Below are positions 1 through 64,000 of a DNA stretch of 64,000 bases, one piece after another. Every line of letters starts with the position of its first letter. Position 1 is the stretch's first letter. The stretch covers positions 1 through 64,000 of the forward strand of contig JAENWT010000003.1 of assembly GCA_016650125.1 (NCBI GenBank). The letters are read 5' to 3'. Both the position numbers and the translations under genes were made by a program. Origin of the DNA: Thermoleophilia bacterium. Lineage in GTDB: Bacteria > Actinomycetota > Thermoleophilia > Solirubrobacterales > 70-9. The notes under the pieces were generated by a model. That model did not search any database and was not told the origin of the DNA. It saw nothing but the letters and a program-made list of their open reading frames with translations.

Positions 1-1
1 G

Positions 2-496
2 AACCGGATCGACGCCGCCGACGCCAGGGCATCGAAGGCCCAGGACCGGGCCGCCCAGGCGGAGGCGCACGCCAACGAATTCGAGCAGCTCGCCCGCCAG
101 CGCATCACCGAGATCGAAGCCGACGTCGACCGTCAGGTCATGGAAGGCACCGAGCAGGTTCGCCGTGAGGCGGCCGAGCGGGTTGACGCCTTGGTCGAAA
201 AGTTCGGCCGGGAGCGTGAAGAAGAGGCCCGGGAGCTGGCTGAACAGCGCCTGCGCGACGAAGACGAGCGCATCCGGAGAGAAGCCGATCGTCGTGCCGA
301 GCTGGCCCAGCAGTCCGCCGACGACGAAGTCCGGGCGGCTGCCGATCGGGCCCGCCAGGAAGCGCGGGCAGCTGCATCCAGCACCGCGCCTGACTGGGAG
401 CGGACCGACTCCACGCGCGAGGGAGACGGGGACTCCGGATCGGCACCGAGGCGCCGCCGTGGCGGTCCCGGCGCCGGCGGATACCGAACTTTCTGA
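2..496 (+). CDS. Coiled-coil protein, 5' truncated
   Basis: The reading frame is open from the window edge to a TGA at 494-496, so the true start lies upstream. The visible ~164 residues are almost entirely charged and alanine-rich heptads (many E, R, A, Q), consistent with one long coiled coil, followed by a Gly/Arg-rich basic tail ending in GGYRTF. No catalytic motif is visible. It sits 14 nt before cysS on the same strand and may be cotranscribed with it. It could be a DivIVA-like or other scaffold protein, but the sequence does not decide. Confidence 0.7.
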   Translation, partial: NRIDAADARASKAQDRAAQAEAHANEFEQLARQRITEIEADVDRQVMEGTEQVRREAAERVDALVEKFGREREEEARELAEQRLRDEDERIRREADRRAELAQQSADDEVRAAADRARQEARAAASSTAPDWERTDSTREGDGDSGSAPRRRRGGPGAGGYRTF

Positions 497-510
497 CCCC
501 GCCGACCAGG

Positions 511-1877
<1,367 letters not shown>

Positions 1878-1881
<4 letters not shown>

Positions 1882-2537
1882 GCTCCACCGAGCTGATCTA
1901 CGGCCGCCAGCCGGTGGCCGAGGCCGAGCGTGGCCGTCGCCAGGTCCATCGCATCTGGCGCTCCCCCGAGACATCGTCGGCGGAGTTGGCCAGGTTGGTG
2001 GGAAGCGAAGACCACCAGGGCGTGGTCGCCGAAGTCGATCCTTTCCCCTACGTCGGCGGCCAGGAGCTCCTGATCAAGCCCGACGCCCTGATCGTGGTCC
2101 TCGACCAGATCCAGGATCCACGAAACTTCGGTGCGGTCTGCCGCTCGGCGGAAGTCGCCGGCGCTGACGGGGTCGTGATCCCCGATCGCCGTGCCGCCTC
2201 GGTCACCGCGGTGACCTGCAAGGCGTCGGCCGGCGCGGTCGAGCACCTCAACATCGCCAGGGTCAGGAACGTCAGCGACTGGCTGGCCGAAGCGAAGACC
2301 GCGGGCTTCTGGGTGTGGGGCGCCGACGGCTCCTCCGACCAGACTCCCTGGCAGACCGACCTGACCGGCAAGACGGTGCTCGTGATGGGCACCGAGGGCA
2401 AAGGACTGCGACCCCGGGTGGCCGACAGCTGCGACGGACTCGTCGCGATCCCGCAGCGCGGAAAGATCGAGTCGCTGAACGTCTCAGTGGCCGCCTCCGT
2501 GCTCCTTTTCGAAGCGATCCGCCAGCGCAACCCCTGA
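1878..2537 (+). CDS. rlmB: 23S rRNA 2'-O-methyltransferase, TrmH/RlmB family
   Basis: A SpoU/TrmH-class (knotted) SAM-dependent methyltransferase, expected to 2'-O-methylate a 23S rRNA guanosine. The three SPOUT motifs are present: QDPRNFGAVCRSAEVAG (motif 1, catalytic Arg), VLVMGTEGKGLRP (motif 2) and IPQRGKIESLNVSVAASVLL (motif 3). The N-terminus (LIYGRQPVAEAE) matches the RlmB substrate-binding domain. Length is 219 aa, slightly short for the family. It overlaps the cysS stop by 4 nt. The cysS-rlmB pairing is common in Gram-positive bacteria. Confidence 0.93.
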
Positions 2538-2577
2538 CTTTTCTGCAAGTTGCGTTGCACCAATTTGCGGGCAGGGG

Positions 2578-2605
2578 TTGACAGAACTCTGCTAACCCGT
2601 AAACT
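2578..2605 (+). promoter_or_regulatory. Putative housekeeping-type promoter of the SigH-like gene
   Basis: A perfect -35 hexamer TTGACA (2578-2583) is followed after 16 nt by TAAACT (2600-2605), a 4/6 match to TATAAT. It lies in the otherwise empty gap after rlmB and implies a leader of about 100 nt before the sigma-factor start. Position and spacing are seen directly; activity is inferred. Confidence 0.6.
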
Positions 2606-2716
2606 AATCAATAGATAAAGGGTGAACCTCAACCTGAGTGTGAGGATCATCCGTCATGTAAGGGCGCCCAGGGGAGGTAAGTGGCGCCACAGAACTCTTC
2701 TAAAGGAGAATGTTCG

Positions 2717-3415
2717 GTGGCTACCTCAACCTCAAATGCGGTTATACCTACAGTCCCACCCCGGCTACGCATCTCACCAGTAGGGCACACTAAGCCTCGA
2801 CTAGAGCCTGATGATCAGACTCTCGTCGCCCAGTCGAAGCTCGGAAAGACCGAAGCGACGGACAAGTTGATCCGCCGTTACCACGGTTTCGTCCGGCTCA
2901 AGGCTTCTTCGTATTTCCTGGTCGGCGGAGACTCCGACGACCTGATCCAGGAGGGCCTGCTGGGCCTTTACAAGGCGATCCGCGATTACCGGACCGACCG
3001 CGAGTCGAGCTTCCGCAATTTCGCGGAGCTCTGCATCACCCGCCAGATCATCACCGCGGTCAAGACCGCCACACGCAACAAGCACGTGCCGCTCAACCAG
3101 TACGTATCGTTCGGCCAGTCGCCGGCGGCCAACAGCGAGTCGGATACGACCATGGAAGAGATACTTCCCGGTCCGACCGCCTTCGACCCGGTCAACCAGG
3201 CGATCTCATCGGAAGAGCTGGGCAGTCTCGTCTCGTGCCTGCGCGCCAGCCTTTCGGAAATGGAGAGCAGTGTGCTCGGCTATTACCTCGAGGACCGGTC
3301 CTACGAAGAAGTGGCACTGATGCTCGGTTGTGACACGAAGACCGTCGACAACGCCCTCCAACGCGTAAAGCGCAAGGTCAGCCGGCATCTCGAGTCGCGC
3401 GACGTCGCTGTCTGA
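2717..3415 (+). CDS. Sigma-70 family RNA polymerase sigma factor, SigH (Spo0H)-like
   Basis: Directs RNA polymerase to alternative promoters. Region 2 reads YHGFVRLKASSYFLVGGDSD, then DDLIQEGLLGLYKAIRDYR, then FAELCITRQIITAVKTATR. This closely resembles Spo0H/SigH of endospore formers and is unlike ECF factors. Region 4 is the C-terminal helix-turn-helix (SYEEVALMLGCDTKTVDNALQRVKRKV). Two in-frame GTG starts exist. GTG 2717 has AAAGGAG at 2702-2708 with 8-nt spacing. GTG 2681 has GGAGG only 3 nt upstream. I chose 2717 (232 aa). A promoter lies at 2578-2605. Confidence 0.9.
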   Translation: MATSTSNAVIPTVPPRLRISPVGHTKPRLEPDDQTLVAQSKLGKTEATDKLIRRYHGFVRLKASSYFLVGGDSDDLIQEGLLGLYKAIRDYRTDRESSFRNFAELCITRQIITAVKTATRNKHVPLNQYVSFGQSPAANSESDTTMEEILPGPTAFDPVNQAISSEELGSLVSCLRASLSEMESSVLGYYLEDRSYEEVALMLGCDTKTVDNALQRVKRKVSRHLESRDVAV

Positions 3416-3467
3416 ACCACTTCTGCTAGGACATAAAGCCAGAAACTGACCTTCGCGCTACCCTCGG

Positions 3468-5645
3468 ATGGTGCGGTTCTTTCGGTATGCAGTGATTGTC
3501 TCGTCGTTGTTCGCGGTATCTCTGGTAGTTGGATCGACGGGGTGCGGCAGGGGTGATTCGGTGCCGCAAGGGCCGTCGTATGCGGGTGCTCCGGTCACGG
3601 TGGAGGGACTGAGGCTCCCTGCGCGGGTTGAGGGCGAGAACGTCTCCCTTGGCATCAAGGGCGGTTTTTCTCCCCGTTTCTGGCCCGGGGTCAACCTCGG
3701 CGTGACGACACCCGGGACCTTGCCTGGAGAGTTGGCGGCCTCAAGAAAAGACTATGTCCGCTGGCTGGCGGAAATGGGCGAACTCGGCGTTCGTCTCTTG
3801 CGGGTTTACACGATTCTGCCACCGCGATTCTACGAAGAGTTTGCGCGATACAACCGGTCGCATCAGGAGGATCCGATCTACCTTCTCCACGGTGCCTGGA
3901 TCCCGGAAGAGGGGTTCCTCAAGAAACGCGATGCATTCGCGGTGCTCGATCAGTGGAAGTCGGAGTTGACCGATGCGGTTGACGTGGTGCACGGGGACGC
4001 CGACATTCCAGACCGGCCCGGGCACGCTTCCGGCAGTTACCGAACGGATGTGTCCAGATGGCTGCTCGGCTGGTCGGTGGGTGTGGAGTGGGACCCGGCA
4101 GTGACGATAGAGACCAACCGGAAGAACGCCGGCATGAGGCCGTTCGAGGGGCGCTATATTCGTGTCTCGAGCAACGCAAATCCGATGGAGAGCTGGATCG
4201 CAGCCGGAATGGACCATGTTGCCGGACTCGAAGCGAAGCGAGGCTGGAGCCGTCCGATCACCTTCACGAACTGGCTGACCACGGACCCCCTTCAACACCC
4301 AACCGAGCCAGCCGCCTCGGAGGACGCGGTTTCGATCGATCCGATGAATATAGCTGCGACTGCTGCCTGGCCTGCCGGGGTCTTCGCGAGCTACCACGTC
4401 TATCCGTATTACCCGGATTTCCTGCGCTGGGAGTACCAGGATGTGGTGGCCAGAGATGGACAGCCGGACCCGTACGTAGGGTACTTGCGCGAACTGAAGG
4501 CCCACCATCGGGGGATGCCGGTCATGGTCACTGAATTTGGTGTTCCGTCAAGCATTGGCCTTGCCCACCTAGGCCCACTCGGTCGTAACCAGGGCGGACA
4601 CTCCGAACAGGAGGCGGGAGACATCGACGCCGGGCTGCTGCGCAGGATCCAGGAAGAGGGCTTCGCCGGAGGCGTACTGTTCGAGTGGACGGACGAGTGG
4701 TTCAAGATCACATGGAACACGCTCGACCTCGAAAAGCCGGACGGTCGAAAGGCGTTGTGGAGAAACGTCTTGACGAACGAAGAGCACTTCGGCGTACTCG
4801 CGGTCGAGCCGGGTCGTGAACCGACGAAGGTCCTTGACGGCGACGACAAAGACTGGTCGGTCGAGTCGAGCCAGGTTATTGCCGAATCCCGGGGACCAGT
4901 CAGCCAGGTCCGGGCTTCCCACGATGCCGAGTACCTCTGGCTGAAGATCGGATTTGAGGAGAACGAGCCCTGGATGAGCGAGCCGGTCTTTGTGGGCCTT
5001 TCGGTCTCGGGCGAAGGAAACAGGGGGTTGCCCGGCAGAGAGGGCGTGGATCCTGCGGCCGACCACGGCGTGGTCGTCGGGCCCGGCCAGATGGCGACCC
5101 TGCTCCAGGCTTCCTGGCTCGATCCCCTGCCATGGCTTTACGGGATCAAGTTCGACTACGTTCCTTTCGACGAGGCTGCGATGAAGACCGGCAGCGGTGA
5201 ATGGTCCAATCCCCGCCAGATTCTCAATCGGCCCCTGGTGGTGCCGGGTGTCGGCCCACAGCCGGCTGAGTTTGCGGATGCGAGCGGACTGCGATGGGGC
5301 ACGGGCGACTCCGAAGCCGAGGGTTTCGATCAGAGAAACCTCGTTATGGGAAAGGGATCGGTGCTCGAACTCCGGCTGCCCTGGGGGATGATCGGGTACG
5401 GCGACCCTTCCTCGCATCAGGTGCTGAGGGGACGGCCAGACGGAACCTTGAACACCGAACGCACCGGCCGCGTCGGGATCACCGTTCAGGCCGGTGATCA
5501 GCCGGTACTTGAAACCTCCGGCTACGACTGGGATGACTGGAATTCGGTCGACTGGCATGAACGCCGGAAGGCCGGTTGGTCCGCAATCGCCGACGAGATG
5601 AGCAGGAGTTCCGCCTCCGGGACGGCCGCAACCGGTGGCCGGTGA
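3468..5645 (+). CDS. Putative exported glycoside-hydrolase-like lipoprotein
   Basis: A 725-residue protein with a hydrophobic leader (residues 1-22) ending near C26 (GSTGC), a loose lipobox. Residues ~70-420 look like a TIM-barrel glycosidase of the GH5/GH39-like clan. Candidate acid/base is E207 (GWSVGVEWDP) and candidate nucleophile is E357 (VMVTEFGVP), both on beta-strand ends, followed by GVLFEWTDEWFK. Residues ~440-710 form a second, probably beta-sandwich domain with no motif I can name. The start is ATG 3468 or the adjacent GTG 3471. A TACCCT box at 3459-3464 lies 6 nt before the GTG. Substrate is unknown. Confidence 0.65.
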   Translation: MVRFFRYAVIVSSLFAVSLVVGSTGCGRGDSVPQGPSYAGAPVTVEGLRLPARVEGENVSLGIKGGFSPRFWPGVNLGVTTPGTLPGELAASRKDYVRWLAEMGELGVRLLRVYTILPPRFYEEFARYNRSHQEDPIYLLHGAWIPEEGFLKKRDAFAVLDQWKSELTDAVDVVHGDADIPDRPGHASGSYRTDVSRWLLGWSVGVEWDPAVTIETNRKNAGMRPFEGRYIRVSSNANPMESWIAAGMDHVAGLEAKRGWSRPITFTNWLTTDPLQHPTEPAASEDAVSIDPMNIAATAAWPAGVFASYHVYPYYPDFLRWEYQDVVARDGQPDPYVGYLRELKAHHRGMPVMVTEFGVPSSIGLAHLGPLGRNQGGHSEQEAGDIDAGLLRRIQEEGFAGGVLFEWTDEWFKITWNTLDLEKPDGRKALWRNVLTNEEHFGVLAVEPGREPTKVLDGDDKDWSVESSQVIAESRGPVSQVRASHDAEYLWLKIGFEENEPWMSEPVFVGLSVSGEGNRGLPGREGVDPAADHGVVVGPGQMATLLQASWLDPLPWLYGIKFDYVPFDEAAMKTGSGEWSNPRQILNRPLVVPGVGPQPAEFADASGLRWGTGDSEAEGFDQRNLVMGKGSVLELRLPWGMIGYGDPSSHQVLRGRPDGTLNTERTGRVGITVQAGDQPVLETSGYDWDDWNSVDWHERRKAGWSAIADEMSRSSASGTAATGGR

Positions 5646-5722
5646 AATTTACCGTTGGCCACTTTCGGTGCCTGGCCGGTCACCGTCGCCCTTTTCGTCA
5701 TATTCTGGGTCACCCTCAGCGC

Positions 5723-5795
5723 GCCCGCCTAGCTCAATTGGCAGAGCACCTGTCTTGTAAACAGGAGGTTTCCGGTTCGATTCCGGAGGCGGGCT
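5723..5795 (+). tRNA. tRNA-Thr (anticodon TGT)
   Basis: A complete cloverleaf. The acceptor stem GCCCGCC (5723-5729) pairs with GGCGGGC (5788-5794). The anticodon stem CCTGT/ACAGG encloses loop CTTGTAA with anticodon TGT at 5756-5758, reading ACA codons. The T arm is TCCGG-TTCGATT-CCGGA (5771-5787). No CCA is encoded. Confidence 0.97.
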
Positions 5796-5806
5796 CTGCT
5801 TACCGC

Positions 5807-7318
5807 CTACCGGGTGAAGGTCAGTGAATGCTTCTTGTTCACTGTCTGCTTGCCTGACGGCTGGATCTTCACGAAGACTTTGACCTTCATCTGTCGCTTC
5901 TTCTTGAAGATCTTTCGTCCTGCCTTGTTCACGTTCATCGTCAGGTAGGGCTTTTTCGATTTCGTCTTGAACTTCTTGTAGGCGACCTTCTGTTTGCCCT
6001 TTTTGGCCGTGACCGTGATCGTTCCGCATGACTTCGAACAGGTCGCCTTGCCCGCTTTGGCCGACTTCCCTTTGAGGTTGGCCTTATTGTAGAAGTTCAC
6101 CTTCACCGAGGTATTGCCACCTGATCCAGATTTGGCACCACAATTGGCGTTGCCGCTCTCGACGGGCTTGGCGCTGCCCCGGTCGGGCAGCACCGTCAGC
6201 TGGAGTGTCTTCACCTTTCCGCCGGTGCCCGGCTGGTCGAGGCTGACCGTCACCTTTTTCGACGCGTCGCTGTACGGGTTGCCGTAGGAATCCGAGTACT
6301 TGTTGATCACCGCCGCGTACTGCTCGCAGGTCGGGAACGAAGAGAGGCTCTTCCTGGCGTCGCCGAACGCGGGTTTGTTGAATCCCTTGGGGCACCAGCT
6401 CCCCAGGCTGTTGGTGATCGCGTCGGAACAGAAGGAAAGAGCGCTGTTGCCGTACTTGCCTCCCCACATGCCGGAGCTGAAGCCCGCCAGCAGGTCCCGG
6501 TAGAGCGCTCCCGAGAGGTTGTTCGGCGTGTTGCCGCCGCTGTAGACGTCGGCGATCAGCTGGGATCCGCCGATGTTGATCTGGGCCGGGGCCTTGCCGG
6601 CGGGTTTGGTCGATCCGCTCAGCCTGATCGAGCCGTCCGACTGGAACGTGCCCGAATACCGGCTCGTCGTGAAGGGATTGCCGAAAAACGTTGTATTGAG
6701 GCTGATCGTCTTGCCCGACATGGACTTGACGTACGGGCCGAGCTCCGGGTAGGCCGTGGTCTGGTTCGGCGACAGCACCCGCATGACCTTTCCCTGCCCG
6801 TCCTTGAGTGTGGCCTTGCTCCCGCCCGGGATGTGCTGCATGGCGTCGAACACCGTGTTCGAGTTCGCGGAACCCACTTCTTCCAGACTGTGGCCGGCGC
6901 CGTCGAAGGTGTTCAGCCTCATGCCGATGCCGAACTGGTCGACCGCCGTCAGGTTGGCCACGTCGGAGGAATTGGGGGTGACAGTCAGTTCGGCCCAGTC
7001 GAAGCGGGTCTTCGAGTTGAAGGGCACCGAGGCCTTTACTCCGGCTCCGTAAGCGATGTAGATCCGGCCGGAGACGAGTTGGTTGATGGTTACCGTCCCG
7101 CCGGAAATCGAGCTGAGCGGTTTCGGGACGTCGTTGCTCATGCCCGGCACGTCGTATTGCGACGCACTGCCGGCGACCGTGACGAAAACCTGGTCGTTGG
7201 CCCGGCCGCTCTGGTTGTCGATCTTGAAGGTCAGCGCCGAGGCTGCCGACGGGCAAAGCAAGGCTGCGAGTAGAAAAGCGAATGCGAAACGGACTGGCAC
7301 CGACACGAGATCTCCCAT
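5807..7318 (-). CDS. Secreted glycoside hydrolase family 64-like beta-1,3-glucanase
   Basis: A 503-residue exported protein with a signal peptide cleaved after about residue 28 (PSAASA). The N-terminal domain matches the GH64 (laminaripentaose-producing beta-1,3-glucanase) pattern: DNQSGRANDQVFVTVAG, LVSGRIYIAYG, then FDWAELT with E110 and D127 in the position of the GH64 catalytic Glu/Asp pair (16-17 residues apart). After ~400 comes a Lys-rich region (KGKQKVAYKKFKTKSKKPYL) like that of the secreted protein ending at 16894. It is probably a wall-associated C-terminal domain. Minus-strand TACTTT lies 6 nt before the ATG with no SD, so the mRNA may be leaderless. Confidence 0.75.
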   Translation of the reverse strand: MGDLVSVPVRFAFAFLLAALLCPSAASALTFKIDNQSGRANDQVFVTVAGSASQYDVPGMSNDVPKPLSSISGGTVTINQLVSGRIYIAYGAGVKASVPFNSKTRFDWAELTVTPNSSDVANLTAVDQFGIGMRLNTFDGAGHSLEEVGSANSNTVFDAMQHIPGGSKATLKDGQGKVMRVLSPNQTTAYPELGPYVKSMSGKTISLNTTFFGNPFTTSRYSGTFQSDGSIRLSGSTKPAGKAPAQINIGGSQLIADVYSGGNTPNNLSGALYRDLLAGFSSGMWGGKYGNSALSFCSDAITNSLGSWCPKGFNKPAFGDARKSLSSFPTCEQYAAVINKYSDSYGNPYSDASKKVTVSLDQPGTGGKVKTLQLTVLPDRGSAKPVESGNANCGAKSGSGGNTSVKVNFYNKANLKGKSAKAGKATCSKSCGTITVTAKKGKQKVAYKKFKTKSKKPYLTMNVNKAGRKIFKKKRQMKVKVFVKIQPSGKQTVNKKHSLTFTR

Positions 7319-7357
7319 CGGCCAAAAGTATCAGAGACCCAAGCGGCGCCGTTCGAT

Positions 7358-7381
7358 ATACTTAACAAAGTGGTTAAGTAT
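7358..7381. promoter_or_regulatory. Perfect palindrome overlapping -10 box and start of the arsR-type gene
   Basis: ATACTTAAC (7358-7366) and GTTAAGTAT (7373-7381) form perfect 9-bp arms around a 6-nt centre. The palindrome contains the likely -10 (TATACT, 7357-7362) and the GTG start at 7370. It is therefore ideally placed as an autorepression operator. Confidence 0.75.
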
Positions 7382-7687
7382 CGAACACTGGACGGCACCT
7401 TTGGTGCGCTCTCCGATCCGACTCGCAGGATGATCATTCTGCGGCTTCGGGAGGGAGAGGCTTCGGTAGGAGAGTTGGCCGCACCCCACAAAATGTCGCT
7501 ACCGGCGATCTCGCGCCACATAAGTGTGCTCGAGGACGCCGGGTTGGTCTTCAAGCGGAAGGAAGGCCGCCAGCAGTACTGCCGGCTGGCCACGAAACCG
7601 CTGATCGAGATCGATTCCTGGCTGCGTCGCTTCCGGGACGTACCGGAGATGGTGACCGATACGAAGACGGAGGAATCGCATGAGTAA
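7370..7687 (+). CDS. ArsR-family winged-helix transcriptional regulator
   Basis: A 105-residue DNA-binding repressor. The winged helix-turn-helix spans residues ~12-85: FGALSDPTRRMIILRLREGE, VGELAAPHKMSLPAISRHIS, LEDAGLVFKRKEGRQQYCRL. This N-terminus type (MVKY.LDGTFGALSDPTRR) belongs to the SdpR/SRPBCC-associated ArsR subgroup, which usually does not sense metals; no metal-binding cysteine cluster is visible. The GTG start lies inside a perfect palindrome and 7 nt after TATACT, so the transcript is probably leaderless and self-repressed. It overlaps the YCII gene by 8 nt. Confidence 0.9.
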   Translation: MVKYRTLDGTFGALSDPTRRMIILRLREGEASVGELAAPHKMSLPAISRHISVLEDAGLVFKRKEGRQQYCRLATKPLIEIDSWLRRFRDVPEMVTDTKTEESHE

Positions 7688-7979
7688 GTACGTGCTGGTT
7701 TACCACGGCGGCGGCAAGACGCCCGAGAGCGACGAAGAAAAGGATCAGATCATGGCGGCCTGGCGCCAGTGGATCCAGAGTGCCGGAGAGTCGCTGGTCG
7801 ACGTCGGCAACCCGTTCGGCCCGCCGGACTCGATCGGCGGCCAGGCGAGTGACCCAGCCACCGGATACAGCATCATCGAGGCCGACAACGTTGACGGCGT
7901 GAAGGCCCTGCTCGGCAACCACCCGATGGCCGGCGCCGACGGCGCGCGGATCGACATTCACGAAGCTTTCAATATGTAG
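7680..7979 (+). CDS. YCII-related domain protein
   Basis: A 99-residue small alpha/beta protein of the YCII/DGPF ferredoxin-like-fold family (KYVLVYHGGG, then a Trp-rich helix AAWRQWIQS, and a C-terminal NHPMAGADGARIDIHEAF). Members are thought to act as small enzymes or ligand binders; the reaction is unknown. It is translationally coupled to the upstream ArsR regulator (ATG inside its last codons), so the two form one regulated unit. Confidence 0.85.
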   Translation: MSKYVLVYHGGGKTPESDEEKDQIMAAWRQWIQSAGESLVDVGNPFGPPDSIGGQASDPATGYSIIEADNVDGVKALLGNHPMAGADGARIDIHEAFNM

Positions 7980-8024
7980 AAGGTCAGGGTGCCCGGCAAT
8001 CCGGTCGGGCGGCCCGGGTCGTGG

Positions 8025-9275
8025 TCAGCCGTGCTTCGGGCCGGTGAACCGGATCGGCTCGACTCCCGGCGGCGGTGACTTCCGGCCGAAGTCGAAGACC
8101 AGGTCGGGGTTCTGCATGATCTCGTCGCTCACCCGCGGAGTTTCCCCCGGGCCGTAGTGCCGGTCGTCGAGCGGCCAGTCGTAGCCTTCGAGCTCGTCGG
8201 TGCCGACTCCCAGGATCTCGCCCGTCTTTTCGCGGTGGTCGAGGATCGCGTCGAGACCGTACCGCTGGACGGGACAGACCTTCATACAGATCGCGCAGCC
8301 GGCGGCCTGCGCGACCACCGGCAGGCAGCGGGCGGTATTCAGTTTCGCCTTGACCACGCCGCGATAGGGCTTCCTGGTCTTGGGGATCGCACCGACCGGG
8401 CAGTTCCGCACACAGGCCTGGCATTCGTCGCAGACCTTGTGGAGCCCGAAGTCGACCGGCTCGTCCATGGTCAGGTCCGCGTCGGTGGTCATAAGTAGAA
8501 TTCGGCACCGGGAGCCGGCTTCGGGCGTCAGCAACTGGCCGTTCAGTCCGAGCTGCCCGAGCCCGGAGGCGACGCCGTAGTGGATGGTCAGGCCGTCGCC
8601 GGTCAGTCCCTGCGGCGCGGCCCTGTAGCCGAGCCCCTTGAGGAACTCGGCCAGCTGGGCGGTGCGGGTCATGCCTTCGGCGTAGCCGAACATCGCCGCC
8701 GACTCCGCCTCGTCGCTGGGAATCTTCTGGGTGAGTTCCCAGTCCTGTTCGACCAGGCAGACGATCACAGTCGGAAGCTGTTCCGCATCGGTGACCGGGA
8801 AGGTGTACTTGGAGTCGCTTTTCGCGATCCCGATCCGGCTCAGGCCGATCCGGCGGGCTTCGACCCGCAGGGCCGTGGTCAGATCGGCCGGGCTGGTGGT
8901 CCGCCGGGCGAATGCGGGCGTCATCCGGGTGGCCCGTCGCAGACGGTGGACCGCGCGGGCGAGCTTGGTGATTGCGGGCCTGAGGAAGTCTCGCCCGTGG
9001 TCGACGATGAATTCGCTGGCTTCGGGGTGGACCGTGAAGAACTCGTTCAGCGGCTGGCCCTCGGCACACCGCTCCTCCTCCTCGAGATCTCGCTCTTCAC
9101 CGGGATAGGTCAGCAGGTCCTTTGGAATGTTGCGATCGACGTCCTCCCAGGGAGGGGCGACATCCGGGGCGCCGCTGCGATCGGGCAGAAACCGCGCGGG
9201 AAGGAGCAGGGTGATTCCCCACCGCCTCCTCACATTGCGTATCCAGCGCTCGCGTCTGCTGACCTGATCGTTCAC
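8025..9275 (-). CDS. Reductive-dehalogenase-like protein with two [4Fe-4S] clusters
   Basis: A 416-residue cytoplasmic Fe-S protein. The C-terminal half has two ferredoxin-type motifs: C282-x2-C285-x2-C288-x3-C292-P, and C317 with C327-x2-C330-x3-C334-P. The preceding segment (YGVASGLGQLGLNGQLLTPEAG, then LLMTTDADLTMDEPVDFG) resembles the corrinoid-binding domain of reductive dehalogenases and is more distant from QueG. There is no Tat signal or membrane anchor gene, so a respiratory role is unlikely. A cobamide-dependent cytoplasmic reductase is an inference. The GTG start has minus-strand TAAGCT 6 nt upstream and no SD. Confidence 0.75.
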   Translation of the reverse strand: MNDQVSRRERWIRNVRRRWGITLLLPARFLPDRSGAPDVAPPWEDVDRNIPKDLLTYPGEERDLEEEERCAEGQPLNEFFTVHPEASEFIVDHGRDFLRPAITKLARAVHRLRRATRMTPAFARRTTSPADLTTALRVEARRIGLSRIGIAKSDSKYTFPVTDAEQLPTVIVCLVEQDWELTQKIPSDEAESAAMFGYAEGMTRTAQLAEFLKGLGYRAAPQGLTGDGLTIHYGVASGLGQLGLNGQLLTPEAGSRCRILLMTTDADLTMDEPVDFGLHKVCDECQACVRNCPVGAIPKTRKPYRGVVKAKLNTARCLPVVAQAAGCAICMKVCPVQRYGLDAILDHREKTGEILGVGTDELEGYDWPLDDRHYGPGETPRVSDEIMQNPDLVFDFGRKSPPPGVEPIRFTGPKHG

Positions 9276-9472
9276 AGTCTCAGCTTATGCCAGGGACCTT
9301 CGTCCAAAAGTTTTCGATCTGTCGCAGATCGTCCTAAGCTCGAAGAAGTAAGTCCGGACAGTCAGGTTTCAGCCTATCCGAGGCTATTGTGGGAGTCGAG
9401 AAATCTGGCGGTTGCCCCCGACCCGGTTCTCGTCACCTGTAACGCCTTGCCTCCCACCGTGTAACGAAACCT

Positions 9473-11137
9473 GTGACCGACGCGCGGCTCGCCGCCTACC
9501 ACCAATTCACGAGAAAGCACGGTGTGAACCGTGTTGTCTATTTCGTCGCGCGCTGCATGCTCCAGCCGATCTTCATGGTCTATTTCTGGCTCTCGCGGCA
9601 CGGTCGCAAGAACGCGCGGATCAAGGGCGGCATGATCGTCGCCGCCAACCACCGCAGTTTCCTCGATCCGTTCGTAATCGGCACGTGCATGCCGTGGGGC
9701 AAGCCGATGAATTACGTGGCCAAGGTCGAGCTCTTTGAAAAACGCTGGCAGGGCTTCATCCTCTGCCGTGTCGGCGCATTTCCGATCCGCCGGGGCGAAG
9801 CCGACGAGATGGCGATCGAAACCGCCGAGAGCGTACTGGCCCGGGGTGGCACGATCTGCATCTTCCCCGAGGGCACCCGCATCCGCAAAGGCTCGCTCGG
9901 CGTTCCGAAACGCGGCGTCGGCCGGCTTGCCCTGAGGAGTGGAGCTCCGGTCATCCCGGTTGCCGTCAGCGGCAGCGAGAACGTGCGCCGGGGACTCCGG
10001 GTCCGGCCGAAGAAAGTCACGATCCGGGTCGGCCGCCCGATGTCGTTCCCGCAGTCGGAGAACCCTTCTCCGGCCTTGGCCGCCTCGGTCACTTCGCGGA
10101 TCTGGCCGAACGTCGAACTTCAGTGGGAGGACATCGGCGGTTTGCCGCCGATGCGCCGGGCGGCCGTGATCGGCGCCGGCAGCTGGGGAACCGCGGTCGC
10201 CGTGCTGCTCGCCCGTGGCGGCCTCGAGGTCCAGCTCGGCACCAGGACCGAAGAACAGGCCGACGCGATCTCCCTCGCCCGGGAGAACGAGCAGTACCTG
10301 TCGGGCGTGCACCTGCCCGACGCGATCGAGGTGCGGACTTCCAGCCAGATCGAACTGGGCGGGATGGACCTGCTCTGTATTGCCGTGCCTTCCGCTTCCT
10401 ACCCGCAGGCGGTCGGTGCCGTCGCCGACCGGGTCGGCCGGCGTGCCGGAGTGCTGCTGCTGGCCAAGGGCCTGGTCGCGCCCAAGGGCCAGCTGCCCTC
10501 CGAATACGTATCCGAGCGGATCCAGTCGCGCGGGGTCTCCTGCCTCGGCGGCCCGGCCCATGCCCGCGAAGCCGTGTCCGGCTCTGCCGCCCTGGTCCTC
10601 GGCACCGGTGACGCCGACCTGAGTGCCCAGCTGGGCGATGTGTTCGACCGGGCCGGACTCGTCTGTGAGCGGTCCCGGGACGTGGTCGGGGTGGAGATGG
10701 CCGGCGCCGCGAAGAACGCCGCCGTGCTGGCCGCCGCTGCCGCCGAGCCGCACGGATTGAACGCCGCCGGCATCGCGGCCTCCGCGGTTTGGGGCGAATG
10801 CGTCCAGTACGCCGTCGTCAAGGGGGCCGAGCTCGACACCTTCAACGGACTGGCCGGAGTGGGTGACCTCCTGGCGACCGTCATGGCCGAGGGCAGCCGT
10901 AACCGTCGCGCCGGCGAACTGCTCGGCAACGGCACTCCGCCCGACCAGATCCGGCGGGAGATCGGCCAGGCCTCGGAGGCGATGGATTCAGTGCCCCAGA
11001 TCGCGGCGACCGTCGCCGCATCGGGGTGTCCGGCCGTCGCCCTTCAGGGACTGGCCGACCTGGTCACCGGCCGCATCACTTCCGACGAGTGGGTGGCGGC
11101 GCTGAGAAGGGTCGGCCACTCGAGAAGGGCCGCCTGA
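9473..11137 (+). CDS. Fused 1-acylglycerol-3-phosphate acyltransferase / glycerol-3-phosphate dehydrogenase
   Basis: A 554-residue fusion of two phospholipid-precursor enzymes. Residues ~20-215 are a PlsC-type acyltransferase with NHRSFLD (H60/D65, catalytic HX4D) and FPEGTR (131-135). Residues ~228-550 are a GpsA-type NAD(P)-dependent glycerol-3-phosphate dehydrogenase: Rossmann motif GAGSWG (234-239), the GAAKN segment carrying the catalytic Lys, and FNGLAGVGDLLAT...SRNRRAGELLG. The linker is only about 10 residues. GpsA makes glycerol-3-phosphate and PlsC acylates its lyso-derivative, so the fusion joins two steps of one pathway. The start is GTG 9473 without a clear SD. Confidence 0.9.
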   Translation: MTDARLAAYHQFTRKHGVNRVVYFVARCMLQPIFMVYFWLSRHGRKNARIKGGMIVAANHRSFLDPFVIGTCMPWGKPMNYVAKVELFEKRWQGFILCRVGAFPIRRGEADEMAIETAESVLARGGTICIFPEGTRIRKGSLGVPKRGVGRLALRSGAPVIPVAVSGSENVRRGLRVRPKKVTIRVGRPMSFPQSENPSPALAASVTSRIWPNVELQWEDIGGLPPMRRAAVIGAGSWGTAVAVLLARGGLEVQLGTRTEEQADAISLARENEQYLSGVHLPDAIEVRTSSQIELGGMDLLCIAVPSASYPQAVGAVADRVGRRAGVLLLAKGLVAPKGQLPSEYVSERIQSRGVSCLGGPAHAREAVSGSAALVLGTGDADLSAQLGDVFDRAGLVCERSRDVVGVEMAGAAKNAAVLAAAAAEPHGLNAAGIAASAVWGECVQYAVVKGAELDTFNGLAGVGDLLATVMAEGSRNRRAGELLGNGTPPDQIRREIGQASEAMDSVPQIAATVAASGCPAVALQGLADLVTGRITSDEWVAALRRVGHSRRAA

Positions 11138-11185
11138 TGGCCCCTTCTTCCTCTGAAATGGCGGCTTTCGGGATAGGGTGCCCGG

Positions 11186-11755
11186 GTGGACGAAGCCCGG
11201 GGAGAAAGCAAAGCGCCAGAGGCTCCGGCCGAGAGCAAGGCGGTGACCGACGCGGGCTTCGAGGAGCTGTACCGGGACCACCTGCGGGATGTCTATTCCT
11301 ACGCCTACTACCGGATCGGCAATCACCACGACGCCGAGGACCTGACCGAGCAGACCTTCCTCCAGGCCTACCGCCACTATCCGCGGGCCCGGCGGCAGTC
11401 GGACGGCCGGCCCCTCCGGCCCTGGCTGATCCGGATTGCGCACAACCTCGCCGCGAACTATCACCGCGACCGATCACGCCGGCCGCAGACTCCCCTGGAG
11501 AACATCGAGCCACCGGCCGCGAAGCATTCGACCGAGGACGTGGTCGAGGGCCGCGCGGAGCTGCGGGCCGTGATGAAGCATTTGGAAGAGCTTCCGGAGG
11601 AACGGCGCGAGGCGCTGGTGATGAGGTTCGCGCTCGGAATGGACAATCGCGAGATCGCGCGGGCTATGGGCAAGACCGACGGGGCGACCAAGGTCCTGCT
11701 TCACCGGGCGATCAAACAGCTTCAGGAACGGATGGAGGAGGCCGGAGATGGATGA
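11186..11755 (+). CDS. ECF-type RNA polymerase sigma factor
   Basis: A 189-residue sigma-70 family ECF factor. Region 2 is FEELYRDHLRDVYSYAYYRI...HHDAEDLTEQTFLQAYRHYP. Region 4 is LPEERREALVMRFALGMDNREIARAMGKTDGATKVLLHRAIKQL. The first ~24 residues are an Ala/Glu-rich extension. The GTG start lies 6 nt after TAGGGT (11174-11179), suggesting a leaderless transcript. It overlaps the next gene by 8 nt, the typical sigma/regulator layout. Confidence 0.93.
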   Translation: MDEARGESKAPEAPAESKAVTDAGFEELYRDHLRDVYSYAYYRIGNHHDAEDLTEQTFLQAYRHYPRARRQSDGRPLRPWLIRIAHNLAANYHRDRSRRPQTPLENIEPPAAKHSTEDVVEGRAELRAVMKHLEELPEERREALVMRFALGMDNREIARAMGKTDGATKVLLHRAIKQLQERMEEAGDG

Positions 11756-12077
11756 ACTTCGCCTAGAGGACCTGCTCGCCGACGTGCTGAAGCCGATCGA
11801 CCCTCCCGAAAGGATGTCGACCCGGCTCCAGGGCGCTTTCTCGACGATCTCCGAAGCTGCCGCCTCGGACCTCAGCGAATGGGCCGACGAGCTGACCGAG
11901 AGCGAGATGCAATCGCTGCGGGATCCGCGCAACTGGGTGCGACCGGTCGTGGCGGTCGCCGCCGGAGGGCTCGCGACCGGGGTGCTCGTCGTCTTCGAGT
12001 TCCGGCGCCGGGGCCGTCAGCGCCCGTCGAGGATCGAGGACCTGGTCAAGGGCACCCGGTCACGTACCGGACTTTAG
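11748..12077 (+). CDS. Small single-pass membrane protein, candidate anti-sigma partner
   Basis: A 109-residue protein with an acidic cytoplasmic N-terminal part (~65 residues), one membrane segment (PVVAVAAGGLATGVLVVFEF) and a basic tail. It is translationally coupled to the ECF sigma gene, where an anti-sigma factor is usual, but no ZAS zinc motif (HxxxCxxC) is present. The partner role is inferred from context only. Its 3' end overlaps the convergent DUF4383 gene by 18 nt. Confidence 0.7.
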   Translation: MDELRLEDLLADVLKPIDPPERMSTRLQGAFSTISEAAASDLSEWADELTESEMQSLRDPRNWVRPVVAVAAGGLATGVLVVFEFRRRGRQRPSRIEDLVKGTRSRTGL

Positions 12078-12608
12078 TTTCTGGCTCTGCTTCCGCCGCT
12101 CTGCGCGGCGGCGTTGTTCGCGTCGGCTGTGACGGGTGCGGCGACGCTCGATCCGTTGGCTGACCGAGTTCACGATGCGGTCCCAGTAACTGGCGACCAG
12201 ACAGCCGAGCGCACCGAAACCGAGGATCAGGTTGAACAGGTTGACCCATCGTTCGGCGGGCAGCTTCGAGAAGAGGAGGTCGGAGTTCGGAGCAAGGAGT
12301 CCCCAGGCACCGAGGCCGATGAAGAGGATGGCCGCGAACAGGGCGTAGGGGCGTGACAGGCGCTGGGCCATCACCAGCCCGAGGAGGCCGGCCGCAATGT
12401 GGAGCAGGTTTGCCCAGCCGTTGACAGCGTAGAAGCCGAGCAGCTCCGAATAGAGCTCGGGCACATCGAACTCGGCGCTCTTCAATAGTCCGAACAGGCC
12501 GAGCAGAACGAGCACCACTCCGGCGGAAGTGGCGTAGAGCCGCGTGTATCCGATCCTCTCCACGAGGCCATTCTCCCGGCTGGCGAGGTTCGCCGTAGTC
12601 CCGTTCAT
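12060..12608 (-). CDS. DUF4383 family membrane protein
   Basis: A 182-residue protein with four predicted membrane segments: LYATSAGVVLVLLGLFGLL, NLLHIAAGLLGLVMA, YALFAAILFIGLGAWGLL and WVNLFNLILGFGALGCLVASY. A very basic C-terminal tail follows (RRRTRHSRREQRRRAERRK). The pattern of a His-containing HIAAGLLGL helix fits DUF4383, whose function is unknown. It is divergent from the rhomboid gene with only a few bases between the starts, so both promoters must overlap coding sequence or be leaderless. Confidence 0.75.
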   Translation of the reverse strand: MNGTTANLASRENGLVERIGYTRLYATSAGVVLVLLGLFGLLKSAEFDVPELYSELLGFYAVNGWANLLHIAAGLLGLVMAQRLSRPYALFAAILFIGLGAWGLLAPNSDLLFSKLPAERWVNLFNLILGFGALGCLVASYWDRIVNSVSQRIERRRTRHSRREQRRRAERRKQSQKLKSGT

Positions 12609-12617
12609 TTAGGATTC

Positions 12618-13496
12618 GTGATCTTGCCCACCTGTTACCGCCACCCCCAGGTCGAGACCGGCGTTTCCTGCTCGAGTTGCGGCCGACCGATTTGCCCGGA
12701 CTGCATGACCCAGACCCCGGTCGGTTTCCGCTGCCCGGAGTGCTCGCGGGAGAAGACGGTGGTCAGGAGCGGCCCGGCCGCGATCAGCGGAGCCGGAAAC
12801 TATCCGGCCACGCTGGTCCTGATCGGCGCAAACGTGATCGCCTTTCTGCTCACGGTCGCCACCGGCTCCGGAGGTTTAAGCGCTGGCGGCAGCATTTTCA
12901 ACGATTACTCCGTCTTGGGGTTCGGAGTGGCCGACGGCGAGTGGTATCGGCTGGTCACCGGCGGATTCCTTCACGCCGGCCTGCTGCACATCGCCTTCAA
13001 CATGTTCGCGCTCTACTTCCTCGGCAAGATCCTCGAGCCGTCGGTGGGCACCGTGCGTTTCGTGATGATTTATTTTGCCTGCCTGCTGGCCGGCTCGTTC
13101 GGCGCGATCCTGCTTTCCGGTAGCAACGTGCCGACGGTCGGCGCGTCCGGCGCGGTCTTCGGCATCTTCGGTGCCGTTTTCATCATCGCCCGCGGCCGCG
13201 GGCTGAACGATCTGGCCCGCGAGGTCGGCATTATCCTGCTGATCAACCTGGCGCTGACCTTCACGATCAGCGGCATCAGCATCGGCGGGCACCTCGGCGG
13301 TGTGGTCGGCGGCGCCATCTGCGGGGCCCTGGTCATCGCCGGCGAGCGCGGCCGGTTGGGGGCCAGCGCCAAAGCGATCGAGTACGGCGGCATCGTGGCA
13401 GTGGGCGTCGTCTCCGCGGTCGCGGCGATCATGATCTCCGAGCCGCCGACCACGACCCGGGTCTTCCTCGGGCTGGTCTCTCTGGTCGGTTTCTGA
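12618..13496 (+). CDS. Rhomboid-family intramembrane serine protease with N-terminal zinc finger
   Basis: Cleaves transmembrane substrates within the membrane. The N-terminus is a B-box-like zinc finger (CYRHP...CSSCGRPICPDCM...CPECSRE) typical of actinobacterial rhomboids. Six or so membrane helices follow, with HIAFNMFALYFLG, the catalytic Ser in VGASGAVFGIFG and the catalytic His in GGHLGGVVGG. The frame opens at GTG 12618, but TTG 12624 gives the family N-terminus (M)PTCYRHP and lies 8 nt after TAGGAT (12610-12615). The real start may therefore be 12624. Confidence 0.93.
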   Translation: MILPTCYRHPQVETGVSCSSCGRPICPDCMTQTPVGFRCPECSREKTVVRSGPAAISGAGNYPATLVLIGANVIAFLLTVATGSGGLSAGGSIFNDYSVLGFGVADGEWYRLVTGGFLHAGLLHIAFNMFALYFLGKILEPSVGTVRFVMIYFACLLAGSFGAILLSGSNVPTVGASGAVFGIFGAVFIIARGRGLNDLAREVGIILLINLALTFTISGISIGGHLGGVVGGAICGALVIAGERGRLGASAKAIEYGGIVAVGVVSAVAAIMISEPPTTTRVFLGLVSLVGF

Positions 13497-13508
13497 GCCT
13501 TCGGCCGC

Positions 13509-14405
13509 TCAGTCGAGCGGCACCGGACGTGAGACCAGCCCGTCCGGAGCCGGTACGAGATCCGGGTGAAGCAGGTGCCCGAGCAGCTCGACTCCGTCCA
13601 CGAGCCGTGGACCCGGCCGCGAGAACGAGGCGGCCGCGTCGACCGCGTAAACCTCGTTCGGCGCCATGGTCCTGATCAGGTCGAGATACTCGCGGGCCTG
13701 ACAATCGGCTTCGTCGGCGTAGTAGCCGCAGGGCATGACCACGACGACGTCGGCATCGAGTTCGCCTAATGCCGCCCAGGTCGTCTCCAGCGATTTGCCG
13801 CCGGCCTGGCCGACCAGATCGGTGCCGCCGGCCAGGTCGATCATCTCCGGGACCCAGTGGCCGCCGGTGAACGGCGGGTTGAGCCACTCGAGCGCGACCA
13901 CCGACTTGCGGGGCTGTCCAGCGACAGCGCCGGTCACGGCTTCGATCCGGTCCCACAGGGAACGGACCAGTCGCTCGCCGTTCGCCTTCACGCCGGCGGT
14001 GCGGGCGACCTCGCCGGCGTTGGCAAGTACTTCTTCGAGGCTGGTCGGATCCTGCCTAAGCACGTCGGGTGAATTCGGCAGGGTCTTCGCGATCGACACC
14101 ACATCGTCGTAAGAAACGGCGCAGACGGCGCAGACGTCCTGGGCGATGATCAGATCAGGCTGCGCTTCCAGCAGCACTTCGGTCTTCAATCGGTAGAGCG
14201 GCTGCCCGAGACCGACCATCCGTTTCACTTCGGCGTCGATCTCGGCCGGGGACAGGCCTTCCGCGATCACCGTCTCGCTGAGATGGGGCAGATCGGCGGC
14301 TTCCGGCGGGAAGTCGCACTCGTGGGTCACGGCGACGACTTGATCGCCGAGCCCGAGGGCGAATAGCATCTCGGTGGAAGAGGGAACGAGGCTGGCAATA
14401 CGCAT
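13509..14405 (-). CDS. BtuF-like periplasmic-binding-fold protein (class III)
   Basis: A 298-residue class III substrate-binding-fold protein. MRIASLVPSSTEMLFALGLGDQVVAVTHECDFP is the standard N-terminal lobe of vitamin B12-binding BtuF-type proteins. No signal peptide or lipobox precedes this first strand, so it is predicted cytoplasmic, unlike true BtuF. No ABC permease or ATPase is adjacent. It may be a corrinoid-related cytoplasmic protein. Divergent from the pterin dehydratase gene with 12 nt between the start codons. Confidence 0.8.
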   Translation of the reverse strand: MRIASLVPSSTEMLFALGLGDQVVAVTHECDFPPEAADLPHLSETVIAEGLSPAEIDAEVKRMVGLGQPLYRLKTEVLLEAQPDLIIAQDVCAVCAVSYDDVVSIAKTLPNSPDVLRQDPTSLEEVLANAGEVARTAGVKANGERLVRSLWDRIEAVTGAVAGQPRKSVVALEWLNPPFTGGHWVPEMIDLAGGTDLVGQAGGKSLETTWAALGELDADVVVVMPCGYYADEADCQAREYLDLIRTMAPNEVYAVDAAASFSRPGPRLVDGVELLGHLLHPDLVPAPDGLVSRPVPLD

Positions 14406-14417
14406 GGAGGATCAAAT

Positions 14418-14696
14418 ATGGCACTTCTGAACGACGATGAGATCGAAACGCGGCTCGGCACGCTCAATGGCTGGACGCGACGGGGCGACGAGATCGTGCG
14501 CGAGTTCGAGTTCGAGGACTTCGTCGGATCGATCAGGTTCGTCGACGCGCTGGTGGCTCCAGCGGAACGCATGGGTCACCATCCCGACCTCTCGATCTCC
14601 TGGAACAAGGTCGAAGTCGCGATCACGAACCATTCCGAAGGCGGACTCACCCCGTCCGACTTCGAGCTGGCGGGGGAAGTCGAAAAGCAGGCCTGA
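14418..14696 (+). CDS. phhB: 4a-hydroxytetrahydrobiopterin dehydratase (pterin carbinolamine dehydratase)
   Basis: Dehydrates 4a-hydroxytetrahydropterin to recycle the pterin cofactor of aromatic amino acid hydroxylases. At 92 aa it is normal for the family. Signature GHHPDLSISWNKVEVAITNH with the catalytic histidines is present, then EGGLTPSDFELA. The start ATG 14418 has a GGAGG SD at 14406-14410. No pterin-dependent hydroxylase is in the window, so the physiological partner is unknown. Confidence 0.93.
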   Translation: MALLNDDEIETRLGTLNGWTRRGDEIVREFEFEDFVGSIRFVDALVAPAERMGHHPDLSISWNKVEVAITNHSEGGLTPSDFELAGEVEKQA

Positions 14697-14700
14697 GCAT

Positions 14701-15528
14701 TCAGTCGTAGTCGTAGAAGCCGCGGCCGCTCTTACGGCCGAGGTCGCCGGCCGCGATCTTCTCCGCGATCACCGCGGGCGGCTGGTGGTCGCTGTTGCCG
14801 GAGTCGGCATGCAGGGCGTCGCCGATCGCGAGCGCGACGTCGAGACCGATCAGGTCGAGCAGGGCCAGCGGACCCAGGGGGTGGGCGACCCCAAGGGTCA
14901 TGCAGGTATCGACGTCGGCCGCGGGCATCGCGGTCCGTTCCTGAAGGCGCACGGCGTCGAAGAGGTAGGGGAAAAGCAGGCGGTTGACCACGAACCCGGG
15001 GGTGTCGGGGACTTCGACCGCGGTCTTGCCGATCCGGGCGCACCAATCAAGGGCCCGGCCCGCCACTTCGTCATCGAGCGAGTCGGGCAGGCAGAGCTCG
15101 ACCAGGTTCATCACCGGCACCGGGTTGAAGACGTGGAGGCCGAAGAGCCGCCGTTCATGGCCCGAGGCCAGCCCGAGCCCGGCCACAGAAAGGGACGAGG
15201 TGGTGGTAGCGAGGTCCGCTCCCGGAGCGGCTGCACCCGCCGTCGCAAGCAGGGTTGTCTTGGCATCCAGGTCCTCGATGATCGCTTCGACGACGAGTCC
15301 CGAATCACCCACGTCACCAGGGTCGGTGGTCGCCCGGACCCGACTCACGTCGGCTCCTTCGATCCGGTCGCAGGACTGCGCGACACCGGCCATGGCCGCC
15401 TCGGCCGAGCGGGCGCTGCGGGCCAGCAGCCAGACAGTCCCACTGCTGACCGAGGCCAGCGAGGCCAGCCCGGTGGCGATGGCACCGCTGCCGGCGATCG
15501 CCATCTCTGGATATGGGTTCTCGCTCAT
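14701..15528 (-). CDS. 3-hydroxyacyl-CoA dehydrogenase (3-hydroxybutyryl-CoA dehydrogenase type)
   Basis: NAD-dependent oxidation or reduction of 3-hydroxyacyl-CoA. Rossmann fold begins AIAGSGAIATGLA (GxGxxxxG). The catalytic His region is LFGLHVFNPVPVMNLVEL, and the C-terminal dimer domain shows DTPGFVVNRLLFPYLFDAVRL...MTLGVAHPLGPLALLDLIGLD. An in-frame TTG at 15543 would add five residues; ATG 15528 is preferred. It is divergent from a thiolase, and both probably answer to the palindrome at 15566-15586. Together they suggest fatty acid beta-oxidation or butyryl/PHB metabolism. Confidence 0.9.
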   Translation of the reverse strand: MSENPYPEMAIAGSGAIATGLASLASVSSGTVWLLARSARSAEAAMAGVAQSCDRIEGADVSRVRATTDPGDVGDSGLVVEAIIEDLDAKTTLLATAGAAAPGADLATTTSSLSVAGLGLASGHERRLFGLHVFNPVPVMNLVELCLPDSLDDEVAGRALDWCARIGKTAVEVPDTPGFVVNRLLFPYLFDAVRLQERTAMPAADVDTCMTLGVAHPLGPLALLDLIGLDVALAIGDALHADSGNSDHQPPAVIAEKIAAGDLGRKSGRGFYDYD

Positions 15529-15565
15529 CGGCTGAAGTTCCAAGTCAAGTCGTCAACGGTTTCTG

Positions 15566-15586
15566 GATTGACTGACAAGTCAATCA
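15566..15586. promoter_or_regulatory. Operator palindrome between divergent acyl-CoA genes
   Basis: Two overlapping dyads. GATTGACT/AGTCAATC has 8-bp perfect arms with a 4-nt centre (15566-15585). TGACTGAC-AA-GTCAATCA (15569-15586) is symmetric at 7 of 8 positions. The second form, TGAnTGACnnGTCAnTCA, resembles operators of TetR-type fatty-acid-degradation repressors (FadR of Bacillus binds TGAATGANTANTCATTCA). A possible thiolase -10 (TATCGT, 15589-15594) lies next to it. Confidence 0.65.
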
Positions 15587-15654
15587 GGTATCGTGAAAGT
15601 AGCTTATCCCGGGCACCCGGGCACTCTTAACCAGAAGTAGAGGAAAGGTTTTCG

Positions 15655-16827
15655 ATGACGAAGTTTGGCGGTCGCGAAGTAGTAATCGTGGAAGCAGTCC
15701 GGACCCCGGTGGGTCGCGGGCACAAGGAAAAGGGCTACTACAAGGACATGCATCCTTCGACCCTCCTGGCCAAGTCGTACACCGAGCTGATCGACCGCTC
15801 GGGCATCGATCCCGCCCTGGTCGAAGACGTCGTCGCGGGCTGCGTCCAGCAGTTCGGCGAGCAGAGCCTCAACATCGGGCGCAACGCCTGGCTCGAAGCC
15901 GGCTACCCGGTCGAAACCCCGGCGACCACGATCGACCGCCAGTGCGGATCGGCCCAGCAGGCTGTGCACTACTCGGCTGCGATGATCGCCTCTGGCGTCC
16001 ACGACGTGATGATCGGCGGCGGTGTCGAGCACATGGGGCACATCTCCTTCGCCGATTCCTACAAGGTGATGGAGGACTACGGACTCGGTTTCTCGCCGGC
16101 CCTCATGGAGAAGTACAACCTGGTCAACCAGGGCATCTCAGCCGAGATGATCGCCGAGGAGTGGGACATCTCCCGGACCGAGATGGACGAGCTCGCGGTT
16201 CGTTCACACGCCAACGCCCAGGCGGCCACGGAAGAAGGACGCTTCGATCGCGAAATGGTCCCGATGACGATCGACGGTGAGCTGCTCACGGCCGATCAGG
16301 GCATCCGCCCGGGCACTACGGTCGAGACCCTCGCCGGTCTGAAGCCCGCTTTCAAGGAAGACGGCAAGGTCACTGCCGGAAACGCTTCACAGGTTTCCGA
16401 CGGCTCCGCGGCGATGCTCCTCATGACTCGCGAGAAGGCCGACGAGCTCGGCCTGAAAGCCCGCGCCAAGATCCTCGACCAGACTGCGGTCGGCGTTGAC
16501 CCGGTGATGATGCTGACCGGTCCGATCCCGGCGACGAAGAAGCTGCTCGAGCGGAACAGCATGACCATGGACGACATCGACCTGGTCGAGATCAACGAAG
16601 CCTTCGCTTCGGTGGTCCTCGCCTGGCAGCGTGAGCTCGATCCGGACATGGACACGGTAAACGTCAACGGCGGCGCGATGGCCATCGGCCACCCGCTCGG
16701 CTCGACCGGCGCCCGCCTGATGACCACGCTGCTCCACGAGATGGAACGGGACGACAAGGAGATCGGCCTGCTCACTATGTGCTGCGGTGGAGGAATCGGT
16801 ACTGGAACGCTGCTCCAGAAGCTCTAG
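15655..16827 (+). CDS. Acetyl-CoA C-acyltransferase (thiolase)
   Basis: Thiolytic cleavage or condensation of acyl-CoA with acetyl-CoA. All thiolase signatures are present: nucleophilic Cys in TIDRQCGSAQQA, VEINEAFASVV, the His in GGAMAIGHPLGSTGAR, and the second active Cys in MCCGGGIGTGTLL. The 390-residue length is normal. The ATG has a good SD (GAGGAAAGG) and follows a ~55-nt leader from the operator region. Thiolase plus divergent 3-hydroxyacyl-CoA dehydrogenase supply two of the four beta-oxidation activities. Whether it is degradative or biosynthetic cannot be decided from sequence. Confidence 0.95.
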   Translation: MTKFGGREVVIVEAVRTPVGRGHKEKGYYKDMHPSTLLAKSYTELIDRSGIDPALVEDVVAGCVQQFGEQSLNIGRNAWLEAGYPVETPATTIDRQCGSAQQAVHYSAAMIASGVHDVMIGGGVEHMGHISFADSYKVMEDYGLGFSPALMEKYNLVNQGISAEMIAEEWDISRTEMDELAVRSHANAQAATEEGRFDREMVPMTIDGELLTADQGIRPGTTVETLAGLKPAFKEDGKVTAGNASQVSDGSAAMLLMTREKADELGLKARAKILDQTAVGVDPVMMLTGPIPATKKLLERNSMTMDDIDLVEINEAFASVVLAWQRELDPDMDTVNVNGGAMAIGHPLGSTGARLMTTLLHEMERDDKEIGLLTMCCGGGIGTGTLLQKL

Positions 16828-16845
16828 TCCCGGCTTCAGAGAACT

Positions 16846-16876
16846 AAAAAAGGGCCGGCGATTGCCGGCCCTTTTT
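16846..16876. terminator. Bidirectional rho-independent terminator
   Basis: An A-run (16846-16851) is followed by GGGCCGGC (16852-16859), loop GATT and GCCGGCCC (16864-16871), then TTTTT (16872-16876). The 8-bp GC stem with A and T tracts on both sides terminates both converging genes (thiolase and the minus-strand secreted protein). Confidence 0.93.
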
Positions 16877-16893
16877 GTTGCCTGCCACACCTT

Positions 16894-18714
16894 TTACCTG
16901 GTCGCGGTCCGGACCTTGTACTTGTGGAAAACGAACTGGCGCTTGCCGTGCTTGTACTTCTTCGCGCGGATCGTCTGACGCACGATCAGGGTCTTCTTGT
17001 TCTGCGTGGCGAACTTCGCGACGCGCTTCCTGAACTTGGCCTTGACCTTGAGCTTCACGACCTTGAAGTTGCCGGCCTTCTGCTTGGCCGAGCTGGTGGC
17101 GGTGATCGTCTTTGACTTCTTCGTCTTGCCCTTGGTCTCCTTGACTCCGGCCGCTTTGCCCAGGCACGTCGGCTTGAAGCTCTTCGGGCACTTCAGGCGC
17201 TGGTAGAGGTACTTGCCGTCGTAGATCGCGGTGTTGAAGTTGCCGGGATCGATCAGGCCGGCGGGGCCGGTCGGACCGGTCGGTCCAGTCGGATTCGTGG
17301 GGCCGGTCGGTCCGGTGGGATCTGTGGGTCCGGTGGGTCCGGTGGGGTCAGTCGGACCAGTCGGTCCGGTCGGTCCCTCCGACGCCCTGGTCGCTACCAG
17401 GGCGACGTCGTCGTAGTCAAGAGTCGCGCTCACCAGAAGGTCGGGCGTGGCCACGTTGATCGACGACGTAATCCTGATCTGGTAATCGGCCCCGAGTTCA
17501 AGGTCCCCGGGCTGGACAGGGATGCCCGGCTGGTTGGTCCAGACGTCGGCCCCGCTGACCGTGTCGCTCGCAATCAGCGAGATCACTGAACTGTCCGAAA
17601 CCTTGACCAGGTCTGCCTGATACGTCACGGTCGTGCCGGTAAGGTCCGCGTCGCCCAGAAGGGCTGCAGCGTCGCTCTTCCGGGCCAGTGAGAATGACGT
17701 GGAATCAGGTTCTTGGCCTTCGGCACCGTTGTAGATGAAGGTCGGGCTCGTCCAGGTGCCGGTGGAGGTTCCGGGTCCGGCGATGGTGGCGGTTCCCGAC
17801 GCGGTTCGGATGAATCCGTCCCCGCCGCCTCCGGTGCCGCCTGCCGGCTCGTATGTGTTGGTGATCTGCGGGCAGGTGACGCCGGGTACGCAGAGCGCCG
17901 GGTTGGTAACGGACGAACTCCAGCCACCCACGGTGGTGGCGAAGGTCGTTCCTTCACCACCGACGTAGGTCGTCTTGATGCCTTCGTCGATGCCGCCGTT
18001 ACCGGAGAGCCAAATGCCACCGGGGCCATCGATCAGGCCATCGACCACCGGGCAGATCGAGCCCGGAGCGAGCCCGCCGCCGGGAGTGGTTGTCGGAATC
18101 GTGGGCCAACTCGCAACCGCGGCGCCATCCTTGGCCGGGGGGGCGTACGGCGACGCGTCGTAGTTGTGAGCCGGGCGCGGCGGTGCCGCTGAAGGGTCAC
18201 CGGGATCGACCAGTGTCCCGGAGGTGGACGTCTCGAAAGTGAGGTTGGTGCTGCACTCCGCATAGAGCGTGGTGCCGTCGTAGATCGAAACTTGAATCCG
18301 GGTCGGGACGTCTATCTCGGCGGCGCCCGTAGCACCGTCGAACGTACCGGTCGCAGGAGCTGAACCGCTGATCGAGATCACCGCGTCGAAGGTGCCGGAG
18401 ACGTCATCGATGCGCTTCGTGGGAAAAACGAATCCGGACGGGGGAGCCGAGAAGGTGGTCCCGGTCACCGTGCCGGTGAGTGACGCCGGCGCGTCCGGGG
18501 GCGATGCGTCAGGGTCGATGATCTTTACGCCGTTGGTTCCCGGATCGGTGCCGAGGTTGATGATTCCCCGGTCGTACTCGAACTTGACCGGATCGGCTGA
18601 GGCCGAGCCGGCGGATGATGCGGCGAGCACCATTCCGAAGAGCATCAGGACGGCGAACAGCCCCGCCTTTAGGCCGAAACTGAAATTGCGGAGACCGCCA
18701 ACGTTTGAGAACAC
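16894..18714 (-). CDS. Secreted protein with collagen-like repeat and Lys-rich C-terminal domain
   Basis: A 606-residue exported protein. The chosen start is GTG 18714, preceded by AAAGGGG (SD) and followed by a signal peptide ([18 protein letters not shown], cleavage after SAGSASA). The same frame stays open upstream, but that part is antisense to the next gene. The ~380-residue ectodomain is Thr/Ser/Gly-rich and probably beta-structured, with Cys pairs (CVPGVTCPQ). Next come 13 collagen-like triplets (GPT-GPT-D/NPT, nt 17262-17376), a [15 protein letters not shown] motif and a Lys-rich domain ending [10 protein letters not shown] surface fibre or adhesin role is inferred. Confidence 0.7.
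17262..17376 (-). repeat. In-gene 27-nt repeat encoding collagen-like triplets
   Basis: Thirteen consecutive Pro-Thr/Ala triplets with period 9 residues ([36 protein letters not shown]). Every third triplet has D or N in place of the first Gly, so it is not a strict Gly-X-Y helix. The near-identical DNA units make copy number prone to change. Confidence 0.9.
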
Positions 18715-18885
18715 CCGTACCCCTTTATGGTCTGACTTCGTGCCAATGAAGAGCCGCACAATCCCGGTTCCGCCGGTCCCGGTGCGGCCCTTACACAACG
18801 AGTTACCCCTATCCACGACCTTCAAACGCGGCGTTCGGCAAAAGATCGAAGGCAGTCCCAGCTGCCACCAGATAGCCTCAGCCGA

Positions 18886-19914
18886 ATGACGGCAATGTAC
18901 CGCGTCTCGATCGGCGCGATGGGGGACTCCCCGCAGGATATGGCGGATCTGGCCAAAAAAGCAGAGGCCGCGGGATTCGAGTCGGTCTGGGCGATCGAAC
19001 TCTTCCGCAACGCTTTCACCCAGACGACCTGGCTGGCCAGCCAGACCGAATCGGTGCAGGTCGGCACGTCGATCGCCTGGGGCTTCGTCCGCAGCCCGAT
19101 GACCATGGCGATGAGCGCGATGGACATCGACGAGATTTCCGGTGGCCGTTTCTGTCTCGGTCTGGGCCCGGGCGTGAAGCGCCTCAATGAGTCCTGGCAC
19201 AACGCCCCTTACGGCAAGCCGGCCCCGCACCTCAGGGAGACGATCCAGGCCACCCGGGCGATCGTCGCCGCGGCCGCCGCCGGCGAGTCGGTGGCCTTCA
19301 AGGGCGAGTACTACGACCTCGACATCAAGGGCTGGTACCGGGCCACACCGCCGGTTCGCGCCGACATCCCGATCTACACCGCCGCCGTTCAGCAGGGCAT
19401 GTCCCGGATGGCCGGCGACGTCGCCGACGGCCTGATCGGCCATCCGCTGTGCTCGGCGCAGTGGATCGAAGAAGTGATCGTTCCCGCCTTCGAGCTCGGC
19501 CTGTCACGCTCGAATCGCAACCGCTCCGACTTCACCTACCTGCCGAGCGTCTGCGTCGCAATCGACGACGATTACGAGCGGGGCATGGACGCGGCCCGGC
19601 GCACGGTTGCTTTCTACTCGACGGTCAAGACCTACATGCCGCTCTATGAACTGCACGGGTTCGGTGAAAACGCGGCAAATGCCGCGGCCGCCTTCCGCAA
19701 GGGTGATATCGATGGCGTTGCCGCCGCGATCCCGGACGAGATGGTTGAGCAGTACTGCGCTGTCGGCACGATCGACAAGGTCAGGACCAAGGTCGAAGAG
19801 GTGGCCCAGTTCGCGGATGCGATCTTTCCGGGAGCACCTACTTACTTCATCCCGAACGAGCAGATCGTCGAGTACAACGAGAAAATCATCGAGGCCTTTG
19901 CGCCGAACTCGTAG
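18886..19914 (+). CDS. LLM-class F420-dependent oxidoreductase
   Basis: A 342-residue luciferase-like monooxygenase-fold (TIM barrel) enzyme. N-terminus [20 protein letters not shown], then [35 protein letters not shown] and a C-terminal [18 protein letters not shown] match the F420-dependent branch (methylene-H4MPT reductase/Rv-type). The substrate cannot be inferred. No SD is visible. TAGCCT (18873-18878) lies 7 nt before the ATG, so the mRNA may be leaderless. Confidence 0.9.
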
Positions 19915-19939
19915 CGGTCTACCTTGGGGCGCGGCGCGG

Positions 19940-20092
19940 GCATCCCTGTCCAGGATGCCGGGGCGGCGATGTGCCGCGGGCGCGGTCCGGGTACCCCTGT
20001 CCAGGATGCGGTTAGTCGACGGGACGAGAAATCGTTCGCGCTGCGCCGAGGTTGATCCAACAGCGAGGCACCTGGACAGGGGTACCCGGACC
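19940..20092. repeat. Nested direct and inverted repeats
   Basis: GCATCC/GGATGC (19940-19945, 19953-19958) is a small hairpin whose core CCCTGTCCAGGATGC recurs at 19995-20009. The 22-nt segment 19984-20005, beginning GGTCCGGGTACCCC, is repeated exactly inverted at 20071-20092, with 65 nt between the arms. Confidence 0.9.
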
Positions 20093-20271
20093 ACACCTGA
20101 GCCCGAGGTACCGCGACCTGACCGTGTGATGTCGCCAAGGGCCGAGCACCGAAAGCCCGCGACGATGGAAGTGACCTGAATCGAGGCCACATAGCGGCCC
20201 TTAATCCGGTCACTTCGTGAAATCGAGAGGCCCGAAGTACCCGAGACCCAGGCAGGAAGCCAAATCTGGTT

Positions 20272-20314
20272 CTGGGTCGGTTAGGGACCCAGGCTCAGGT
20301 CGTAACCGACCCAG
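20272..20314. repeat. 12-bp perfect inverted repeat
   Basis: CTGGGTCGGTTA (20272-20283) and TAACCGACCCAG (20303-20314) are separated by 19 nt. There is no T-tract, so a classical terminator is unlikely. Confidence 0.85.
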
Positions 20315-20385
20315 TTCGCCGAAGCTGACCCCTGCGATGTCGCAGGCGACCCGTCACCCGCGGCAGACCGACCCCGAACCAACAC

Positions 20386-20426
20386 AATCGTCCTTTTTCA
20401 TCCATAGTCGATGAAAAAGGACGATT
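20386..20426. repeat. 17-bp perfect hairpin, possibly a bidirectional terminator
   Basis: AATCGTCCTTTTTCATC (20386-20402) pairs perfectly with 20410-20426 across a 7-nt loop. The stem contains a T5/A5 tract in its middle. It lies 24 nt beyond the stop of the minus-strand MBL gene and could end transcription from either side. Confidence 0.8.
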
Positions 20427-20449
20427 CTTTGCCCCCGCCGGCAGACCGA

Positions 20450-21121
20450 TCAATCTGCCGGAAGAGCCTCGACGAACTTTTCGAACTCGGCCATATCCGT
20501 CACCTCCGGGCCGTGGCCCGGGAGCATGATCGAGGGATTGAGGCTGGCGAGCTTTCTGATCGAGCGGCGGTTCTCCGGTGGGTCGTAAGTGAACGCGTCG
20601 GGCGGTTCGGCGATTCCGAAGAGTCCTGTGACGTAGCTGATGTTGCGGATGATGTCGCCGCAGATCGCCACGCGATCGCTTTCGCGGAAGTAGATGACTT
20701 CGCCGCGGGCGTGACCGGGTGCGTGGATCACCCGGAACCCGGCGACCTCGTCACCTTCGTTGAGGACGCGGCTCACCTTGTGCGGCGGGCCTTCCCAGGC
20801 ACTCTGGAGGCGCTTTACGATCGGGTTGGTGGTCTGCTCGCCGGAGACCGGCCGGCGCCCTTCCATCGCGTCGACGTCGTCGGCGTGGCAGGCGAGCGGG
20901 ATGTCGCGGTCGAGGCAGACGTCACGGGCCACGCCCTGATGGTCAGGGTGGACGTGGGTGAGGGCCAGCATCGAGAGGTCACGGTCCTTGATCTGCTTGA
21001 AGATTCGGCGCCGGTCCCAGGTGGTGCCGGCGTCGATCAGCACGTCCTCGGCCAGGTAGACGTTGATCATCGGGCGGGGGAATTGACCCAGCCGCTCGAC
21101 TCCAGGCGCGAGTTGCTTCAT
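20450..21121 (-). CDS. MBL-fold metallo-hydrolase
   Basis: A 223-residue metallo-beta-lactamase-fold hydrolase. The zinc motif THVHPDHQG (HxHxDH) is present, with further ligands in HAPGHARGEVIYF, AICGDIIRN and LPGHGPEV. It resembles glyoxalase II/lactonase-like members; the substrate is unknown. It lies last in a minus-strand run with an 82-aa protein and a cell-wall-binding-repeat protein. Confidence 0.9.
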   Translation of the reverse strand: MKQLAPGVERLGQFPRPMINVYLAEDVLIDAGTTWDRRRIFKQIKDRDLSMLALTHVHPDHQGVARDVCLDRDIPLACHADDVDAMEGRRPVSGEQTTNPIVKRLQSAWEGPPHKVSRVLNEGDEVAGFRVIHAPGHARGEVIYFRESDRVAICGDIIRNISYVTGLFGIAEPPDAFTYDPPENRRSIRKLASLNPSIMLPGHGPEVTDMAEFEKFVEALPAD

Positions 21122-21123
21122 CG

Positions 21124-21372
21124 TCAGTGGGTGTCGCTGGCCGGCGGCCCGGGCTGGCCGCTGCTCAGGGCCAGCTGCTCGAGCCGGGCGATCTGGCGCT
21201 CGCCTTCGAGGCGGGCGGGATCGCCGGCGGGGAGCGGGGCGATCAGGCGGCGCACCCGGTTACGCACCTGGAGTGCGAAGTGGGGGGTGACCGCGCCGGT
21301 CAGCTCCCGAATGTCTTCTGGAGTGACGGTCTTGCCGGAATCGAGGACTCCGATGTGTTCTTCTTCGCTCAT
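21124..21372 (-). CDS. Small hypothetical protein (82 aa)
   Basis: I do not recognise this family. The protein is soluble and charged, with a helical middle (TPHFALQVRNRVRRLIAPL) and a second amphipathic helix (ARLEGERQIARLEQLAL). Its start overlaps the stop of the upstream membrane-anchored gene (ATGA), and its stop is 2 nt before the MBL gene. It is therefore likely a real coupled operon member. Confidence 0.65.
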   Translation of the reverse strand: MSEEEHIGVLDSGKTVTPEDIRELTGAVTPHFALQVRNRVRRLIAPLPAGDPARLEGERQIARLEQLALSSGQPGPPASDTH

Positions 21373-22670
21373 GGTGTGGTGGAAAGAGTCTCTACCGGGG
21401 TGAGTTCGACAGCATCGTCGATCAGCGCCTGCTGCGTGACGTCGATCAGTGATTCGTCACCGATTATCCACACATGGTTGTACAGGGCGCGGGTCGGGTC
21501 GGTGTCGTAACCCGGCTTGACGTCGAGGAAGTAGTCACCGACATCTTCCGGCAGTTTGTCGCTGTCATCGGTCAGGAGCAATGCCGGCCAGGTGCCACCG
21601 GTCGAGAGCGCGGTGGCCGCGACCGCGTCCATCGGCCGGTCGCTGCGCGCGACCATGTAGCCGTGGCCCGGATCATTGAGGTTCCAGCCGAATGTGCCGC
21701 TCGAGAAGCGGACGAGCTCGAGGGCGGCGGAGACCGGGGTTTCGCCGCCGACGCGTTCGACTGTCGAGACCTTGTCGAGGGCCTTGAGCGCGGCCGGCGA
21801 GACCACCGAAGCGGGTCCGAGGACGAAGACCGGCACGTCCTTGTTCTCTTTCTTCTTGAGGTAGTCCACCGTGGCCGCGGGGATCTCGTCCTTGCCGGTG
21901 TAGAGCACGACGTCGCCCGAGCGGGCGAGCCAGGAAGCGGCCGGACTCGCATACTCGGCCTCCTCCGAGGAGACCAGAACGAACGCGTCGGGTGGCTCGC
22001 CGGTCAGCTGTCGCTTCAATTCGGCGATGGCGATCGCGAGGCCGGCGGGATCCTTGGCGTTGACCGTCTTGGTGTCGTAGCCGGACGGCGGCGCGACCTT
22101 GCCGACCGCGAAGACTTCGGACTCGCCGGTGGTCGGCGCTCCCTGGGGGTCGAACTCGGAGAGCGCGTCGGAAGCGCTTTCGGAGAGCTTGCCGGACGGT
22201 GCGAGCAGGATTGGGGCCCCGACCGGTGCGGCACTGAGGGTGGCGGCGGCGACACCGGCCTGCCACTGGTCGGCGTTGACCACCGTGAGCGCTTCCGGCG
22301 GGGTTCCGGGTCCGGTGGTCGGATACGCGGCGAGGGCCGCGGCGACCGAGACGTCGGCCGGATCGCTGCCGCTGATCCGGGTGGTGTTCCGGGTCGCGAC
22401 GGCCGGGTAGCCGAGCGAACCGACGCTGCTTCCTTCGAGATCGCCTCCCGCGGGTCCGGTCGTGCCGTTGTTGATCAGGGCCGGGCCGTCGGAATCACCG
22501 TCTCCGGACTTGTCGTTGCCGAAGTCGAAGAAAAAGTAGGCGACGAAAGCGGCGAGGATGAGCGTGAGAACGATCAGGATGCCGAGGCCGGTCCAGGGGA
22601 CTCCCGCGCTATTGGGTCCTCCGGCAGGGGAATTGATCGGTTGTCTTCCAGACCCGGGCACGGACCACAC
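21369..22670 (-). CDS. Membrane-anchored cell-wall-binding repeat 2-like protein
   Basis: A 433-residue protein with a short cytoplasmic N-terminus, one membrane segment (GLGILIVLTLILAAFVAYFFF) and a large extracellular part. That part has the alternating pattern of cell-wall-binding repeat 2 (CWB2-like) units: ARNTTRISGSDPADVSVAAALAA style opening, PILLAPSGKLSESASDALSE, FVLGPASVVSPAALKAL, VERVGGETPVSAALELVRF, WPALLLTDDSDKLPEDVGDYF. It probably sits on the wall side of the membrane. The start is GTG 22670, only 26 bp from the divergent lysA start. Confidence 0.7.
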   Translation of the reverse strand: MWSVPGSGRQPINSPAGGPNSAGVPWTGLGILIVLTLILAAFVAYFFFDFGNDKSGDGDSDGPALINNGTTGPAGGDLEGSSVGSLGYPAVATRNTTRISGSDPADVSVAAALAAYPTTGPGTPPEALTVVNADQWQAGVAAATLSAAPVGAPILLAPSGKLSESASDALSEFDPQGAPTTGESEVFAVGKVAPPSGYDTKTVNAKDPAGLAIAIAELKRQLTGEPPDAFVLVSSEEAEYASPAASWLARSGDVVLYTGKDEIPAATVDYLKKKENKDVPVFVLGPASVVSPAALKALDKVSTVERVGGETPVSAALELVRFSSGTFGWNLNDPGHGYMVARSDRPMDAVAATALSTGGTWPALLLTDDSDKLPEDVGDYFLDVKPGYDTDPTRALYNHVWIIGDESLIDVTQQALIDDAVELTPVETLSTTP

Positions 22671-22696
22671 CGTACCGGTCGGCGGAAGTCGTAAGA

Positions 22697-23959
22697 ATGG
22701 CGGCGATGGTCTACCCAGTCGGAACAGTCACCAATGCGCGCGGCCACCTGGAAATCGGCGGTTGCGATGTGGTCGACCTGGCCGCTGAATTCGGCACGCC
22801 CGCTTACGTCTTCTCGGTCGAGGAGATGCGCCGAAGGGCCGCCGCCTTTCAGTCCGCCTTCGCCGCCCACACCGACGATTTCGAGATCCTGTTCGCCAGC
22901 AAGGCCCTGCCGGTCACTGCCGCCTACCGGCTATTCGCCGAAGCGGGCCTCTCGGTGGACGTCGCCTCGGGCGGCGAACTGACCATGGCCCTGGCCGCCG
23001 GGTACGTGCCCGACCGCATCTACATGCACGGCAACAACAAGACTGACACCGAGATCGAGCTCGCAAGCCGTTCGGGGGTGGGCCACCTGATCGTCGATTC
23101 ATTCGACGAGATCGAGCGCTGCGAACGGGTGCTCGAAAAGGACCAGGACGTCCTGATCCGGGTGACCCCGGGGGTCAAGCCTTCCACCCACTCCCACATC
23201 CAGACCGGGCAGCTCGATTCGAAGTTCGGCTTCGGGCTCGAGGACGGCACCGCGGCGAAGGCGATCGAGCGGGTGCTCGCTTCGACCCGGCTCAACCTGG
23301 TCGGCCTCCATTTTCACATCGGCTCGCAAATCTTCGAGATCGAACCTTTCCGGCTGGCGGTCGAATCGCTGGCCGCCCTCCGCGGCGACTGGTGCCGGAT
23401 CGTCGACCTCGGCGGCGGGCTCGGCATCTCCTACACGGAGTCCGACGAGCCGCCGGAGATCGAGACCTACGTCGACCTGAAGTTCGCGACGGTCCGCGAA
23501 TATTTCGGCGACGATGTGCGCATCCTGATCGAGCCCGGCCGCTCGCTCGTCGGCACCGCCGGGGTGACGATCTACACGGTCGGCACGATCAAGGAGATTC
23601 CCGGCGTTCGCACCTACCTTTCGGTCGACGGCGGCATGTCCGACAACCTGCGGCCAATGCTCTACGACGCGAAATACGAGGCGATCATCGCCAACCGCGC
23701 CGGCGACCCGGCTGAGCGTGTGGTGACCGTCGCCGGCTCCCACTGCGAGTCCGGGGATATCCTGATTCGTGACGTGGCTTTGGCCGACCCCCAGGTAGGA
23801 GACATCTTGCTGACGCCCGCGACCGGTGCCTACGGTCACTCGCTGGCCAACAACTACAACGGTATGCCTCGGCCGCCGGTGGTCTTCTGCGAGGACGGCG
23901 AGGCCCGGATCGTGGTCCGGCGCGAAACCTACGAAGACCTGCTGGCGAGGGACGCATGA
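22697..23959 (+). CDS. lysA: Diaminopimelate decarboxylase
   Basis: Converts meso-diaminopimelate to lysine (PLP, group IV decarboxylase). Visible are the PLP-lysine motif ILFASKALP, VDVASGGEL, HFHIGSQI, the glycine loop VDLGGGLGISY, EPGRSLVG, and the second active-site Cys in GSHCESGDIL. The 420-residue length is normal. In-frame ATG 22706 lies 7 nt after AAGAAT and may be the real start (MVYPVGTV). It begins an operon with hom and thrC, the aspartate-family pathway branch. Confidence 0.96.
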   Translation: MAAMVYPVGTVTNARGHLEIGGCDVVDLAAEFGTPAYVFSVEEMRRRAAAFQSAFAAHTDDFEILFASKALPVTAAYRLFAEAGLSVDVASGGELTMALAAGYVPDRIYMHGNNKTDTEIELASRSGVGHLIVDSFDEIERCERVLEKDQDVLIRVTPGVKPSTHSHIQTGQLDSKFGFGLEDGTAAKAIERVLASTRLNLVGLHFHIGSQIFEIEPFRLAVESLAALRGDWCRIVDLGGGLGISYTESDEPPEIETYVDLKFATVREYFGDDVRILIEPGRSLVGTAGVTIYTVGTIKEIPGVRTYLSVDGGMSDNLRPMLYDAKYEAIIANRAGDPAERVVTVAGSHCESGDILIRDVALADPQVGDILLTPATGAYGHSLANNYNGMPRPPVVFCEDGEARIVVRRETYEDLLARDA

Positions 23960-25179
23960 GCGAAACCCTGAAAATCGGCCTGCTCGGGCACGGCACCGTG
24001 GGCGGCGCCTTCGACGAGCTGGTCGGCGGCCGGAAGGAAGCGATCGAATTGGCGATCGGCCGTCCGGCCGAGATCTCCGGGGTGCTGACCACCAGCATCG
24101 GCGATTTCGACGAGATCCTCGCGGGCGCCGACGTCATCGTCGAACTCATGGGCGGCACCGACACCGCCCGCGACCACGTTCTGGCCGCGCTGCGCGCCGG
24201 CAAGCCGGTGATCACGGCGAACAAGCAGCTGCTCGCCCAGCACGGCGCCGAGTTGTTCGAGGCGGCCGAGCAGGCGGGCGTACAGCTGCGCTTCGAAGCG
24301 GCCATCGCCGCCGTCGTCCCGGTGGTCAGGGTCGTCCAGGAGAGCTTCGGCGCGGTCGAGTTCACCAAGGTCTCGGGAATCGTCAACGGCACCACCAACT
24401 TCATCCTTTCCGAGATGGCGGCGACCGGGGCCTCCTACGAAGACACGCTGGCCCGGGCCCAGGAGTTCGGTTACGCGGAGGCCGACCCGACCGAAGACGT
24501 CAACGGCGCCGACGCAGCCGCCAAGATGGCGATCCTCGCGCGACTTGCGTTCCACACCCCGGTCACCCTGGACCAGGTCGACTACGAAGGCATCGAATCG
24601 GTCCAGCCCGACGACCTCGCCTACGCCAAGGAGCTCGGCCTCTCCCTCAAGCTGCTCGGGGTTGCCGAGAGGCTTCCCGAGGGCATCACGGTGCGGGTGT
24701 TCCCCTGCTTCCTCTACCGCGGCCACCCACTTTCACCGATCGAAGGACCGTTCAACGCGGTCACGGTCGAGGCGCCTGAAATCACCGAGGTCACGATCTC
24801 CGGCCCTGGCGCCGGCGGCATGCAGACCGCTTCCGCGGTGCTGGGGGACCTCGTCTCGGTGGTCACCGGCGACGCGCCGACCCACTCGGTCCACAACGAC
24901 CTGGCGGTGCTCTCCGACGTCACCTCGTCCTTCTACCTCCACCTCGAAGTGGCTGACGAGCCGGGCGTGCTCGCCCGGGTGGCGAAGGTGCTCTCCGACA
25001 GCGGCATCTCGGTCAAGAGCGTGGTCCAGCGGGGAATCGACGACGATGCCCGTCTGGTCATGGTCGTCCACCAATGCCCCGAGTCCCGATTCAAGTCCGC
25101 GATCGAAGAGATCGGCCGGCTCGACTCTCTGCGCTCGGCGCCGCGTTTCATCCGGGTCATCGAAGAAGAGTTCGTCTGA
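23956..25179 (+). CDS. hom: Homoserine dehydrogenase
   Basis: Reduces aspartate semialdehyde to homoserine. N-terminal nucleotide fold [14 protein letters not shown], the conserved [13 protein letters not shown], the catalytic region [20 protein letters not shown], and a C-terminal ACT domain ([27 protein letters not shown]) for threonine feedback. It overlaps lysA by 4 nt (ATGA). Confidence 0.96.
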
Positions 25180-25192
25180 GGATCAGGAAGAC

Positions 25193-26227
<1,035 letters not shown>

Positions 26228-26334
26228 ATCCGGGGAAAGCACGGTTAACTTCCGGCCCGCGTGAGGATATGTTGTCGGTGGCGTCCCCCCGGCAAGCCCG
26301 TCGGTCGGCGCCCCAACGACTGGAGGCAGCAAAG

Positions 26335-27594
26335 ATGCTCACGATTCGCACTCCCGGCTTTTCTGAAAGTGGACGGCGGGTCGCTTTTGCCCTCGTCCTG
26401 TTCGTCGGCGCGGTGATTCTGCTCTTTGGATCGTTGGCATCTTCAAGTGAAGCGGCCAAGCGCGGTGTCGTCGTCGTACGGACCGTCGCGGTTGGCTCGC
26501 CCGGCAACGCTTCGATCGGTGTCGTGCCTTTCACCGACGCGATCTACGATTCCTGCGCGGACGCACCTACTTCCAAGCAGGGTTGCCAGACGGTAGGCGG
26601 AGTCGACTACAAGTACGGGGTCGGTCAGCTCGAGACAACGGTCAGCCAGTGGGTCAAGTTCCTGAACACGAGCGATCCGAACGGCCGCAATCGCGACCGG
26701 CTTTACGAGAAAACGCAGAGCTCCACGAAGTGGCCGGAATACGGACAGGTCAACAAGCGCAGCAACGCGAAGCCCGGCCGGCATTACTACGTGGCGTCAA
26801 AAGCCTGGGCGGACAAGCCCTACGGCTTCGCCACCTTCCTTTCAGCAGCCCGGTTCGTCAACTCGCTCGACAACGGAAAAGTTCTGTCGAAGCAGAAGAG
26901 CGCCCGCAAGGGTTTCAAGTACGTGACGTACAAGGTCCGGCTCTCGCCGAAGACCGGGCGCGGCATGTATAACCTGAAAAACCGCAACGCGACCCGGGCC
27001 CACAAGCGCGGTTTCGTCGTGCCGAGTCAGGACGAGTGGATCAAAGCGGCCTACTTCGACCCCAGCGATGGCACCTACTGGAAGTACCCGACCAATGCCG
27101 GCGTTTACGGCGACGGCACCGCGACCGAGCCCAACCCGACCCAGCTCGACTTCTCCACTGGCAACGTGACCAACGGTGCCGATCAGCCCCTCGCCGGCTT
27201 CAAGGAGTCCGATGTGCTGGTGCCGAGCTGGTGCCCGTCTGTGGCCCAGGTTTCGGGCGGTTGCTCCACGACCAACCCGTTCGGCCTGAGTGCAACTACA
27301 TACGCAAAGGCATTCGTCGGCGGCCTCGGTACGGTCGGCCAGGCTCGCACGACCTCACCCTGGGGCACGCTGGACCAGGGCGGCAACGCGGTCGAGTGGA
27401 CCGACACCATCACTCCGCCGCCGTCGGGGCGGGGCGGGGGCCGGGTCTGGCGTCGCCTTCATGGCGGGATCGCCAATTCCACGGCGTACCAGATGTGGCC
27501 TTCCGCGGTCGGTCTGCAGCCGCAGGACAATTTCTTCTACGCCCGGACCTACCCCTGGCTGGGCATCCGGGTCGGTGTGATCGGCGGGCTGTAG
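26335..27594 (+). CDS. Exported FGE/SUMF1-like domain protein
   Basis: A 419-residue exported protein with an N-terminal hydrophobic anchor/signal (VAFALVLFVGAVILLFGSLA, Ala-X-Ala-like site near SSSEAA). The rest resembles the formylglycine-generating enzyme (sulfatase-modifying factor) C-type-lectin-like fold: VGVVPFTDAIYD, YKYGVGQLETTVSQWVKFLN, VPSQDEWIKAAYFDPSDGTYW, GTLDQGGNAVEWTD and WLGIRVGV. The two active Cys of true FGE are not obvious, so catalysis is doubtful. Start ATG 26335 has GGAGG at 26322-26326. Not coupled to thrC (107-nt gap). Confidence 0.7.
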   Translation: MLTIRTPGFSESGRRVAFALVLFVGAVILLFGSLASSSEAAKRGVVVVRTVAVGSPGNASIGVVPFTDAIYDSCADAPTSKQGCQTVGGVDYKYGVGQLETTVSQWVKFLNTSDPNGRNRDRLYEKTQSSTKWPEYGQVNKRSNAKPGRHYYVASKAWADKPYGFATFLSAARFVNSLDNGKVLSKQKSARKGFKYVTYKVRLSPKTGRGMYNLKNRNATRAHKRGFVVPSQDEWIKAAYFDPSDGTYWKYPTNAGVYGDGTATEPNPTQLDFSTGNVTNGADQPLAGFKESDVLVPSWCPSVAQVSGGCSTTNPFGLSATTYAKAFVGGLGTVGQARTTSPWGTLDQGGNAVEWTDTITPPPSGRGGGRVWRRLHGGIANSTAYQMWPSAVGLQPQDNFFYARTYPWLGIRVGVIGGL

Positions 27595-27615
27595 GCCGGG
27601 AAGCCCGGTCGTCTC

Positions 27616-28383
27616 CTACGAACGCAGCTTGTAGCCGGTCCTGAAGAGGCGGTAGTTCAGCAGAAAAAGGGCGCTGGTGGCGACAAAGAGCGCCAGGAAC
27701 GAGAGCGCGACGTTGACGTCGGCTTGCCCGAGGAATCCGTAACGCACCAGCGAGGTCATGTAATAGACCGGGTTGAAGTGGGTCAGCGTCTGGTACGGCT
27801 CGGGCAGGAGCGAAGCCGAGTAGAACACGCCGCCGAGGAAGATCAGCGGCTGCAGGACGAAGGTCTGTGCAAAGGACACGTCGTCAAATTGCTCCGCCCT
27901 GACCCCGATCAACACGCCGAGCTGCGCGAAGAAGAATCCGACCAGGAGGAGCGACAGCACCATCGCCCAGGCGTGCTCCACTGGCAGGTCGACCAACAGG
28001 CTTGCCGCCAGGAAGGTGAGGACCGAGATCGTCATGCCCCGCAGGAAGCCGCCGAGAGTAAAGGCGAGCAGCAGCTGCATCGGCCCGGCGGGTGACGAGA
28101 GCTGGTCGTCGATCGACCGCTGGAACTTCTGCTGGAGAATCGAGGAGGCGTTGTTGGTGAAGGCGTTGATCGCCCAGGCCATCAGGATCAGCCCCGGGAT
28201 CACGTAGACGACATACTCGACACCGTCGAGGTCACCGACCCGCGAGCCGAGGGCCGCGCCAAAGACCGAGATGTAGAGGAAGGTCTCGAGCAGCGGGGCG
28301 CCGACCGTCTGACCCTTGATCTTCACGAAGCGGCTTACTTCACGCTTCGTCAGCGTGTAGAACCGCACCCACCTGGGGCTCAA
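27616..28383 (-). CDS. ABC-2 type transporter permease
   Basis: A 255-residue membrane subunit with about six helices (VYVIPGLILMAWAI, LLLAFTLGGFLRGMTISVLTFL, VLSLLLVGFFFAQLGVLIG, FVLQPLIFLGGVFYSASLLP, ALSFLALFVATSALFLLNYRLF). The segment FYSASLLPEPYQTLTHFNPVYY is typical of ABC-2 drug/polysaccharide exporters. It overlaps the ATPase gene by 4 nt, forming a two-gene exporter. Confidence 0.92.
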   Translation of the reverse strand: MSPRWVRFYTLTKREVSRFVKIKGQTVGAPLLETFLYISVFGAALGSRVGDLDGVEYVVYVIPGLILMAWAINAFTNNASSILQQKFQRSIDDQLSSPAGPMQLLLAFTLGGFLRGMTISVLTFLAASLLVDLPVEHAWAMVLSLLLVGFFFAQLGVLIGVRAEQFDDVSFAQTFVLQPLIFLGGVFYSASLLPEPYQTLTHFNPVYYMTSLVRYGFLGQADVNVALSFLALFVATSALFLLNYRLFRTGYKLRS

Positions 28384-29186
28384 GGTGCGTCCTCGCCGAC
28401 GTGTGCACGGGAGAGCTCCTTGCGGCCCACCAGTTCAAGGTAGGCGTCTTCGAGGCTGGACACGCCGAACTTGGAGGCCAGCTGTCCGCTGGTCCCTTCG
28501 GCGACGATCTCGCCGCCGTTGATGAAGGCGATCTTGTTGCAGAGCTGTTCTGCTTCTTCGAGGTAGTGGGTCGTCAGGAGGATCGTCGTGCCTTCGGTGT
28601 TGACCCGCTGGACGTACTGCCAGAGTTCAAGTCGGAGTTCGACGTCGACTCCGGCGGTCGGCTCGTCGAGGATCAGGAGGCGCGGCCGGTGCATGAGGGC
28701 GCGGGCCAGGACCACGCGGCGTTTCATGCCGCCGGAGAGCGTCCGGGTGCGCTCGTCGCGCTTGTCGACCAGCGAGAAAGCGTCGAGCAGTTCGTCGACC
28801 CGTTCCTTCCGCTCTTTCTTCCGCATCCCGAAGTAGCCGCCGTGGAAGTCGAGCGTTTCGGCGACCGTGAGGAACCAGTCGAGGTTGATGTCCTGGGGGG
28901 CGAGGCCGACCGCCTCGCGCGCCGCTTCGTAGTGGTCGACCGCGTCGTTGCCGAAGATCTCGATCTCGCCGCCGGTCGGCCGGGCGAGGCCGGTTGAACA
29001 GTGGATCAGGGTCGATTTACCGGCGCCGTTCGGGCCGAGCAGGCCGAAGAAGTCACCCTCGGCGATTTCGAGCGACACGTTCTTGAGCGCTTCGACTCCG
29101 GTCGGGTAACGCTTGGAGACGTTGATCGCCTTCAGGGCGGTGCCATTGCCGGTAACGGGCGACTCGGAGTGAGGGGAAAGCTGCAT
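28380..29186 (-). CDS. ABC transporter ATP-binding protein (ABC-2 partner)
   Basis: A 268-residue ATPase with Walker A GPNGAGKST, signature LSGGMKRRVVLARAL, Walker B LLILDEPTAGVD and H-loop LLTTHYLEEAEQL. This is the DrrA/CcmA-type of multidrug exporters. It energises the adjacent permease. Substrate unknown. Confidence 0.95.
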   Translation of the reverse strand: MQLSPHSESPVTGNGTALKAINVSKRYPTGVEALKNVSLEIAEGDFFGLLGPNGAGKSTLIHCSTGLARPTGGEIEIFGNDAVDHYEAAREAVGLAPQDINLDWFLTVAETLDFHGGYFGMRKKERKERVDELLDAFSLVDKRDERTRTLSGGMKRRVVLARALMHRPRLLILDEPTAGVDVELRLELWQYVQRVNTEGTTILLTTHYLEEAEQLCNKIAFINGGEIVAEGTSGQLASKFGVSSLEDAYLELVGRKELSRAHVGEDAP

Positions 29187-29284
29187 GGAGCAATCATGAA
29201 GGTTCGAGTGCGCTTGAAGTCAAGTGGTCCGTCCGAAGCCGTTCAGACAGCGCCTTCGCCGTCCGAGGCTTTACGGTTGCGGGC

Positions 29285-30160
29285 GTGATCGAACGGCGCC
29301 GCCTTGTCCGTGTTCCAGCTTCTTCGGCCAATCTCGGCCCGGGCTACGACGTCATGGCGGCGGCACTAGATGTCTTCCTCGAGCTCGAGGTGGTCGAGAC
29401 CGGCGAATTCTCCGTCGAATGCGACCTCGAAATCCCGCTCGACCGCAGCAACCTCCTGGTCCGGGCCTTCGAAACCCTCCATCCGGCGGACGACTTCTGC
29501 TTCCGGATCGGCGGGCACATCCCGCTCGCCCGGGGCATGGGGTCGAGCGCCGCGGCGATCGTCGCCGGCCTGATGGCGGCCGATCACCTCTTCGAGCTCG
29601 GCCTCAGCCGGCAGGATTTCCTCGAGAAGGCGACGGCGATCGAAGGGCACCCGGACAACGTCGCGGCGGCGATCTGCGGCGGTTTTGTGATCTGTAATGG
29701 CCAGGGGAAGGACCTTGTCGCCACCCGCGTCGACGCGCCGGAGGGTCTCGAAGGCATTCTGGTGGTTCCCCACGAAAAGGTTTCGACGGCGAAAGCCCGG
29801 GCTGCGATTCCGGCCGAGGTCCCGATCAGCGACGCCGTGGCCAACGTTTCGGCGGCCGCCCACCTTGCGCTCGGCCTCAGCCGTGGTGACTTCGACCTGA
29901 TTTCAACCGGTCTTGCCGACCACATTCACCAGGACCGGCGGCGCTCGCTCTTTCCCAGGTCGATGGAGATCGTCGAGTCGGCCCGCGAACTCGGCGCGAT
30001 CGGCGCGAGCATCTCAGGCGCCGGGCCGACGGTGCTGATCTGGTGCGGGTGGCAGGAGACCGGCAAGGTCGTGTCCGAACTCTCGGTCCGGTGCGAGGGC
30101 TGGGCCGACGTGAAGCGGGTCGGATTCAGCCCGCTCGGCGCCGACGTGCCCGAGCTTTAG
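29285..30160 (+). CDS. thrB: Homoserine kinase
   Basis: Phosphorylates homoserine for ThrC. GHMP-kinase motifs: VPASSANLGPGYDVMAAAL (motif 1), PLARGMGSSAAAIVAGL (ATP loop), EGHPDNVAAAICGG and ASISGAGPTVLIW (motif 3). Length 291 aa. The gene is 3 kb away from hom-thrC, so the threonine branch is split. GTG 29285 lies 7 nt after TACGGT (29272-29277) with no SD. Confidence 0.95.
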   Translation: MIERRRLVRVPASSANLGPGYDVMAAALDVFLELEVVETGEFSVECDLEIPLDRSNLLVRAFETLHPADDFCFRIGGHIPLARGMGSSAAAIVAGLMAADHLFELGLSRQDFLEKATAIEGHPDNVAAAICGGFVICNGQGKDLVATRVDAPEGLEGILVVPHEKVSTAKARAAIPAEVPISDAVANVSAAAHLALGLSRGDFDLISTGLADHIHQDRRRSLFPRSMEIVESARELGAIGASISGAGPTVLIWCGWQETGKVVSELSVRCEGWADVKRVGFSPLGADVPEL

Positions 30161-30162
30161 TC

Positions 30163-30540
30163 ATGGATCTTCTGGTACAGGTCGGGCTTGTCGAACTGGC
30201 GGTTGCCGCCCTGCTGGGCTGGGCGATGGTCGTGCGTGAGGAGAAGCCGGAGTGGCTGAAGAAGATCGGCATGGTCCAGCCCCACCGCATCCTCCAGATC
30301 CACCTCGACTACGTGATGATGGGCCTGATTTCCGTCGCGGTCGGCCTGGCGATTCCGGACATCCCGGATCTTGCCGCCGCCCTGCTGATCTTCGGCACCG
30401 TGATGAACCCACTGCTGTTCATCCCGCCGGCCTTCTCGGCCGGTGTCGACAAGCGGCTCTGGTACCGGGCCCTCTCGGTCACCTCGTTCCTGGCGATGTC
30501 GGTGGCGCTGGTCTGGGCCGCGGTCATCGGGCCGGGCTGA
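30163..30540 (+). CDS. Small four-helix membrane protein
   Basis: A 125-residue integral membrane protein with four helices (VQVGLVELAVAALLGWAMVV; IHLDYVMMGLISVAVGLAI; ALLIFGTVMNPLLFIPPAF; VTSFLAMSVALVWAAVIG). ATG 30163 is 2 nt after the thrB stop, so it is probably cotranscribed. Function is not recognisable. Confidence 0.8.
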   Translation: MDLLVQVGLVELAVAALLGWAMVVREEKPEWLKKIGMVQPHRILQIHLDYVMMGLISVAVGLAIPDIPDLAAALLIFGTVMNPLLFIPPAFSAGVDKRLWYRALSVTSFLAMSVALVWAAVIGPG

Positions 30541-30552
30541 CCGGAGCCGGGC

Positions 30553-31347
30553 CTACGCGGGTGGCTTGATCGCCGCGAGCTGCTTTTCGGCTTCCGCCAG
30601 CGGCTCCTCGAGCCCCAGCCGGGCCAGGACCTCGACCGTGAGCGACGCGTAGTCGTACGCCTTGCGCTTGCGGAACTCATGGATCGGTTTGCCCGCCCGG
30701 GCGGACTCGGGGTAGACGATCGAACGTTTGATGACCGTCTCGAAGACTTTGTCGCCGAAACTCTCCTTGAGCATCGTAAGTGTCGCGCGGGCGTGGTTGG
30801 TCCGCATGTCGGCAATGTTCAGGAGGATCCCGAGCAGTTCGAGGTCAGGGTTCAGGTTCTCCTTGGCCAGTCCGATGACCTCCATCGCCCCTTCGGCACC
30901 CTGCTCGGAGAAATGCTCGGCTTCGGAGGAGAGGATTGCCCAGTCCGAAGCGACGAGCGCGTTGACCGTCAGCAGTCCGAGCGTGGGTGGGCAGTCGATC
31001 AGCACGATGTCGTAACGGCGCTTGGGTTCGCGGAGGGCGTTTCGGAGGGTCAGCTCACGACCGATCTTCCCCGCCAGCATGAGCTCGGCCTCGGCCAGGC
31101 CGAGGTTCGCCGGGATCACGCCTTCGTGGATCGCGTCGACCGCTTTCTCCTGTCCGGCCAGGACCTCGCCCAGGGTGGGGTAGGAGTCGGCCGGCACGCC
31201 GAAGTATTCGGAGAGGTTGCCTTGCGGGTCGGCGTCGATGGCGAGAACCTTCAGCCCGGAGCGGGTGAGGCCTTCGGCCAGCGAGCGCGTCACCGTGGTC
31301 TTGCCGGTGCCGCCCTTCTGGGAGAGGATCGCGATCGTGATTGCCAC
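30553..31347 (-). CDS. ParA-family ATPase
   Basis: A 264-residue Soj/ParA-type ATPase. Deviant Walker A SQKGGTGKTTVTRSLAEGL, VLAIDADPQGNLSEYFG and VLIDCPPTLGLLTVNALVASD are present. No ParB or parS is adjacent, so it may be an orphan ParA positioning another cargo. GTG 31347 has minus-strand TAAGCT 6 nt upstream and no SD (leaderless type). Confidence 0.9.
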   Translation of the reverse strand: MAITIAILSQKGGTGKTTVTRSLAEGLTRSGLKVLAIDADPQGNLSEYFGVPADSYPTLGEVLAGQEKAVDAIHEGVIPANLGLAEAELMLAGKIGRELTLRNALREPKRRYDIVLIDCPPTLGLLTVNALVASDWAILSSEAEHFSEQGAEGAMEVIGLAKENLNPDLELLGILLNIADMRTNHARATLTMLKESFGDKVFETVIKRSIVYPESARAGKPIHEFRKRKAYDYASLTVEVLARLGLEEPLAEAEKQLAAIKPPA

Positions 31348-31536
31348 CGGCTTAGCTTAGTTCCCTGAGGGGGCGGGCGGTGCCCGGGAACGACCTGAGC
31401 GCGCCTGGACTTCGTCGACGCTCGCTCGGCTTGCTCATTGACAGAAGTCAAATCGCTTCACCGGCTCGCTTACTCCTCGCCAGCCACGCTCAGGACGTCC
31501 CCGTGCACCACCCGCTTGCGTAGAATCAGTTTTCAG

Positions 31537-32046
31537 ATGGGACCCGTCTACGCCGAGATCGATATCGATGCCCCCCGGGAGATGATCTTCGACTACCTGA
31601 TGGACGTGGCCACGCGGCCGGCTCTCTACGGCAATTCAGTCTCTGACTTCCGGCTGCTGAGGCTCGAATCACGCGGGATCGGGGCCGGCGCCAGGTTCCA
31701 GTTCAAGCGCCACAAGGCCTGGGCGGATTCCTCGATCACCGCCGCCGAGTCGCCGAACCGTATTTCCGAGCGCGGGGCCACCGGCAACCTCAACCGCACC
31801 AAGACCGGCACCGAGTGGGAAATCGCCGAATCGTCGGCGGGTGTGAGCACCCTGAGACTCAGTTACTGGACCGAGCCCACCGGCTGGGCCAAGCTCTTCG
31901 ACCGCCTCACCGGCGGGTCACGCTGGTACGGCCGCATGCTCAAGCGCGCGGCCGCGGAGTTGCGGAGCCGGATTGAAGCGGAGCGCACCGCGACCTCCGA
32001 GGTCGGCGTCGCCGGTGGCAATCGCTACGTGACCGGCGTTCGCTAG
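31537..32046 (+). CDS. SRPBCC-family (polyketide cyclase/START-like) protein
   Basis: A 169-residue helix-grip-fold protein: EIDIDAPREMIFDYLMDVATRPALYG, GARFQFKRHKAWADSSI, RISERGATGNLNRTKTGTEWEI and a long C-terminal helix MLKRAAAELRSRIEA. Such proteins bind hydrophobic ligands. ATG 31537 follows TAGAAT (31521-31526) by 10 nt. The frame is open upstream but the coding signature starts here. Confidence 0.8.
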   Translation: MGPVYAEIDIDAPREMIFDYLMDVATRPALYGNSVSDFRLLRLESRGIGAGARFQFKRHKAWADSSITAAESPNRISERGATGNLNRTKTGTEWEIAESSAGVSTLRLSYWTEPTGWAKLFDRLTGGSRWYGRMLKRAAAELRSRIEAERTATSEVGVAGGNRYVTGVR

Positions 32047-32083
32047 CGCGTTCCGGACGACGGACCAATAAACTCCGGCGCCG

Positions 32084-32659
32084 ATGGAGACATCTGAAAA
32101 GAACAACTGGCTGAATACCAATTGGCTTCGCGGCCTCGCTCTGCTCGCGGTCATCCTCTTCTCCGGCTTTGCGCTTGCCGCCTGTGGCGTCAATGAAGAG
32201 GAGAAGGAGGGCATCGTCGAAGGCGAGCCGGTCGAGCTCGGTCACCTCCAGTACAACGTGCTCTTCACCCGTCCACTCAACGTCGATGACGTCGAGGACC
32301 GGGAGTACCTGGTCGGCCAGCCGATCGCGGAACCCGGCCAGACCTACATCGGTGTGTTCGTGAAGATCAAGAACACCAGCGAAGACGAGTCGGCCACATT
32401 GCCGGAAACGTTCCGTATCGTCGACACCACCGGACGTCCCTACCCGAACATTGCCAGCGAGAGCATCTACGCGCTCAAGCCGGGCGAGGAGGTCGGTCCC
32501 GAGGACGACGTGCCGGCGATCGATTCGACGCCGCAGGTGGGTCCGATCCAGGCTTCGATGCTGCTCTACCTCCTGCCTGACGAAGCGCTGGAGCTGAGGC
32601 CGATCGAGCTTCACGTCGAAGGTGAAGACGGGCCGGCCACCATTGAGCTCGACCTTTAG
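32084..32659 (+). CDS. Putative lipoprotein
   Basis: A 191-residue protein with a membrane leader (LRGLALLAVILFSGFALAAC) and good lipobox LAAC. The exported part contains an Ig-like DUF4352-like beta domain (YIGVFVKIKNTSEDESATLPETFRIVDTTGR). Ligand unknown. TAAACT (32069-32074) lies 9 nt before ATG. Confidence 0.8.
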   Translation: METSEKNNWLNTNWLRGLALLAVILFSGFALAACGVNEEEKEGIVEGEPVELGHLQYNVLFTRPLNVDDVEDREYLVGQPIAEPGQTYIGVFVKIKNTSEDESATLPETFRIVDTTGRPYPNIASESIYALKPGEEVGPEDDVPAIDSTPQVGPIQASMLLYLLPDEALELRPIELHVEGEDGPATIELDL

Positions 32660-32984
32660 GTCCAACCTGCGGGAAGCCGGCTTTGCCGGCCAGCTGATCG
32701 CGGCGCTTGGCGCCGTATTCGCTCTGCTGGGTCCTTTCGGAATCGGCTTTCTCGTGGCCGGGACCAGCTGCCTGGTCGTCGGGGTGATCCTTGCCGCGCC
32801 GGACGCGCGGAAGCCCGGTCCGTTCCTGGCCGAGTGGTGGGCCGTGCTCGCCATCGCCGCCGTTATCTGCCTGGCCGGCTTCGGGCTGAGCTTCGTCGTT
32901 GGAGGGCTCGGTGGGATCCTGGCTGCGGCCGCGGCAGTTATCGCCCTGGTCGCCGTGGCGCTCGGCGCGCCTCCCGAGCAGTAA
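32622..32984 (+). CDS. Small hydrophobic membrane protein
   Basis: A 120-residue protein with about four membrane helices (LIAALGAVFALLGPFGIGFLV, SCLVVGVILAA, WAVLAIAAVICLAGFGLSFVV, LAAAAAVIALVAVAL). The frame's GTG 32622 overlaps the lipoprotein gene by 38 nt; the true start is uncertain. Function unknown. Confidence 0.65.
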   Translation: MKTGRPPLSSTFRSNLREAGFAGQLIAALGAVFALLGPFGIGFLVAGTSCLVVGVILAAPDARKPGPFLAEWWAVLAIAAVICLAGFGLSFVVGGLGGILAAAAAVIALVAVALGAPPEQ

Positions 32985-33013
32985 GAGCCTCCCGGGATAG
33001 GCACTTAGCCGAC

Positions 33014-34765
33014 CTAGAGGCCGGAGGCGAGGACCGCGCCGGCGATCGGTGCGGCGACCGTTCCGCCGTCAGCGGAAGCATCGATCAGCATCACTCCGAC
33101 CGCGAGCTGCGGCTTGTCGGACGGGGCGAATCCGGCGAACCAGGCGTCTTCGATCAGGTCGGGATCGCCTTCAGCGTCGACTTCACCGCCGCCTCGCGGG
33201 CCAACTTCGGCCGTACCTGTCTTGCCCGCCACCTGGGCTTCCGAGATAGCGGCGGCCTGACCGGTGCCCTGGGTCACCACCGCGACCATCAGTTCGGCGA
33301 CTTCGGCGACCGTCTTCTTTGAAGCGACCTGGGTCGGCTCGACATCGGGGAGCAGGTCCTTTTCGAAGACGATCGGAGTCGACAGTGATTTGCCTCCGTT
33401 GGCGATCGCCTGGGCCGCGCTGGCCATCAGCAGCGGAGTCGCCTGGACGGTGCCCTGGCCGATTCCGCTCACCCCGAGTTCGTTGTTGTAGTTGCCGGGG
33501 GTCGGCATCGTCGGCACGATGGACGTCGGCAAAGAAGACATGACCGCTTCGGTGCCTTCGGCGTTAAAGATCGCCGGTGCCCGGTTGAAGCCGAAAGCTT
33601 CTGCGGTGGAAGTCATGTCCTCTTCGCCGATCTCCATCGCCAGGGGTGCGAATACCGAGTTGCATGAATCGGCGAAGGCATCGACGAAGCTGCCACCGCA
33701 GACTTCGTTGTGGGCGTTGGAGATCTCCCGGCCATCGGCAATACCGGAGGTGGCGAATTCGAACTGATCGTCCATCGCCACCTTGTCGTTCTCGAGTCCG
33801 GCGGTCGCGGTGATGATCTTCATGGTCGACCCGGGCGGCGCGAGGAACGAGAAGGCCTGCCCGGCAAGAGCCTTGACCCGACCCGTGCGGGTGTCGAGGG
33901 CGGCGACGCCACCGCTCTGTCCGGCGAGGTTTTCGACCGCCGAGTTCTGGATGTCGACGTCGATCGTCGTCTTCAGGGGCTTGGCTTCCGCCGGTTGGCC
34001 GGTGCCAAGCTTCTGCCCCGCCGCATCGCCGCCTCCGTCGATCGGCGTGGCGCTGAGGGTGCCACCCGGCTTGCCGGCCAGGCGACCGTTATAAGCCAGC
34101 TCGAGACCGCTCACTCCGGTCGGCTCACCCGGGGAGAACCCGAGCGCCAGGTTGGCGGTCGCGTCCGCTTCCGCGTCCGGCTCGGCAACCACGCCAGTGA
34201 CGTCGATCATCGAGTCGCCGAGCGGGTGCTCGCGGGCCAGGGAAGGTCCTTCGGCCATCGCTTCACCATTCGACGCGAGGATCGACGCGCGCGGCGGCAG
34301 CTTCGTGGTGCGGGCGAGTTCCTGGTCGAGCTTGAGGCCGGGGAAGAGCAGGTTGTTCTGAAAGGCGATGCCGTCAGACCCGAAGGTGAAGTCCAGGGGC
34401 TGCTTGATCTCACCGAAGGCCAGGGTCTCGGCCGTGATCGGCACTTCGGCATTGGTCTCGTCGCCCTCGGCGCCGTCCGGGTCGAGGCTTTTCAGGGTGG
34501 CCATGCCCTCGGACTGCTCGTAACGCTTCTGGAAGCGCTCCAGCGGGATCGCCTCCTGGGACTTGGTGCTGAGCAGGCTGTGCATCTTCGCGTAGTCGTG
34601 TTCCCGCCACGCCTCGGCGTAGTTTTCTGCGAGGTCGCGGTTGGGGCTGCCGGGACAACCCTCTATCACCCCGACGATGAACGCCACGAAGGCGATCGCC
34701 AGCAATGGTAGGGCGCGGGTCTTCAAGCGCTTCTGGCGCTCCAGCCGTGTGGGGGGCCTGCTCAT
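33014..34765 (-). CDS. Class B penicillin-binding protein (transpeptidase)
   Basis: Peptidoglycan D,D-transpeptidase, membrane anchored (RALPLLAIAFVAFIVGVIEGC). Residues ~45-130 are an NTF2-like (MecA_N-type) domain, then a dimerisation domain (PRASILASNGEAMAEGP) and the transpeptidase with SxxK in PPGSTMKIIT, SxN in ADSCNSVFAP and KTG in VAGKTGTAE. The frame opens at TTG 34774, but ATG 34765 lies 8 nt after minus-strand TAGTTT and starts MSRPPTRLERQKRLK. It is divergent from the MarP-like gene (43-nt gap). Confidence 0.92.
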   Translation of the reverse strand: MSRPPTRLERQKRLKTRALPLLAIAFVAFIVGVIEGCPGSPNRDLAENYAEAWREHDYAKMHSLLSTKSQEAIPLERFQKRYEQSEGMATLKSLDPDGAEGDETNAEVPITAETLAFGEIKQPLDFTFGSDGIAFQNNLLFPGLKLDQELARTTKLPPRASILASNGEAMAEGPSLAREHPLGDSMIDVTGVVAEPDAEADATANLALGFSPGEPTGVSGLELAYNGRLAGKPGGTLSATPIDGGGDAAGQKLGTGQPAEAKPLKTTIDVDIQNSAVENLAGQSGGVAALDTRTGRVKALAGQAFSFLAPPGSTMKIITATAGLENDKVAMDDQFEFATSGIADGREISNAHNEVCGGSFVDAFADSCNSVFAPLAMEIGEEDMTSTAEAFGFNRAPAIFNAEGTEAVMSSLPTSIVPTMPTPGNYNNELGVSGIGQGTVQATPLLMASAAQAIANGGKSLSTPIVFEKDLLPDVEPTQVASKKTVAEVAELMVAVVTQGTGQAAAISEAQVAGKTGTAEVGPRGGGEVDAEGDPDLIEDAWFAGFAPSDKPQLAVGVMLIDASADGGTVAAPIAGAVLASGL

Positions 34766-34808
34766 CAGGAACAAAACTACCGGGAGTCGCGGTGGTTAGA
34801 TTGGCCAG

Positions 34809-35951
34809 GTGACAACGATCGACTGGGTCATAGTCTGCTTCACCTTTCTGCTTGCCCTCTGGGGTTTCCGGCAGGGCCTGATCGTCGGTGCCCTCGGGCT
34901 CGGGGGGTTGGCCGTGGGGGCGGTGCTCGGATCCCGGCTGGCGCCGGTTGTCCTCGAAGGCGGTTCGAACTCTGCCTACGCGCCGATGGTCGCCCTGGTC
35001 GGCGCCATTCTCATCGGTTCGATGACCCTGGCGCTGGCCGTGGTGCTCGGTGACCGGATCCGCACCCGCGCGATCCGGGGCACGTTCGGACAGGTGATCG
35101 ACGGCATCGGCGGGGCCCTGCTGATCGCCGCGGTGGCGCTCGGTCTGATCTGGGTGCTCGGTGCAGTGATCCTCTACACCCCCGGGGCGGAGAGCCTGCG
35201 AAAGGACGTGCAGAGGTCGATCCTCCTGGGCGGGATCAACGATGTGATGCCGCCGTCAGGCCCGCTGATCCAGGCCCTTCACCGGATCGACCCGGTCCCG
35301 ACTTTCGCCCGCTCACCGGGGGAGATCGCTGCTCCCGATTCCGGCGCCGGTAGCTCGGAGGCGGTAAAGGAGGCCAGATCCTCGGTCGTCAAGGTGACCG
35401 GTTCCGCCTGCGGCGTGGGCGTCATGGGCTCGGGCTGGGTCATCGCCCCGGGAGTCGTGGTCACCAACGCCCACGTCGTCGCCGGACAGGACGACACGCG
35501 GATCGAGACGCTCGACGGCCTCGAGGTGGACGCCACGCCGATTGCTTATCGGCCGAGGAACGACATCGCGGTGCTCTCGGCCGGGATCGAGCAACCGGCC
35601 CTGCCGCTGCTGACCCGGGCGCCGGTCGGAACCTCGGCCGCAGTGGTCGGGTATCCGCTCGACGGGCCCTTGCAGATCACCCCGGCGCGAGCCGGCAGAA
35701 CGCAAAGGGTGCTGGGCGACGACGCTTATGGCAACGGACCCTTCGAGCGTTCGATGCTGACGCTGCGTGGCCGGGTCCAGCACGGCAACTCCGGCGGGCC
35801 GCTCCTCGACCGTGAAGGACGGGTGCTGGGAACAGTCTTCGCCGCAACCACGGAGGGACCGAGCGGAGGCCTCGCAATCCCGAACAAGATCGTCAAACGC
35901 ATCACCGAGGGCGCAACCGAGGAAGTGGACACAGGACCCTGCACCCGCTGA
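34809..35951 (+). CDS. MarP-like membrane serine protease (CvpA domain + trypsin-like protease)
   Basis: A 380-residue protein. Residues 1-130 form four membrane helices of a CvpA/colicin V production domain. The C-terminal half is a trypsin-like protease with His in TNAHVVAG, Asp in RNDIAVL and Ser in GNSGGPLLD. This layout is that of mycobacterial MarP, the periplasmic protease for acid/oxidative stress resistance that activates peptidoglycan hydrolases. Pairing with a PBP fits an envelope role. GTG 34809 lies 6 nt after TAGATT (34797-34802). Confidence 0.9.
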   Translation: MTTIDWVIVCFTFLLALWGFRQGLIVGALGLGGLAVGAVLGSRLAPVVLEGGSNSAYAPMVALVGAILIGSMTLALAVVLGDRIRTRAIRGTFGQVIDGIGGALLIAAVALGLIWVLGAVILYTPGAESLRKDVQRSILLGGINDVMPPSGPLIQALHRIDPVPTFARSPGEIAAPDSGAGSSEAVKEARSSVVKVTGSACGVGVMGSGWVIAPGVVVTNAHVVAGQDDTRIETLDGLEVDATPIAYRPRNDIAVLSAGIEQPALPLLTRAPVGTSAAVVGYPLDGPLQITPARAGRTQRVLGDDAYGNGPFERSMLTLRGRVQHGNSGGPLLDREGRVLGTVFAATTEGPSGGLAIPNKIVKRITEGATEEVDTGPCTR

Positions 35952-35986
35952 ACTGCGTGAGTTGGGTATCGGTCTACCGCGGGGGC

Positions 35987-36030
35987 GGGCAAAAATCGGA
36001 ACTAGGAGAACAAGCTCTTAGTTTTTGCCC
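35987..36030 (+). terminator. Hairpin with T-run downstream of the MarP-like gene
   Basis: GGGCAAAAA (35987-35995) pairs with TTTTTGCCC (36022-36030). Inside, ACTAGGAG pairs with CTCTTAGT at 7 of 8 positions. The T5 is in the stem rather than after it, so termination is only a possibility. Confidence 0.45.
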
Positions 36031-36060
36031 TCTCTCCGAAGTCACAGTTCTGAACAAGTG

Positions 36061-36124
36061 CATCAAAGTTGGTATTTCCGAAATCAGTCTGCGTCGGAAA
36101 ACGATCGTAAAACCAACTTCGATG
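36061..36124. repeat. Imperfect 64-nt inverted repeat
   Basis: CATCAAAGTTGGT (36061-36073) pairs with ACCAACTTCGATG (36112-36124) with one mismatch. Nested TTTCCG (36075-36080) pairs with CGGAAA (36095-36100). No coding role is visible. Confidence 0.75.
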
Positions 36125-36280
36125 TCTCGAGTAGCTGACCATGTCTTTACCGGGCTACCCCGGTGCGGCCTAAACGGCGATGCGGAAGTCCATATAGCTG
36201 CGGTGCTCGGCCGTTCCCCAAACCTCCCGGGCGCCGCTTTTTGCTAGCCCGTGCAGCGGGTTTTGTAAGCTGGTTGGACG

Positions 36281-36652
36281 GTGAGCGGTACTACAGTCAA
36301 CCTGGACCCGGCAGGAAGCCCTGCTGCACGGCCGGAGTTCACGGAAGTGTGTCCCCACTTTCACGCGGCGATCGAGCTGATCGGCAAGCGCTGGAGCGGG
36401 GCGATCATCTGGGCACTTTCCGACGGCCCGATGCGGTTCGCGGAACTCAAGCGGGCGATCCCGGGACTCTCCGACCGACTGCTCTCACAGCGGCTCAGGG
36501 AACTCGAGTCGTCCGGCCTGATGGACCGGACCGTCGAAGAGGGTCAGCCGGTGAAGGTGACCTACGAACTGACCGAAAAGGGGATTGCCCTCAAGCCGGC
36601 AATCCAGAGCCTGCGGCAGTGGGCTTGTCACTGGCAGGAAGATCCTCTGTAA
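36281..36652 (+). CDS. HxlR-family transcriptional regulator
   Basis: A 123-residue MarR-like winged-helix protein of the HxlR type: [61 protein letters not shown] and a wing [11 protein letters not shown]. The single N-terminal Cys (EVCPHF) matches the redox-sensing Cys of HypR/QorR-type members. GTG 36281 follows TAAGCT (36266-36271) by 9 nt. Its 3' end overlaps the converging cysA by 62 nt. Confidence 0.9.
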
Positions 36653-37670
36653 GTCCGCTCTTGACGACGCCGGTGTCGTCCTTGGTGACCGCGTCGGGCC
36701 GGGCGCGAACGAATACATGCTGGTCCTCCGAGAGGTTCACGGCGTCGATCTCATGGCGGGTCAGCTGCGCCCAGGCCTCCTGATGGTCACCTTCGATCTC
36801 CAGTTCGACGCGGCCTGAGAATCCCAGGGTGACGATGCGCTCGACCCTTGCTTTGATCGTGCCGTCGGCAGCCGACGTCAGGATCTCGAGGTCGTGCGGG
36901 CGGACCAGCTTGCCGGAGATCTGGTTGACCTCGCCGACGAAGCCCATCACAAACTCGTTGGCGGGACTGTCGTAGAGGTCGGAGGCGGTGCCGGTCTGCT
37001 CGATCTCCCCGTCGTTCATGACGACGATCTGCTGGGCGATGTCCATCGCCTCTTCCTGGTCGTGCGTCACGAAGATCGTGGTCACGTGGACCTCGTCGTG
37101 GAGGCGGCGAAGCCAGGTGCGCAGGTCCTTGCGGACCTTGGCGTCGAGGGCGCCGAACGGCTCGTCGAGCAGCAGCACGGTCGGCTCGACGGCGAGGGCG
37201 CGGGCCAGGGCCATGCGCTGGCGCTGGCCGCCGGAGAGCTGACCGGGGTAGCGTTTGGCGAGGCCGGAGAGCTGAACCAGGTCGAGCAGCTCGTAGACCC
37301 GTGACTCGAACCGCTTTTTGTCCCACTTGCGGACCCGGGGGCCGAAAGCGATGTTCTCGAAGACCGTCATGTGCTTGAAGGCGGCGTAGTGCTGGAAGAC
37401 GAAGCCGACATTGCGGGCGCGGACGGGCTTCTTGACCTGGTCCTCGCCGCCGATGATCACTCGGCCCTGCGAAGGGGTCTCCAGGCCGGCGATGGTGCGC
37501 AGGAGGGTCGACTTGCCGCTGCCCGAAGGACCAAGCAGAGCGGTCATCGAACCGTCCGGCACCTCGAGGTTGACGTCCTTCAGGGCCTCGAAGTCGCCGT
37601 AGTTCTTGTAGACGCCCTCGACCTCGATGCCGTGGCTTTCTGAGGCCAGATTTTGTGTGATGTCACTCAT
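36591..37670 (-). CDS. cysA: Sulfate/thiosulfate ABC transporter ATP-binding protein
   Basis: Energises sulfate import. Walker [21 protein letters not shown], signature [15 protein letters not shown], Walker [14 protein letters not shown]-loop [15 protein letters not shown]-terminal TOBE-like regulatory region spans ~235-345. At 359 aa it is the CysA size. It ends the sbp-cysT-cysW-cysA operon and begins 2 nt after cysW. Confidence 0.95.
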
Positions 37671-37672
37671 GT

Positions 37673-38476
37673 TCAGTCCTCTCCGCGACGCATCAGGTTC
37701 ATTGCGAGCAATGTCCCGAGGGCGAGTATTGCCAGGATCAGCGAGGCCGAATAGGCCCCGACCGAATTGAATAGTTCAAATTGCTGTGAGACGTAAAGGG
37801 GAAGTGTCTGTGTCTCACCGGTGATGTTTCCGGAGACGACCGTGACCGCACCGAACTCGCCGAGAGAGCGAGCGGTCGTCAAGACGATGCCGTAGGACAC
37901 GCCCCAGCGGATGGCCGGCAGCGTGATCTTCCGGAAGGTCTGCCAGGCCGAGGCACCGAGGGTTTCCGCGGCGGCCTCCTGGTCGGTGCCGATCTCCTGG
38001 AGCACCGGGATCACTTCTCGCGCGACGAAAGGCAGGGAGACGAAAATCACGGCCATGACGATGCCGGGGGTGGAGAAGATGACCTGGATTCCGACTTCGG
38101 CGAGGTCGGCGCCGAACCAGCCGCCGGTTCCGTAGACCAGGATCAGGGCGAGGCCGATGACGACCGGTGAAACGGCAAAAGGCATATCGACTACCGCGCC
38201 GATCAACCATTTCAAGCGGATGTTGCTCCTCACCAGCAGGTGGGCGCAGGCGACTCCGAAGACGGTGTTCAGGGGCACCGCGATGATCACCGTGAGCATC
38301 GTCATCTTGAAGGCGTGGATCGCGTCCGGCTTCGTGATCTGGGTGAACACCTCGCCGATGCCGTCGTCGAAGGTCTTGATCAGGGCGACGCCGATCGGTA
38401 GCAGCAGGAGGCCCGTCAGATAGGCCAGCGCGATGTAGCGCAGGGTCCAGCGTGAGGCGCGACCGCTATCGGTCAT
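37673..38476 (-). CDS. cysW: Sulfate ABC transporter permease CysW
   Basis: A 267-residue inner-membrane permease with about six helices and the EAA loop ([35 protein letters not shown]). [20 protein letters not shown] and [26 protein letters not shown] are typical of CysW. It overlaps the CysT gene by 11 nt. Confidence 0.93.
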
Positions 38477-39368
38477 AACGCAGTCCCCACTTCTGGATCG
38501 TGTTCACGAAAGCGAGCAGGACCAGGGAGATCGCCAGCAGCACGACCGAGACCGAAGCGGCACCGACGACGTTGTCGGATTCGATCTGGCCGCGGATGAA
38601 GACGGAGGCGACCTCGGTCTTGAAAGGCACGTTGCCTGAAATCAGAATCACGGCACCGAATTCCCCGAGCGCACGGGCAAAGGCAAGTGCTACGCCGGCG
38701 GCGATGCCGGGAGCGAGGTTGGGGAAGACGATCCGCCAGAAGATGCGGCCGCGACCCGCGCCGAGAGATTCGGCAGCCGATTCCATGTCGCGGTCGAGCG
38801 ACAGGAGCAGTGGCTGGACGGCCCGGACCACGAAGGGCAGGGTGACGAAGAGCAGGGCGATGATCACGGCGACCCTGGTGTATGAGGCATGGATGCCCAG
38901 GGGGCTGTCGGTGCCGTAAAGGGTGAGCAGCGTGAGGCTGGCCACGATGGTGGGCAGGGCGAAAGGAAGGTCGATCACCGAGTTGACGATCACCTTGCCC
39001 GGAAATTCATCCCGGACGAGCACCCACGCGATCAGGGTGCCCATGACCGCGTTGATCGCAACCACGATCAACGAGCAGGTGACGGTGAGTTCAAGCGCGG
39101 CAACGGCCTGGGGCGAGGTGATCGACTCCCAGAACGTTCCCCAGCCATCGGAGAACGCCTTGCTGGCGATGGCGGCCAGCGGAATCAGCACGATCAAGCT
39201 CAGGTACGTGAGTACCAGGCCGCGACTGAGCGCCTCACCGGTCCCGGGCAGGCGGATGCCTGCCCGGGACGGTGGAACGCCTACTTGAGTTGACTCAGCC
39301 TTCAGTTGAAACTCCCAGCTCCTCTTCGACCTTGGCGATCGAGCCGGTCTTGTCGTCGAAGAACTCAT
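38466..39368 (-). CDS. cysT: Sulfate ABC transporter permease CysT
   Basis: Second permease, with EAA loop DRDMESAAESLGAGRGRIFWRIVFPN and LGEFGAVILISGNVPFKTEVASVFI. The conserved part begins near GTGEALSRGLVLTYLSLIVLIPL. No ATG, GTG or TTG lies just before it. The first canonical codon that keeps this region is ATG 39368, inside sbp (74-nt overlap). A CTG at 39305 with GGAG about 6 nt upstream is an alternative. The start is therefore uncertain. Confidence 0.88.
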   Translation of the reverse strand: MSSSTTRPARSPRSKRSWEFQLKAESTQVGVPPSRAGIRLPGTGEALSRGLVLTYLSLIVLIPLAAIASKAFSDGWGTFWESITSPQAVAALELTVTCSLIVVAINAVMGTLIAWVLVRDEFPGKVIVNSVIDLPFALPTIVASLTLLTLYGTDSPLGIHASYTRVAVIIALLFVTLPFVVRAVQPLLLSLDRDMESAAESLGAGRGRIFWRIVFPNLAPGIAAGVALAFARALGEFGAVILISGNVPFKTEVASVFIRGQIESDNVVGAASVSVVLLAISLVLLAFVNTIQKWGLRYDR

Positions 39369-40332
39369 CGGCGACCTTGTCCCATCCACCGAACTCGGCG
39401 ATGGTGAACTCGTCGGACGGGGTCGGGTAAGTCGACTCGTCGACGAGGCTCTTGTTGACCGGGCGGTAGCCCTGGTCCGACCAGATCTGCTGACCGGCGT
39501 CACTCCAGAGGTAGTTCAGGAAGTCGGTGGCCGACTGCGGCGCATCGACGGTGACGGCAGCGGGCTGCTCGATCAGGATGGTCGAATCGGGGAGGACGTA
39601 ATCCAGGTCCTCTCCGGCATTCTGGGCAGCGATCGCCTCGTTCTCGTAAGAGATGAGGACGTCACCGGCACCACCGACGAATGCCTGGAGGGCATCGCGG
39701 GCACTGGCCGGCTGAACCGGGGCCTGGCCGAGCACGGACTTGACCGCATCCAGCGCCTCGTCCGGGGTGTCACCGCTGTGGATCGCGGCACCGTAGATCG
39801 CCATGATGTTCCAGCGGGCGCCACCGGAGGTGAACGGGTTCGGGGTCACGACCTCGAGGTCCTTGTCGACGATGTCCTGGAAGGTCTGGACGTCTTCCGG
39901 GTTGCCGGCGCGGGTCACGATCGAGACGACCGAGTTGGTGACGATGCCCTTGTACTTGTTGTTCTGCCAGTCCTTGGAGACCTGGCCCGAGTCGACCAGA
40001 CGGGTCACGTCGGTCTCGAGGGCGAAGTTGACGTATCCGGCGGGCTGGCCGGCTTCGACGGCGCGGCTTTGATCGCCTGAAGGTCCGAAGGAGTCGCTGA
40101 ATTCGACGTCTTCACCTTCGGGTGTGCCGGTGAAGCCGGGCTGGAGGCCCTCCTCGTAGGCGGTCTGCGGAGTGGAGTAGGCGACGAGCTGGATCTTGCT
40201 GCTTCCACCGTCGCTACTGTCGTCGGTGCTGCCGCAGCCGGCCACGATGGCCGCGACGGCGACGAGAGCGAGGACAAACAGTCCCTGCACCTCGTGACGC
40301 TGCGTGAAGTTTTTATGGGTCTGGAAGGTCAT
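39295..40332 (-). CDS. sbp: Sulfate-binding lipoprotein
   Basis: The extracytoplasmic receptor of the sulfate ABC importer, 345 aa. A leader (VLALVAVAAIVAGC) with lipobox VAGC anchors it. SYSTPQTAYEEGLQPGF-like opening, FALETDVTRLVDSG, TPNPFTSGGARWNIMAIYGAA and LPDSTILIEQPAAVTVDA are the Sbp/CysP pattern. First gene of the operon. An 11-nt palindrome overlapping the probable -10 lies upstream. Confidence 0.93.
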   Translation of the reverse strand: MTFQTHKNFTQRHEVQGLFVLALVAVAAIVAGCGSTDDSSDGGSSKIQLVAYSTPQTAYEEGLQPGFTGTPEGEDVEFSDSFGPSGDQSRAVEAGQPAGYVNFALETDVTRLVDSGQVSKDWQNNKYKGIVTNSVVSIVTRAGNPEDVQTFQDIVDKDLEVVTPNPFTSGGARWNIMAIYGAAIHSGDTPDEALDAVKSVLGQAPVQPASARDALQAFVGGAGDVLISYENEAIAAQNAGEDLDYVLPDSTILIEQPAAVTVDAPQSATDFLNYLWSDAGQQIWSDQGYRPVNKSLVDESTYPTPSDEFTIAEFGGWDKVADEFFDDKTGSIAKVEEELGVSTEG

Positions 40333-40357
40333 TCGGGTAAGGCCCCCTTGTCGATGT

Positions 40358-40368
40358 ACATACTATGT
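40358..40368 (-). promoter_or_regulatory. Palindrome over the probable sbp promoter
   Basis: ACATACTATGT (5+1+5 dyad) contains TAGTAT on the minus strand, a plausible -10 for sbp about 30 nt before the ATG. Adjacent is CCAATCAACA. A sulfur-status regulator site is possible, but no family assignment can be made. Confidence 0.4.
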
Positions 40369-40510
40369 TGATTGGGTAAGTAGAAAAACGAAGGCGAAAA
40401 CCTAGCAGGGCCTGCGGCGCCTTGTCGAGTCAAGTGGTAGGAAAAGTCGTCAAGGTGATCCGAATTGAGGCGTTTCCCCGTTCGTCTTGCCCGGGTGTCA
40501 TCCTCAGCGG

Positions 40511-41977
40511 GTGGAGTTCCCGGCCCAATCCGACCCTGACACGCCCCCCGGCTCGAAGGCTCCGCCGGAGCCCACTCCGGTCGGCGAATACGTGGCAAGC
40601 CTCACGCAGGACCTCAAGGGGCTCGATCGCGTCACGATCACCGGTGAACTTTCCAACGTCAGCAAGTCGAAGGTCCAGTACTACTTCGAGCTTCGAGACG
40701 GGCGCGGCGGAGTGCCTTGCACAATGTGGAAGAACGACTTCGAGCGGATCGGACTTCCCCCCGATGTCCTGCGCGACGGCGCGGCGATCGTCGCCACCGG
40801 AGGGCCGGACTACTACCCGGGCGGCAAGACGGCGTCTCCGGCCTTCAGCTTCCGGGTCACAACGCTCCGCCCGAGCGGCGAAGGAGATCTGCTGGCCCGC
40901 CTGGCGGCGCTACGCAAGCAGTTCGAAGTCGAGGGGCTGTTCAAACCTCAGAAGAAACTTTCGCGAGTCCATTTGCCGAAGCGGATCGGCGTGATCACCG
41001 CCGAGGGCGGCGCGGCGCGCCAGGACCTGATGGTCGGGCTCGAGCGGCGCGGCTGGCAGGGCGAGGTCGTCTGGGGATTCGCCCCGGTCCAGGACCGTAA
41101 AGCGGCCCCGGCGATCACGCGGGCGCTATCGGACATGGCGGCAATGGCCGACGTCGAGGCGATCGTCGTCTGCCGCGGCGGCGGCAGCCTGACCGACCTC
41201 TGGGCGTTCTGTGACGAAAACCTCTGCCGAACGGTGGCGATGCTCGCGGTGCCGGTCATCTCGGCGGTCGGGCACGAGCGGGACGTCACCCTTCTTGACG
41301 ACGTGGCGGCTGAGCGCTGTTCGACCCCCACCCACGCCGCAGAGGCGGCGGTGCCGCTCGACTGTCGCCGTGCCCGCACCGAGATTTCAGCCACTTCGGT
41401 CGTCCTGGAGCGGGCCGCCCGCGCCGCGGTCAACGACCGGGTGGCCCCGCTGGTCGCCCTGGCCGGCGGGCCGGGCCGGGCGGTAAAGGTCCAGCGGGCT
41501 ACGCTCAACCAGAAGGCCAGGGAGACGCGGGCCTCCTCTGATCGCAGTGTGGTCAGCCGCCGTGCCCACCTGGCCGGCAGCACCGCACGGCAGCTGACCG
41601 CGAGCCTGGCCCGGGCGGGGCGGACGGTGGAATCGGAGCGGACCCGGGTGGCCGGGCTGCCAGGCCGCCTAACCGGGCGCATCGCGAAAGAAACGGAAAG
41701 GGAGCGGGTCCATCTGGAGAGGCACGCGCTGGCCCTCCGGGCCCACGATCCCCAGAGGACGCTCGAGCGCGGTTACGCCCGCGTCGAGGATGACGGGGGA
41801 GAACCGGTGGTCTCGAAGGGCGCCGCCCGCAAGGCCGGCGACCTGGCGATCCATTTTGCCGATGGCATGATCAAAGCGCAGACCGGAAACCGCGCGCCGG
41901 CCAAACGGACCCGGCCGACCAAGGAGCCGAACGAGCAACAGCAAACGATTTTCGAGAGAGTGGAAGAAGATGAGTAA
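40511..41977 (+). CDS. xseA: Exodeoxyribonuclease VII large subunit
   Basis: Degrades single-stranded DNA. N-terminal OB fold (VTITGELSNVSKSKVQYYFELRD) then the catalytic domain (KRIGVITAEGGAARQDLM, IVVCRGGGSLTDLWAFCDENL, VISAVGHERDVTLLDDVAAERCSTPTHAAE) and a long coiled C-terminus. GTG 40511 is chosen (488 aa), 6 nt after CATCCT; TTG 40487 is the alternative. It overlaps xseB by 8 nt. Confidence 0.95.
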   Translation: MEFPAQSDPDTPPGSKAPPEPTPVGEYVASLTQDLKGLDRVTITGELSNVSKSKVQYYFELRDGRGGVPCTMWKNDFERIGLPPDVLRDGAAIVATGGPDYYPGGKTASPAFSFRVTTLRPSGEGDLLARLAALRKQFEVEGLFKPQKKLSRVHLPKRIGVITAEGGAARQDLMVGLERRGWQGEVVWGFAPVQDRKAAPAITRALSDMAAMADVEAIVVCRGGGSLTDLWAFCDENLCRTVAMLAVPVISAVGHERDVTLLDDVAAERCSTPTHAAEAAVPLDCRRARTEISATSVVLERAARAAVNDRVAPLVALAGGPGRAVKVQRATLNQKARETRASSDRSVVSRRAHLAGSTARQLTASLARAGRTVESERTRVAGLPGRLTGRIAKETERERVHLERHALALRAHDPQRTLERGYARVEDDGGEPVVSKGAARKAGDLAIHFADGMIKAQTGNRAPAKRTRPTKEPNEQQQTIFERVEEDE

Positions 41978-42272
41978 AGAAAAGACCTATGAAACCGCAG
42001 TCGATCGCCTCGACGAGATAATCAAGCGCCTCGACTCGGGCGACGCCCAGCTCCGCGAGACCCTCGACCTCTGTGCCGAAGCCAAGACCCTGATCGAGTT
42101 CTGCGCCGCCGAACTGTCCGCGGTCGATCAAGGACTGAAGGAACTCAAGCTCGACGAACTCGCCCAGTCCCTCTCACCAGGCCAGGAAGCCGCCCCGGCC
42201 CCGGACGCAGCACCAACCCCCGAAGCCATCGAAGAGGCACCGCCCGCAAGGGACGACGAAGTTCCTTTCTAG
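41970..42272 (+). CDS. xseB: Exodeoxyribonuclease VII small subunit
   Basis: A 100-residue two-helix partner of XseA: YETAVDRLDEIIKRLDSGDAQLRETLDLCAEAKTLIEFC. It has a longer, acidic Pro/Ala-rich tail than usual. Coupled to xseA, and its end overlaps the converging helicase gene by 4 nt. Confidence 0.94.
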   Translation: MSKEKTYETAVDRLDEIIKRLDSGDAQLRETLDLCAEAKTLIEFCAAELSAVDQGLKELKLDELAQSLSPGQEAAPAPDAAPTPEAIEEAPPARDDEVPF

Positions 42273-45200
42273 GCCGTCGCCACGGTTTCCCGGGCGCGCT
42301 CTATCTGAACGTCCAGCCGTTCGCAGGCCCAGCAATCGCCGCAGGGTTGCCGCTCGGCATCCGGTCCGCCGAAGAAATGGCCCAACTCGATCTCCCGGAC
42401 GACAGCCAGTAGTTTCTTCTGGCCGAGTTCGAGGTCGGACCTGTTGAGGACGTTGAGGACCGGTTCATCGGGCCGCTCGAGGAATACGAATGCGGTCTCG
42501 ACGGTTTCGGCCCCGCTGGCCCGCTGGACGGCGAGCGCGTAAAGATCCCGCTGCAGCTCGTAGTCGGCCATCTTCTCGGCCGGTGCCTTGCCACCCAGCC
42601 GGCTGGTTTTGTAGTCCAGCACCAGAGGTGGGTCACTGTCCGGAATCAACAGGTCCGCGAAGCCGCGAATCGTCACCTGGCCGGCCCTGACCAGGAGGGG
42701 CATCTCGATTTCGCACCTGGCCGCCTGCACCCGCTTGCCAAGGTCGGAGTCGAAGAACCCGTGGATCATGTCTTTCGCACGTTCGAACGATTCGCCATCA
42801 GCCAGGTCGACCCCGAGTTGGTTCAGGCGTTTCTCGATCTCACCGTCGGTAGGCCTGACCCAGCGCCGTTCGGCCGAGGCCTCAAAGAGTTCATGGATGG
42901 CCGAGCCGAACTTCGTGCCGTCGTCACGCGCGTCGAGGCTCTGCTCCTCGGGCGAGGTGGTCGACGAAAGTCCCAGCTCGGGGACTTCGGGAGTCAGCTC
43001 GGCCGGTTCCTTCAGCCGGAGGACACGTTTTGCGTAGAAGCAGGCGGGACACTCCAGGAACTCGCTCAGAGCCGTAAAAGAAAGCGGCACATTCGGGAAG
43101 GCGGGAGTTTCGGGACGCCAGAGTGGCGGTTGATCGTCCGATTCAATCTCGACGGCCGGGGCCGCGTCGAAAGTGCGACTCAAATGGGCTTCCTGGTCTT
43201 CGTCGGCGAGGTTCCGGCGGACAGGAATCCTGGTTTCCACTCCAGCCGCACCTGACAGCAACTCCGGAGCAGGAACGTCGACGGATTCTGGCGTGTTGTC
43301 GTTGATTTTGAGTACAGAAGCCAGATTTGTCGCAATCGAAGTTCCATCGTCCATCTCCGGGTCGTCGAGATCGACCACCGCGCTCATGACAAGACGCCGT
43401 TTGGCACGGGTCAGGGCGACGTGGAACAGGCGCATTTCTTCTTCGGTCCGTTCGCGCTTTGCGGCGTCGGAAAGTTTGGTCCAGTCGAAGAGGTCCAGAC
43501 TCGAGCCGTCGGGCTGAGGCAGCTTCATTCCGAACAGCAGGTCGCCTTCGTCTTCGTCGTCGTCTTCGCTTTCGGGGTCCGGACCGATCCAGAAGACGGT
43601 TTCGCCCGAGTTGTTTTTTCCGCGACCCAGGTCCGCGACGCAGACCAGTTCGAACTCGAGGCCTTTTGCCTTGTGGATCGTCATCAGACGAACAACGTCG
43701 CTCTCTTCTTCCTGGGTTGCGACCGCGTCTTCGGCGTCGAGCCGGGCGCTGAGGTCTGCCCATTCGAGGAATCCCCGGAGGTCGCGGCCTTCGTTTGACT
43801 CGTAACGGGAGGCGAGCGAGGCGATCCGCTTCATGTTCGCGAGGCCGATCGCTTCAGGGTCGCGAATCAGGTTGACCAGGTCGAAGCCGGTCGCGGTCAC
43901 AGTGGCTTCGACGAGTTCGCCGAGCGGCAGAGATGAGGCACGCTTCCGGACCGAGTTGATCGCATCAACGAAAGCAGCGGCCAGCTTGTGATCCTCCGGG
44001 AGCGATCCGGCAAGGGCCGCAGAGGGGTTGCCTTCCGGTTCGCCTGAGGCGAAACGAGAGAGTGCCTGCCACAGCGGGTCTTTTCTGGACGACCTTCGCA
44101 GCAGGAACATCGCGTCGGTCGAGAGTCCGCAGGCCGGCCCGGCAAGTGCCGCGATCAGCGATTCGTCGTCAAGCGGGTTGGCGACGACCGCAAGCAGCGA
44201 TCTCAGGTCGACGCCTTCGCGGCTCTCCCAGAATCCGGACCCGCCGATGATGTACGGCCTGAGGCCGACCTGGGTCAGGGCTTCGGCGAAGAGCGACATC
44301 CTCGCTTTGGCCTTGAAGAGGATCGCGGTCTCGGACGGCTTGATGCCGGTTTCGGCCAGCGTGGACTTGATGTGGTGGGCCAGCAGGAGCGCTTCCGCTT
44401 CGGGTCCCCCGGAAGTCGAAGTCACCCCGGGGGTGCCAGGGTCCGCACCAGGCCACAGCGGACCCAGGTTCAGCTCCGTCCAGCCCTCCTTCTGGGTGAA
44501 GAGGATCTCGACCTGGACGTCGTCGCCGGAGGAGTCTTCGCGGCCGGCCCTGAGGCTCTTGAACTCGTGTCGATCCAGGTTCTCTTCTTCATCGCCGCCC
44601 GGTCGATCGTCGTCACCCGGTTTTTCGGCATCCCGCAATTCCCCGAGTTCGTCATCGAGGCTTTGCCCGATCCTGTTGACCGCGCCGATGATTGCGGGCT
44701 CCGACCGGAAGTTCGCGGTCAGTCCGAGCTTGTGCAGACCCTCCTGCAGGCGCCGTTTCCGGAACAGTCTGATATCGGCGTGGCGGAATCCGTAGATCGC
44801 CTGCATCTCGTCGCCGACCGTGAAGAACCGGGTCTCCTCCCCGCAGAGGGACTCGATCAGGTCGATCTGGAGCTGGTTGGTGTCCTGGAACTCGTCAACC
44901 ATGATCTCGTCGAACTGGGCGCGGTACCGCTCACCGATGGCAGGGTGCTCCTCGTCGGTCAAAAGGGCCAGCGTCTTCAGCTGGAGGTCTTCGTAGTCGA
45001 GCACGTTGGCCGCGCGTTTGGCCTTGCTGTAGGTCTCGCTGTAGGCCTCGAGGAGCTCGGCGAGCGCGACACGGTTCTCCTCACCGAACTCCCTTTCGGC
45101 GAGAACGGCCTGGCATCGCTTCATCGAGGCTCGAACCTTCTTCAGGTAGTCGGACCCGGAAGCGATCGCTTCCTCGCCGAAACCCCGGAAGGTCACTTTG

Positions 45201-45865
45201 TCGTCCGGGGTCTTCTGGAGGTATTCCTCGAGCCGTTCGATCTGGGCGATCGTGGTCGCATTCGGACCACCAAGAGCCTTCGTCCGCGCACACTCGAGGG
45301 TGAGGGCATCGATTGCCTCGCCGAGGTCATTCCCCTTCGGGACCGGCAGCTTCGGGCTTATCTGTCCGCGGGAACGCAGCTGCTCGAAGGCGTTGGATAC
45401 ACCCTTCTGCAGGTTGGGCGGGTAGAACCCGGAGATCAGTTTGAGGCGCTCGTCGGAATTGATGAAACGGCTGAGCGCCCGGTCGTAGGAATCGGACTTG
45501 AGCAGCGAGGACTGAATGTCGTCGAGGATCGTGAAAGTCGGGTCGATGTCGGCTTCCATCGGATGGGCCCTGAGGATGCTGGCGCAGATCGAATGGAAGG
45601 TGCCGATCCAGGCATGACTCATGGAGAACGCCCCTCCGTCCTTTCCCGGGACCTCGGCCCGGACCCTTTCCCGAAGTTCGTTGGCGGCCTTCTCCGTGAA
45701 GGTGAAGACCATGATCCTCGAGGCCGGAACCTCTTCCTTCAGGAGCGCCGCGTAACGATCGACGGTCGTGCGGGTCTTTCCGGTGCCGGCGCCGGCTTCG
45801 AGCAGGATGTGTTTCGCCCGGCTTTCGATCGCCCTCTTCTGTTCCGCTGTCAGTTCGTCAGCCAT
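42269..45865 (-). CDS. AddA-like ATP-dependent helicase-nuclease
   Basis: A UvrD-type double-strand break repair motor, 1198 aa. Walker A LLEAGAGTGKTRTTVDRY, Walker B VDEFQDTNQLQIDLIE, LTANFRSEP, VVRLMTIHKAKGLEFELV and FHVALTRAKRRLVM are helicase motifs. The C-terminal RecB-type nuclease shows FGSAIHELFEA, IRGFADLLI and VLDYKTSRL. A cysteine in ECPAC plus C-x2-C-x2-C (CGDCWACE) suggests an Fe-S staple. ATG 45865 overlaps the upstream partner by 8 nt; an in-frame upstream start at 45895 is less likely. Confidence 0.9.
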   Translation of the reverse strand: MADELTAEQKRAIESRAKHILLEAGAGTGKTRTTVDRYAALLKEEVPASRIMVFTFTEKAANELRERVRAEVPGKDGGAFSMSHAWIGTFHSICASILRAHPMEADIDPTFTILDDIQSSLLKSDSYDRALSRFINSDERLKLISGFYPPNLQKGVSNAFEQLRSRGQISPKLPVPKGNDLGEAIDALTLECARTKALGGPNATTIAQIERLEEYLQKTPDDKVTFRGFGEEAIASGSDYLKKVRASMKRCQAVLAEREFGEENRVALAELLEAYSETYSKAKRAANVLDYEDLQLKTLALLTDEEHPAIGERYRAQFDEIMVDEFQDTNQLQIDLIESLCGEETRFFTVGDEMQAIYGFRHADIRLFRKRRLQEGLHKLGLTANFRSEPAIIGAVNRIGQSLDDELGELRDAEKPGDDDRPGGDEEENLDRHEFKSLRAGREDSSGDDVQVEILFTQKEGWTELNLGPLWPGADPGTPGVTSTSGGPEAEALLLAHHIKSTLAETGIKPSETAILFKAKARMSLFAEALTQVGLRPYIIGGSGFWESREGVDLRSLLAVVANPLDDESLIAALAGPACGLSTDAMFLLRRSSRKDPLWQALSRFASGEPEGNPSAALAGSLPEDHKLAAAFVDAINSVRKRASSLPLGELVEATVTATGFDLVNLIRDPEAIGLANMKRIASLASRYESNEGRDLRGFLEWADLSARLDAEDAVATQEEESDVVRLMTIHKAKGLEFELVCVADLGRGKNNSGETVFWIGPDPESEDDDEDEGDLLFGMKLPQPDGSSLDLFDWTKLSDAAKRERTEEEMRLFHVALTRAKRRLVMSAVVDLDDPEMDDGTSIATNLASVLKINDNTPESVDVPAPELLSGAAGVETRIPVRRNLADEDQEAHLSRTFDAAPAVEIESDDQPPLWRPETPAFPNVPLSFTALSEFLECPACFYAKRVLRLKEPAELTPEVPELGLSSTTSPEEQSLDARDDGTKFGSAIHELFEASAERRWVRPTDGEIEKRLNQLGVDLADGESFERAKDMIHGFFDSDLGKRVQAARCEIEMPLLVRAGQVTIRGFADLLIPDSDPPLVLDYKTSRLGGKAPAEKMADYELQRDLYALAVQRASGAETVETAFVFLERPDEPVLNVLNRSDLELGQKKLLAVVREIELGHFFGGPDAERQPCGDCWACERLDVQIERARETVATA

Positions 45866-48830
45866 CTGACCCCTGGTCCTCTCCGGCTTTCTCATCAGGG
45901 GCCCAGTCCGGCACGGCGGCGTGTTTGAAGTGCTCGACGCAGGTCAGAGGATCGTGGTCGATGTTCCCGGCACGGATCTCTGCGACCGCGGCCGTTGCGT
46001 CCGCCTTCGCGGCATCGATGGCCACGCGGACAGCGACCTTGAAGTCCGGCGCGTAAAAGTTGAGATCTTTCAGATCACCCTTTGACTCGGGATCGCCGAA
46101 GCCGCGCGGGCGCACCTTTTCTCCGTTGTGGATCGGCACGTAAAGGGCGGCGACGGGAGTCAGAGGTGGCTTCCGCTTTTCAATCGCGGCCATGTAGAGC
46201 TGGAGCTGGAGTCTCTTCTGCTTGACGATGTCTGACCGGCTCAGGACACCGCCTCCGGTCTTGTAGTCAAATATCACGGCCTGGTTTCCCATCGTGTCGA
46301 TCCGGTCGATCGAACCATGAAGGGACCAGCCGCCCATGTCGATCGGATCGCCGTCGAACCCGAACCCGGCTTCGGTTTCGGACGGCTTGAAGGCCGAGTC
46401 ACGCTCAGCCTCTCGCCGGAGGTAGGCAACGATCGCCTCGACCGCCTTGAAGCGGACGATCCGGTGGGGGGCTGAGTCCGAGCCGAGGCCGTATTTCTCG
46501 TCCTTCGCCAGAAGTTCGACCGCCGGCTCGACTTTGGCGACCCAGTCTTCGACGGTTTTGCCATTCGGGAGCTTGTTGTCACCCTGGTCGTAGATCTCTT
46601 TCAACACGGCGTGGACGAGGCTGCCCCGGGCCATGGCCTCGGGCTCCGGCCCGAACCGCTGCGGGTTGAGAGCCCTTTCGATGAACCACTTGTACTGACA
46701 GGTCCTGAATGCCTCGAGTGAAGTTGCGCTGAAAACGAGGTCCTCCGAAAGTGCCTTGAGGGACAACTCGTGCCGGAGCGACCCGAGAGTGCGTGTGCCT
46801 TGTTCGGTCACGGCAGCTAAGGAAAGTCGGCAACCGAGTGCCGTCACATCGACTTCGTCAGTGGCCAGGACATTGTCCTTCAGAGTGGCGACGGGGTCCG
46901 GTGCCGATGCCAGCGATCGCGCCAGCTCACTTCTGCTCGGGGCCTCCGACACCGGAAAGACGATCTGCTCGGCGCTCCGTCCGTGGCGTCGAAGCGATCC
47001 CTCAGGGAAGAGGCGCTCGACATCGGAGACCAGAGGAGAGGGGTGTTCGGCCTTTCCGCTCTCGTCGGCGACCCGGCTGCTCAGCCAGAGTCCGTCAGTG
47101 GGGACGCTGAGGCACGAGTAGAAGAGGTAGAGCTCCTGGAGCTCAGGATCAACGAATTCGGCCAGGCCGATTTCCTTACGCGCGTCTGAATTGAGGAAGG
47201 GTCCCGAGCGGTCGGCGCCGGTGAGTGAACTCTCCTGGAGAGAGACGATGAACAGGTGCTCGAAGCGTTTTGCCCGGAGGCTGTAAGGACTGGCGATACG
47301 CACTGTTCCCTGCGTCGGAATCGCCCACGTCATGATCGCCCCGGATCGCAACGCTTCGGTGATCTCGGCCGGTGACGCGCTACCGCCGATCGACTCCAGC
47401 TCTTCGCAGGCGCGACCGATCGCCTTGGTCATCTGGACTTCGATCACGGTGGAATCTCCGGGCAGTGCCGAGCTGTCAGCCGCGAGAATGTTCCCTGCCA
47501 GCTGATCGCAAGCCACCCTGGCGGCACTCGCCGCGGATTCGTTCGGTTTCAGGCCGGTCAACTCGTCCCAACCGGGAGGCGACTCCCCATCGAGGGATCT
47601 GTAGATGGCAGCGGCTTCCCGAGCCGTCTCGGTGGCGGCGCGAACGACCCTGTATTCGAGCTGGTCGATCAGGTCGGGATCGACGCCAGAAGGTCCGCGC
47701 AGGTAACGGATGAAGTCAGCGGCGGTGCCTGCCCCGGATGCAGCACCAAGCAGCGTGAGCACCGACCGGCCGATCGCAGTTTCGGGGGCGGGGGTCTCAC
47801 TCTCAAGTGTCACCGGAATGTCGTATTCCCTGAGCGCGTCACGGAAGCGTTTGCCTTCGCTCGCCGGCGAGCTGATTGCGATGGCAATTTCGTCGGGCTT
47901 GACTTCGTCCGCCACGAGTCTTGCGATCCGGGCTGCCACGCCTTCCGCCTCGCCGCGAAGTCCCGAAGAGTGCATGACGGTGACGGCACCCGCGTCGGGG
48001 TCGAGCGATCGTGGTTTGTCCTGACGCTGGAAGTCCCGCTCGACATCTAGCAGCACCTGTTGGTGCTCCCTGTCTTCTTCGACGCCGTCGCGGTCAGTGG
48101 TCTGTTTCACGGTGGCCCCCCGGGCCTCAAGCCGCTGCAGAAGATTCTCGGTCACGGCCATCGACGGGTTGTTCTGCTCGTGTGTCAACGCGATCGTCAC
48201 TTCGGTCTCGGCTGCGAGCTTCACGAGCAGTTCGAGCTGCTGTCCCGTGAGGTCGTCGATTCCGGCCACGAATACCGGTCGCCCCTGCCAGCCGCTGAGG
48301 TTGCTCTTGGTCGCTTCAACTGCGAGGGCCGGGTTGTCGGTCAGCCCGCGTTCGTCGAGGCCGGACAGGTAGTGCCGGTAGACGGCGATGATGTTGGCCA
48401 GGTACCCGCTGTTGATCTCGATGGCGTTTTCCTCGATCGTCGTCGGGTCGAGCAAGTCCTGGCGAAATTCATCGATCAGCCTGAGCATGGCGTCGACCAG
48501 GCCAGGCTGACGGGCAATCCTTGCTTTGAGGTTCGGCCAGGCCTCGTTGAACGCGAGGGTCACGAGATGCCGTCTCTCGAGACTCGTTGCTACCCGGGGG
48601 CGGCTTCCGGGATCCCGGCCGAGGACTTCCGAAACCAGGTCCTTGAAGTGAACGATCCGACATCCGAGAAATGCTCCGTCGCCGCGGGCCAGCCGGCTTT
48701 CCCAATCGAAGATGTCATCGACTCCCGGAACGACCAGGATGGGCCGCCGCGGAAGGAGGTCGACGTACTCGCGTCGAACCACCTCGGTTCGGCCCGAATT
48801 CGGAGGTCCTTTGATGATGGTCAGGGACAT
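45858..48830 (-). CDS. AddB-like nuclease/helicase-fold subunit
   Basis: A 990-residue partner of the AddA-like protein. The N-terminal UvrD-like fold has a P-loop with Arg for Lys (KGPPNSGRTE), so ATP hydrolysis is doubtful, as expected for a non-motor subunit. The C-terminal PD-(D/E)XK nuclease is intact: FSATSLEAFRTCQYKWFIERAL, ARGSLVHAVLKEIYDQ, SIDRIDTMGNQAVIFDYKTG and KQKRLQLQLYMAA. Of the AddB Fe-S cysteines, only two obvious candidates remain. ATG 48830 has minus-strand TAGTCT 6 nt upstream (leaderless type). Confidence 0.85.
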   Translation of the reverse strand: MSLTIIKGPPNSGRTEVVRREYVDLLPRRPILVVPGVDDIFDWESRLARGDGAFLGCRIVHFKDLVSEVLGRDPGSRPRVATSLERRHLVTLAFNEAWPNLKARIARQPGLVDAMLRLIDEFRQDLLDPTTIEENAIEINSGYLANIIAVYRHYLSGLDERGLTDNPALAVEATKSNLSGWQGRPVFVAGIDDLTGQQLELLVKLAAETEVTIALTHEQNNPSMAVTENLLQRLEARGATVKQTTDRDGVEEDREHQQVLLDVERDFQRQDKPRSLDPDAGAVTVMHSSGLRGEAEGVAARIARLVADEVKPDEIAIAISSPASEGKRFRDALREYDIPVTLESETPAPETAIGRSVLTLLGAASGAGTAADFIRYLRGPSGVDPDLIDQLEYRVVRAATETAREAAAIYRSLDGESPPGWDELTGLKPNESAASAARVACDQLAGNILAADSSALPGDSTVIEVQMTKAIGRACEELESIGGSASPAEITEALRSGAIMTWAIPTQGTVRIASPYSLRAKRFEHLFIVSLQESSLTGADRSGPFLNSDARKEIGLAEFVDPELQELYLFYSCLSVPTDGLWLSSRVADESGKAEHPSPLVSDVERLFPEGSLRRHGRSAEQIVFPVSEAPSRSELARSLASAPDPVATLKDNVLATDEVDVTALGCRLSLAAVTEQGTRTLGSLRHELSLKALSEDLVFSATSLEAFRTCQYKWFIERALNPQRFGPEPEAMARGSLVHAVLKEIYDQGDNKLPNGKTVEDWVAKVEPAVELLAKDEKYGLGSDSAPHRIVRFKAVEAIVAYLRREAERDSAFKPSETEAGFGFDGDPIDMGGWSLHGSIDRIDTMGNQAVIFDYKTGGGVLSRSDIVKQKRLQLQLYMAAIEKRKPPLTPVAALYVPIHNGEKVRPRGFGDPESKGDLKDLNFYAPDFKVAVRVAIDAAKADATAAVAEIRAGNIDHDPLTCVEHFKHAAVPDWAPDEKAGEDQGSDG

Positions 48831-48947
48831 TGGCTGAGACTAGTGTCTGACGCGGCGGCCCGAACCTGACGTAAACGCCTTGGTAATCCGCAATTTGCGG
48901 TGTCGCCGAGGCAGTTTTGACGTCCACCGGCGTCTCTATCTTCACTG

Positions 48948-49439
48948 GTGACCTTATTCCCACCAGAAGGATGGTCTCGCCACATGTCACTTTGCTTCGT
49001 TGACCCAGCTGATGCGATTCACGTCATCGCCGATTCCGTCGGTCGTGAGGCTCGTCGTCAGCTCCTCGGTGAGGCGTTGCGTGCATGGGTGGACGAGATT
49101 CCCGAAGAGGAGCTCGAGACTCAGTACGCCCGTGCCCTGGCGGAGCTCGATCAGGACGATCTATCCCTGCTTGCCGCCTGGCATGGGTCCATGGACCTCG
49201 GCCAGCCGGTGCCGAACCGCGACTTCCTGATGGGTGCCTTCGGCTCGCTCGGCGAGCACCGCCGCGAAGCCCTCAAGCTCGCCGCCGGCTTCCGCGGCGA
49301 AGAGGTCCTCGAAGAAGGACTGACCGAAGACCTCGCCCTCGAGACCGTCGTCGGCTGGCTCTCCCCGGAACGCCTCATGGCCCTCGCCGCCGAAGCGATG
49401 GACCTGTACATCTGGGACCGCATCGGTTCCGACAACTAG
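48948..49439 (+). CDS. Hypothetical acidic helical protein
   Basis: I do not recognise the family. 163 aa from GTG 48948, or 151 aa from ATG 48984 (MSLCFVDPADAIHVIADSVG). The protein is acidic and nearly all alpha-helical (LLGEALRAWVDEIPEEELETQYARALAELD, LEEGLTEDLALETVVGWLSPERLMALAAEA), with no membrane segment. GTG 48948 lies 5 nt after TATCTT (48937-48942), which favours it. Its end overlaps the converging HAD gene by 4 nt. Confidence 0.75.
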   Translation: MTLFPPEGWSRHMSLCFVDPADAIHVIADSVGREARRQLLGEALRAWVDEIPEEELETQYARALAELDQDDLSLLAAWHGSMDLGQPVPNRDFLMGAFGSLGEHRREALKLAAGFRGEEVLEEGLTEDLALETVVGWLSPERLMALAAEAMDLYIWDRIGSDN

Positions 49440-50083
49440 GCGGGTTCTTCGGCCTTCAGCAGTTCGTGAACTTCGGCCCTTACCTGGGCCGTTTCGCGGA
49501 AGTGGACTGACCTGATCCCGAGTTCTTCGGCGGCTTCGCAGTTGATCTTCATGTCGTCGATGAAGATGCAGGCCTCCGCCGGCAGGCCGACCCGTCCGAG
49601 CGTCAGTTCGTAGATTCGGGGGTCCGGCTTGCGGATTCCGACGAAGGCTGAATCGACCACCGTTTCGAAGAGTTCGTCGACCGGGAGCATCTCGCGCCAG
49701 AGCTCCTCCCATTCCTTGACGTTGTTGGTCAGGAGTGCGGCGCGCAGGCCGCCTCGCTTGACCTCGCGGATCAGGTCGATCATGCCGGGGTTGGGTTCGA
49801 GCTTGCCGAAGAGGTCGAGGCCGAATTGCCGGATGTTCGGCCGGTGCCCGAGGTGCGGTTCGAGTGCGGTGGCCAGCTGATCGTCGAATTCGGCTTCGGT
49901 GATGCGGCCGCACTCGAGTTCGAAGAGCGGGTTCTTGCCGGTCTTTTCGGTCGTCTCCTTCAGCGCCTTGCCGAAGTTCTCGGGGGCGATGCCGACCTTG
50001 TCCTGAAAAGCGAGAAACGCTTCGTTGAGCGGGGTGGTGAGCACGCCGCCGAAGTCGGAGATGATCATCTCGATCTTCGCCAT
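49436..50083 (-). CDS. HAD-superfamily hydrolase
   Basis: A 215-residue HAD phosphatase-like enzyme. Motif I is ISDFGGVLTTP (D-x-G, as in the epoxide-hydrolase-N/dehalogenase-like branch), motif II LLTNNVKEW, motif III KPDPRIYELTL, motif IV FIDDMKINCEAAEELG. ATG 50083 overlaps the upstream stop by one base (TGATG). Substrate unknown. Confidence 0.9.
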   Translation of the reverse strand: MAKIEMIISDFGGVLTTPLNEAFLAFQDKVGIAPENFGKALKETTEKTGKNPLFELECGRITEAEFDDQLATALEPHLGHRPNIRQFGLDLFGKLEPNPGMIDLIREVKRGGLRAALLTNNVKEWEELWREMLPVDELFETVVDSAFVGIRKPDPRIYELTLGRVGLPAEACIFIDDMKINCEAAEELGIRSVHFRETAQVRAEVHELLKAEEPA

Positions 50084-50817
50084 CAGCCGGCCTGATTTCT
50101 GGCGGCGCTGATCTCGTAGCGGCCGAGACCCAGATGGCCGTCGAGCGACCACCGGAAAAGGGCGGTGTTGATCTGGCGGTCACCGACCATGGCGGTGCAG
50201 CCGGAGATGACCGAACCGGCGCCGTGGAGGACCGCGATCTCGTCCGATGCGGGCCAGAGTTCGAGAGTGACCCGGACCTGCCGGCCGGCGTCGTCGTATT
50301 CGGTCGAGAGCAGGACCTCTTCGAATTCGATGTAGCCGCGCGGGTGGGAGATGGCCGAGACGGCCTCTTCCTCGCTGTGCTTCGTGGTTCCCGGCGGGGC
50401 CGCGGTGGCAACACAGATCAGGCCGCCGTCGGCCAGGATGATCGTCAGATCGCGCGTCAGCTCGGTGGGGCTTCCCGCCTCCTCGCGGGAGTGGAGCACG
50501 CCAGAGCAATCGAGCTCGATCGTACTGGTGCGATCGACCAGGGTGCCGGTCATGCTGGCGAGTCGCGCTTCGCGGCGGCCGGTCAGCTCCCCGTCGAAGA
50601 CGATCGGCTCACCCTCCGAGGCGATCTGCACCTCGAGGGACCCCCGGTCCGTCTCCAGCGAAAGCGGCCCGTCGCTCAGACGGTCCAGGCCGTTCTCGGG
50701 AATCGGCGCCGCGGCGATCACGTCGTCGCCGATCATGATCGCGCCGGATCCGCCGTTGGTGAGGCTGACGAAAAGGCCCGATTCGGGATCGAGAATCTCG
50801 ACTGAATGCGTTTTCAA
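50083..50817 (-). CDS. Hypothetical protein, all-beta
   Basis: A 244-residue soluble protein without a recognised motif. It appears largely beta-stranded with an alternating hydrophobic pattern (FVSLTNGGSGAIMIGDDVIAA, VTLELWPASDEIAVLHGAG, ALFRWSLDGHLGLGRYEIS). It lies between, and overlaps, FxsA (4 nt) and the HAD hydrolase (1 nt), so the three are one operon. Confidence 0.75.
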   Translation of the reverse strand: MKTHSVEILDPESGLFVSLTNGGSGAIMIGDDVIAAAPIPENGLDRLSDGPLSLETDRGSLEVQIASEGEPIVFDGELTGRREARLASMTGTLVDRTSTIELDCSGVLHSREEAGSPTELTRDLTIILADGGLICVATAAPPGTTKHSEEEAVSAISHPRGYIEFEEVLLSTEYDDAGRQVRVTLELWPASDEIAVLHGAGSVISGCTAMVGDRQINTALFRWSLDGHLGLGRYEISAARNQAG

Positions 50818-51353
50818 GGCTTGGGCTTCGATTCCGGAGAGGGTAGCTCCGGAATGGCCTGTCCTGCGTTTCCATCCGGGTAATCGGTGACGTCGATCGC
50901 CTCGCCTTCGACGTCGTACTCGGCCTGGCCGGAACGGTTCCGGTAAGCGCCATATCCCTTGGCACCCATGGTGGCGCTGGTCGCGGCGACCTTCCAGCGG
51001 CTCGCGAACAGCATGAAGAGGATGATGCGGATCAGGTACCGGGTCGGCGGGAAGAGCAGCAGCAGCCCGATTGCCGTGGTGATGAAGCCGGGGATGATCA
51101 GCAGGGTCGCGCCGGCGGTGATCATCACCCCGTTGAAGGCCTCCCTGGCCGGCGGGCGCCGCTCGGCCAGGGCGCCGCGGAAGCGCCCCCAGTGGGCCGG
51201 GCCGCGGTAGCGCAGCACCATGACGCCGGTGACCGTCGACAGGAAGATCAGGCTCAGCATCCAGAAGAACCCGATTGCCCCGGCCACCTGGACCATCACG
51301 TATAGCTCGGCGATCGGCCAGATAATCAGCAGGGCTAGGAGGATCGCGAACAT
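50814..51353 (-). CDS. FxsA family membrane protein
   Basis: About 179 residues. The FxsA domain has helices FAILLALLIIWPIAELYVMVQV, GFFWMLSLIFLSTVTGVMVLR (with the GxxxLR turn) and ITAGATLLIIPGFITTAIGLLLLFP. A charged tail follows. The role in phage exclusion is known only for the E. coli member. ATG 51353 is 7 nt after minus-strand TAGCCT; the frame also starts at ATG 51359. Confidence 0.88.
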   Translation of the reverse strand: MFAILLALLIIWPIAELYVMVQVAGAIGFFWMLSLIFLSTVTGVMVLRYRGPAHWGRFRGALAERRPPAREAFNGVMITAGATLLIIPGFITTAIGLLLLFPPTRYLIRIILFMLFASRWKVAATSATMGAKGYGAYRNRSGQAEYDVEGEAIDVTDYPDGNAGQAIPELPSPESKPKP

Positions 51354-51426
51354 GCCCATAAGGCTAAACGCTGGGACCTCCGGGCCGGGCTCCCGGAGCG
51401 GGGCAGCCAGCCCGGTAAGATGCCCT

Positions 51427-51744
51427 ATGGCTGAAGACCAAGCAACGATGCCCTCGGAAGAGCTCGTCTACGAAGCGCTGGAAGAAGTGATCGATCCCGA
51501 GCTGGGACTCGATTTCGTCTCGCTCGGCCTCGTCTACGAGGTCGAAGTCGAATCGCCGGACGTCTACGTGACTTTCACGCTGACCACCCCGGCCTGTCCG
51601 ATCGGCCCTCAGGTGTCGGAGCAGATGAAGGAGTTCGTCGGCAACCTCGACGGCGTGCGCGACGTGCACCCGAAGATGATCTTCGATCCGCCGTGGTCCC
51701 CGGAGATGATGACCGAGGACGCCAAGTTCGCCCTCGGCTTCTGA
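51427..51744 (+). CDS. MIP18/PaaD-like (DUF59) Fe-S cluster assembly factor
   Basis: A 105-residue protein of the SufT/PaaD family. EALEEVIDPELGLDFVSLGLVYEV and FTLTTPACPIGPQVSEQM carry the conserved DPE and the reactive Cys in TxxxCP. Supports Fe-S cluster maturation. In many genomes it is inside suf operons; here it is ~8 kb from sufBD. ATG 51427 lies 5 nt after TAAGAT (51416-51421), with no SD. Confidence 0.92.
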   Translation: MAEDQATMPSEELVYEALEEVIDPELGLDFVSLGLVYEVEVESPDVYVTFTLTTPACPIGPQVSEQMKEFVGNLDGVRDVHPKMIFDPPWSPEMMTEDAKFALGF

Positions 51745-51753
51745 GTCGAACGC

Positions 51754-53148
51754 CTAACTGGCTTTGAGCAGTTCGTCCATCGCTTCTCCGAGTCCGTCGG
51801 AGATCAACTTGATGTCCGGCATCGCGTCGAAGTCGCCGAGCAGCCCGAAGTTCAGCTGACCGTTGTAGCTCATGACCCCGACCGCGAGCGCGTGGTTCTT
51901 CGGCAGGAAGGCGATCGGAAAGGTCTCCTGAAGCTTGCGGCCGAGCACGTAGAGCGGCATCTGCGGCCCAGGCACGTTGGTGACAATCAGATTGAAGAGC
52001 CGGGTCGAGAAGTTGAGCCGTGCCGCCTGCGCCAGGAGGGTGGGCGGGGCGAAGTCGTTGAGCCGCGCGATCGTCTCGGCTCCGAGCGCCTGCTTGGATT
52101 GCTTCAGGCCGTCCATCGCCGCGCTGACGATTTCCAGCTGGGCCACCGGGTCGGGCTCGTAGACCGGCAGCGGTGCCCGCATCGTCGCCAGTTTGTTACC
52201 GAGCTGACCGCGCTCGTCCTCGGCGCGGACCGAGACCGGCACCAGCGCCCGCAGCTCGAGCCCCTCGGTCTCGACCCCGCGCTGGATCAACCAATTCCGG
52301 ATCGAGCCGGTCACTACCGCGAGGACCACGTCGTTGACGGTGGTGTCGAAGGCGTTCTTGATCCTCCGGAAGTCGCTGAAGTCGGCCCGGGCCCAGGCGA
52401 TCCGCCGGTGGGGGCCGATTTCGGTGTTCAGCGGTACGTCTGGCGCCGGGTCGGCGAGGGCCCGAGCGATCTCTGAAACACCTTCGGCCTGGTCTCCGAA
52501 CCGGTCCACTAACGACTGGGGATTCCGCACGGCACCCAGAAAGCGGTCCGTCAGGCGGAGAGGTGTCGTCGCCAGATCACCGGCACTCCGCCGCAGCAGG
52601 TTGAGCGAGGACGGCTCCGGCCGGGGGTGCCATTCCTCCGTGGGCGTGGTCGGTTCCGGGTTGGCGGTGACGTCGAACAGCACGGTGCCGATGTCGACCC
52701 CGGAGATGCCGTCGATCATCGCGTGGTGGCTCTTGATGAGAACGGCGAAACGTTCGTCCTGGAGCTCCTGGACGAGCCACATCTCCCACAGCGGCTTCGA
52801 GCGGTCGAGCGATTGTGAGAAGACCCGGTTGGCCAGCGCGATCAGTTCGGACTCGGTGCCCGGCGAAGGCAGGGCGGTGTGACGCATGTGGAAGGAAAGG
52901 TTGAAGCCGGTGTCGTCGGCCCAGAGCGGCCGGCCGGCCTCGAGCGGCGGGTAGACCAGCTTCTGCCGGTAGCGGGGCACGTACGGGAGCCGGGATTCGA
53001 CGTGAGCGACGAAATCTTCGTAGCTCGGTGGCGGACCCTCGAAGATCATCACCGCACCGATGTGCATGTGGCTGTTCTCGTTCTCGTTGCTGAGGAACGA
53101 GGCGTCGATGCCGGTCAATCGGTCGAGTTGGTCGTTTGTGGCTTCCAT
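51754..53148 (-). CDS. WS/DGAT-family O-acyltransferase
   Basis: Wax ester synthase/diacylglycerol acyltransferase, making neutral storage lipids from acyl-CoA. The catalytic motif HHxxxDG is in [12 protein letters not shown]; further signatures are [27 protein letters not shown] and [15 protein letters not shown]. About 464 aa from ATG 53148, which has GGGAG 4 nt upstream. The frame is open to 53256, but that part is antisense to ispH's upstream region. Fits a lipid-storing actinobacterium. Confidence 0.93.
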
Positions 53149-53237
53149 CGATCTCCCAAATCCATTCTTGCTGCGCGAAGGGTGCGCTTTTCCGGCTGCG
53201 GGTACCGCCCGCACCTTACTGTGGGTACCCTGTCCGT

Positions 53238-54209
53238 ATGTCTTCAACCGTCTCAACCGCTCCCAAGCGAGTGATCCTGGCCGCGCCCCGTGGCTACTGC
53301 GCGGGCGTCGATCGTGCCGTTCAGACGGTCGAGCGCGCCCTCGAGAAGCACGGCGCCCCGATCTACGTACGCAAGGAGATCGTCCACAACAAACACGTGG
53401 TCGAGGAACTCTCCGAGCGTGGCGCGGTCTTCGTCGAAGAGGAGACCGAGATCCCGGAGGGCGAAATGGTCGTCTTCAGCGCCCACGGCGTCTCGCCGGC
53501 GGTTCACGAGAACGCCAAGTCGCGGAATCTCCAGACGATCGACGCCACCTGCCCGCTGGTCACCAAGGTCCACGTCGAGGCCCGCAAGTTCGCGGCCGAC
53601 GGCTACACGATCGTCATGGTCGGACACGAGGGCCACGAAGAGGTCGAAGGCACGATGGGCGAGGCTCCGGAGAGCATCGTCCTGGTGCAGACGGTCGAAG
53701 AGGTCGATCGCCTCGAACTCGACGATCCGGACCACGTCGCGCTGATCACGCAGACCACGCTTTCGGTCGATGAGACCGCCGAGATCATCAGTCGCCTCCG
53801 CGAACGGTTCCCCGGGATCGTAACCGCCAAGGGCGAGGACATCTGTTACGCCACGACCAACCGCCAGATCGCGGTCAAGCAGCTCGCCAAACAGTGCGAC
53901 CTGGTGCTGGTCATCGGCTCGACCAACTCGTCGAACTCGAACCGCCTGGTCGAGGTCGCGCGCGAATACGGCTCGGAATCCTTCCTGATCGACAATCACA
54001 CCCAGGTCGAAGACGCCTGGCTCGATGGCATCGAGACCGTCGGCATCACCTCGGGCGCCAGCGCACCCGAAGAGCTGGTCGAGGACCTGGTTCAGTCCTT
54101 CCGTGACCGGGGCGTCGAAGACGTCTCCGAATTGCGCACGGTCGAAGAGTCGGTCCGCTTCATGCTGCCGAAGGAAATCCGGCCGCTACCGATGGTCCCC
54201 AGCTCCTAG
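53238..54209 (+). CDS. ispH: 4-hydroxy-3-methylbut-2-enyl diphosphate reductase
   Basis: Last step of the MEP isoprenoid pathway ([4Fe-4S] enzyme). The three cluster cysteines are in [23 protein letters not shown] and [11 protein letters not shown], with [12 protein letters not shown] and [16 protein letters not shown]. 323 aa. ATG 53238 lies 6 nt after TACCCT (53226-53231) without SD. A longer frame start at 53136 lacks family residues. Confidence 0.97.
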
Positions 54210-55033
54210 CCGGAACCCGCCTGGCTCACAGCGGGGGAGAAGCTGACCGACCAGATTTCCGGGTTGCCGTCGAGTGCGATCTCGATCCGGTGGCTGCCGT
54301 GCCGGTCGTGCTCAGCCAGTGTGTAGAGGCCGGCCCCGTCGATCTCGACCTGACCGACCGGCTCGCCGTCGAGCGACAGCACCAGCGCACCTTGTCCGGT
54401 AGCAGTCGCATGGACGCCGCCACCTTCGTATTCGACATCGAAGACGTTGCCGTCGGCGGTGGTCCACGGCCGCCCTTCGATCGGGATCAGCTCGGCCCCG
54501 GGTGCGATCACCTCGATTCCCTCGGCGTCGGTCGGCCGGACTGGATCCATCGGTTCCGGGAAGTTGGGCTCGGCGTCCGGTCCGAGCAGGCTTTTCTGGA
54601 TCGCTTCCTCGGTTCCGCGGTACTCGCCCTCGCCGAAGTGGAACCACTGGAGGATGCCGCCCCGGCCCCAGAGGAAGAGGCTCGGCCAGCCTTCGCAGCC
54701 GTATATGTGCCAGAGGGCCAGGTCCCCGTCGATCAGGACCGGGAACTCGACACCCAGCCGCTCGAGGCCGGCTTCGACCGCATCCGGGCCGGCGCCGAAG
54801 CCGAAGCGCGGGGCCTGGACCCCGATCACGCGCAGGCCGGAGTCCCGGTAACGCCGGTGCCACTCGCTTACATAAGGAAGGGTGCGCACGCTGTTCAGCT
54901 GGCTGAAATCGAAGAAATGGACGAGCACCGGGCCCTTGGCGGCCAGTGGGGCCATCTTGCCTGGGTTGCCACCGATCCAGGTGGCCTCCGGGGGCAGGTG
55001 CGGGGCGGCGATGTCGTCTCTGAGCGGGAGGAT
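54206..55033 (-). CDS. Thioredoxin-fold protein lacking the CXXC pair
   Basis: Residues [27 protein letters not shown] occupy the place where ResA/TlpA-type proteins have FW..CxxC; both cysteines are absent. [10 protein letters not shown] and [26 protein letters not shown] complete the fold, and a beta-rich C-terminal domain follows. The first ATG (54955) would cut the domain. The homologous region extends upstream ([19 protein letters not shown]) to an ATC at 55033, 6 nt after minus-strand TAATAT. An ATC leaderless start is therefore proposed, with ATG 54955 the conservative alternative. No thiol redox role is expected. Confidence 0.65.
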
Positions 55034-55090
55034 GGCCGGATATTACGGGCAGGTATGATTCGGGTCCCGCCCCCCGGACTAGGAGCTTTC

Positions 55091-55717
55091 GTGAATACCA
55101 AATTGTGGGACCGCATCGAGCAGGCACGGACCGACTGGAACGTCCTCGAGCATCCTTTCTACCAGCGCTGGTCGGCCGGTGAGCTGACTCGCGAAGAGCT
55201 GGCTGACTACTCCGGTCAGTACCGTTACGCCACCGAAGCGATCGCCCGGATGAGCTCCGACATCGCCGCGGCAGCCCCCGCCGGTGAGCGGGCCGGACTC
55301 GAGGCGCACGTCGTCGAAGAGTCGAGCCACGTCGCCATGTGGGACGGATTCGTGCGCGAGGTCGGCGGCACCGTCGGCGCCGAGCCGAACCCTGAGACTC
55401 TTGAATGCGTCGAGGCCTGGACCAAGGCTGACGGATTCGGCAAGCAGCTCGCCCGCATGTACGCGGTCGAGAGCGGACAGCCGTCGATCTCGAAGACCAA
55501 GACCGAGGGCCTCTCCGCCCACTACGACATCTACGACGGGCCGGGCAACCAGTACTTCACCATTCACGAGAAGATGGACGTCGAACATGCCGAAGCCGGC
55601 CGCAACCTGATCGAGCGGCATATGAACGACTTCAGTGAAGACGAACTGGTGACCGCGGCCGAAGAGGCCTTCAAGGCGAACTGGAGACTGCTCGACGGAG
55701 TCAGCCCGTCCTGCTAG
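55091..55717 (+). CDS. CADD/PqqC-like di-iron heme-oxygenase-fold protein
   Basis: A 208-residue protein of the TenA/PqqC/CADD superfamily. It closely resembles Chlamydia CADD: LEHPFYQRWSAGELTREELADYSGQY near the N-terminus, HVVEESSHVAMWDGF in the middle, then YAVESGQPSISKTKTEGL and YFTIHEKMDVEHAEAGRNLIE, which keep the metal-binding Glu/His positions. CADD makes p-aminobenzoate from its own tyrosine. The matching Tyr of EH-x-FY is kept here. GTG 55091 has AGGAG at 55081-55085 (5 nt). Confidence 0.8.
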   Translation: MNTKLWDRIEQARTDWNVLEHPFYQRWSAGELTREELADYSGQYRYATEAIARMSSDIAAAAPAGERAGLEAHVVEESSHVAMWDGFVREVGGTVGAEPNPETLECVEAWTKADGFGKQLARMYAVESGQPSISKTKTEGLSAHYDIYDGPGNQYFTIHEKMDVEHAEAGRNLIERHMNDFSEDELVTAAEEAFKANWRLLDGVSPSC

Positions 55718-57105
55718 AGCTCCCGCTCGCTCATGTTCTCGCCGCCGGCGAGGACATTCCCATACCGGCGTGGCTCTTCGCCTGGGGAGCTTCAGTTGTA
55801 CTCATAGTCTCGTTTTTCGCACTCTCCGCAGGCTGGCGCCGGGCCCGCTACGAGGGTGACTCCTGGCACCCGGCCTTCACCGGGTTCGGCAAGGTCATCG
55901 GATCGATCCCGGTCCGGATCCTCTGCGGCCTGATCGGGATATTCCTGCTCGGCGTCTCGATCTACGCCGGCTTCGAGGGCACCTCGGCGCCGGAGCGGAA
56001 CGTCGCGATCACCCTCCTGTTCGTCACCGCCTGGCTCGGCTTCCCGCTTCTCGGGGTCCTCTTCGGTGACGTATTCCAGGCCTTCAATCCCTGGAAGGCG
56101 ATCGCCACGCCGATCGGATTTGCCTACCGAAAGATTCTCGGACGAGCTCCGACCCACTTCACTTATCCGGAACGGCTCGGCCGCTGGCCGGCCGCGATCG
56201 GGCTGGTCGGATTCGTCTGGCTCGAGCTGGTCTACGGCGAAGGCAACGGCGTCTCGGTCGGCCTGGAACCCGAGGTCGTCGCTCGCGCCGCGATCGCATA
56301 TTCGGTCTATGCGCTCGGCATGACCGCCGCCTTCGGTCGCGAAGTCTTCTTCAGGAACGGTGAGACCTTCTCGGTCTACTTCGGCATGTTCGGCTCGCTC
56401 GGCAAGTTCGAGTTCCGCGACGGCGCCCTCGGTGTGAGGCGCTTCCTCTCGGGTTCGACCCGCTGGGTGTTCGGCCCGGGTTCGGTCGCCGTGATCATCG
56501 CCTCGATCGGCACCACGACCTTTGACGGTGCCCAGGAGGGTGTGTTCAAGGACGGCATCCAGAAGGTCCTCGGCTGGTTCAGCGACGCCGGCTTCGGCGC
56601 CACCGCCTCGACCCGGCTGGCGAGCACGACCTTCATGGTGATCAGCCTCACGATCGTCGCCCTGATCTACCTGCTCGGGGTGCGGGGGATGGGCACGGTG
56701 CCCGGAGCACCGGACCGGAAGACCCTTTGGCGGACCTTCGCCCACGCGCTGATCCCGATCGCCTTCGCCTACCTCCTGGCCCACTACTTCAGCCTCTTCT
56801 TCTTCCAGGAGCAGGCCCAGTTCACCTACCTCCTCTCCGATCCGCTCGGAACCGGAACCACCGACCTGTTCGGCACCGCCGGGTACGGCATCGATTTCAA
56901 CGCGATCAGCAACGACCTCGTCTGGTACGTGCAGGTGGGGACGCTGGTGCTCGGCCATGTCGCCGGACTGGTGCTCGCCCACGACCGCGCGATCACGACC
57001 TGGGGCGATTACCGCAAGGCGGCCCGCTCCCAGTACTGGATGCTCGCGGTTATGGTCGCTTTCACCTGCTTCGGCCTCTTCCTGCTCTCCGTCTCGAACT
57101 CCTGA
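55711..57105 (+). CDS. Polytopic membrane protein (actinobacterial fenitrothion-hydrolase-like family), non-canonical start
   Basis: About 464 residues and ~10 membrane helices. The conserved N-terminus (LPLAHVLAAGEDIPIPAWLFAWGASVVLIVSF) is in frame with the C-terminal part (FGREVFFRNGETFSVYFGMFG, LAHYFSLFFFQEQAQF, YRKAARSQYWML). No ATG, GTG or TTG exists between the in-frame stop at 55636 and ATG 56320, which would delete ~200 conserved residues. CTG 55711 overlaps the upstream gene's end (its TAG is at 55715-55717) and has GGAG at 55697-55700. A coupled CTG start is proposed. Function is unknown; the family name is only a database label. Confidence 0.75.
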   Translation: MLELPLAHVLAAGEDIPIPAWLFAWGASVVLIVSFFALSAGWRRARYEGDSWHPAFTGFGKVIGSIPVRILCGLIGIFLLGVSIYAGFEGTSAPERNVAITLLFVTAWLGFPLLGVLFGDVFQAFNPWKAIATPIGFAYRKILGRAPTHFTYPERLGRWPAAIGLVGFVWLELVYGEGNGVSVGLEPEVVARAAIAYSVYALGMTAAFGREVFFRNGETFSVYFGMFGSLGKFEFRDGALGVRRFLSGSTRWVFGPGSVAVIIASIGTTTFDGAQEGVFKDGIQKVLGWFSDAGFGATASTRLASTTFMVISLTIVALIYLLGVRGMGTVPGAPDRKTLWRTFAHALIPIAFAYLLAHYFSLFFFQEQAQFTYLLSDPLGTGTTDLFGTAGYGIDFNAISNDLVWYVQVGTLVLGHVAGLVLAHDRAITTWGDYRKAARSQYWMLAVMVAFTCFGLFLLSVSNS

Positions 57106-57146
57106 CGGTCGGGGCTAGCCAAATCGGTGCCCGGGGCCTCGGGGTG

Positions 57147-57193
57147 AAGTGGTGTCGATTTGCACGGGATTTACGTGCAAATCGACACCACTT
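57147..57193. repeat. 20-bp perfect hairpin upstream of the AbiEi/DUF559 gene
   Basis: AAGTGGTGTCGATTTGCACG (57147-57166) and its exact reverse complement (57174-57193) flank a 7-nt loop GGATTTA. There is no T-tract after the arm, unlike a normal terminator. It lies 41 nt after the upstream stop and 71 nt before the next start. Confidence 0.95.
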
Positions 57194-57264
57194 TCTCGTT
57201 TGGGGCGTTGACCAGTTGTAACCCGTGTTGCCCACTGGTGCCTAGGATCCCTCGAACCTTTGGA

Positions 57265-58215
57265 ATGGACATCGCAGCGAACGGTACCCCCGGTCTCGAG
57301 TCTGTGGCGCAGGCAATCTGCCGTCGACAACACGGTGTAGTCGGCCGATGGCAGTTGCTCTCGGCCAGCATCCCGAGATCGACAATCGATTCCCGCACAG
57401 GGTCCTTCCTTTTTCCGATCTTCCCTGCCGTTTTTTCAGTCGGTCGGCAACAAATCACCCAGGACGGAGTCTGGATGGCAGGCGTCCTCGCGGCCGGTGA
57501 GGGCGCGGTTCTGGGTGGGCGCAGCGCCGCTGCGGCGTGGGGATTCATGAAGGCGAGGCCTGGCGTAGATGTCCTCCGTTGCGGAAGGCACAGGTCGGGT
57601 CGTGGGTCGATCGTCCTGAATGACAGGCGGGTCTCGATTCCACTGGTCATCAGGAGTACCCGAAACCTCCCCGACCAGGACATCAGGGAAATCAGGGGCA
57701 TTCCGGTTGTCTCTGCGGCCCGGGCGCTCCTGGATCTCGCATCGAGCCTCACCCCGACAGCCCTGAAGTACGGCTTCATCGAAGCCGATCGGCTTGGGCT
57801 TCTGGACGATGAAGAAGAACTCGAAGATTGCATGAACCGCGGTCGCGGACGGCCCGGCGCATCGAAATACCGGGCTCTGGTGCTCGACCGGATCCCAGAC
57901 CTCGACAAAGCCAAGTCACTACTGGAGGGTCTGATGCTCGACGCCTGCCATCGCGAAGGGGTTGAAGCTCCGGAAGTGAACGTCAAGATCGGCGGTCACG
58001 AAGTGGACTGCGTTTGGCGTGATCGTCGCCTTGCCGTTGAGCTGGACAGCTATGGGTTCCACCGCGGCCTGGAAAAATTCGAGAAAGACCTGGCGCGGAA
58101 CAACCGGCTCTGGGCCGACGGGTGGATCCTTCTTCGATTCACCTGGCGGAGGGTCACACGAGAACCGGATCAGGTTGTCAAAGAGGTCCGGGCTGCGCTG
58201 GCATCGAGTCGATAG
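57265..58215 (+). CDS. AbiEi-antitoxin-domain / DUF559 nuclease-like protein
   Basis: A 316-residue protein. The N-terminal part (VAQAICRRQHGVVGRWQLLSASIPRSTI) is an AbiEi-type winged helix. The middle contains RGIPVVSAARALLDLA. The C-terminal part is a DUF559/Vsr-like PD-(D/E)XK nuclease domain: E221, D248 (HEVDCVW) and E259 with D261 (RLAVELDSYGFH), then RNNRLWADGWILLRFTWRRV. ATG 57265 is chosen; the frame opens at TTG 57160 inside the left hairpin. Codon use is visibly less GC-rich than its neighbours. No toxin gene is adjacent. Two related hairpins bracket it. Confidence 0.85.
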   Translation: MDIAANGTPGLESVAQAICRRQHGVVGRWQLLSASIPRSTIDSRTGSFLFPIFPAVFSVGRQQITQDGVWMAGVLAAGEGAVLGGRSAAAAWGFMKARPGVDVLRCGRHRSGRGSIVLNDRRVSIPLVIRSTRNLPDQDIREIRGIPVVSAARALLDLASSLTPTALKYGFIEADRLGLLDDEEELEDCMNRGRGRPGASKYRALVLDRIPDLDKAKSLLEGLMLDACHREGVEAPEVNVKIGGHEVDCVWRDRRLAVELDSYGFHRGLEKFEKDLARNNRLWADGWILLRFTWRRVTREPDQVVKEVRAALASSR

Positions 58216-58226
58216 ATCGGAACCCG

Positions 58227-58273
58227 AAGTGGAGACGATACGCACGGCCAATCAGTGCCGATGCGCTCCACTT
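58227..58273. repeat. Degenerate hairpin related to the one at 57147-57193
   Basis: AAGTGGAG (58227-58234) pairs with CTCCACTT (58266-58273). Inside, CGCACGGC pairs with GCCGaTGCG with one bulge. The left arm AAGTGGAGACGATACGCACG matches the left arm of the upstream hairpin at 16 of 20 positions. It starts 11 nt after the AbiEi/DUF559 stop. Confidence 0.85.
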
Positions 58274-58302
58274 TGCCATTGGGCCAGCCCTGCAAGAACG
58301 AA

Positions 58303-58320
58303 GCCCCGCTTTCGCGGAGC
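58303..58320. terminator. Weak GC hairpin between converging genes
   Basis: GCCCCGC (58303-58309), loop TTTC and GCGGAGC (58314-58320) form a 7-bp stem with one mismatch. No T-run follows, so assignment as terminator is weak. Confidence 0.35.
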
Positions 58321-58349
58321 CTCGCCACTGCTTAAATCTGACCTCGAGC

Positions 58350-59015
58350 TTAACTCTTGGTCGGCTCCGGCACGATGCGGATGTACGGCTTGGGCTCGTC
58401 CCATCCGTCAGGGTAGATCTCCCTGGCCTGGTCGTTGGAGACGGAACCGGCGATGATCACGTCTTCGCCCTTCTTCCAGTTGACCGGGGTGGCGACCTTG
58501 TGCTCGGCGGTCAGCTTGAGCGAGTCGATGACCCGCAGCACTTCGTCGAAGTTACGACCGGTGGTCATCGGGTAGATCAGGATCAGCTTGACCTTCTTGT
58601 CAGGGCCGATGACGAACACGTTGCGAACCGTCTGGTTGTCGGCGGGAGTTCGGTCGGCGGCATCGCCGGAGACGTCCGAGTTGAGCATTCCGTACGCCTT
58701 TGAGACTTCGAAGTCGGCGTCACTGATGATCGGGTAGTTCGGGGCAGTGCCCTGAGTTTCCGCGATGTCTTTGGCCCAGTCCTCGTGCTTGCCGAGGGCG
58801 TCAACCGAGAGGCCGATGATCTTCACGCCGCGGGCGTCGAACTCCGGCTTGGCGTTGGCCATGTAACCCAGCTCAGTGGTGCACACCGGGGTGAAGTCCT
58901 TCGGGTGCGAGAAGAGCACGCCCCAGGAATCGCCGAGCCACTCATGAAAACTGATGTGACCTTCGGTGCTTTCAGCTTCAAAGTCGGGTGCTTCATCTCC
59001 TAGGTGAAGAGCCAT
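58350..59015 (-). CDS. 1-Cys peroxiredoxin (Prx6 type)
   Basis: Reduces peroxides. The peroxidatic Cys is in HPKDFTPVCTTELG; the Prx6-type C-terminal domain (TPVNWKKGEDVIIAGSVSNDQAREIYP, ending YIRIVP) is present, 221 aa. No resolving Cys is obvious. ATG has AAAGGA 4 nt upstream. A near-palindrome at 59037-59068 covers the promoter area. Confidence 0.95.
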   Translation of the reverse strand: MALHLGDEAPDFEAESTEGHISFHEWLGDSWGVLFSHPKDFTPVCTTELGYMANAKPEFDARGVKIIGLSVDALGKHEDWAKDIAETQGTAPNYPIISDADFEVSKAYGMLNSDVSGDAADRTPADNQTVRNVFVIGPDKKVKLILIYPMTTGRNFDEVLRVIDSLKLTAEHKVATPVNWKKGEDVIIAGSVSNDQAREIYPDGWDEPKPYIRIVPEPTKS

Positions 59016-59036
59016 GTGTTCCTTTCTGTTTCAGAG

Positions 59037-59068
59037 TATCTATACAAACTTGATCAGCTTTATAGATA
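59037..59068. promoter_or_regulatory. AT-rich palindrome upstream of the peroxiredoxin gene
   Basis: TATCTATA (59037-59044) and TATAGATA (59061-59068) are exact inverse repeats around a TGATCA centre (59051-59056). The 32-bp dyad is far richer in A/T than its surroundings and lies ~20 nt before the ATG. A peroxide- or metal-responsive operator is likely; the regulator is unknown. Confidence 0.6.
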
Positions 59069-59133
59069 AATCAGGCCAGCAGGCTGATGGACCAACCATA
59101 GTGGGTCGGGCTCGTCGGTGTGGCAAATCCTGA

Positions 59134-59700
59134 TCAGAATTGAGGGTTTTGACGCCGTTTCTTCAGTCGCAGCTTCATCAGAGGGAACATCCCGGCGGCG
59201 ATTGCAAGACCTGCGGCCGCCCCCTTGACAATCTGTGTCCGGCTTACCTCCGGGCCACGAACGAGCTTGCGCAGACCGAGGATTCCGGTCGGCAGGAGGG
59301 TCAGTACGGAGGTGACGACACCCGGGTCGTACCGGCGATTGCGAACCGCCCAGCCGATGTGAAGTCCGGCGTTCCCGATGTGGCTCACGTAAAGCGCGGT
59401 CTGGGGTGCCACCGCGGACGCTCCGCCGAGTGCGGAAAGCGAGAGGCCCCACCCGAATCCGACGTTGATCAGGAAGCCGGCCGGGCGGTCGATCGGGAAC
59501 TCGGGGTCGTCGCTGCCGATGACCGTCTCGTTGATCCAGGGGAGGAAGCCTCCGGGCCAGACCCACTCCTCGGTCTGATGGGCGAACAGCGCGGCAAGCG
59601 GCAACAGACGGGGCTCCCGGACCGAGAGCGCCAGGGTCGGAACCAAAGCCGCGGTCGCGACCAGTGGCCATCGCCCATGGGTGTCAAGCTGACCAGCCAA
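59134..59700 (-). CDS. HXXEE-domain membrane protein
   Basis: A 188-residue membrane protein. HQTEEWVWPGGFLPWIN is the HXXEE signature (H-x-x-E-E), followed by PAGFLINVGFGWGLSLSAL and ALYVSHIGNAGLHIGWAVRNRRYDPGVVTSVL with the second histidines. Family function is unknown; a metal-binding membrane enzyme is suspected. It starts 9 nt after the sufD stop on the same strand. Confidence 0.75.
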   Translation of the reverse strand: MAGQLDTHGRWPLVATAALVPTLALSVREPRLLPLAALFAHQTEEWVWPGGFLPWINETVIGSDDPEFPIDRPAGFLINVGFGWGLSLSALGGASAVAPQTALYVSHIGNAGLHIGWAVRNRRYDPGVVTSVLTLLPTGILGLRKLVRGPEVSRTQIVKGAAAGLAIAAGMFPLMKLRLKKRRQNPQF

Positions 59701-59709
59701 CGAAGCGAC

Positions 59710-60868
59710 CTAGAGGATCTCTTCGAGGCGCTTCTCGATCAGTGACGAGATCTCGTCGCGGACCGGACCTTCGGTAAGGCGCTCGACCAGGGCTTCGAGG
59801 AAGCCTTCGACGACCAGCGCCTTTGCGTCTCCGTCTCCGAGTCCCCTCGTGTTGAGGTAGAAGAGCTGGTCCTTGTCGACCTGGGCGATCGCGGCGGCGT
59901 GGGTGCAGGCGACGTCGTCGGCCAGGATTTCCAGGCCGGGGATGGCGTCGGCGTGGGCGTCGGTGGAGAGCAGCATGTTGCGGCACTCCTGGAAGGCGTC
60001 GGTTCGCTGTGCTCCTTCATCGACCTTGATCATTCCCCGCCAGACGGCGGTGGAACGGTCGGCGAGGACGCCGCGGAAAGCGAGGTTGGAGAAGGTGTCG
60101 ACGGCCGCGTGCTCCTGGAGCGTGTCGTAGTCGAGGTGCTGCCGGTTGCCGCCGGCGTATCCGCCGGTGACCCGGGCAGAAGAGCCCTGGCCGGCGAGGT
60201 TGGTCGTCATGCGGACCTTGCCGTTACCGCCGCCGAAACCGAGCGTGGCCCAGTCGAGGCTGCCGTCACGCTGGACCACGGCCCGCTGCGACGAAAAGAG
60301 CCAGGCCTTCTCCGAAAGGTCCTGGGTGGCGATGAAGTCGAGGTTCGCGTTCTGACCGACCACGAGTTCGACCACCGTGTTGAGCAGGGCGGATGTGTCG
60401 TCGGATTCGGAACCGTAGTGCTCCCAGACCTCAGCCTGGGCGCCTTCCTCGAGCACGATCAGGGTGCGCCAGTTGACGGCACTTCCTTCCGAGCCGAGGT
60501 TGATTCGGACCTTGATCGGTTCTTCGCAGACCACGTTGCGTGGCACGTAGACGAGCACGCCGTCCTGCCAGGCGGCTTCGTTGCGAGCGACGAAAGGATC
60601 TTCGGCCTCGACCAGCGAGCCGAGGTGTTGTCCGATCAGGTCGGAGTGCTCGGCCATGGCGTCAACCAGCGGCATGACCACGACATCCTCGTTGCCGCAG
60701 TCGATCTCGGCATCGGCCGAGGCAGTCTCGAAGGAGTCGAGGTCGAGCTTCTTGAGGTCGGTGAACTCCCAGCCCTTCGTCTTCCTGTCGGGGAGGGGGA
60801 GGGTCTCGACCAGCTCGGCGCCAATCTTACGACGGTCATTCAGCCACTTCGGCTCGGTGGCGACGGAG

Positions 60869-60876
<8 letters not shown>
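59710..60876 (-). CDS. sufD: Fe-S cluster assembly protein SufD
   Basis: Scaffold partner of SufB, 388 aa. It has the right-handed beta-helix core and the C-terminal SufBD signature [23 protein letters not shown] (with the key His), then [13 protein letters not shown]. It overlaps sufB by 8 nt. Confidence 0.95.
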
Positions 60877-62302
<1,426 letters not shown>

Positions 62303-62303
62303 T

Positions 62304-62630
62304 TCAAACCTCCAGGATGATGGTCTCGTCGGTGATTTCGACCGGAAAAGTGCGGACCGGCTGGAAAGCCGGCAAAGTCTTGGGCTTGCCGGTGCGCAGA
62401 TCGAAGAGCGATCCGTGGCGCGGGCATTCCACCGTGCGTGCGGCGCAATCCCACTCGCCCTCGGCCAGGGGGCCGTCGTCGTGGGAGCAGCGGTCCTCGA
62501 TCGCGAAGAACTCGCCTTCGCAGTTGAAAACGGCGATCGGCTCGCCTTCGTGCTCGACGATCTTCCGCTCGCCGGGGGCGAGTTCGGAGACCGGGCATAC
62601 GGAAATTTTCATGTTCTCGTCAGTGGTCAT
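62304..62630 (-). CDS. Rieske [2Fe-2S] ferredoxin
   Basis: A 108-residue Rieske-type ferredoxin: [11 protein letters not shown] and [14 protein letters not shown] supply the C-x-H and C-x2-H ligands, typical of dioxygenase ferredoxin components. ATG 62630 is chosen; GTG 62648 adds six residues but lies only 3 nt after TAGGCT. It is the first gene before sufB, an arrangement found in several actinobacterial suf operons. Confidence 0.93.
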
Positions 62631-62781
62631 AGTTGTGAAACCCGCCACTTAAGCCTAGCTAGGGGGTCGGAATTAGAGTTTATCCACTCGCGCCGTCCGG
62701 CAGCTTTGTTCAGGGCTACCTAATACGCAGAACGGCGTCAACCCGGCGGCAAACAGCCGGCCGCCCGAGCGCCGGGTGACA

Positions 62782-62808
62782 TTGATTTACCCACTGAATC
62801 AGTATAAA
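62782..62808 (+). promoter_or_regulatory. Putative promoter of the cytochrome oxidase genes
   Basis: TTGATT (62782-62787) and TATAAA (62803-62808) have 15-nt spacing, somewhat short. It lies in the 200-bp gap between the divergent Rieske and oxidase genes. Its position excludes the upstream GTG (62776) as the start of subunit II. Confidence 0.4.
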
Positions 62809-62856
62809 GTCAGACCAGGTGCCCTGGCGCTGGCAGTTTCGTCCAAAGAGGAGACC

Positions 62857-63387
62857 GTGGAGCTCAGTTTCGGTGGATTCCAGATCGTCGTGCTGATTGC
62901 CTTTCTGGTGGTCACTGCTTCGCTGATCGCGATTTTTACCCTGGTCGCACTGCAGGCCAGGCGAAACGTCGAATTCGAGCTGGTGACGGACACCGGCTAT
63001 AGGTTGCGCCGGTACTGGCTTGTCTTCCTGGCTTTGCTTCTGGCCACCGGCGTAGTGCTGTCGCTTTTCTTCCTGCCGTACCCCGGTGCGGACGAGACCA
63101 ACGCGACCGTCCGGGTCAGCGGTGGGCTCTTTTATTGGTCGATGAATCCGGAGACGGTGCCGGCCGGCAGCAAAATCAACTTCGACGTTACCTCGGCCGA
63201 CGTTAATCACGGTTTCGGAATCTACGACCCCGATGGCGTTCTCATCGGCAGCGTCCAGGCGATGCCCGGCTACCACAACCAGCTCGACCTGAGCCTCGAC
63301 AAGGCCGGTACGTACGAGATTGCCTGTCTGGAGTTTTGTGGTTTCAAGCATCACGAGATGACTCGCGAATTCGAGGTGATCCCATGA
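62857..63387 (+). CDS. Cytochrome c oxidase subunit II
   Basis: Carries the CuA centre of a heme-copper oxidase. Two membrane helices (FQIVVLIAFLVVTASLIAIFTLVAL; YWLVFLALLLATGVVLSLFFLP) precede a cupredoxin domain with VNHGFGIY and the CuA motif CLEFCGFKHHEM (C-x3-C-x3-H-x2-M). GTG 62857 has AGGAG 3 nt upstream. The short form (176 aa) fits the ba3-like oxidases. It overlaps the next gene by 4 nt. Confidence 0.9.
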   Translation: MELSFGGFQIVVLIAFLVVTASLIAIFTLVALQARRNVEFELVTDTGYRLRRYWLVFLALLLATGVVLSLFFLPYPGADETNATVRVSGGLFYWSMNPETVPAGSKINFDVTSADVNHGFGIYDPDGVLIGSVQAMPGYHNQLDLSLDKAGTYEIACLEFCGFKHHEMTREFEVIP

Positions 63388-64000
63388 GCGAGCTGGTCGC
63401 CGAGCCGCCGGCCGGGCAGGTCCTCCACCCCCTGGGCGAAGAGTTGAGTCCCGAGACCGAGGGCCACCAGCGTACCGTGGGCTGGCTCTTCGGCGGAACC
63501 GGTCTGGCCCTGTTCACCCTGATGGCCGTGATCGGGGTGGTGATGCGTTTCGCCCAGGCGGATTCCGTCGGGATCTCGCCCGAGTGGTTCTACCGCCTCA
63601 TGACATTGCACGCGGCGGGGATGCTCGCCGGTGCCCTGCTTTCCATGATGGGCGGGCTCTGGTTCGTGGTCAGGTCGGTCGTTCCCGCGCTCGACTTCAA
63701 GCGGGCTCTGGTGAGCTGGGGAACGATCGTGGGTGGCGTCGTGCTGGTACTCATCGCGGTCCTGATCGGGGGGTTCGCGGCCGGATGGACCTTCCTTTTC
63801 CCGCTTCCGTTCGACTCATCCGGGCAGTGGTCGACCTGGGCGGCGGTCACCTTCATCGTCGGCATGGGACTGGTCGGCGTCGGGTTCACGATCTACTGCA
63901 TCGATGTGCTGAAGTCGACGACCCAGACCTACGGAGGTCTGAGCGGATCACTCGGCCTGAAGTGGCTGCGCGGCAAGGAATCGACGGGTCCGCCGCCGCA
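63384..64000 (+). CDS. Cytochrome c oxidase subunit I, 3' truncated
   Basis: The first 205 residues of a heme-copper oxidase core subunit, cut by the window edge. Helices: TVGWLFGGTGLALFTLMAVIGVVMRF, the heme-ligand region YRLMTLHAAGMLAGALLSMMGGLW, ALVSWGTIVGGVVLVLIAVLIGGF and WSTWAAVTFIVGMGLVGVGFTIY. ATG 63384 overlaps the subunit II stop (ATGA). Confidence 0.88.
   Translation, partial: MSELVAEPPAGQVLHPLGEELSPETEGHQRTVGWLFGGTGLALFTLMAVIGVVMRFAQADSVGISPEWFYRLMTLHAAGMLAGALLSMMGGLWFVVRSVVPALDFKRALVSWGTIVGGVVLVLIAVLIGGFAAGWTFLFPLPFDSSGQWSTWAAVTFIVGMGLVGVGFTIYCIDVLKSTTQTYGGLSGSLGLKWLRGKESTGPPP

What the first reader, a model, noticed from the sequence alone, without database searches (positions are those of the whole stretch)
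55639..57105. Conserved membrane protein with no ATG, GTG or TTG start
From the in-frame stop at 55636 to codon 56320 the frame has no canonical start, yet ~200 residues before the first ATG continue the membrane protein, including the family N-terminus LPLAHVLAAGEDIPIPAWLF. CTG 55711 overlaps the stop of the CADD-like gene and has GGAG 10 nt upstream. This is a good candidate for CTG initiation with translational coupling.
Basis: seen in the sequence. Interest (0 to 1): 0.65.

Follow-up and report, generated by a model that had tools for sequence, protein, structure and literature searches.

The report
Conserved CTG start codons in Solirubrobacterales
A membrane-protein gene that seems to lack a start signal really begins with the codon CTG, and its bacterial relatives keep that CTG and also use CTG to start core genes such as clpX and pyrF, so this lineage appears to treat as ordinary a start codon that other bacteria almost never use and that standard gene finders do not look for.

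Summary
The frame has no ATG, GTG or TTG from its stop at 55636 to 56320, yet codes for about 200 conserved residues before that. In all 18 orthologs that lie next to the CADD-like gene (17 species of one genus) there is also no canonical start. All 18 have CTG at one column, overlapping the CADD stop (CTGA; CTGCTAG or CTGCTGA in three). Relatives not next to CADD have GTG, ATG or TTG at that column. The C of the CTG is the only invariant third base in the last 14 CADD codons, although the last codon varies over seven codons. A sequencing error is excluded.

It is not a one-gene oddity. pyrF starts with CTG in 15 of 15 readable congeners. clpX has CTG in 28 of the 46 family genomes that could be scored; the rest have GTG, ATG or TTG at the same codon. 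No CTG version was found in 182 genomes of the order's other families or about 390 of the phylum. The divergent redoxin-like neighbour apparently starts with ATC on a leaderless mRNA in 14 species. The initiator tRNA is normal. All of this is comparative sequence evidence; no protein N-terminus has been measured.

The parts
55091..55717 (+). CADD/TENA-like gene upstream (GTG start, AGGAG upstream); its TAG stop overlaps the CTG start
   Evidence: PF14518 and PF03070 above their cut-offs; TIGR04305 at 108 bits, below its cut-off of 200
55711..55713 (+). CTG start codon of the membrane protein (CTGCTAG overlap with the CADD stop)
   Evidence: CTG at the same column in 18 of 18 CADD-adjacent orthologs; GTG/ATG/TTG there in other family members
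55711..57105 (+). membrane protein gene, 464 codons, read from CTG
   Evidence: alignment to 15 relatives from the N-terminus on; no Pfam or NCBIfam family, no PDB relative
55697..55700 (+). GGAG, 10 nt before CTG; weak Shine-Dalgarno candidate inside CADD codons, not conserved as such
   Evidence: sequence; relatives have GGGG, GGTG or GGCC at these bases
54206..55033 (-). divergent redoxin-like gene, read from an apparent ATC start (annotation would begin at ATG 54955)
   Evidence: conserved N-terminus [13 protein letters not shown] before the first ATG; ATC in 14 congeneric species at the column that is GTG/ATG/TTG elsewhere
55031..55033 (-). apparent ATC start codon of the redoxin-like gene
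55040..55045 (-). TAATAT, -10-like hexamer ending 6 nt before the ATC (leaderless arrangement)
   Evidence: TANNNT begins 12-13 nt upstream of the start codon in the ATC-bearing species and in many GTG/ATG relatives

Best explanation
The membrane protein is translated from CTG 55711. The normal initiator fMet-tRNA most likely reads the CUG, so the protein should begin with (f)Met. Ribosomes that finish the CADD-like gene stop on top of this codon and restart there (termination-reinitiation on a CTGA-type overlap). This is one case of a lineage trait: in this family of Solirubrobacterales CTG is a regular, selected start codon, interchangeable with ATG, GTG and TTG. It is used in stop/start overlaps (pyrF, this gene, probably several others) and with a good Shine-Dalgarno sequence (clpX). 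Shown by comparative sequence: the start position, its conservation, and the interchange at clpX. Inferred: decoding by fMet-tRNA, reinitiation, and the unknown cause of the relaxed start-codon choice.
For: All 18 CADD-adjacent orthologs (17 species) lack ATG/GTG/TTG and have CTG at one column. In several the in-frame stop lies only 9-15 nt upstream of the CTG, so the start is bounded on both sides; in L013 that CTG is the only near-cognate codon in the interval. The last CADD codon is TGC, TCC, GCC, GTC, CCC, ACC or AGC, yet its third base is C in 18 of 18, the only invariant third base among the last 14. Non-CADD-adjacent paralogs in the same genus carry GTGA, TTGA or ATG starts at or next to that column. 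pyrF: CTG in a CTGAG overlap with the upstream HU-like gene in 15 of 15 readable congeners. clpX: within the genus CTG 9, ATG 5, GTG 3 at one column; within the family CTG in 28 genomes and GTG 11, ATG 5, TTG 2 in 18 others, none with both, with AGGAGGGG before the CTG in many. The same CTG-clpX pattern gave 0 of 182 in other families of the order and 0 of about 390 across the phylum. Initiator tRNA: anticodon CAU, C1xA72, three G-C pairs.
Against: No proteomics or ribosome profiling. In E. coli CUG gives 0.86% of AUG expression (PMC11497404), and in a mycobacterial selection CTG was not enriched (PMC4633059), so efficient use needs something not identified here. Nearly all genomes are uncultured assemblies. 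Leu CTG is a common codon, so other CTG candidates found only by coding potential are less certain. Reinitiation was not tested separately from direct initiation.
Confidence: 0.86

Rival explanations
1. A programmed -1 frameshift at the end of the CADD-like gene makes a CADD-membrane fusion, so no start codon is needed.
For: The frames overlap, and the membrane frame is open through at least part of the CADD 3' end in every species.
Against: No conserved slippery run: the last codons are TGC, TCC, GCC, GTC, CCC, ACC or AGC before TGA or TAG. In some species the shared open stretch is about 10 nt. Paralogs without CADD have a separate GTG/ATG/TTG start at or next to the same column. clpX and the redoxin-like gene cannot be explained this way.
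Confidence: 0.05
2. Sequencing or assembly error, or a decaying gene that lost its start codon.
For: Metagenome assemblies; standard annotation would show a truncated 261-aa ORF.
Against: The same state in 17 species from unrelated projects, the reading frame intact and conserved, and an invariant C in an otherwise variable codon.
Confidence: 0.01
3. Translation starts at another near-cognate codon (ATT/ATC/ATA/CTG before PIPAWLF) or at ATG 56320, giving a shorter protein.
For: Other near-cognate codons occur in most species.
Against: None is conserved: the -3 codon is ATT, ATC, ATA, CTG or CTC. Starting there removes the conserved LPLAHxLxxGxD segment, and starting at ATG 56320 removes several membrane segments.
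Confidence: 0.04
4. CTG is a low-efficiency start kept on purpose in only a few genes to hold expression down; the lineage has no general relaxation.
For: Non-canonical starts can tune expression (PMC11445065, known to me from title and abstract only). In the window's genus the CADD-adjacent copy keeps CTG while paralogs use GTG/TTG/ATG.
Against: clpX switches among CTG, GTG, ATG and TTG between close relatives, which fits tolerance better than dedicated throttling.
Confidence: 0.25

Closest known systems
Rare CUG initiation in bacteria (PMC11497404, citing Hecht et al. 2017)
   Same: Non-canonical start read, in principle, by fMet-tRNA(CAU) with a first-position mismatch
   Different: There CUG is 0.024% of bacterial start codons and gives 0.86% of AUG output in E. 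coli. Here CTG starts conserved core genes and predominates at clpX in one family.
Start-codon switching in prokaryotes (Belinky et al. 2017, PMC5622118)
   Same: Start codons exchange among ATG, GTG and TTG at a fixed position
   Different: They counted 4 switches to CUG among about 69,000 ancestral starts; here CTG takes part in the exchange as an equal.
-4 nt overlap with termination-reinitiation (PMC10666635)
   Same: Stop and start share an NTGA overlap; coupled translation
   Different: The described overlaps are ATGA or GTGA; here CTGA, conserved over a genus.
Leaderless genes of mycobacteria (PMC4633059)
   Same: -10-like hexamer just upstream of the start codon, as for the redoxin-like neighbour
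   Different: Mycobacterial leaderless genes begin with ATG or GTG, and CTG was not enriched even with a Shine-Dalgarno sequence; the neighbour here begins with ATC.
AUU start of infC (from my own knowledge)
   Same: A non-canonical start conserved across species
   Different: infC is a single autoregulated gene; here several unrelated genes share the property.

Membership tests
Translation from a CTG start codon | No ATG/GTG/TTG between the upstream in-frame stop and conserved coding sequence | tested here: met
   window and 17 of the 18 CADD-adjacent loci; in L006 the frame runs on upstream inside CADD with only a GTG 378 nt before the CTG
Translation from a CTG start codon | CTG at the column that is a canonical start in relatives | tested here: met
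   GTG/ATG/TTG at that column in L014, L019-L021, L056, L064, L066
Translation from a CTG start codon | Protein N-terminus begins at that codon | not testable with these tools
   needs N-terminal proteomics or start-site ribosome profiling
Termination-reinitiation gene pair | Short stop/start overlap (NTGA) | tested here: met
   CTGA in 15 of 18; CTGCTGA in two and CTGCTAG in the window
Termination-reinitiation gene pair | Downstream synthesis depends on upstream translation | not testable with these tools
   needs a reporter with an early stop in the CADD-like gene
CADD family (TIGR04305), upstream gene | Score above the curated cut-off of 200 bits | tested here: not met
   108 bits; PF14518 and PF03070 cut-offs are passed, so it is called CADD-like only
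Variant initiator tRNA as the cause | Altered anticodon or loss of the three anticodon-stem G-C pairs | tested here: not met
   CAU, GGG/CCC stem, C1xA72; only 30 of 45 tRNA loci were read
Leaderless gene (redoxin-like neighbour) | -10 hexamer about 6-7 nt before the start codon | tested here: met
   TANNNT beginning 12-13 nt upstream in the ATC-bearing species
Leaderless gene (redoxin-like neighbour) | mRNA 5' end at the start codon | not testable with these tools
   needs 5'-end mapping

The most novel reading that the evidence does not exclude
A family of Solirubrobacterales has relaxed start-codon discrimination as a general property, so that CUG, and AUC on leaderless mRNA, are ordinary start codons. 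This would rest on an unidentified change in the initiation machinery, and a noticeable share of its genes would be truncated or missed in all public annotation.
Probability: 0.45. Interest if true: 0.8.

Novelty: new variant of a known kind. Interest (0 to 1): 0.68.

Why it matters
CUG is regarded as a nearly unused bacterial start codon, and the gene callers I know of (Prodigal, PGAP) allow only ATG, GTG and TTG in practice. A lineage in which CTG starts clpX and pyrF would mean that their annotated N-termini are wrong, would put a natural counter-example beside the E. coli and mycobacterial measurements, and would give a comparative way to ask what sets start-codon stringency. The clpX column, with CTG, GTG, ATG and TTG in close relatives, is a ready-made experiment.

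Tried and rejected
Most of the 27 flagged ORFs were Arg-rich shadow frames over neighbouring genes and were dropped after inspection. The coding-potential screen gave 18 flags per 813 genes in the own genome, 8 of 697 in G009, 0 of 203 in G001 and 3 of 386 in G040 (another family). It contains false positives and also misses true cases (the G001 ortholog), so I give no genome-wide rate from it. An altered initiator tRNA was rejected. IF3 was looked at by eye only and showed no obvious loss. ATC start for glmM in G040: only two genomes of the order match, so it is not a conserved trait. PMC4648390 proved to be about eukaryotic cells and was not used. No search for the biochemical function of the membrane protein was made beyond Pfam, NCBIfam and PDB.

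Full report
Observation. The frame is open from 55639 to 57105. Its first ATG, GTG or TTG is ATG 56320. CTG 55711-55713 overlaps the TAG (55715-55717) that ends the upstream gene, which is CADD/TENA-like: PF14518 and PF03070 are above their cut-offs and TIGR04305 is below its own. The downstream protein has no Pfam, NCBIfam or PDB relative, but 55 of 61 related genomes encode it.

Orthologs. The window lies in a 2.83-Mb assembly of 41 contigs. Its relatives carry titles such as 'Solirubrobacterales bacterium 67-14' and HKST-UBA63 to 68. In 17 species of the genus the gene lies directly behind the CADD-like gene (18 loci, because G006 has two copies). None of the 18 has a canonical start near the N-terminus, and all have CTG 15 or 16 codons before the PIPAWLFAW motif. 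Fifteen have CTGA and two have CTGCTGA. The window has CTGCTAG, where the CADD gene ends one codon later and the CTG is kept. Proteins align from this point.

Same column, other codons. Family members that are not behind CADD, including paralogs in the same genus and members of other genera, have a canonical start there: GTG (L014, L020, L021, L064), ATG (L019) or TTG (L056, L066), often as GTGA or TTGA overlaps with an unrelated upstream gene; others have ATG one or two codons away. More distant relatives begin further upstream with a longer N-terminus.

Selection for CTG. The last CADD codon is TGC, TCC, GCC, GTC, CCC, ACC or AGC. Its third base is C in 18 of 18. No other third base among the last 14 codons is invariant, and C makes up 49% of third bases in this genome. 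Other near-cognate codons in the interval come and go; in L013 the CTG is the only one left.

Beyond this gene. Comparing 1.0 Mb of the own genome with 1.04 Mb of two congeners gave 319 conserved ORFs. Inspection left three further conserved genes without a canonical start. First, pyrF (C3:101498; OMP decarboxylase by PF00215) has CTG in a CTGAG overlap with the HU-like gene; 15 of 15 readable congeners share it. Second, clpX (C3:212652; zf-C4_ClpX and AAA_2) has CTG behind CCCAGGAGCGAAGACCG; among congeners the same codon is CTG in 9, ATG in 5 and GTG in 3. Third, the redoxin-like gene divergent from CADD (window 55033-54206, minus strand) has ATC in 14 species, where three congeners and the other genera have GTG, ATG or TTG, with a TANNNT hexamer starting 12-13 nt upstream in the ATC species. 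That is the arrangement of leaderless genes.

Breadth of clpX. The pattern for CTG-clpX occurs in 28 of 50 genomes of the family, and the pattern for ATG/GTG/TTG-clpX in 18 others (GTG 11, ATG 5, TTG 2), never both. CTG-clpX occurs in none of the 182 genomes of the other three families of the order, and in none of about 390 sampled genomes elsewhere in the phylum. The 19 family loci outside the genus mostly have no nearby canonical start upstream and often carry AGGAGGGGATTCCG directly before the CTG. The phylum figures count pattern matches; I did not measure how many of those genomes would match the canonical version of the pattern.

Further candidates, less certain. By coding potential: a sensor kinase (C3:76071, minus), a nucleotidyltransferase (C9:26521, minus), a membrane protein (C5:48432, minus), all with CTGA, and a glycosyltransferase (C9:54789); coaE in G009 with CTGA. 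Their names are from my reading of the sequences, not from a family search.

Mechanism. The initiator tRNA has anticodon CAU, a C1xA72 mismatch and the three G-C pairs, so an altered tRNA is not the reason. IF3 was only looked at by eye. The simplest reading is that fMet-tRNA initiates at CUG, helped in this gene by ribosomes that have just terminated on the overlapping stop. A GGAG lies 10 nt upstream in the window, but it is not kept as a Shine-Dalgarno element in relatives, so overlap is the better-supported aid. Why CTG should be tolerated in this family is open.

Comparison with what is known. CUG makes up 0.024% of bacterial start codons and yields 0.86% of AUG output in E. coli (PMC11497404). 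Across 36 genome groups, 4 switches to CUG were seen among about 69,000 starts (PMC5622118). In mycobacteria CTG was not enriched by selection even with a Shine-Dalgarno sequence (PMC4633059). Four-nucleotide overlaps are described as ATGA or GTGA (PMC10666635). No paper on start codons in Solirubrobacterales was found in the held library. Hence: a known but very rare kind of start, used here in a new way, as a regular and conserved start codon of a family.

Limits. The evidence is comparative sequence only. Most genomes are uncultured assemblies. The family name in GTDB (probably 67-14) is my inference from record titles. The overall frequency of CTG starts in these genomes is not determined.

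Noticed in passing
window 54206-55033 (-): Divergent redoxin-like gene with an apparent ATC start at 55033-55031, conserved in 14 species, with TAATAT ending 6 nt before it; annotation would start it 26 codons late at ATG 54955.
   Followed up: yes
L112:8652 (G000:C3:212652): clpX starts with CTG behind AGGAG; relatives have ATG, GTG or TTG at the same codon.
   Followed up: yes
L106:17498 (G000:C3:101498): pyrF starts with CTG in a CTGAG overlap with an HU-like gene, in all readable congeners.
   Followed up: yes
G000:C3:76071 (-), C9:26521 (-), C5:48432 (-), C9:54789 (+): Sensor kinase, nucleotidyltransferase, membrane protein and glycosyltransferase genes that appear to start with CTG, three of them in CTGA overlaps.
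   Followed up: partly
L199:113 (G009:C11:60113, -): coaE in G009 seems to start with CTG, overlapping the stop of the upstream gene (TCCTGACC).
   Followed up: partly
L303:7176 (G040:C1:7176): glmM in a genome of another family seems to start with ATC after CGGAGC; only one other genome of the order matches the pattern.
   Followed up: partly
L094 (G009:C11:455421-456760): The G009 ortholog of the membrane gene matched in two pieces, which suggests a frameshift or assembly error inside the gene; its CTG start region is intact.
   Followed up: no

What the first reader, a model, noticed from the sequence alone, without database searches (positions are those of the whole stretch)
57147..58273. 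AbiEi/DUF559 nuclease-like gene bracketed by two related hairpins
The gene at 57265-58215 is enclosed by a perfect 20-bp hairpin (57147-57193, 7-nt loop) and a degenerate relative (58227-58273). Their left arms agree at 16 of 20 positions (AAGTGG-n-G-n-CGAT-nn-GCACG). Neither has a terminator T-tract. A nuclease-like protein with an AbiEi winged-helix domain, no cognate toxin, and its own flanking palindromes resembles an autonomous unit such as REP/RAYT elements, where the protein recognises the hairpins. It could also be a defence gene with its own binding sites. I know of no description of DUF559 proteins paired with such hairpins.
Basis: partly seen in the sequence, partly recalled or inferred. 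Interest (0 to 1): 0.8.

Follow-up and report, generated by a model that had tools for sequence, protein, structure and literature searches.

The report
Palindrome-repeat units with homing-type nucleases
A nuclease gene sits between two copies of a hairpin-forming DNA repeat, and its relatives in bacteria of at least three phyla sit between their own hairpins, most of which are scattered through that genome; this looks like a genome-repeat system analogous to REP/RAYT elements but built on an unrelated, homing-type nuclease that nobody seems to have described.

Summary
In detail: a 316-aa AbiEi/DUF559 gene (57265-58215) lies between a perfect 20-bp hairpin (57147-57193) and a degenerate relative (58227-58273). 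The unit idea holds, in altered form. The AAGTGG hairpin itself occurs nowhere else in the genome. But all four other paralogues in this genome (one a broken remnant) are also bracketed by two copies of a hairpin, a different sequence for each. Those hairpins are dispersed repeats (2 to 16 copies away from the gene). Across relatives and other phyla, about 25 of 32 gene-flanking hairpins tested recur in their own genome, up to dozens of copies. None was found in nuclease-free genomes of the genus. Copies often form doublets with centres 71-73 bp apart. Sister nucleases have similar hairpins (Mantel r=0.40, p=2e-4). RAYT/Y1 transposases are absent. The predicted structure is an AbiEi-type inverted-repeat-binding module fused to an EDxHD/Vsr homing-endonuclease domain; four catalytic-type residues are invariant in 118 of 118 homologues. 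Best reading: a REPtron-like selfish system whose nuclease recognises, and probably propagates, palindromic repeats. Association and dispersal are shown; binding, cleavage and mobilisation are inferred. It is not a member of REP/RAYT, because enzyme and tag differ.

The parts
57147..57193 (+). left hairpin / inverted repeat, perfect 20-bp arms, 7-nt centre
57265..58215 (+). 316-aa AbiEi-EDxHD (DUF559/MTES_1575) nuclease gene
   Evidence: catalytic-type residues D248 E259 H266 D275 invariant in 118/118 homologues
57430..57840 (+). AbiEi-like DNA-binding part of the protein (residues 56-192)
   Evidence: PADLOC AbiEi 4.6e-11; Foldseek to AbiEi 6y8q and Rv2827c 1zel
57970..58200 (+). nuclease domain (residues 236-312), Vsr/EDxHD fold
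   Evidence: Pfam; I-Bth0305I 3r3p, TM 0.80 over the target; Vsr 1cw0
58227..58273 (+). right hairpin, degenerate copy of the left one
20168..20216 (-). solo copy of the hairpin that brackets the C2 paralogue (L019 type)
20272..20314 (+). CTGGGTCGGTT..AACCGACCCAG hairpin, a dispersed family without a nuclease in this assembly
20386..20426 (+). solo copy of the hairpin that brackets the broken C23 paralogue (L022 type); two further solos in the genome

Best explanation
The gene plus its two flanking inverted repeats is one unit of a REPtron-like selfish system. Each nuclease has its own roughly 47-bp palindromic repeat. Two molecules of the nuclease bind the two arms through their AbiEi-type module, and the EDxHD nuclease domains meet over the asymmetric centre and nick or cut there. 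Repair or copying of the break occasionally seeds a new copy of the repeat (single or phased doublet) at other extragenic sites. Copies that bracket the nuclease gene keep gene and target together, while solo copies are the non-autonomous, REP-like population. The unit in the window is an old or isolated one: its left repeat is perfect, its right repeat is decaying, and it has no solo copies. Shown: bracketing, locus-specific sharing of the repeat, dispersal, coevolution, folds (predicted), conserved nuclease residues, absence of RAYTs. Inferred: binding, cleavage, copying. My odds: association real 0.97; the nuclease recognises its repeat 0.85; it drives their spread 0.6.
For: All four other paralogues in G000 (C2, C5, C23, and a broken one in C23) are bracketed by two copies of a paralogue-specific hairpin. 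Upstream and downstream flanks of 116 homologues align at score >=18 in 24%, against 0.6% for mismatched pairs and 1.1% for shifted intervals in the same loci; at >=25 the figures are 15.5% and 0 of 636. The gene-flanking hairpins are dispersed in their own genomes: G000 and G001, G009, G011, G012, G014, G035, and Actinomycetes, Patulibacter, Acidimicrobiales, Microthrixaceae, Longimicrobiales and Archangium MAGs. The query gave zero hits in six nuclease-free genomes. Repeats have sharp boundaries in unrelated flanks. In G014, 17 of 18 doublets have a spacer of exactly 24 nt, mostly unrelated in sequence, and two doublets share a spacer but not outer flanks. Centre spacings are 71-73, 61-62 and 80-81 bp over several families. 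Similar nucleases have similar hairpins, Mantel r=0.40, p=2e-4. Structure: AbiEi plus I-Bth0305I/Vsr. AbiEi binds two 23-bp inverted repeats 3 bp apart and bends DNA (PMC7319586); the hairpins here have a median length of 47 bp. I-Bth0305I dimerises on a target of nearly 60 bp (PMC3943268). No Y1 transposase in 17 of 18 genus genomes.
Against: No binding, cleavage or transposition datum exists. EDxHD enzymes are not known to make a covalent DNA intermediate, so the copying step has no established chemistry. The window's own repeat is not dispersed. Many homologues, mostly outside the genus, show no detectable flanking hairpins. Some dispersed families in G000 have no nuclease in the assembly. 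No two closely related strains with and without a repeat were available, so gain cannot be told from loss. Nearly all key genomes are MAGs.
Confidence: 0.6

Rival explanations
1. The hairpins are operators: the protein is an AbiEi-like autorepressor with a nuclease tail, and the dispersed copies are its binding sites for regulation or nucleoid organisation, spread by ordinary duplication or recombination rather than by the nuclease.
For: The AbiEi fold binds inverted repeats of this size and bends DNA. One hairpin lies upstream of each gene. Centre spacings step by about one helical turn.
Against: The downstream copy and many solo copies lie beyond stop codons or between convergent genes, not in obvious promoters. 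The nuclease residues are invariant. Copy numbers reach dozens and are specific to one genome.
Confidence: 0.2
2. The repeats are mobilised by another enzyme (a RAYT/IS200-type transposase, now lost or outside the assembly), and the nuclease genes are passengers caught between repeats.
For: Some repeat families in G000 have no nuclease nearby. REPs elsewhere are tied to RAYTs (PMC2817692).
Against: Y1_Tnp is absent from 17 of 18 genus genomes; the one genome with it has neither nuclease nor these repeats. Each nuclease has its own repeat type, and repeat similarity tracks nuclease similarity.
Confidence: 0.1
3. Ordinary transcription terminators that happen to flank the gene.
For: Strong hairpins, often between convergent genes. 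In sister species different hairpins stand at the same gaps.
Against: No T-tract. The whole 41-55-nt unit, centre included, is shared between the two flanks of one gene and with distant loci, while other paralogues have different sequences. The nuclease-free sister G005 has 1.3 such hairpins per 100 kb against 6.5-7.0 in nuclease carriers.
Confidence: 0.05
4. A defence nuclease whose genomic palindromes act as self marks or decoys.
For: AbiE systems are phage-defence toxin-antitoxin systems; PADLOC AbiEi profiles match.
Against: No partner toxin beside the window gene, and no phage or viral homologue found. Locus-specific repeats bracketing each gene are not a defence layout known to me.
Confidence: 0.05

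Closest known systems
REP/RAYT (REPtron, REPIN, BIME) system
   Same: Gene bracketed by copies of a palindromic repeat; repeat dispersed extragenically; repeat type specific to the gene; doublets and mosaics with unrelated spacers; gene and repeat coevolve (PMC2817692, PMC3116915). The 71-bp doublet period equals the distance reported for P. fluorescens GI REPINs, perhaps by coincidence.
   Different: Enzyme is AbiEi-EDxHD, not HUH/Y1. No GTAG tag at the foot. Units are 41-55 nt rather than 20-40. Flanking copies are often direct, not always inverted.
EDxHD homing endonuclease I-Bth0305I / Vsr
   Same: Catalytic domain fold; I-Bth0305I dimerises on a long target (PMC3943268).
   Different: Here free-standing, fused to AbiEi domains, with many candidate genomic targets that also bracket its own gene; no intron or intein.
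AbiEi / Rv2827c type IV antitoxins
   Same: N-terminal fold; AbiE operator is an inverted repeat of about 49 bp (PMC7319586).
   Different: No AbiEii/DUF1814 toxin partner; extra nuclease domain; repeats on both sides of the gene and across the genome.

Membership tests
REP/RAYT (REPtron) | HUH/Y1 tyrosine transposase (PF01797) | tested here: not met
   Protein is DUF559/EDxHD; PF01797 absent from 17 of 18 genus genomes
REP/RAYT (REPtron) | gene flanked by two copies of a palindromic repeat that is abundant in the genome | tested here: met
   Met for most paralogues and relatives; the window unit has the two copies but no dispersed ones
REP/RAYT (REPtron) | GTAG-type tetranucleotide at one foot of the hairpin | tested here: not met
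   No shared tag outside the stem in L021, L019 or G014 copies; ATAG is seen in the centre of 10 of 31 types instead
REP/RAYT (REPtron) | repeat and enzyme coevolve | tested here: met
   Mantel r=0.40, p=2e-4, 29 nuclease/hairpin pairs
REP/RAYT (REPtron) | enzyme cleaves the repeat | not testable with these tools
   needs biochemistry
EDxHD/Vsr-like homing endonucleases | EDxHD catalytic fold with conserved residues | tested here: met
   3r3p TM 0.80 over the target; D248, E259, H266, D275 in 118/118
EDxHD/Vsr-like homing endonucleases | insertion of the gene into its own target site (homing) | tested here: inconclusive
   Gene absent from the same gap in two sister species, but no close strain pair to define a target
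AbiE type IV toxin-antitoxin | adjacent AbiEii/DUF1814 toxin gene | tested here: not met
   Neighbours are a 261-aa membrane-type protein and a peroxiredoxin

The most novel reading that the evidence does not exclude
A previously undescribed class of mobile palindromic repeats propagated by AbiEi-EDxHD nucleases through nicking and repair-copying, independent of HUH transposases, present in Actinomycetota and at least two other phyla.
Probability: 0.55. Interest if true: 0.92.

Novelty: new variant of a known kind. Interest (0 to 1): 0.84.

Why it matters
REP-type repeats have been tied to one enzyme class, the HUH RAYTs, and another palindromic repeat superfamily (CGTC-tagged REPs) is described as lacking a dedicated transposase (PMC3733652). 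A second, unrelated nuclease with the same architecture would mean that gene-bracketing palindromes plus a cognate nuclease evolved at least twice. It would give a function to a common uncharacterised protein family found in 67 of 198 sampled genomes of the phylum, and provide natural nuclease/target pairs with dozens of different specificities.

Tried and rejected
AAGTGG motif as a genome-wide family: rejected, no further copies. Rfam: no meaningful match. Covariation in G014 copies: uninformative because the arms are nearly invariant. A transposition event from the two near-identical G014 nuclease loci: rejected, C29 looks like a strain-variant contig of C7 (99.8% over 5.9 kb). Outer stem around doublets: complementarity no better than mismatched pairs. 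Target-site duplications: none apparent by eye. Phage, plasmid and viral homologues: none of note. Named-genome search with the single protein found nothing; the alignment found 33 loci. The automated up/down comparison misses true pairs (window, L052, L136-L138), so its percentages are lower bounds. Repeated hairpins within the 200-kb samples were too sparse to count families. Literature: no paper in the held library links DUF559 or AbiEi nucleases with dispersed palindromes; most subscription papers and bioRxiv preprints are not covered.

Full report
WHAT WAS CHECKED. The two hairpins and the gene are exactly as described. The left one (57147-57193) has perfect 20-nt arms and a 7-nt centre. 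The right one (58227-58273) pairs at 14 of 20 positions and shares 16 of 20 left-arm letters. The protein carries DUF559/MTES_1575 at its C-terminus and AbiEi profiles before it. The hairpin sequence is found nowhere else in the 2.83-Mb assembly.

THE PARALOGUES. The genome has four more members, one of them a broken remnant. Each is bracketed by two copies of a hairpin, and each by a different one. C23 (L020): CTGGCCGCGGTTTCC...GGAAACCGCGGCCAG, as a doublet on both sides. C5 (L021): TTCTTTGCCGCGTT...AACGCGGCAAAGAA. C2 (L019): GAGGTGACC...GGTCACCTC. The broken C23 copy (L022): GATCGTCCTTTTTC...GAAAAGGACGATC.

DISPERSAL. These hairpins are repeats. A search of the genome found 16 solo copies of the C5 type, 11 of the C2 type, 3 of the L022 type and a doublet of the L020 type. 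Flanks are unrelated and the boundaries sharp. The window itself carries a mosaic of three families at 20168-20426. In relatives, 17 further gene-flanking hairpins gave 40 matches in G009, 28 in G011, 60 in G012, 58 in G014 and 27 in G035; matches count both strands, so copies are fewer. There were none in the six nuclease-free genomes G003, G005, G007, G016, G038 and G039. Outside the order the same holds for an Actinomycetes MAG (96 matches), Patulibacter (23), Acidimicrobiales (16), Longimicrobiales (11), Microthrixaceae (10) and Archangium (6). By my count from these tables about 25 of 32 hairpin types occur away from their own gene. The seven or so exceptions include the window's own.

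STATISTICS. For 116 homologues with both flanks, upstream and downstream 350 bp align at score >=18 in 24%. The figure is 0.6% for flanks of different loci and 1.1% for shifted intervals in the same loci; at >=25, 15.5% against 0 of 636. Hairpins scoring >=12 are in 23% of upstream and 13% of downstream flanks against 0.9% of control stretches. These are lower bounds, because true pairs such as the window, L052 and L136-L138 were missed. In 200-235-kb samples, strong hairpins number 7.0 and 6.5 per 100 kb in G009 and G014 but 1.3 in the nuclease-free G005.

ANATOMY OF THE REPEATS. Units are 41-55 bp, median 47. In G014, 39 copies have almost invariant outer arms (CTGGAGCCG[A/G]T), a variable inner part and a centre usually reading ATAG. 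ATAG occurs in the centre of 10 of 31 types against 2.7 expected from shuffles. Copies often come as doublets. In G014 the spacer is exactly 24 nt in 17 of 18 cases, yet mostly unrelated in sequence; one pair of doublets shares a spacer but not outer flanks, so doublets can probably move as units. Centre-to-centre distances across families and genomes are 71-73 bp, with smaller groups at 61-62 and 80-81, and start-to-start distances of 53 or 63 in G061. Such steps of about ten base pairs suggest that proteins bind the repeats on one face of duplex DNA (inference).

COEVOLUTION AND ALTERNATIVE MOVERS. Nuclease identity and hairpin similarity correlate (Mantel r=0.40, p=2e-4). Sister pairs L137/L138 and L051/L052 have the first and fourth most similar hairpins of 406 pairs. 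Y1/RAYT transposases are absent from 17 of 18 genus genomes. The exception, G003, has no nuclease and none of these repeats.

PRESENCE AND ABSENCE. In two sister species the two neighbours of the window gene stand next to each other without it. A solo hairpin of G001 is missing from G011, where two convergent genes abut. At other sites sister species carry different hairpins. Gain and loss cannot be told apart at this distance.

THE PROTEIN. AlphaFold2 gives pLDDT 93 and pTM 0.87. Foldseek finds AbiEi and Rv2827c for the N-terminal part, and I-Bth0305I (EDxHD homing endonuclease), an endonuclease-like protein and Vsr for the C-terminal part. D248, E259, H266 and D275 are invariant in 118 of 118 homologues. 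AbiEi binds two 23-bp inverted repeats 3 bp apart, as two monomers, and bends DNA (PMC7319586). I-Bth0305I dimerises on nearly 60 bp (PMC3943268). A 47-bp interrupted palindrome is what a dimer of such a fusion might be expected to recognise. This is inference.

MECHANISM. I propose that the nuclease binds its own palindrome, nicks or cuts near the centre, and that repair spreads the repeat, with gene-bracketing copies keeping nuclease and target linked. Only the association, dispersal, coevolution and (predicted) folds are shown. The operator/regulon reading is the main rival, and the two are not exclusive.

COMPARISON. The architecture is that of RAYT genes flanked by REPs, with BIME-like mosaics and REPIN-like doublets (PMC2817692, PMC3116915). 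It is not a member: the enzyme and the tag differ, both tested. Searches of the held literature found no account of this pairing.

LIMITS. Nearly all key genomes are MAGs. Hairpin detection is crude. Loci are not phylogenetically independent. No experiment exists. The window's own unit is not itself dispersed; it is interesting as a member of the larger pattern.

Noticed in passing
window 20168-20426: Three different hairpin families within 260 bp of one intergenic gap (a BIME-like mosaic); similar mosaics recur elsewhere in the genome (L194, L195, L204, L205).
   Followed up: partly
L192, L194, L195, L204, L205, L210 (G000): Dispersed hairpin families with no nuclease seen in the assembly: CTGGGTCGGTT..AACCGACCCAG, and GATCGGGATTGTGCCGA-type; their partner may be lost or unassembled.
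   Followed up: no
G014 doublets (L251-L269): Spacers of exactly 24 nt but mostly unrelated sequence; doublet period 71 bp equals the distance reported for P. fluorescens GI REPINs.
   Followed up: partly
L173 (G017) and L341 (G006): At gaps where one species has a repeat or the nuclease unit, sister species carry a different hairpin, suggesting hotspots or turnover between convergent genes.
   Followed up: partly
L357 12244 and 12367, L366 13295 (G014): A separate repeated hairpin with poly-T or poly-A ends, TTTTTTCTTTTGGTATTCGCTCCCGCTCGG-type.
   Followed up: no
L270 (G014:C29): A contig 99.8% identical to part of C7 over 5.9 kb with a different left flank holding an integrase-like gene; probably a strain variant in the MAG.
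   Followed up: yes
table (genomes of the phylum): Many family members carry one in-frame stop, suggesting frequent gene decay as might be expected of selfish elements.
   Followed up: no
L021 2560-2620: Short tandem repeat CACAACGGACGTTCAGCGTAACCC beside the C5 unit.
   Followed up: no
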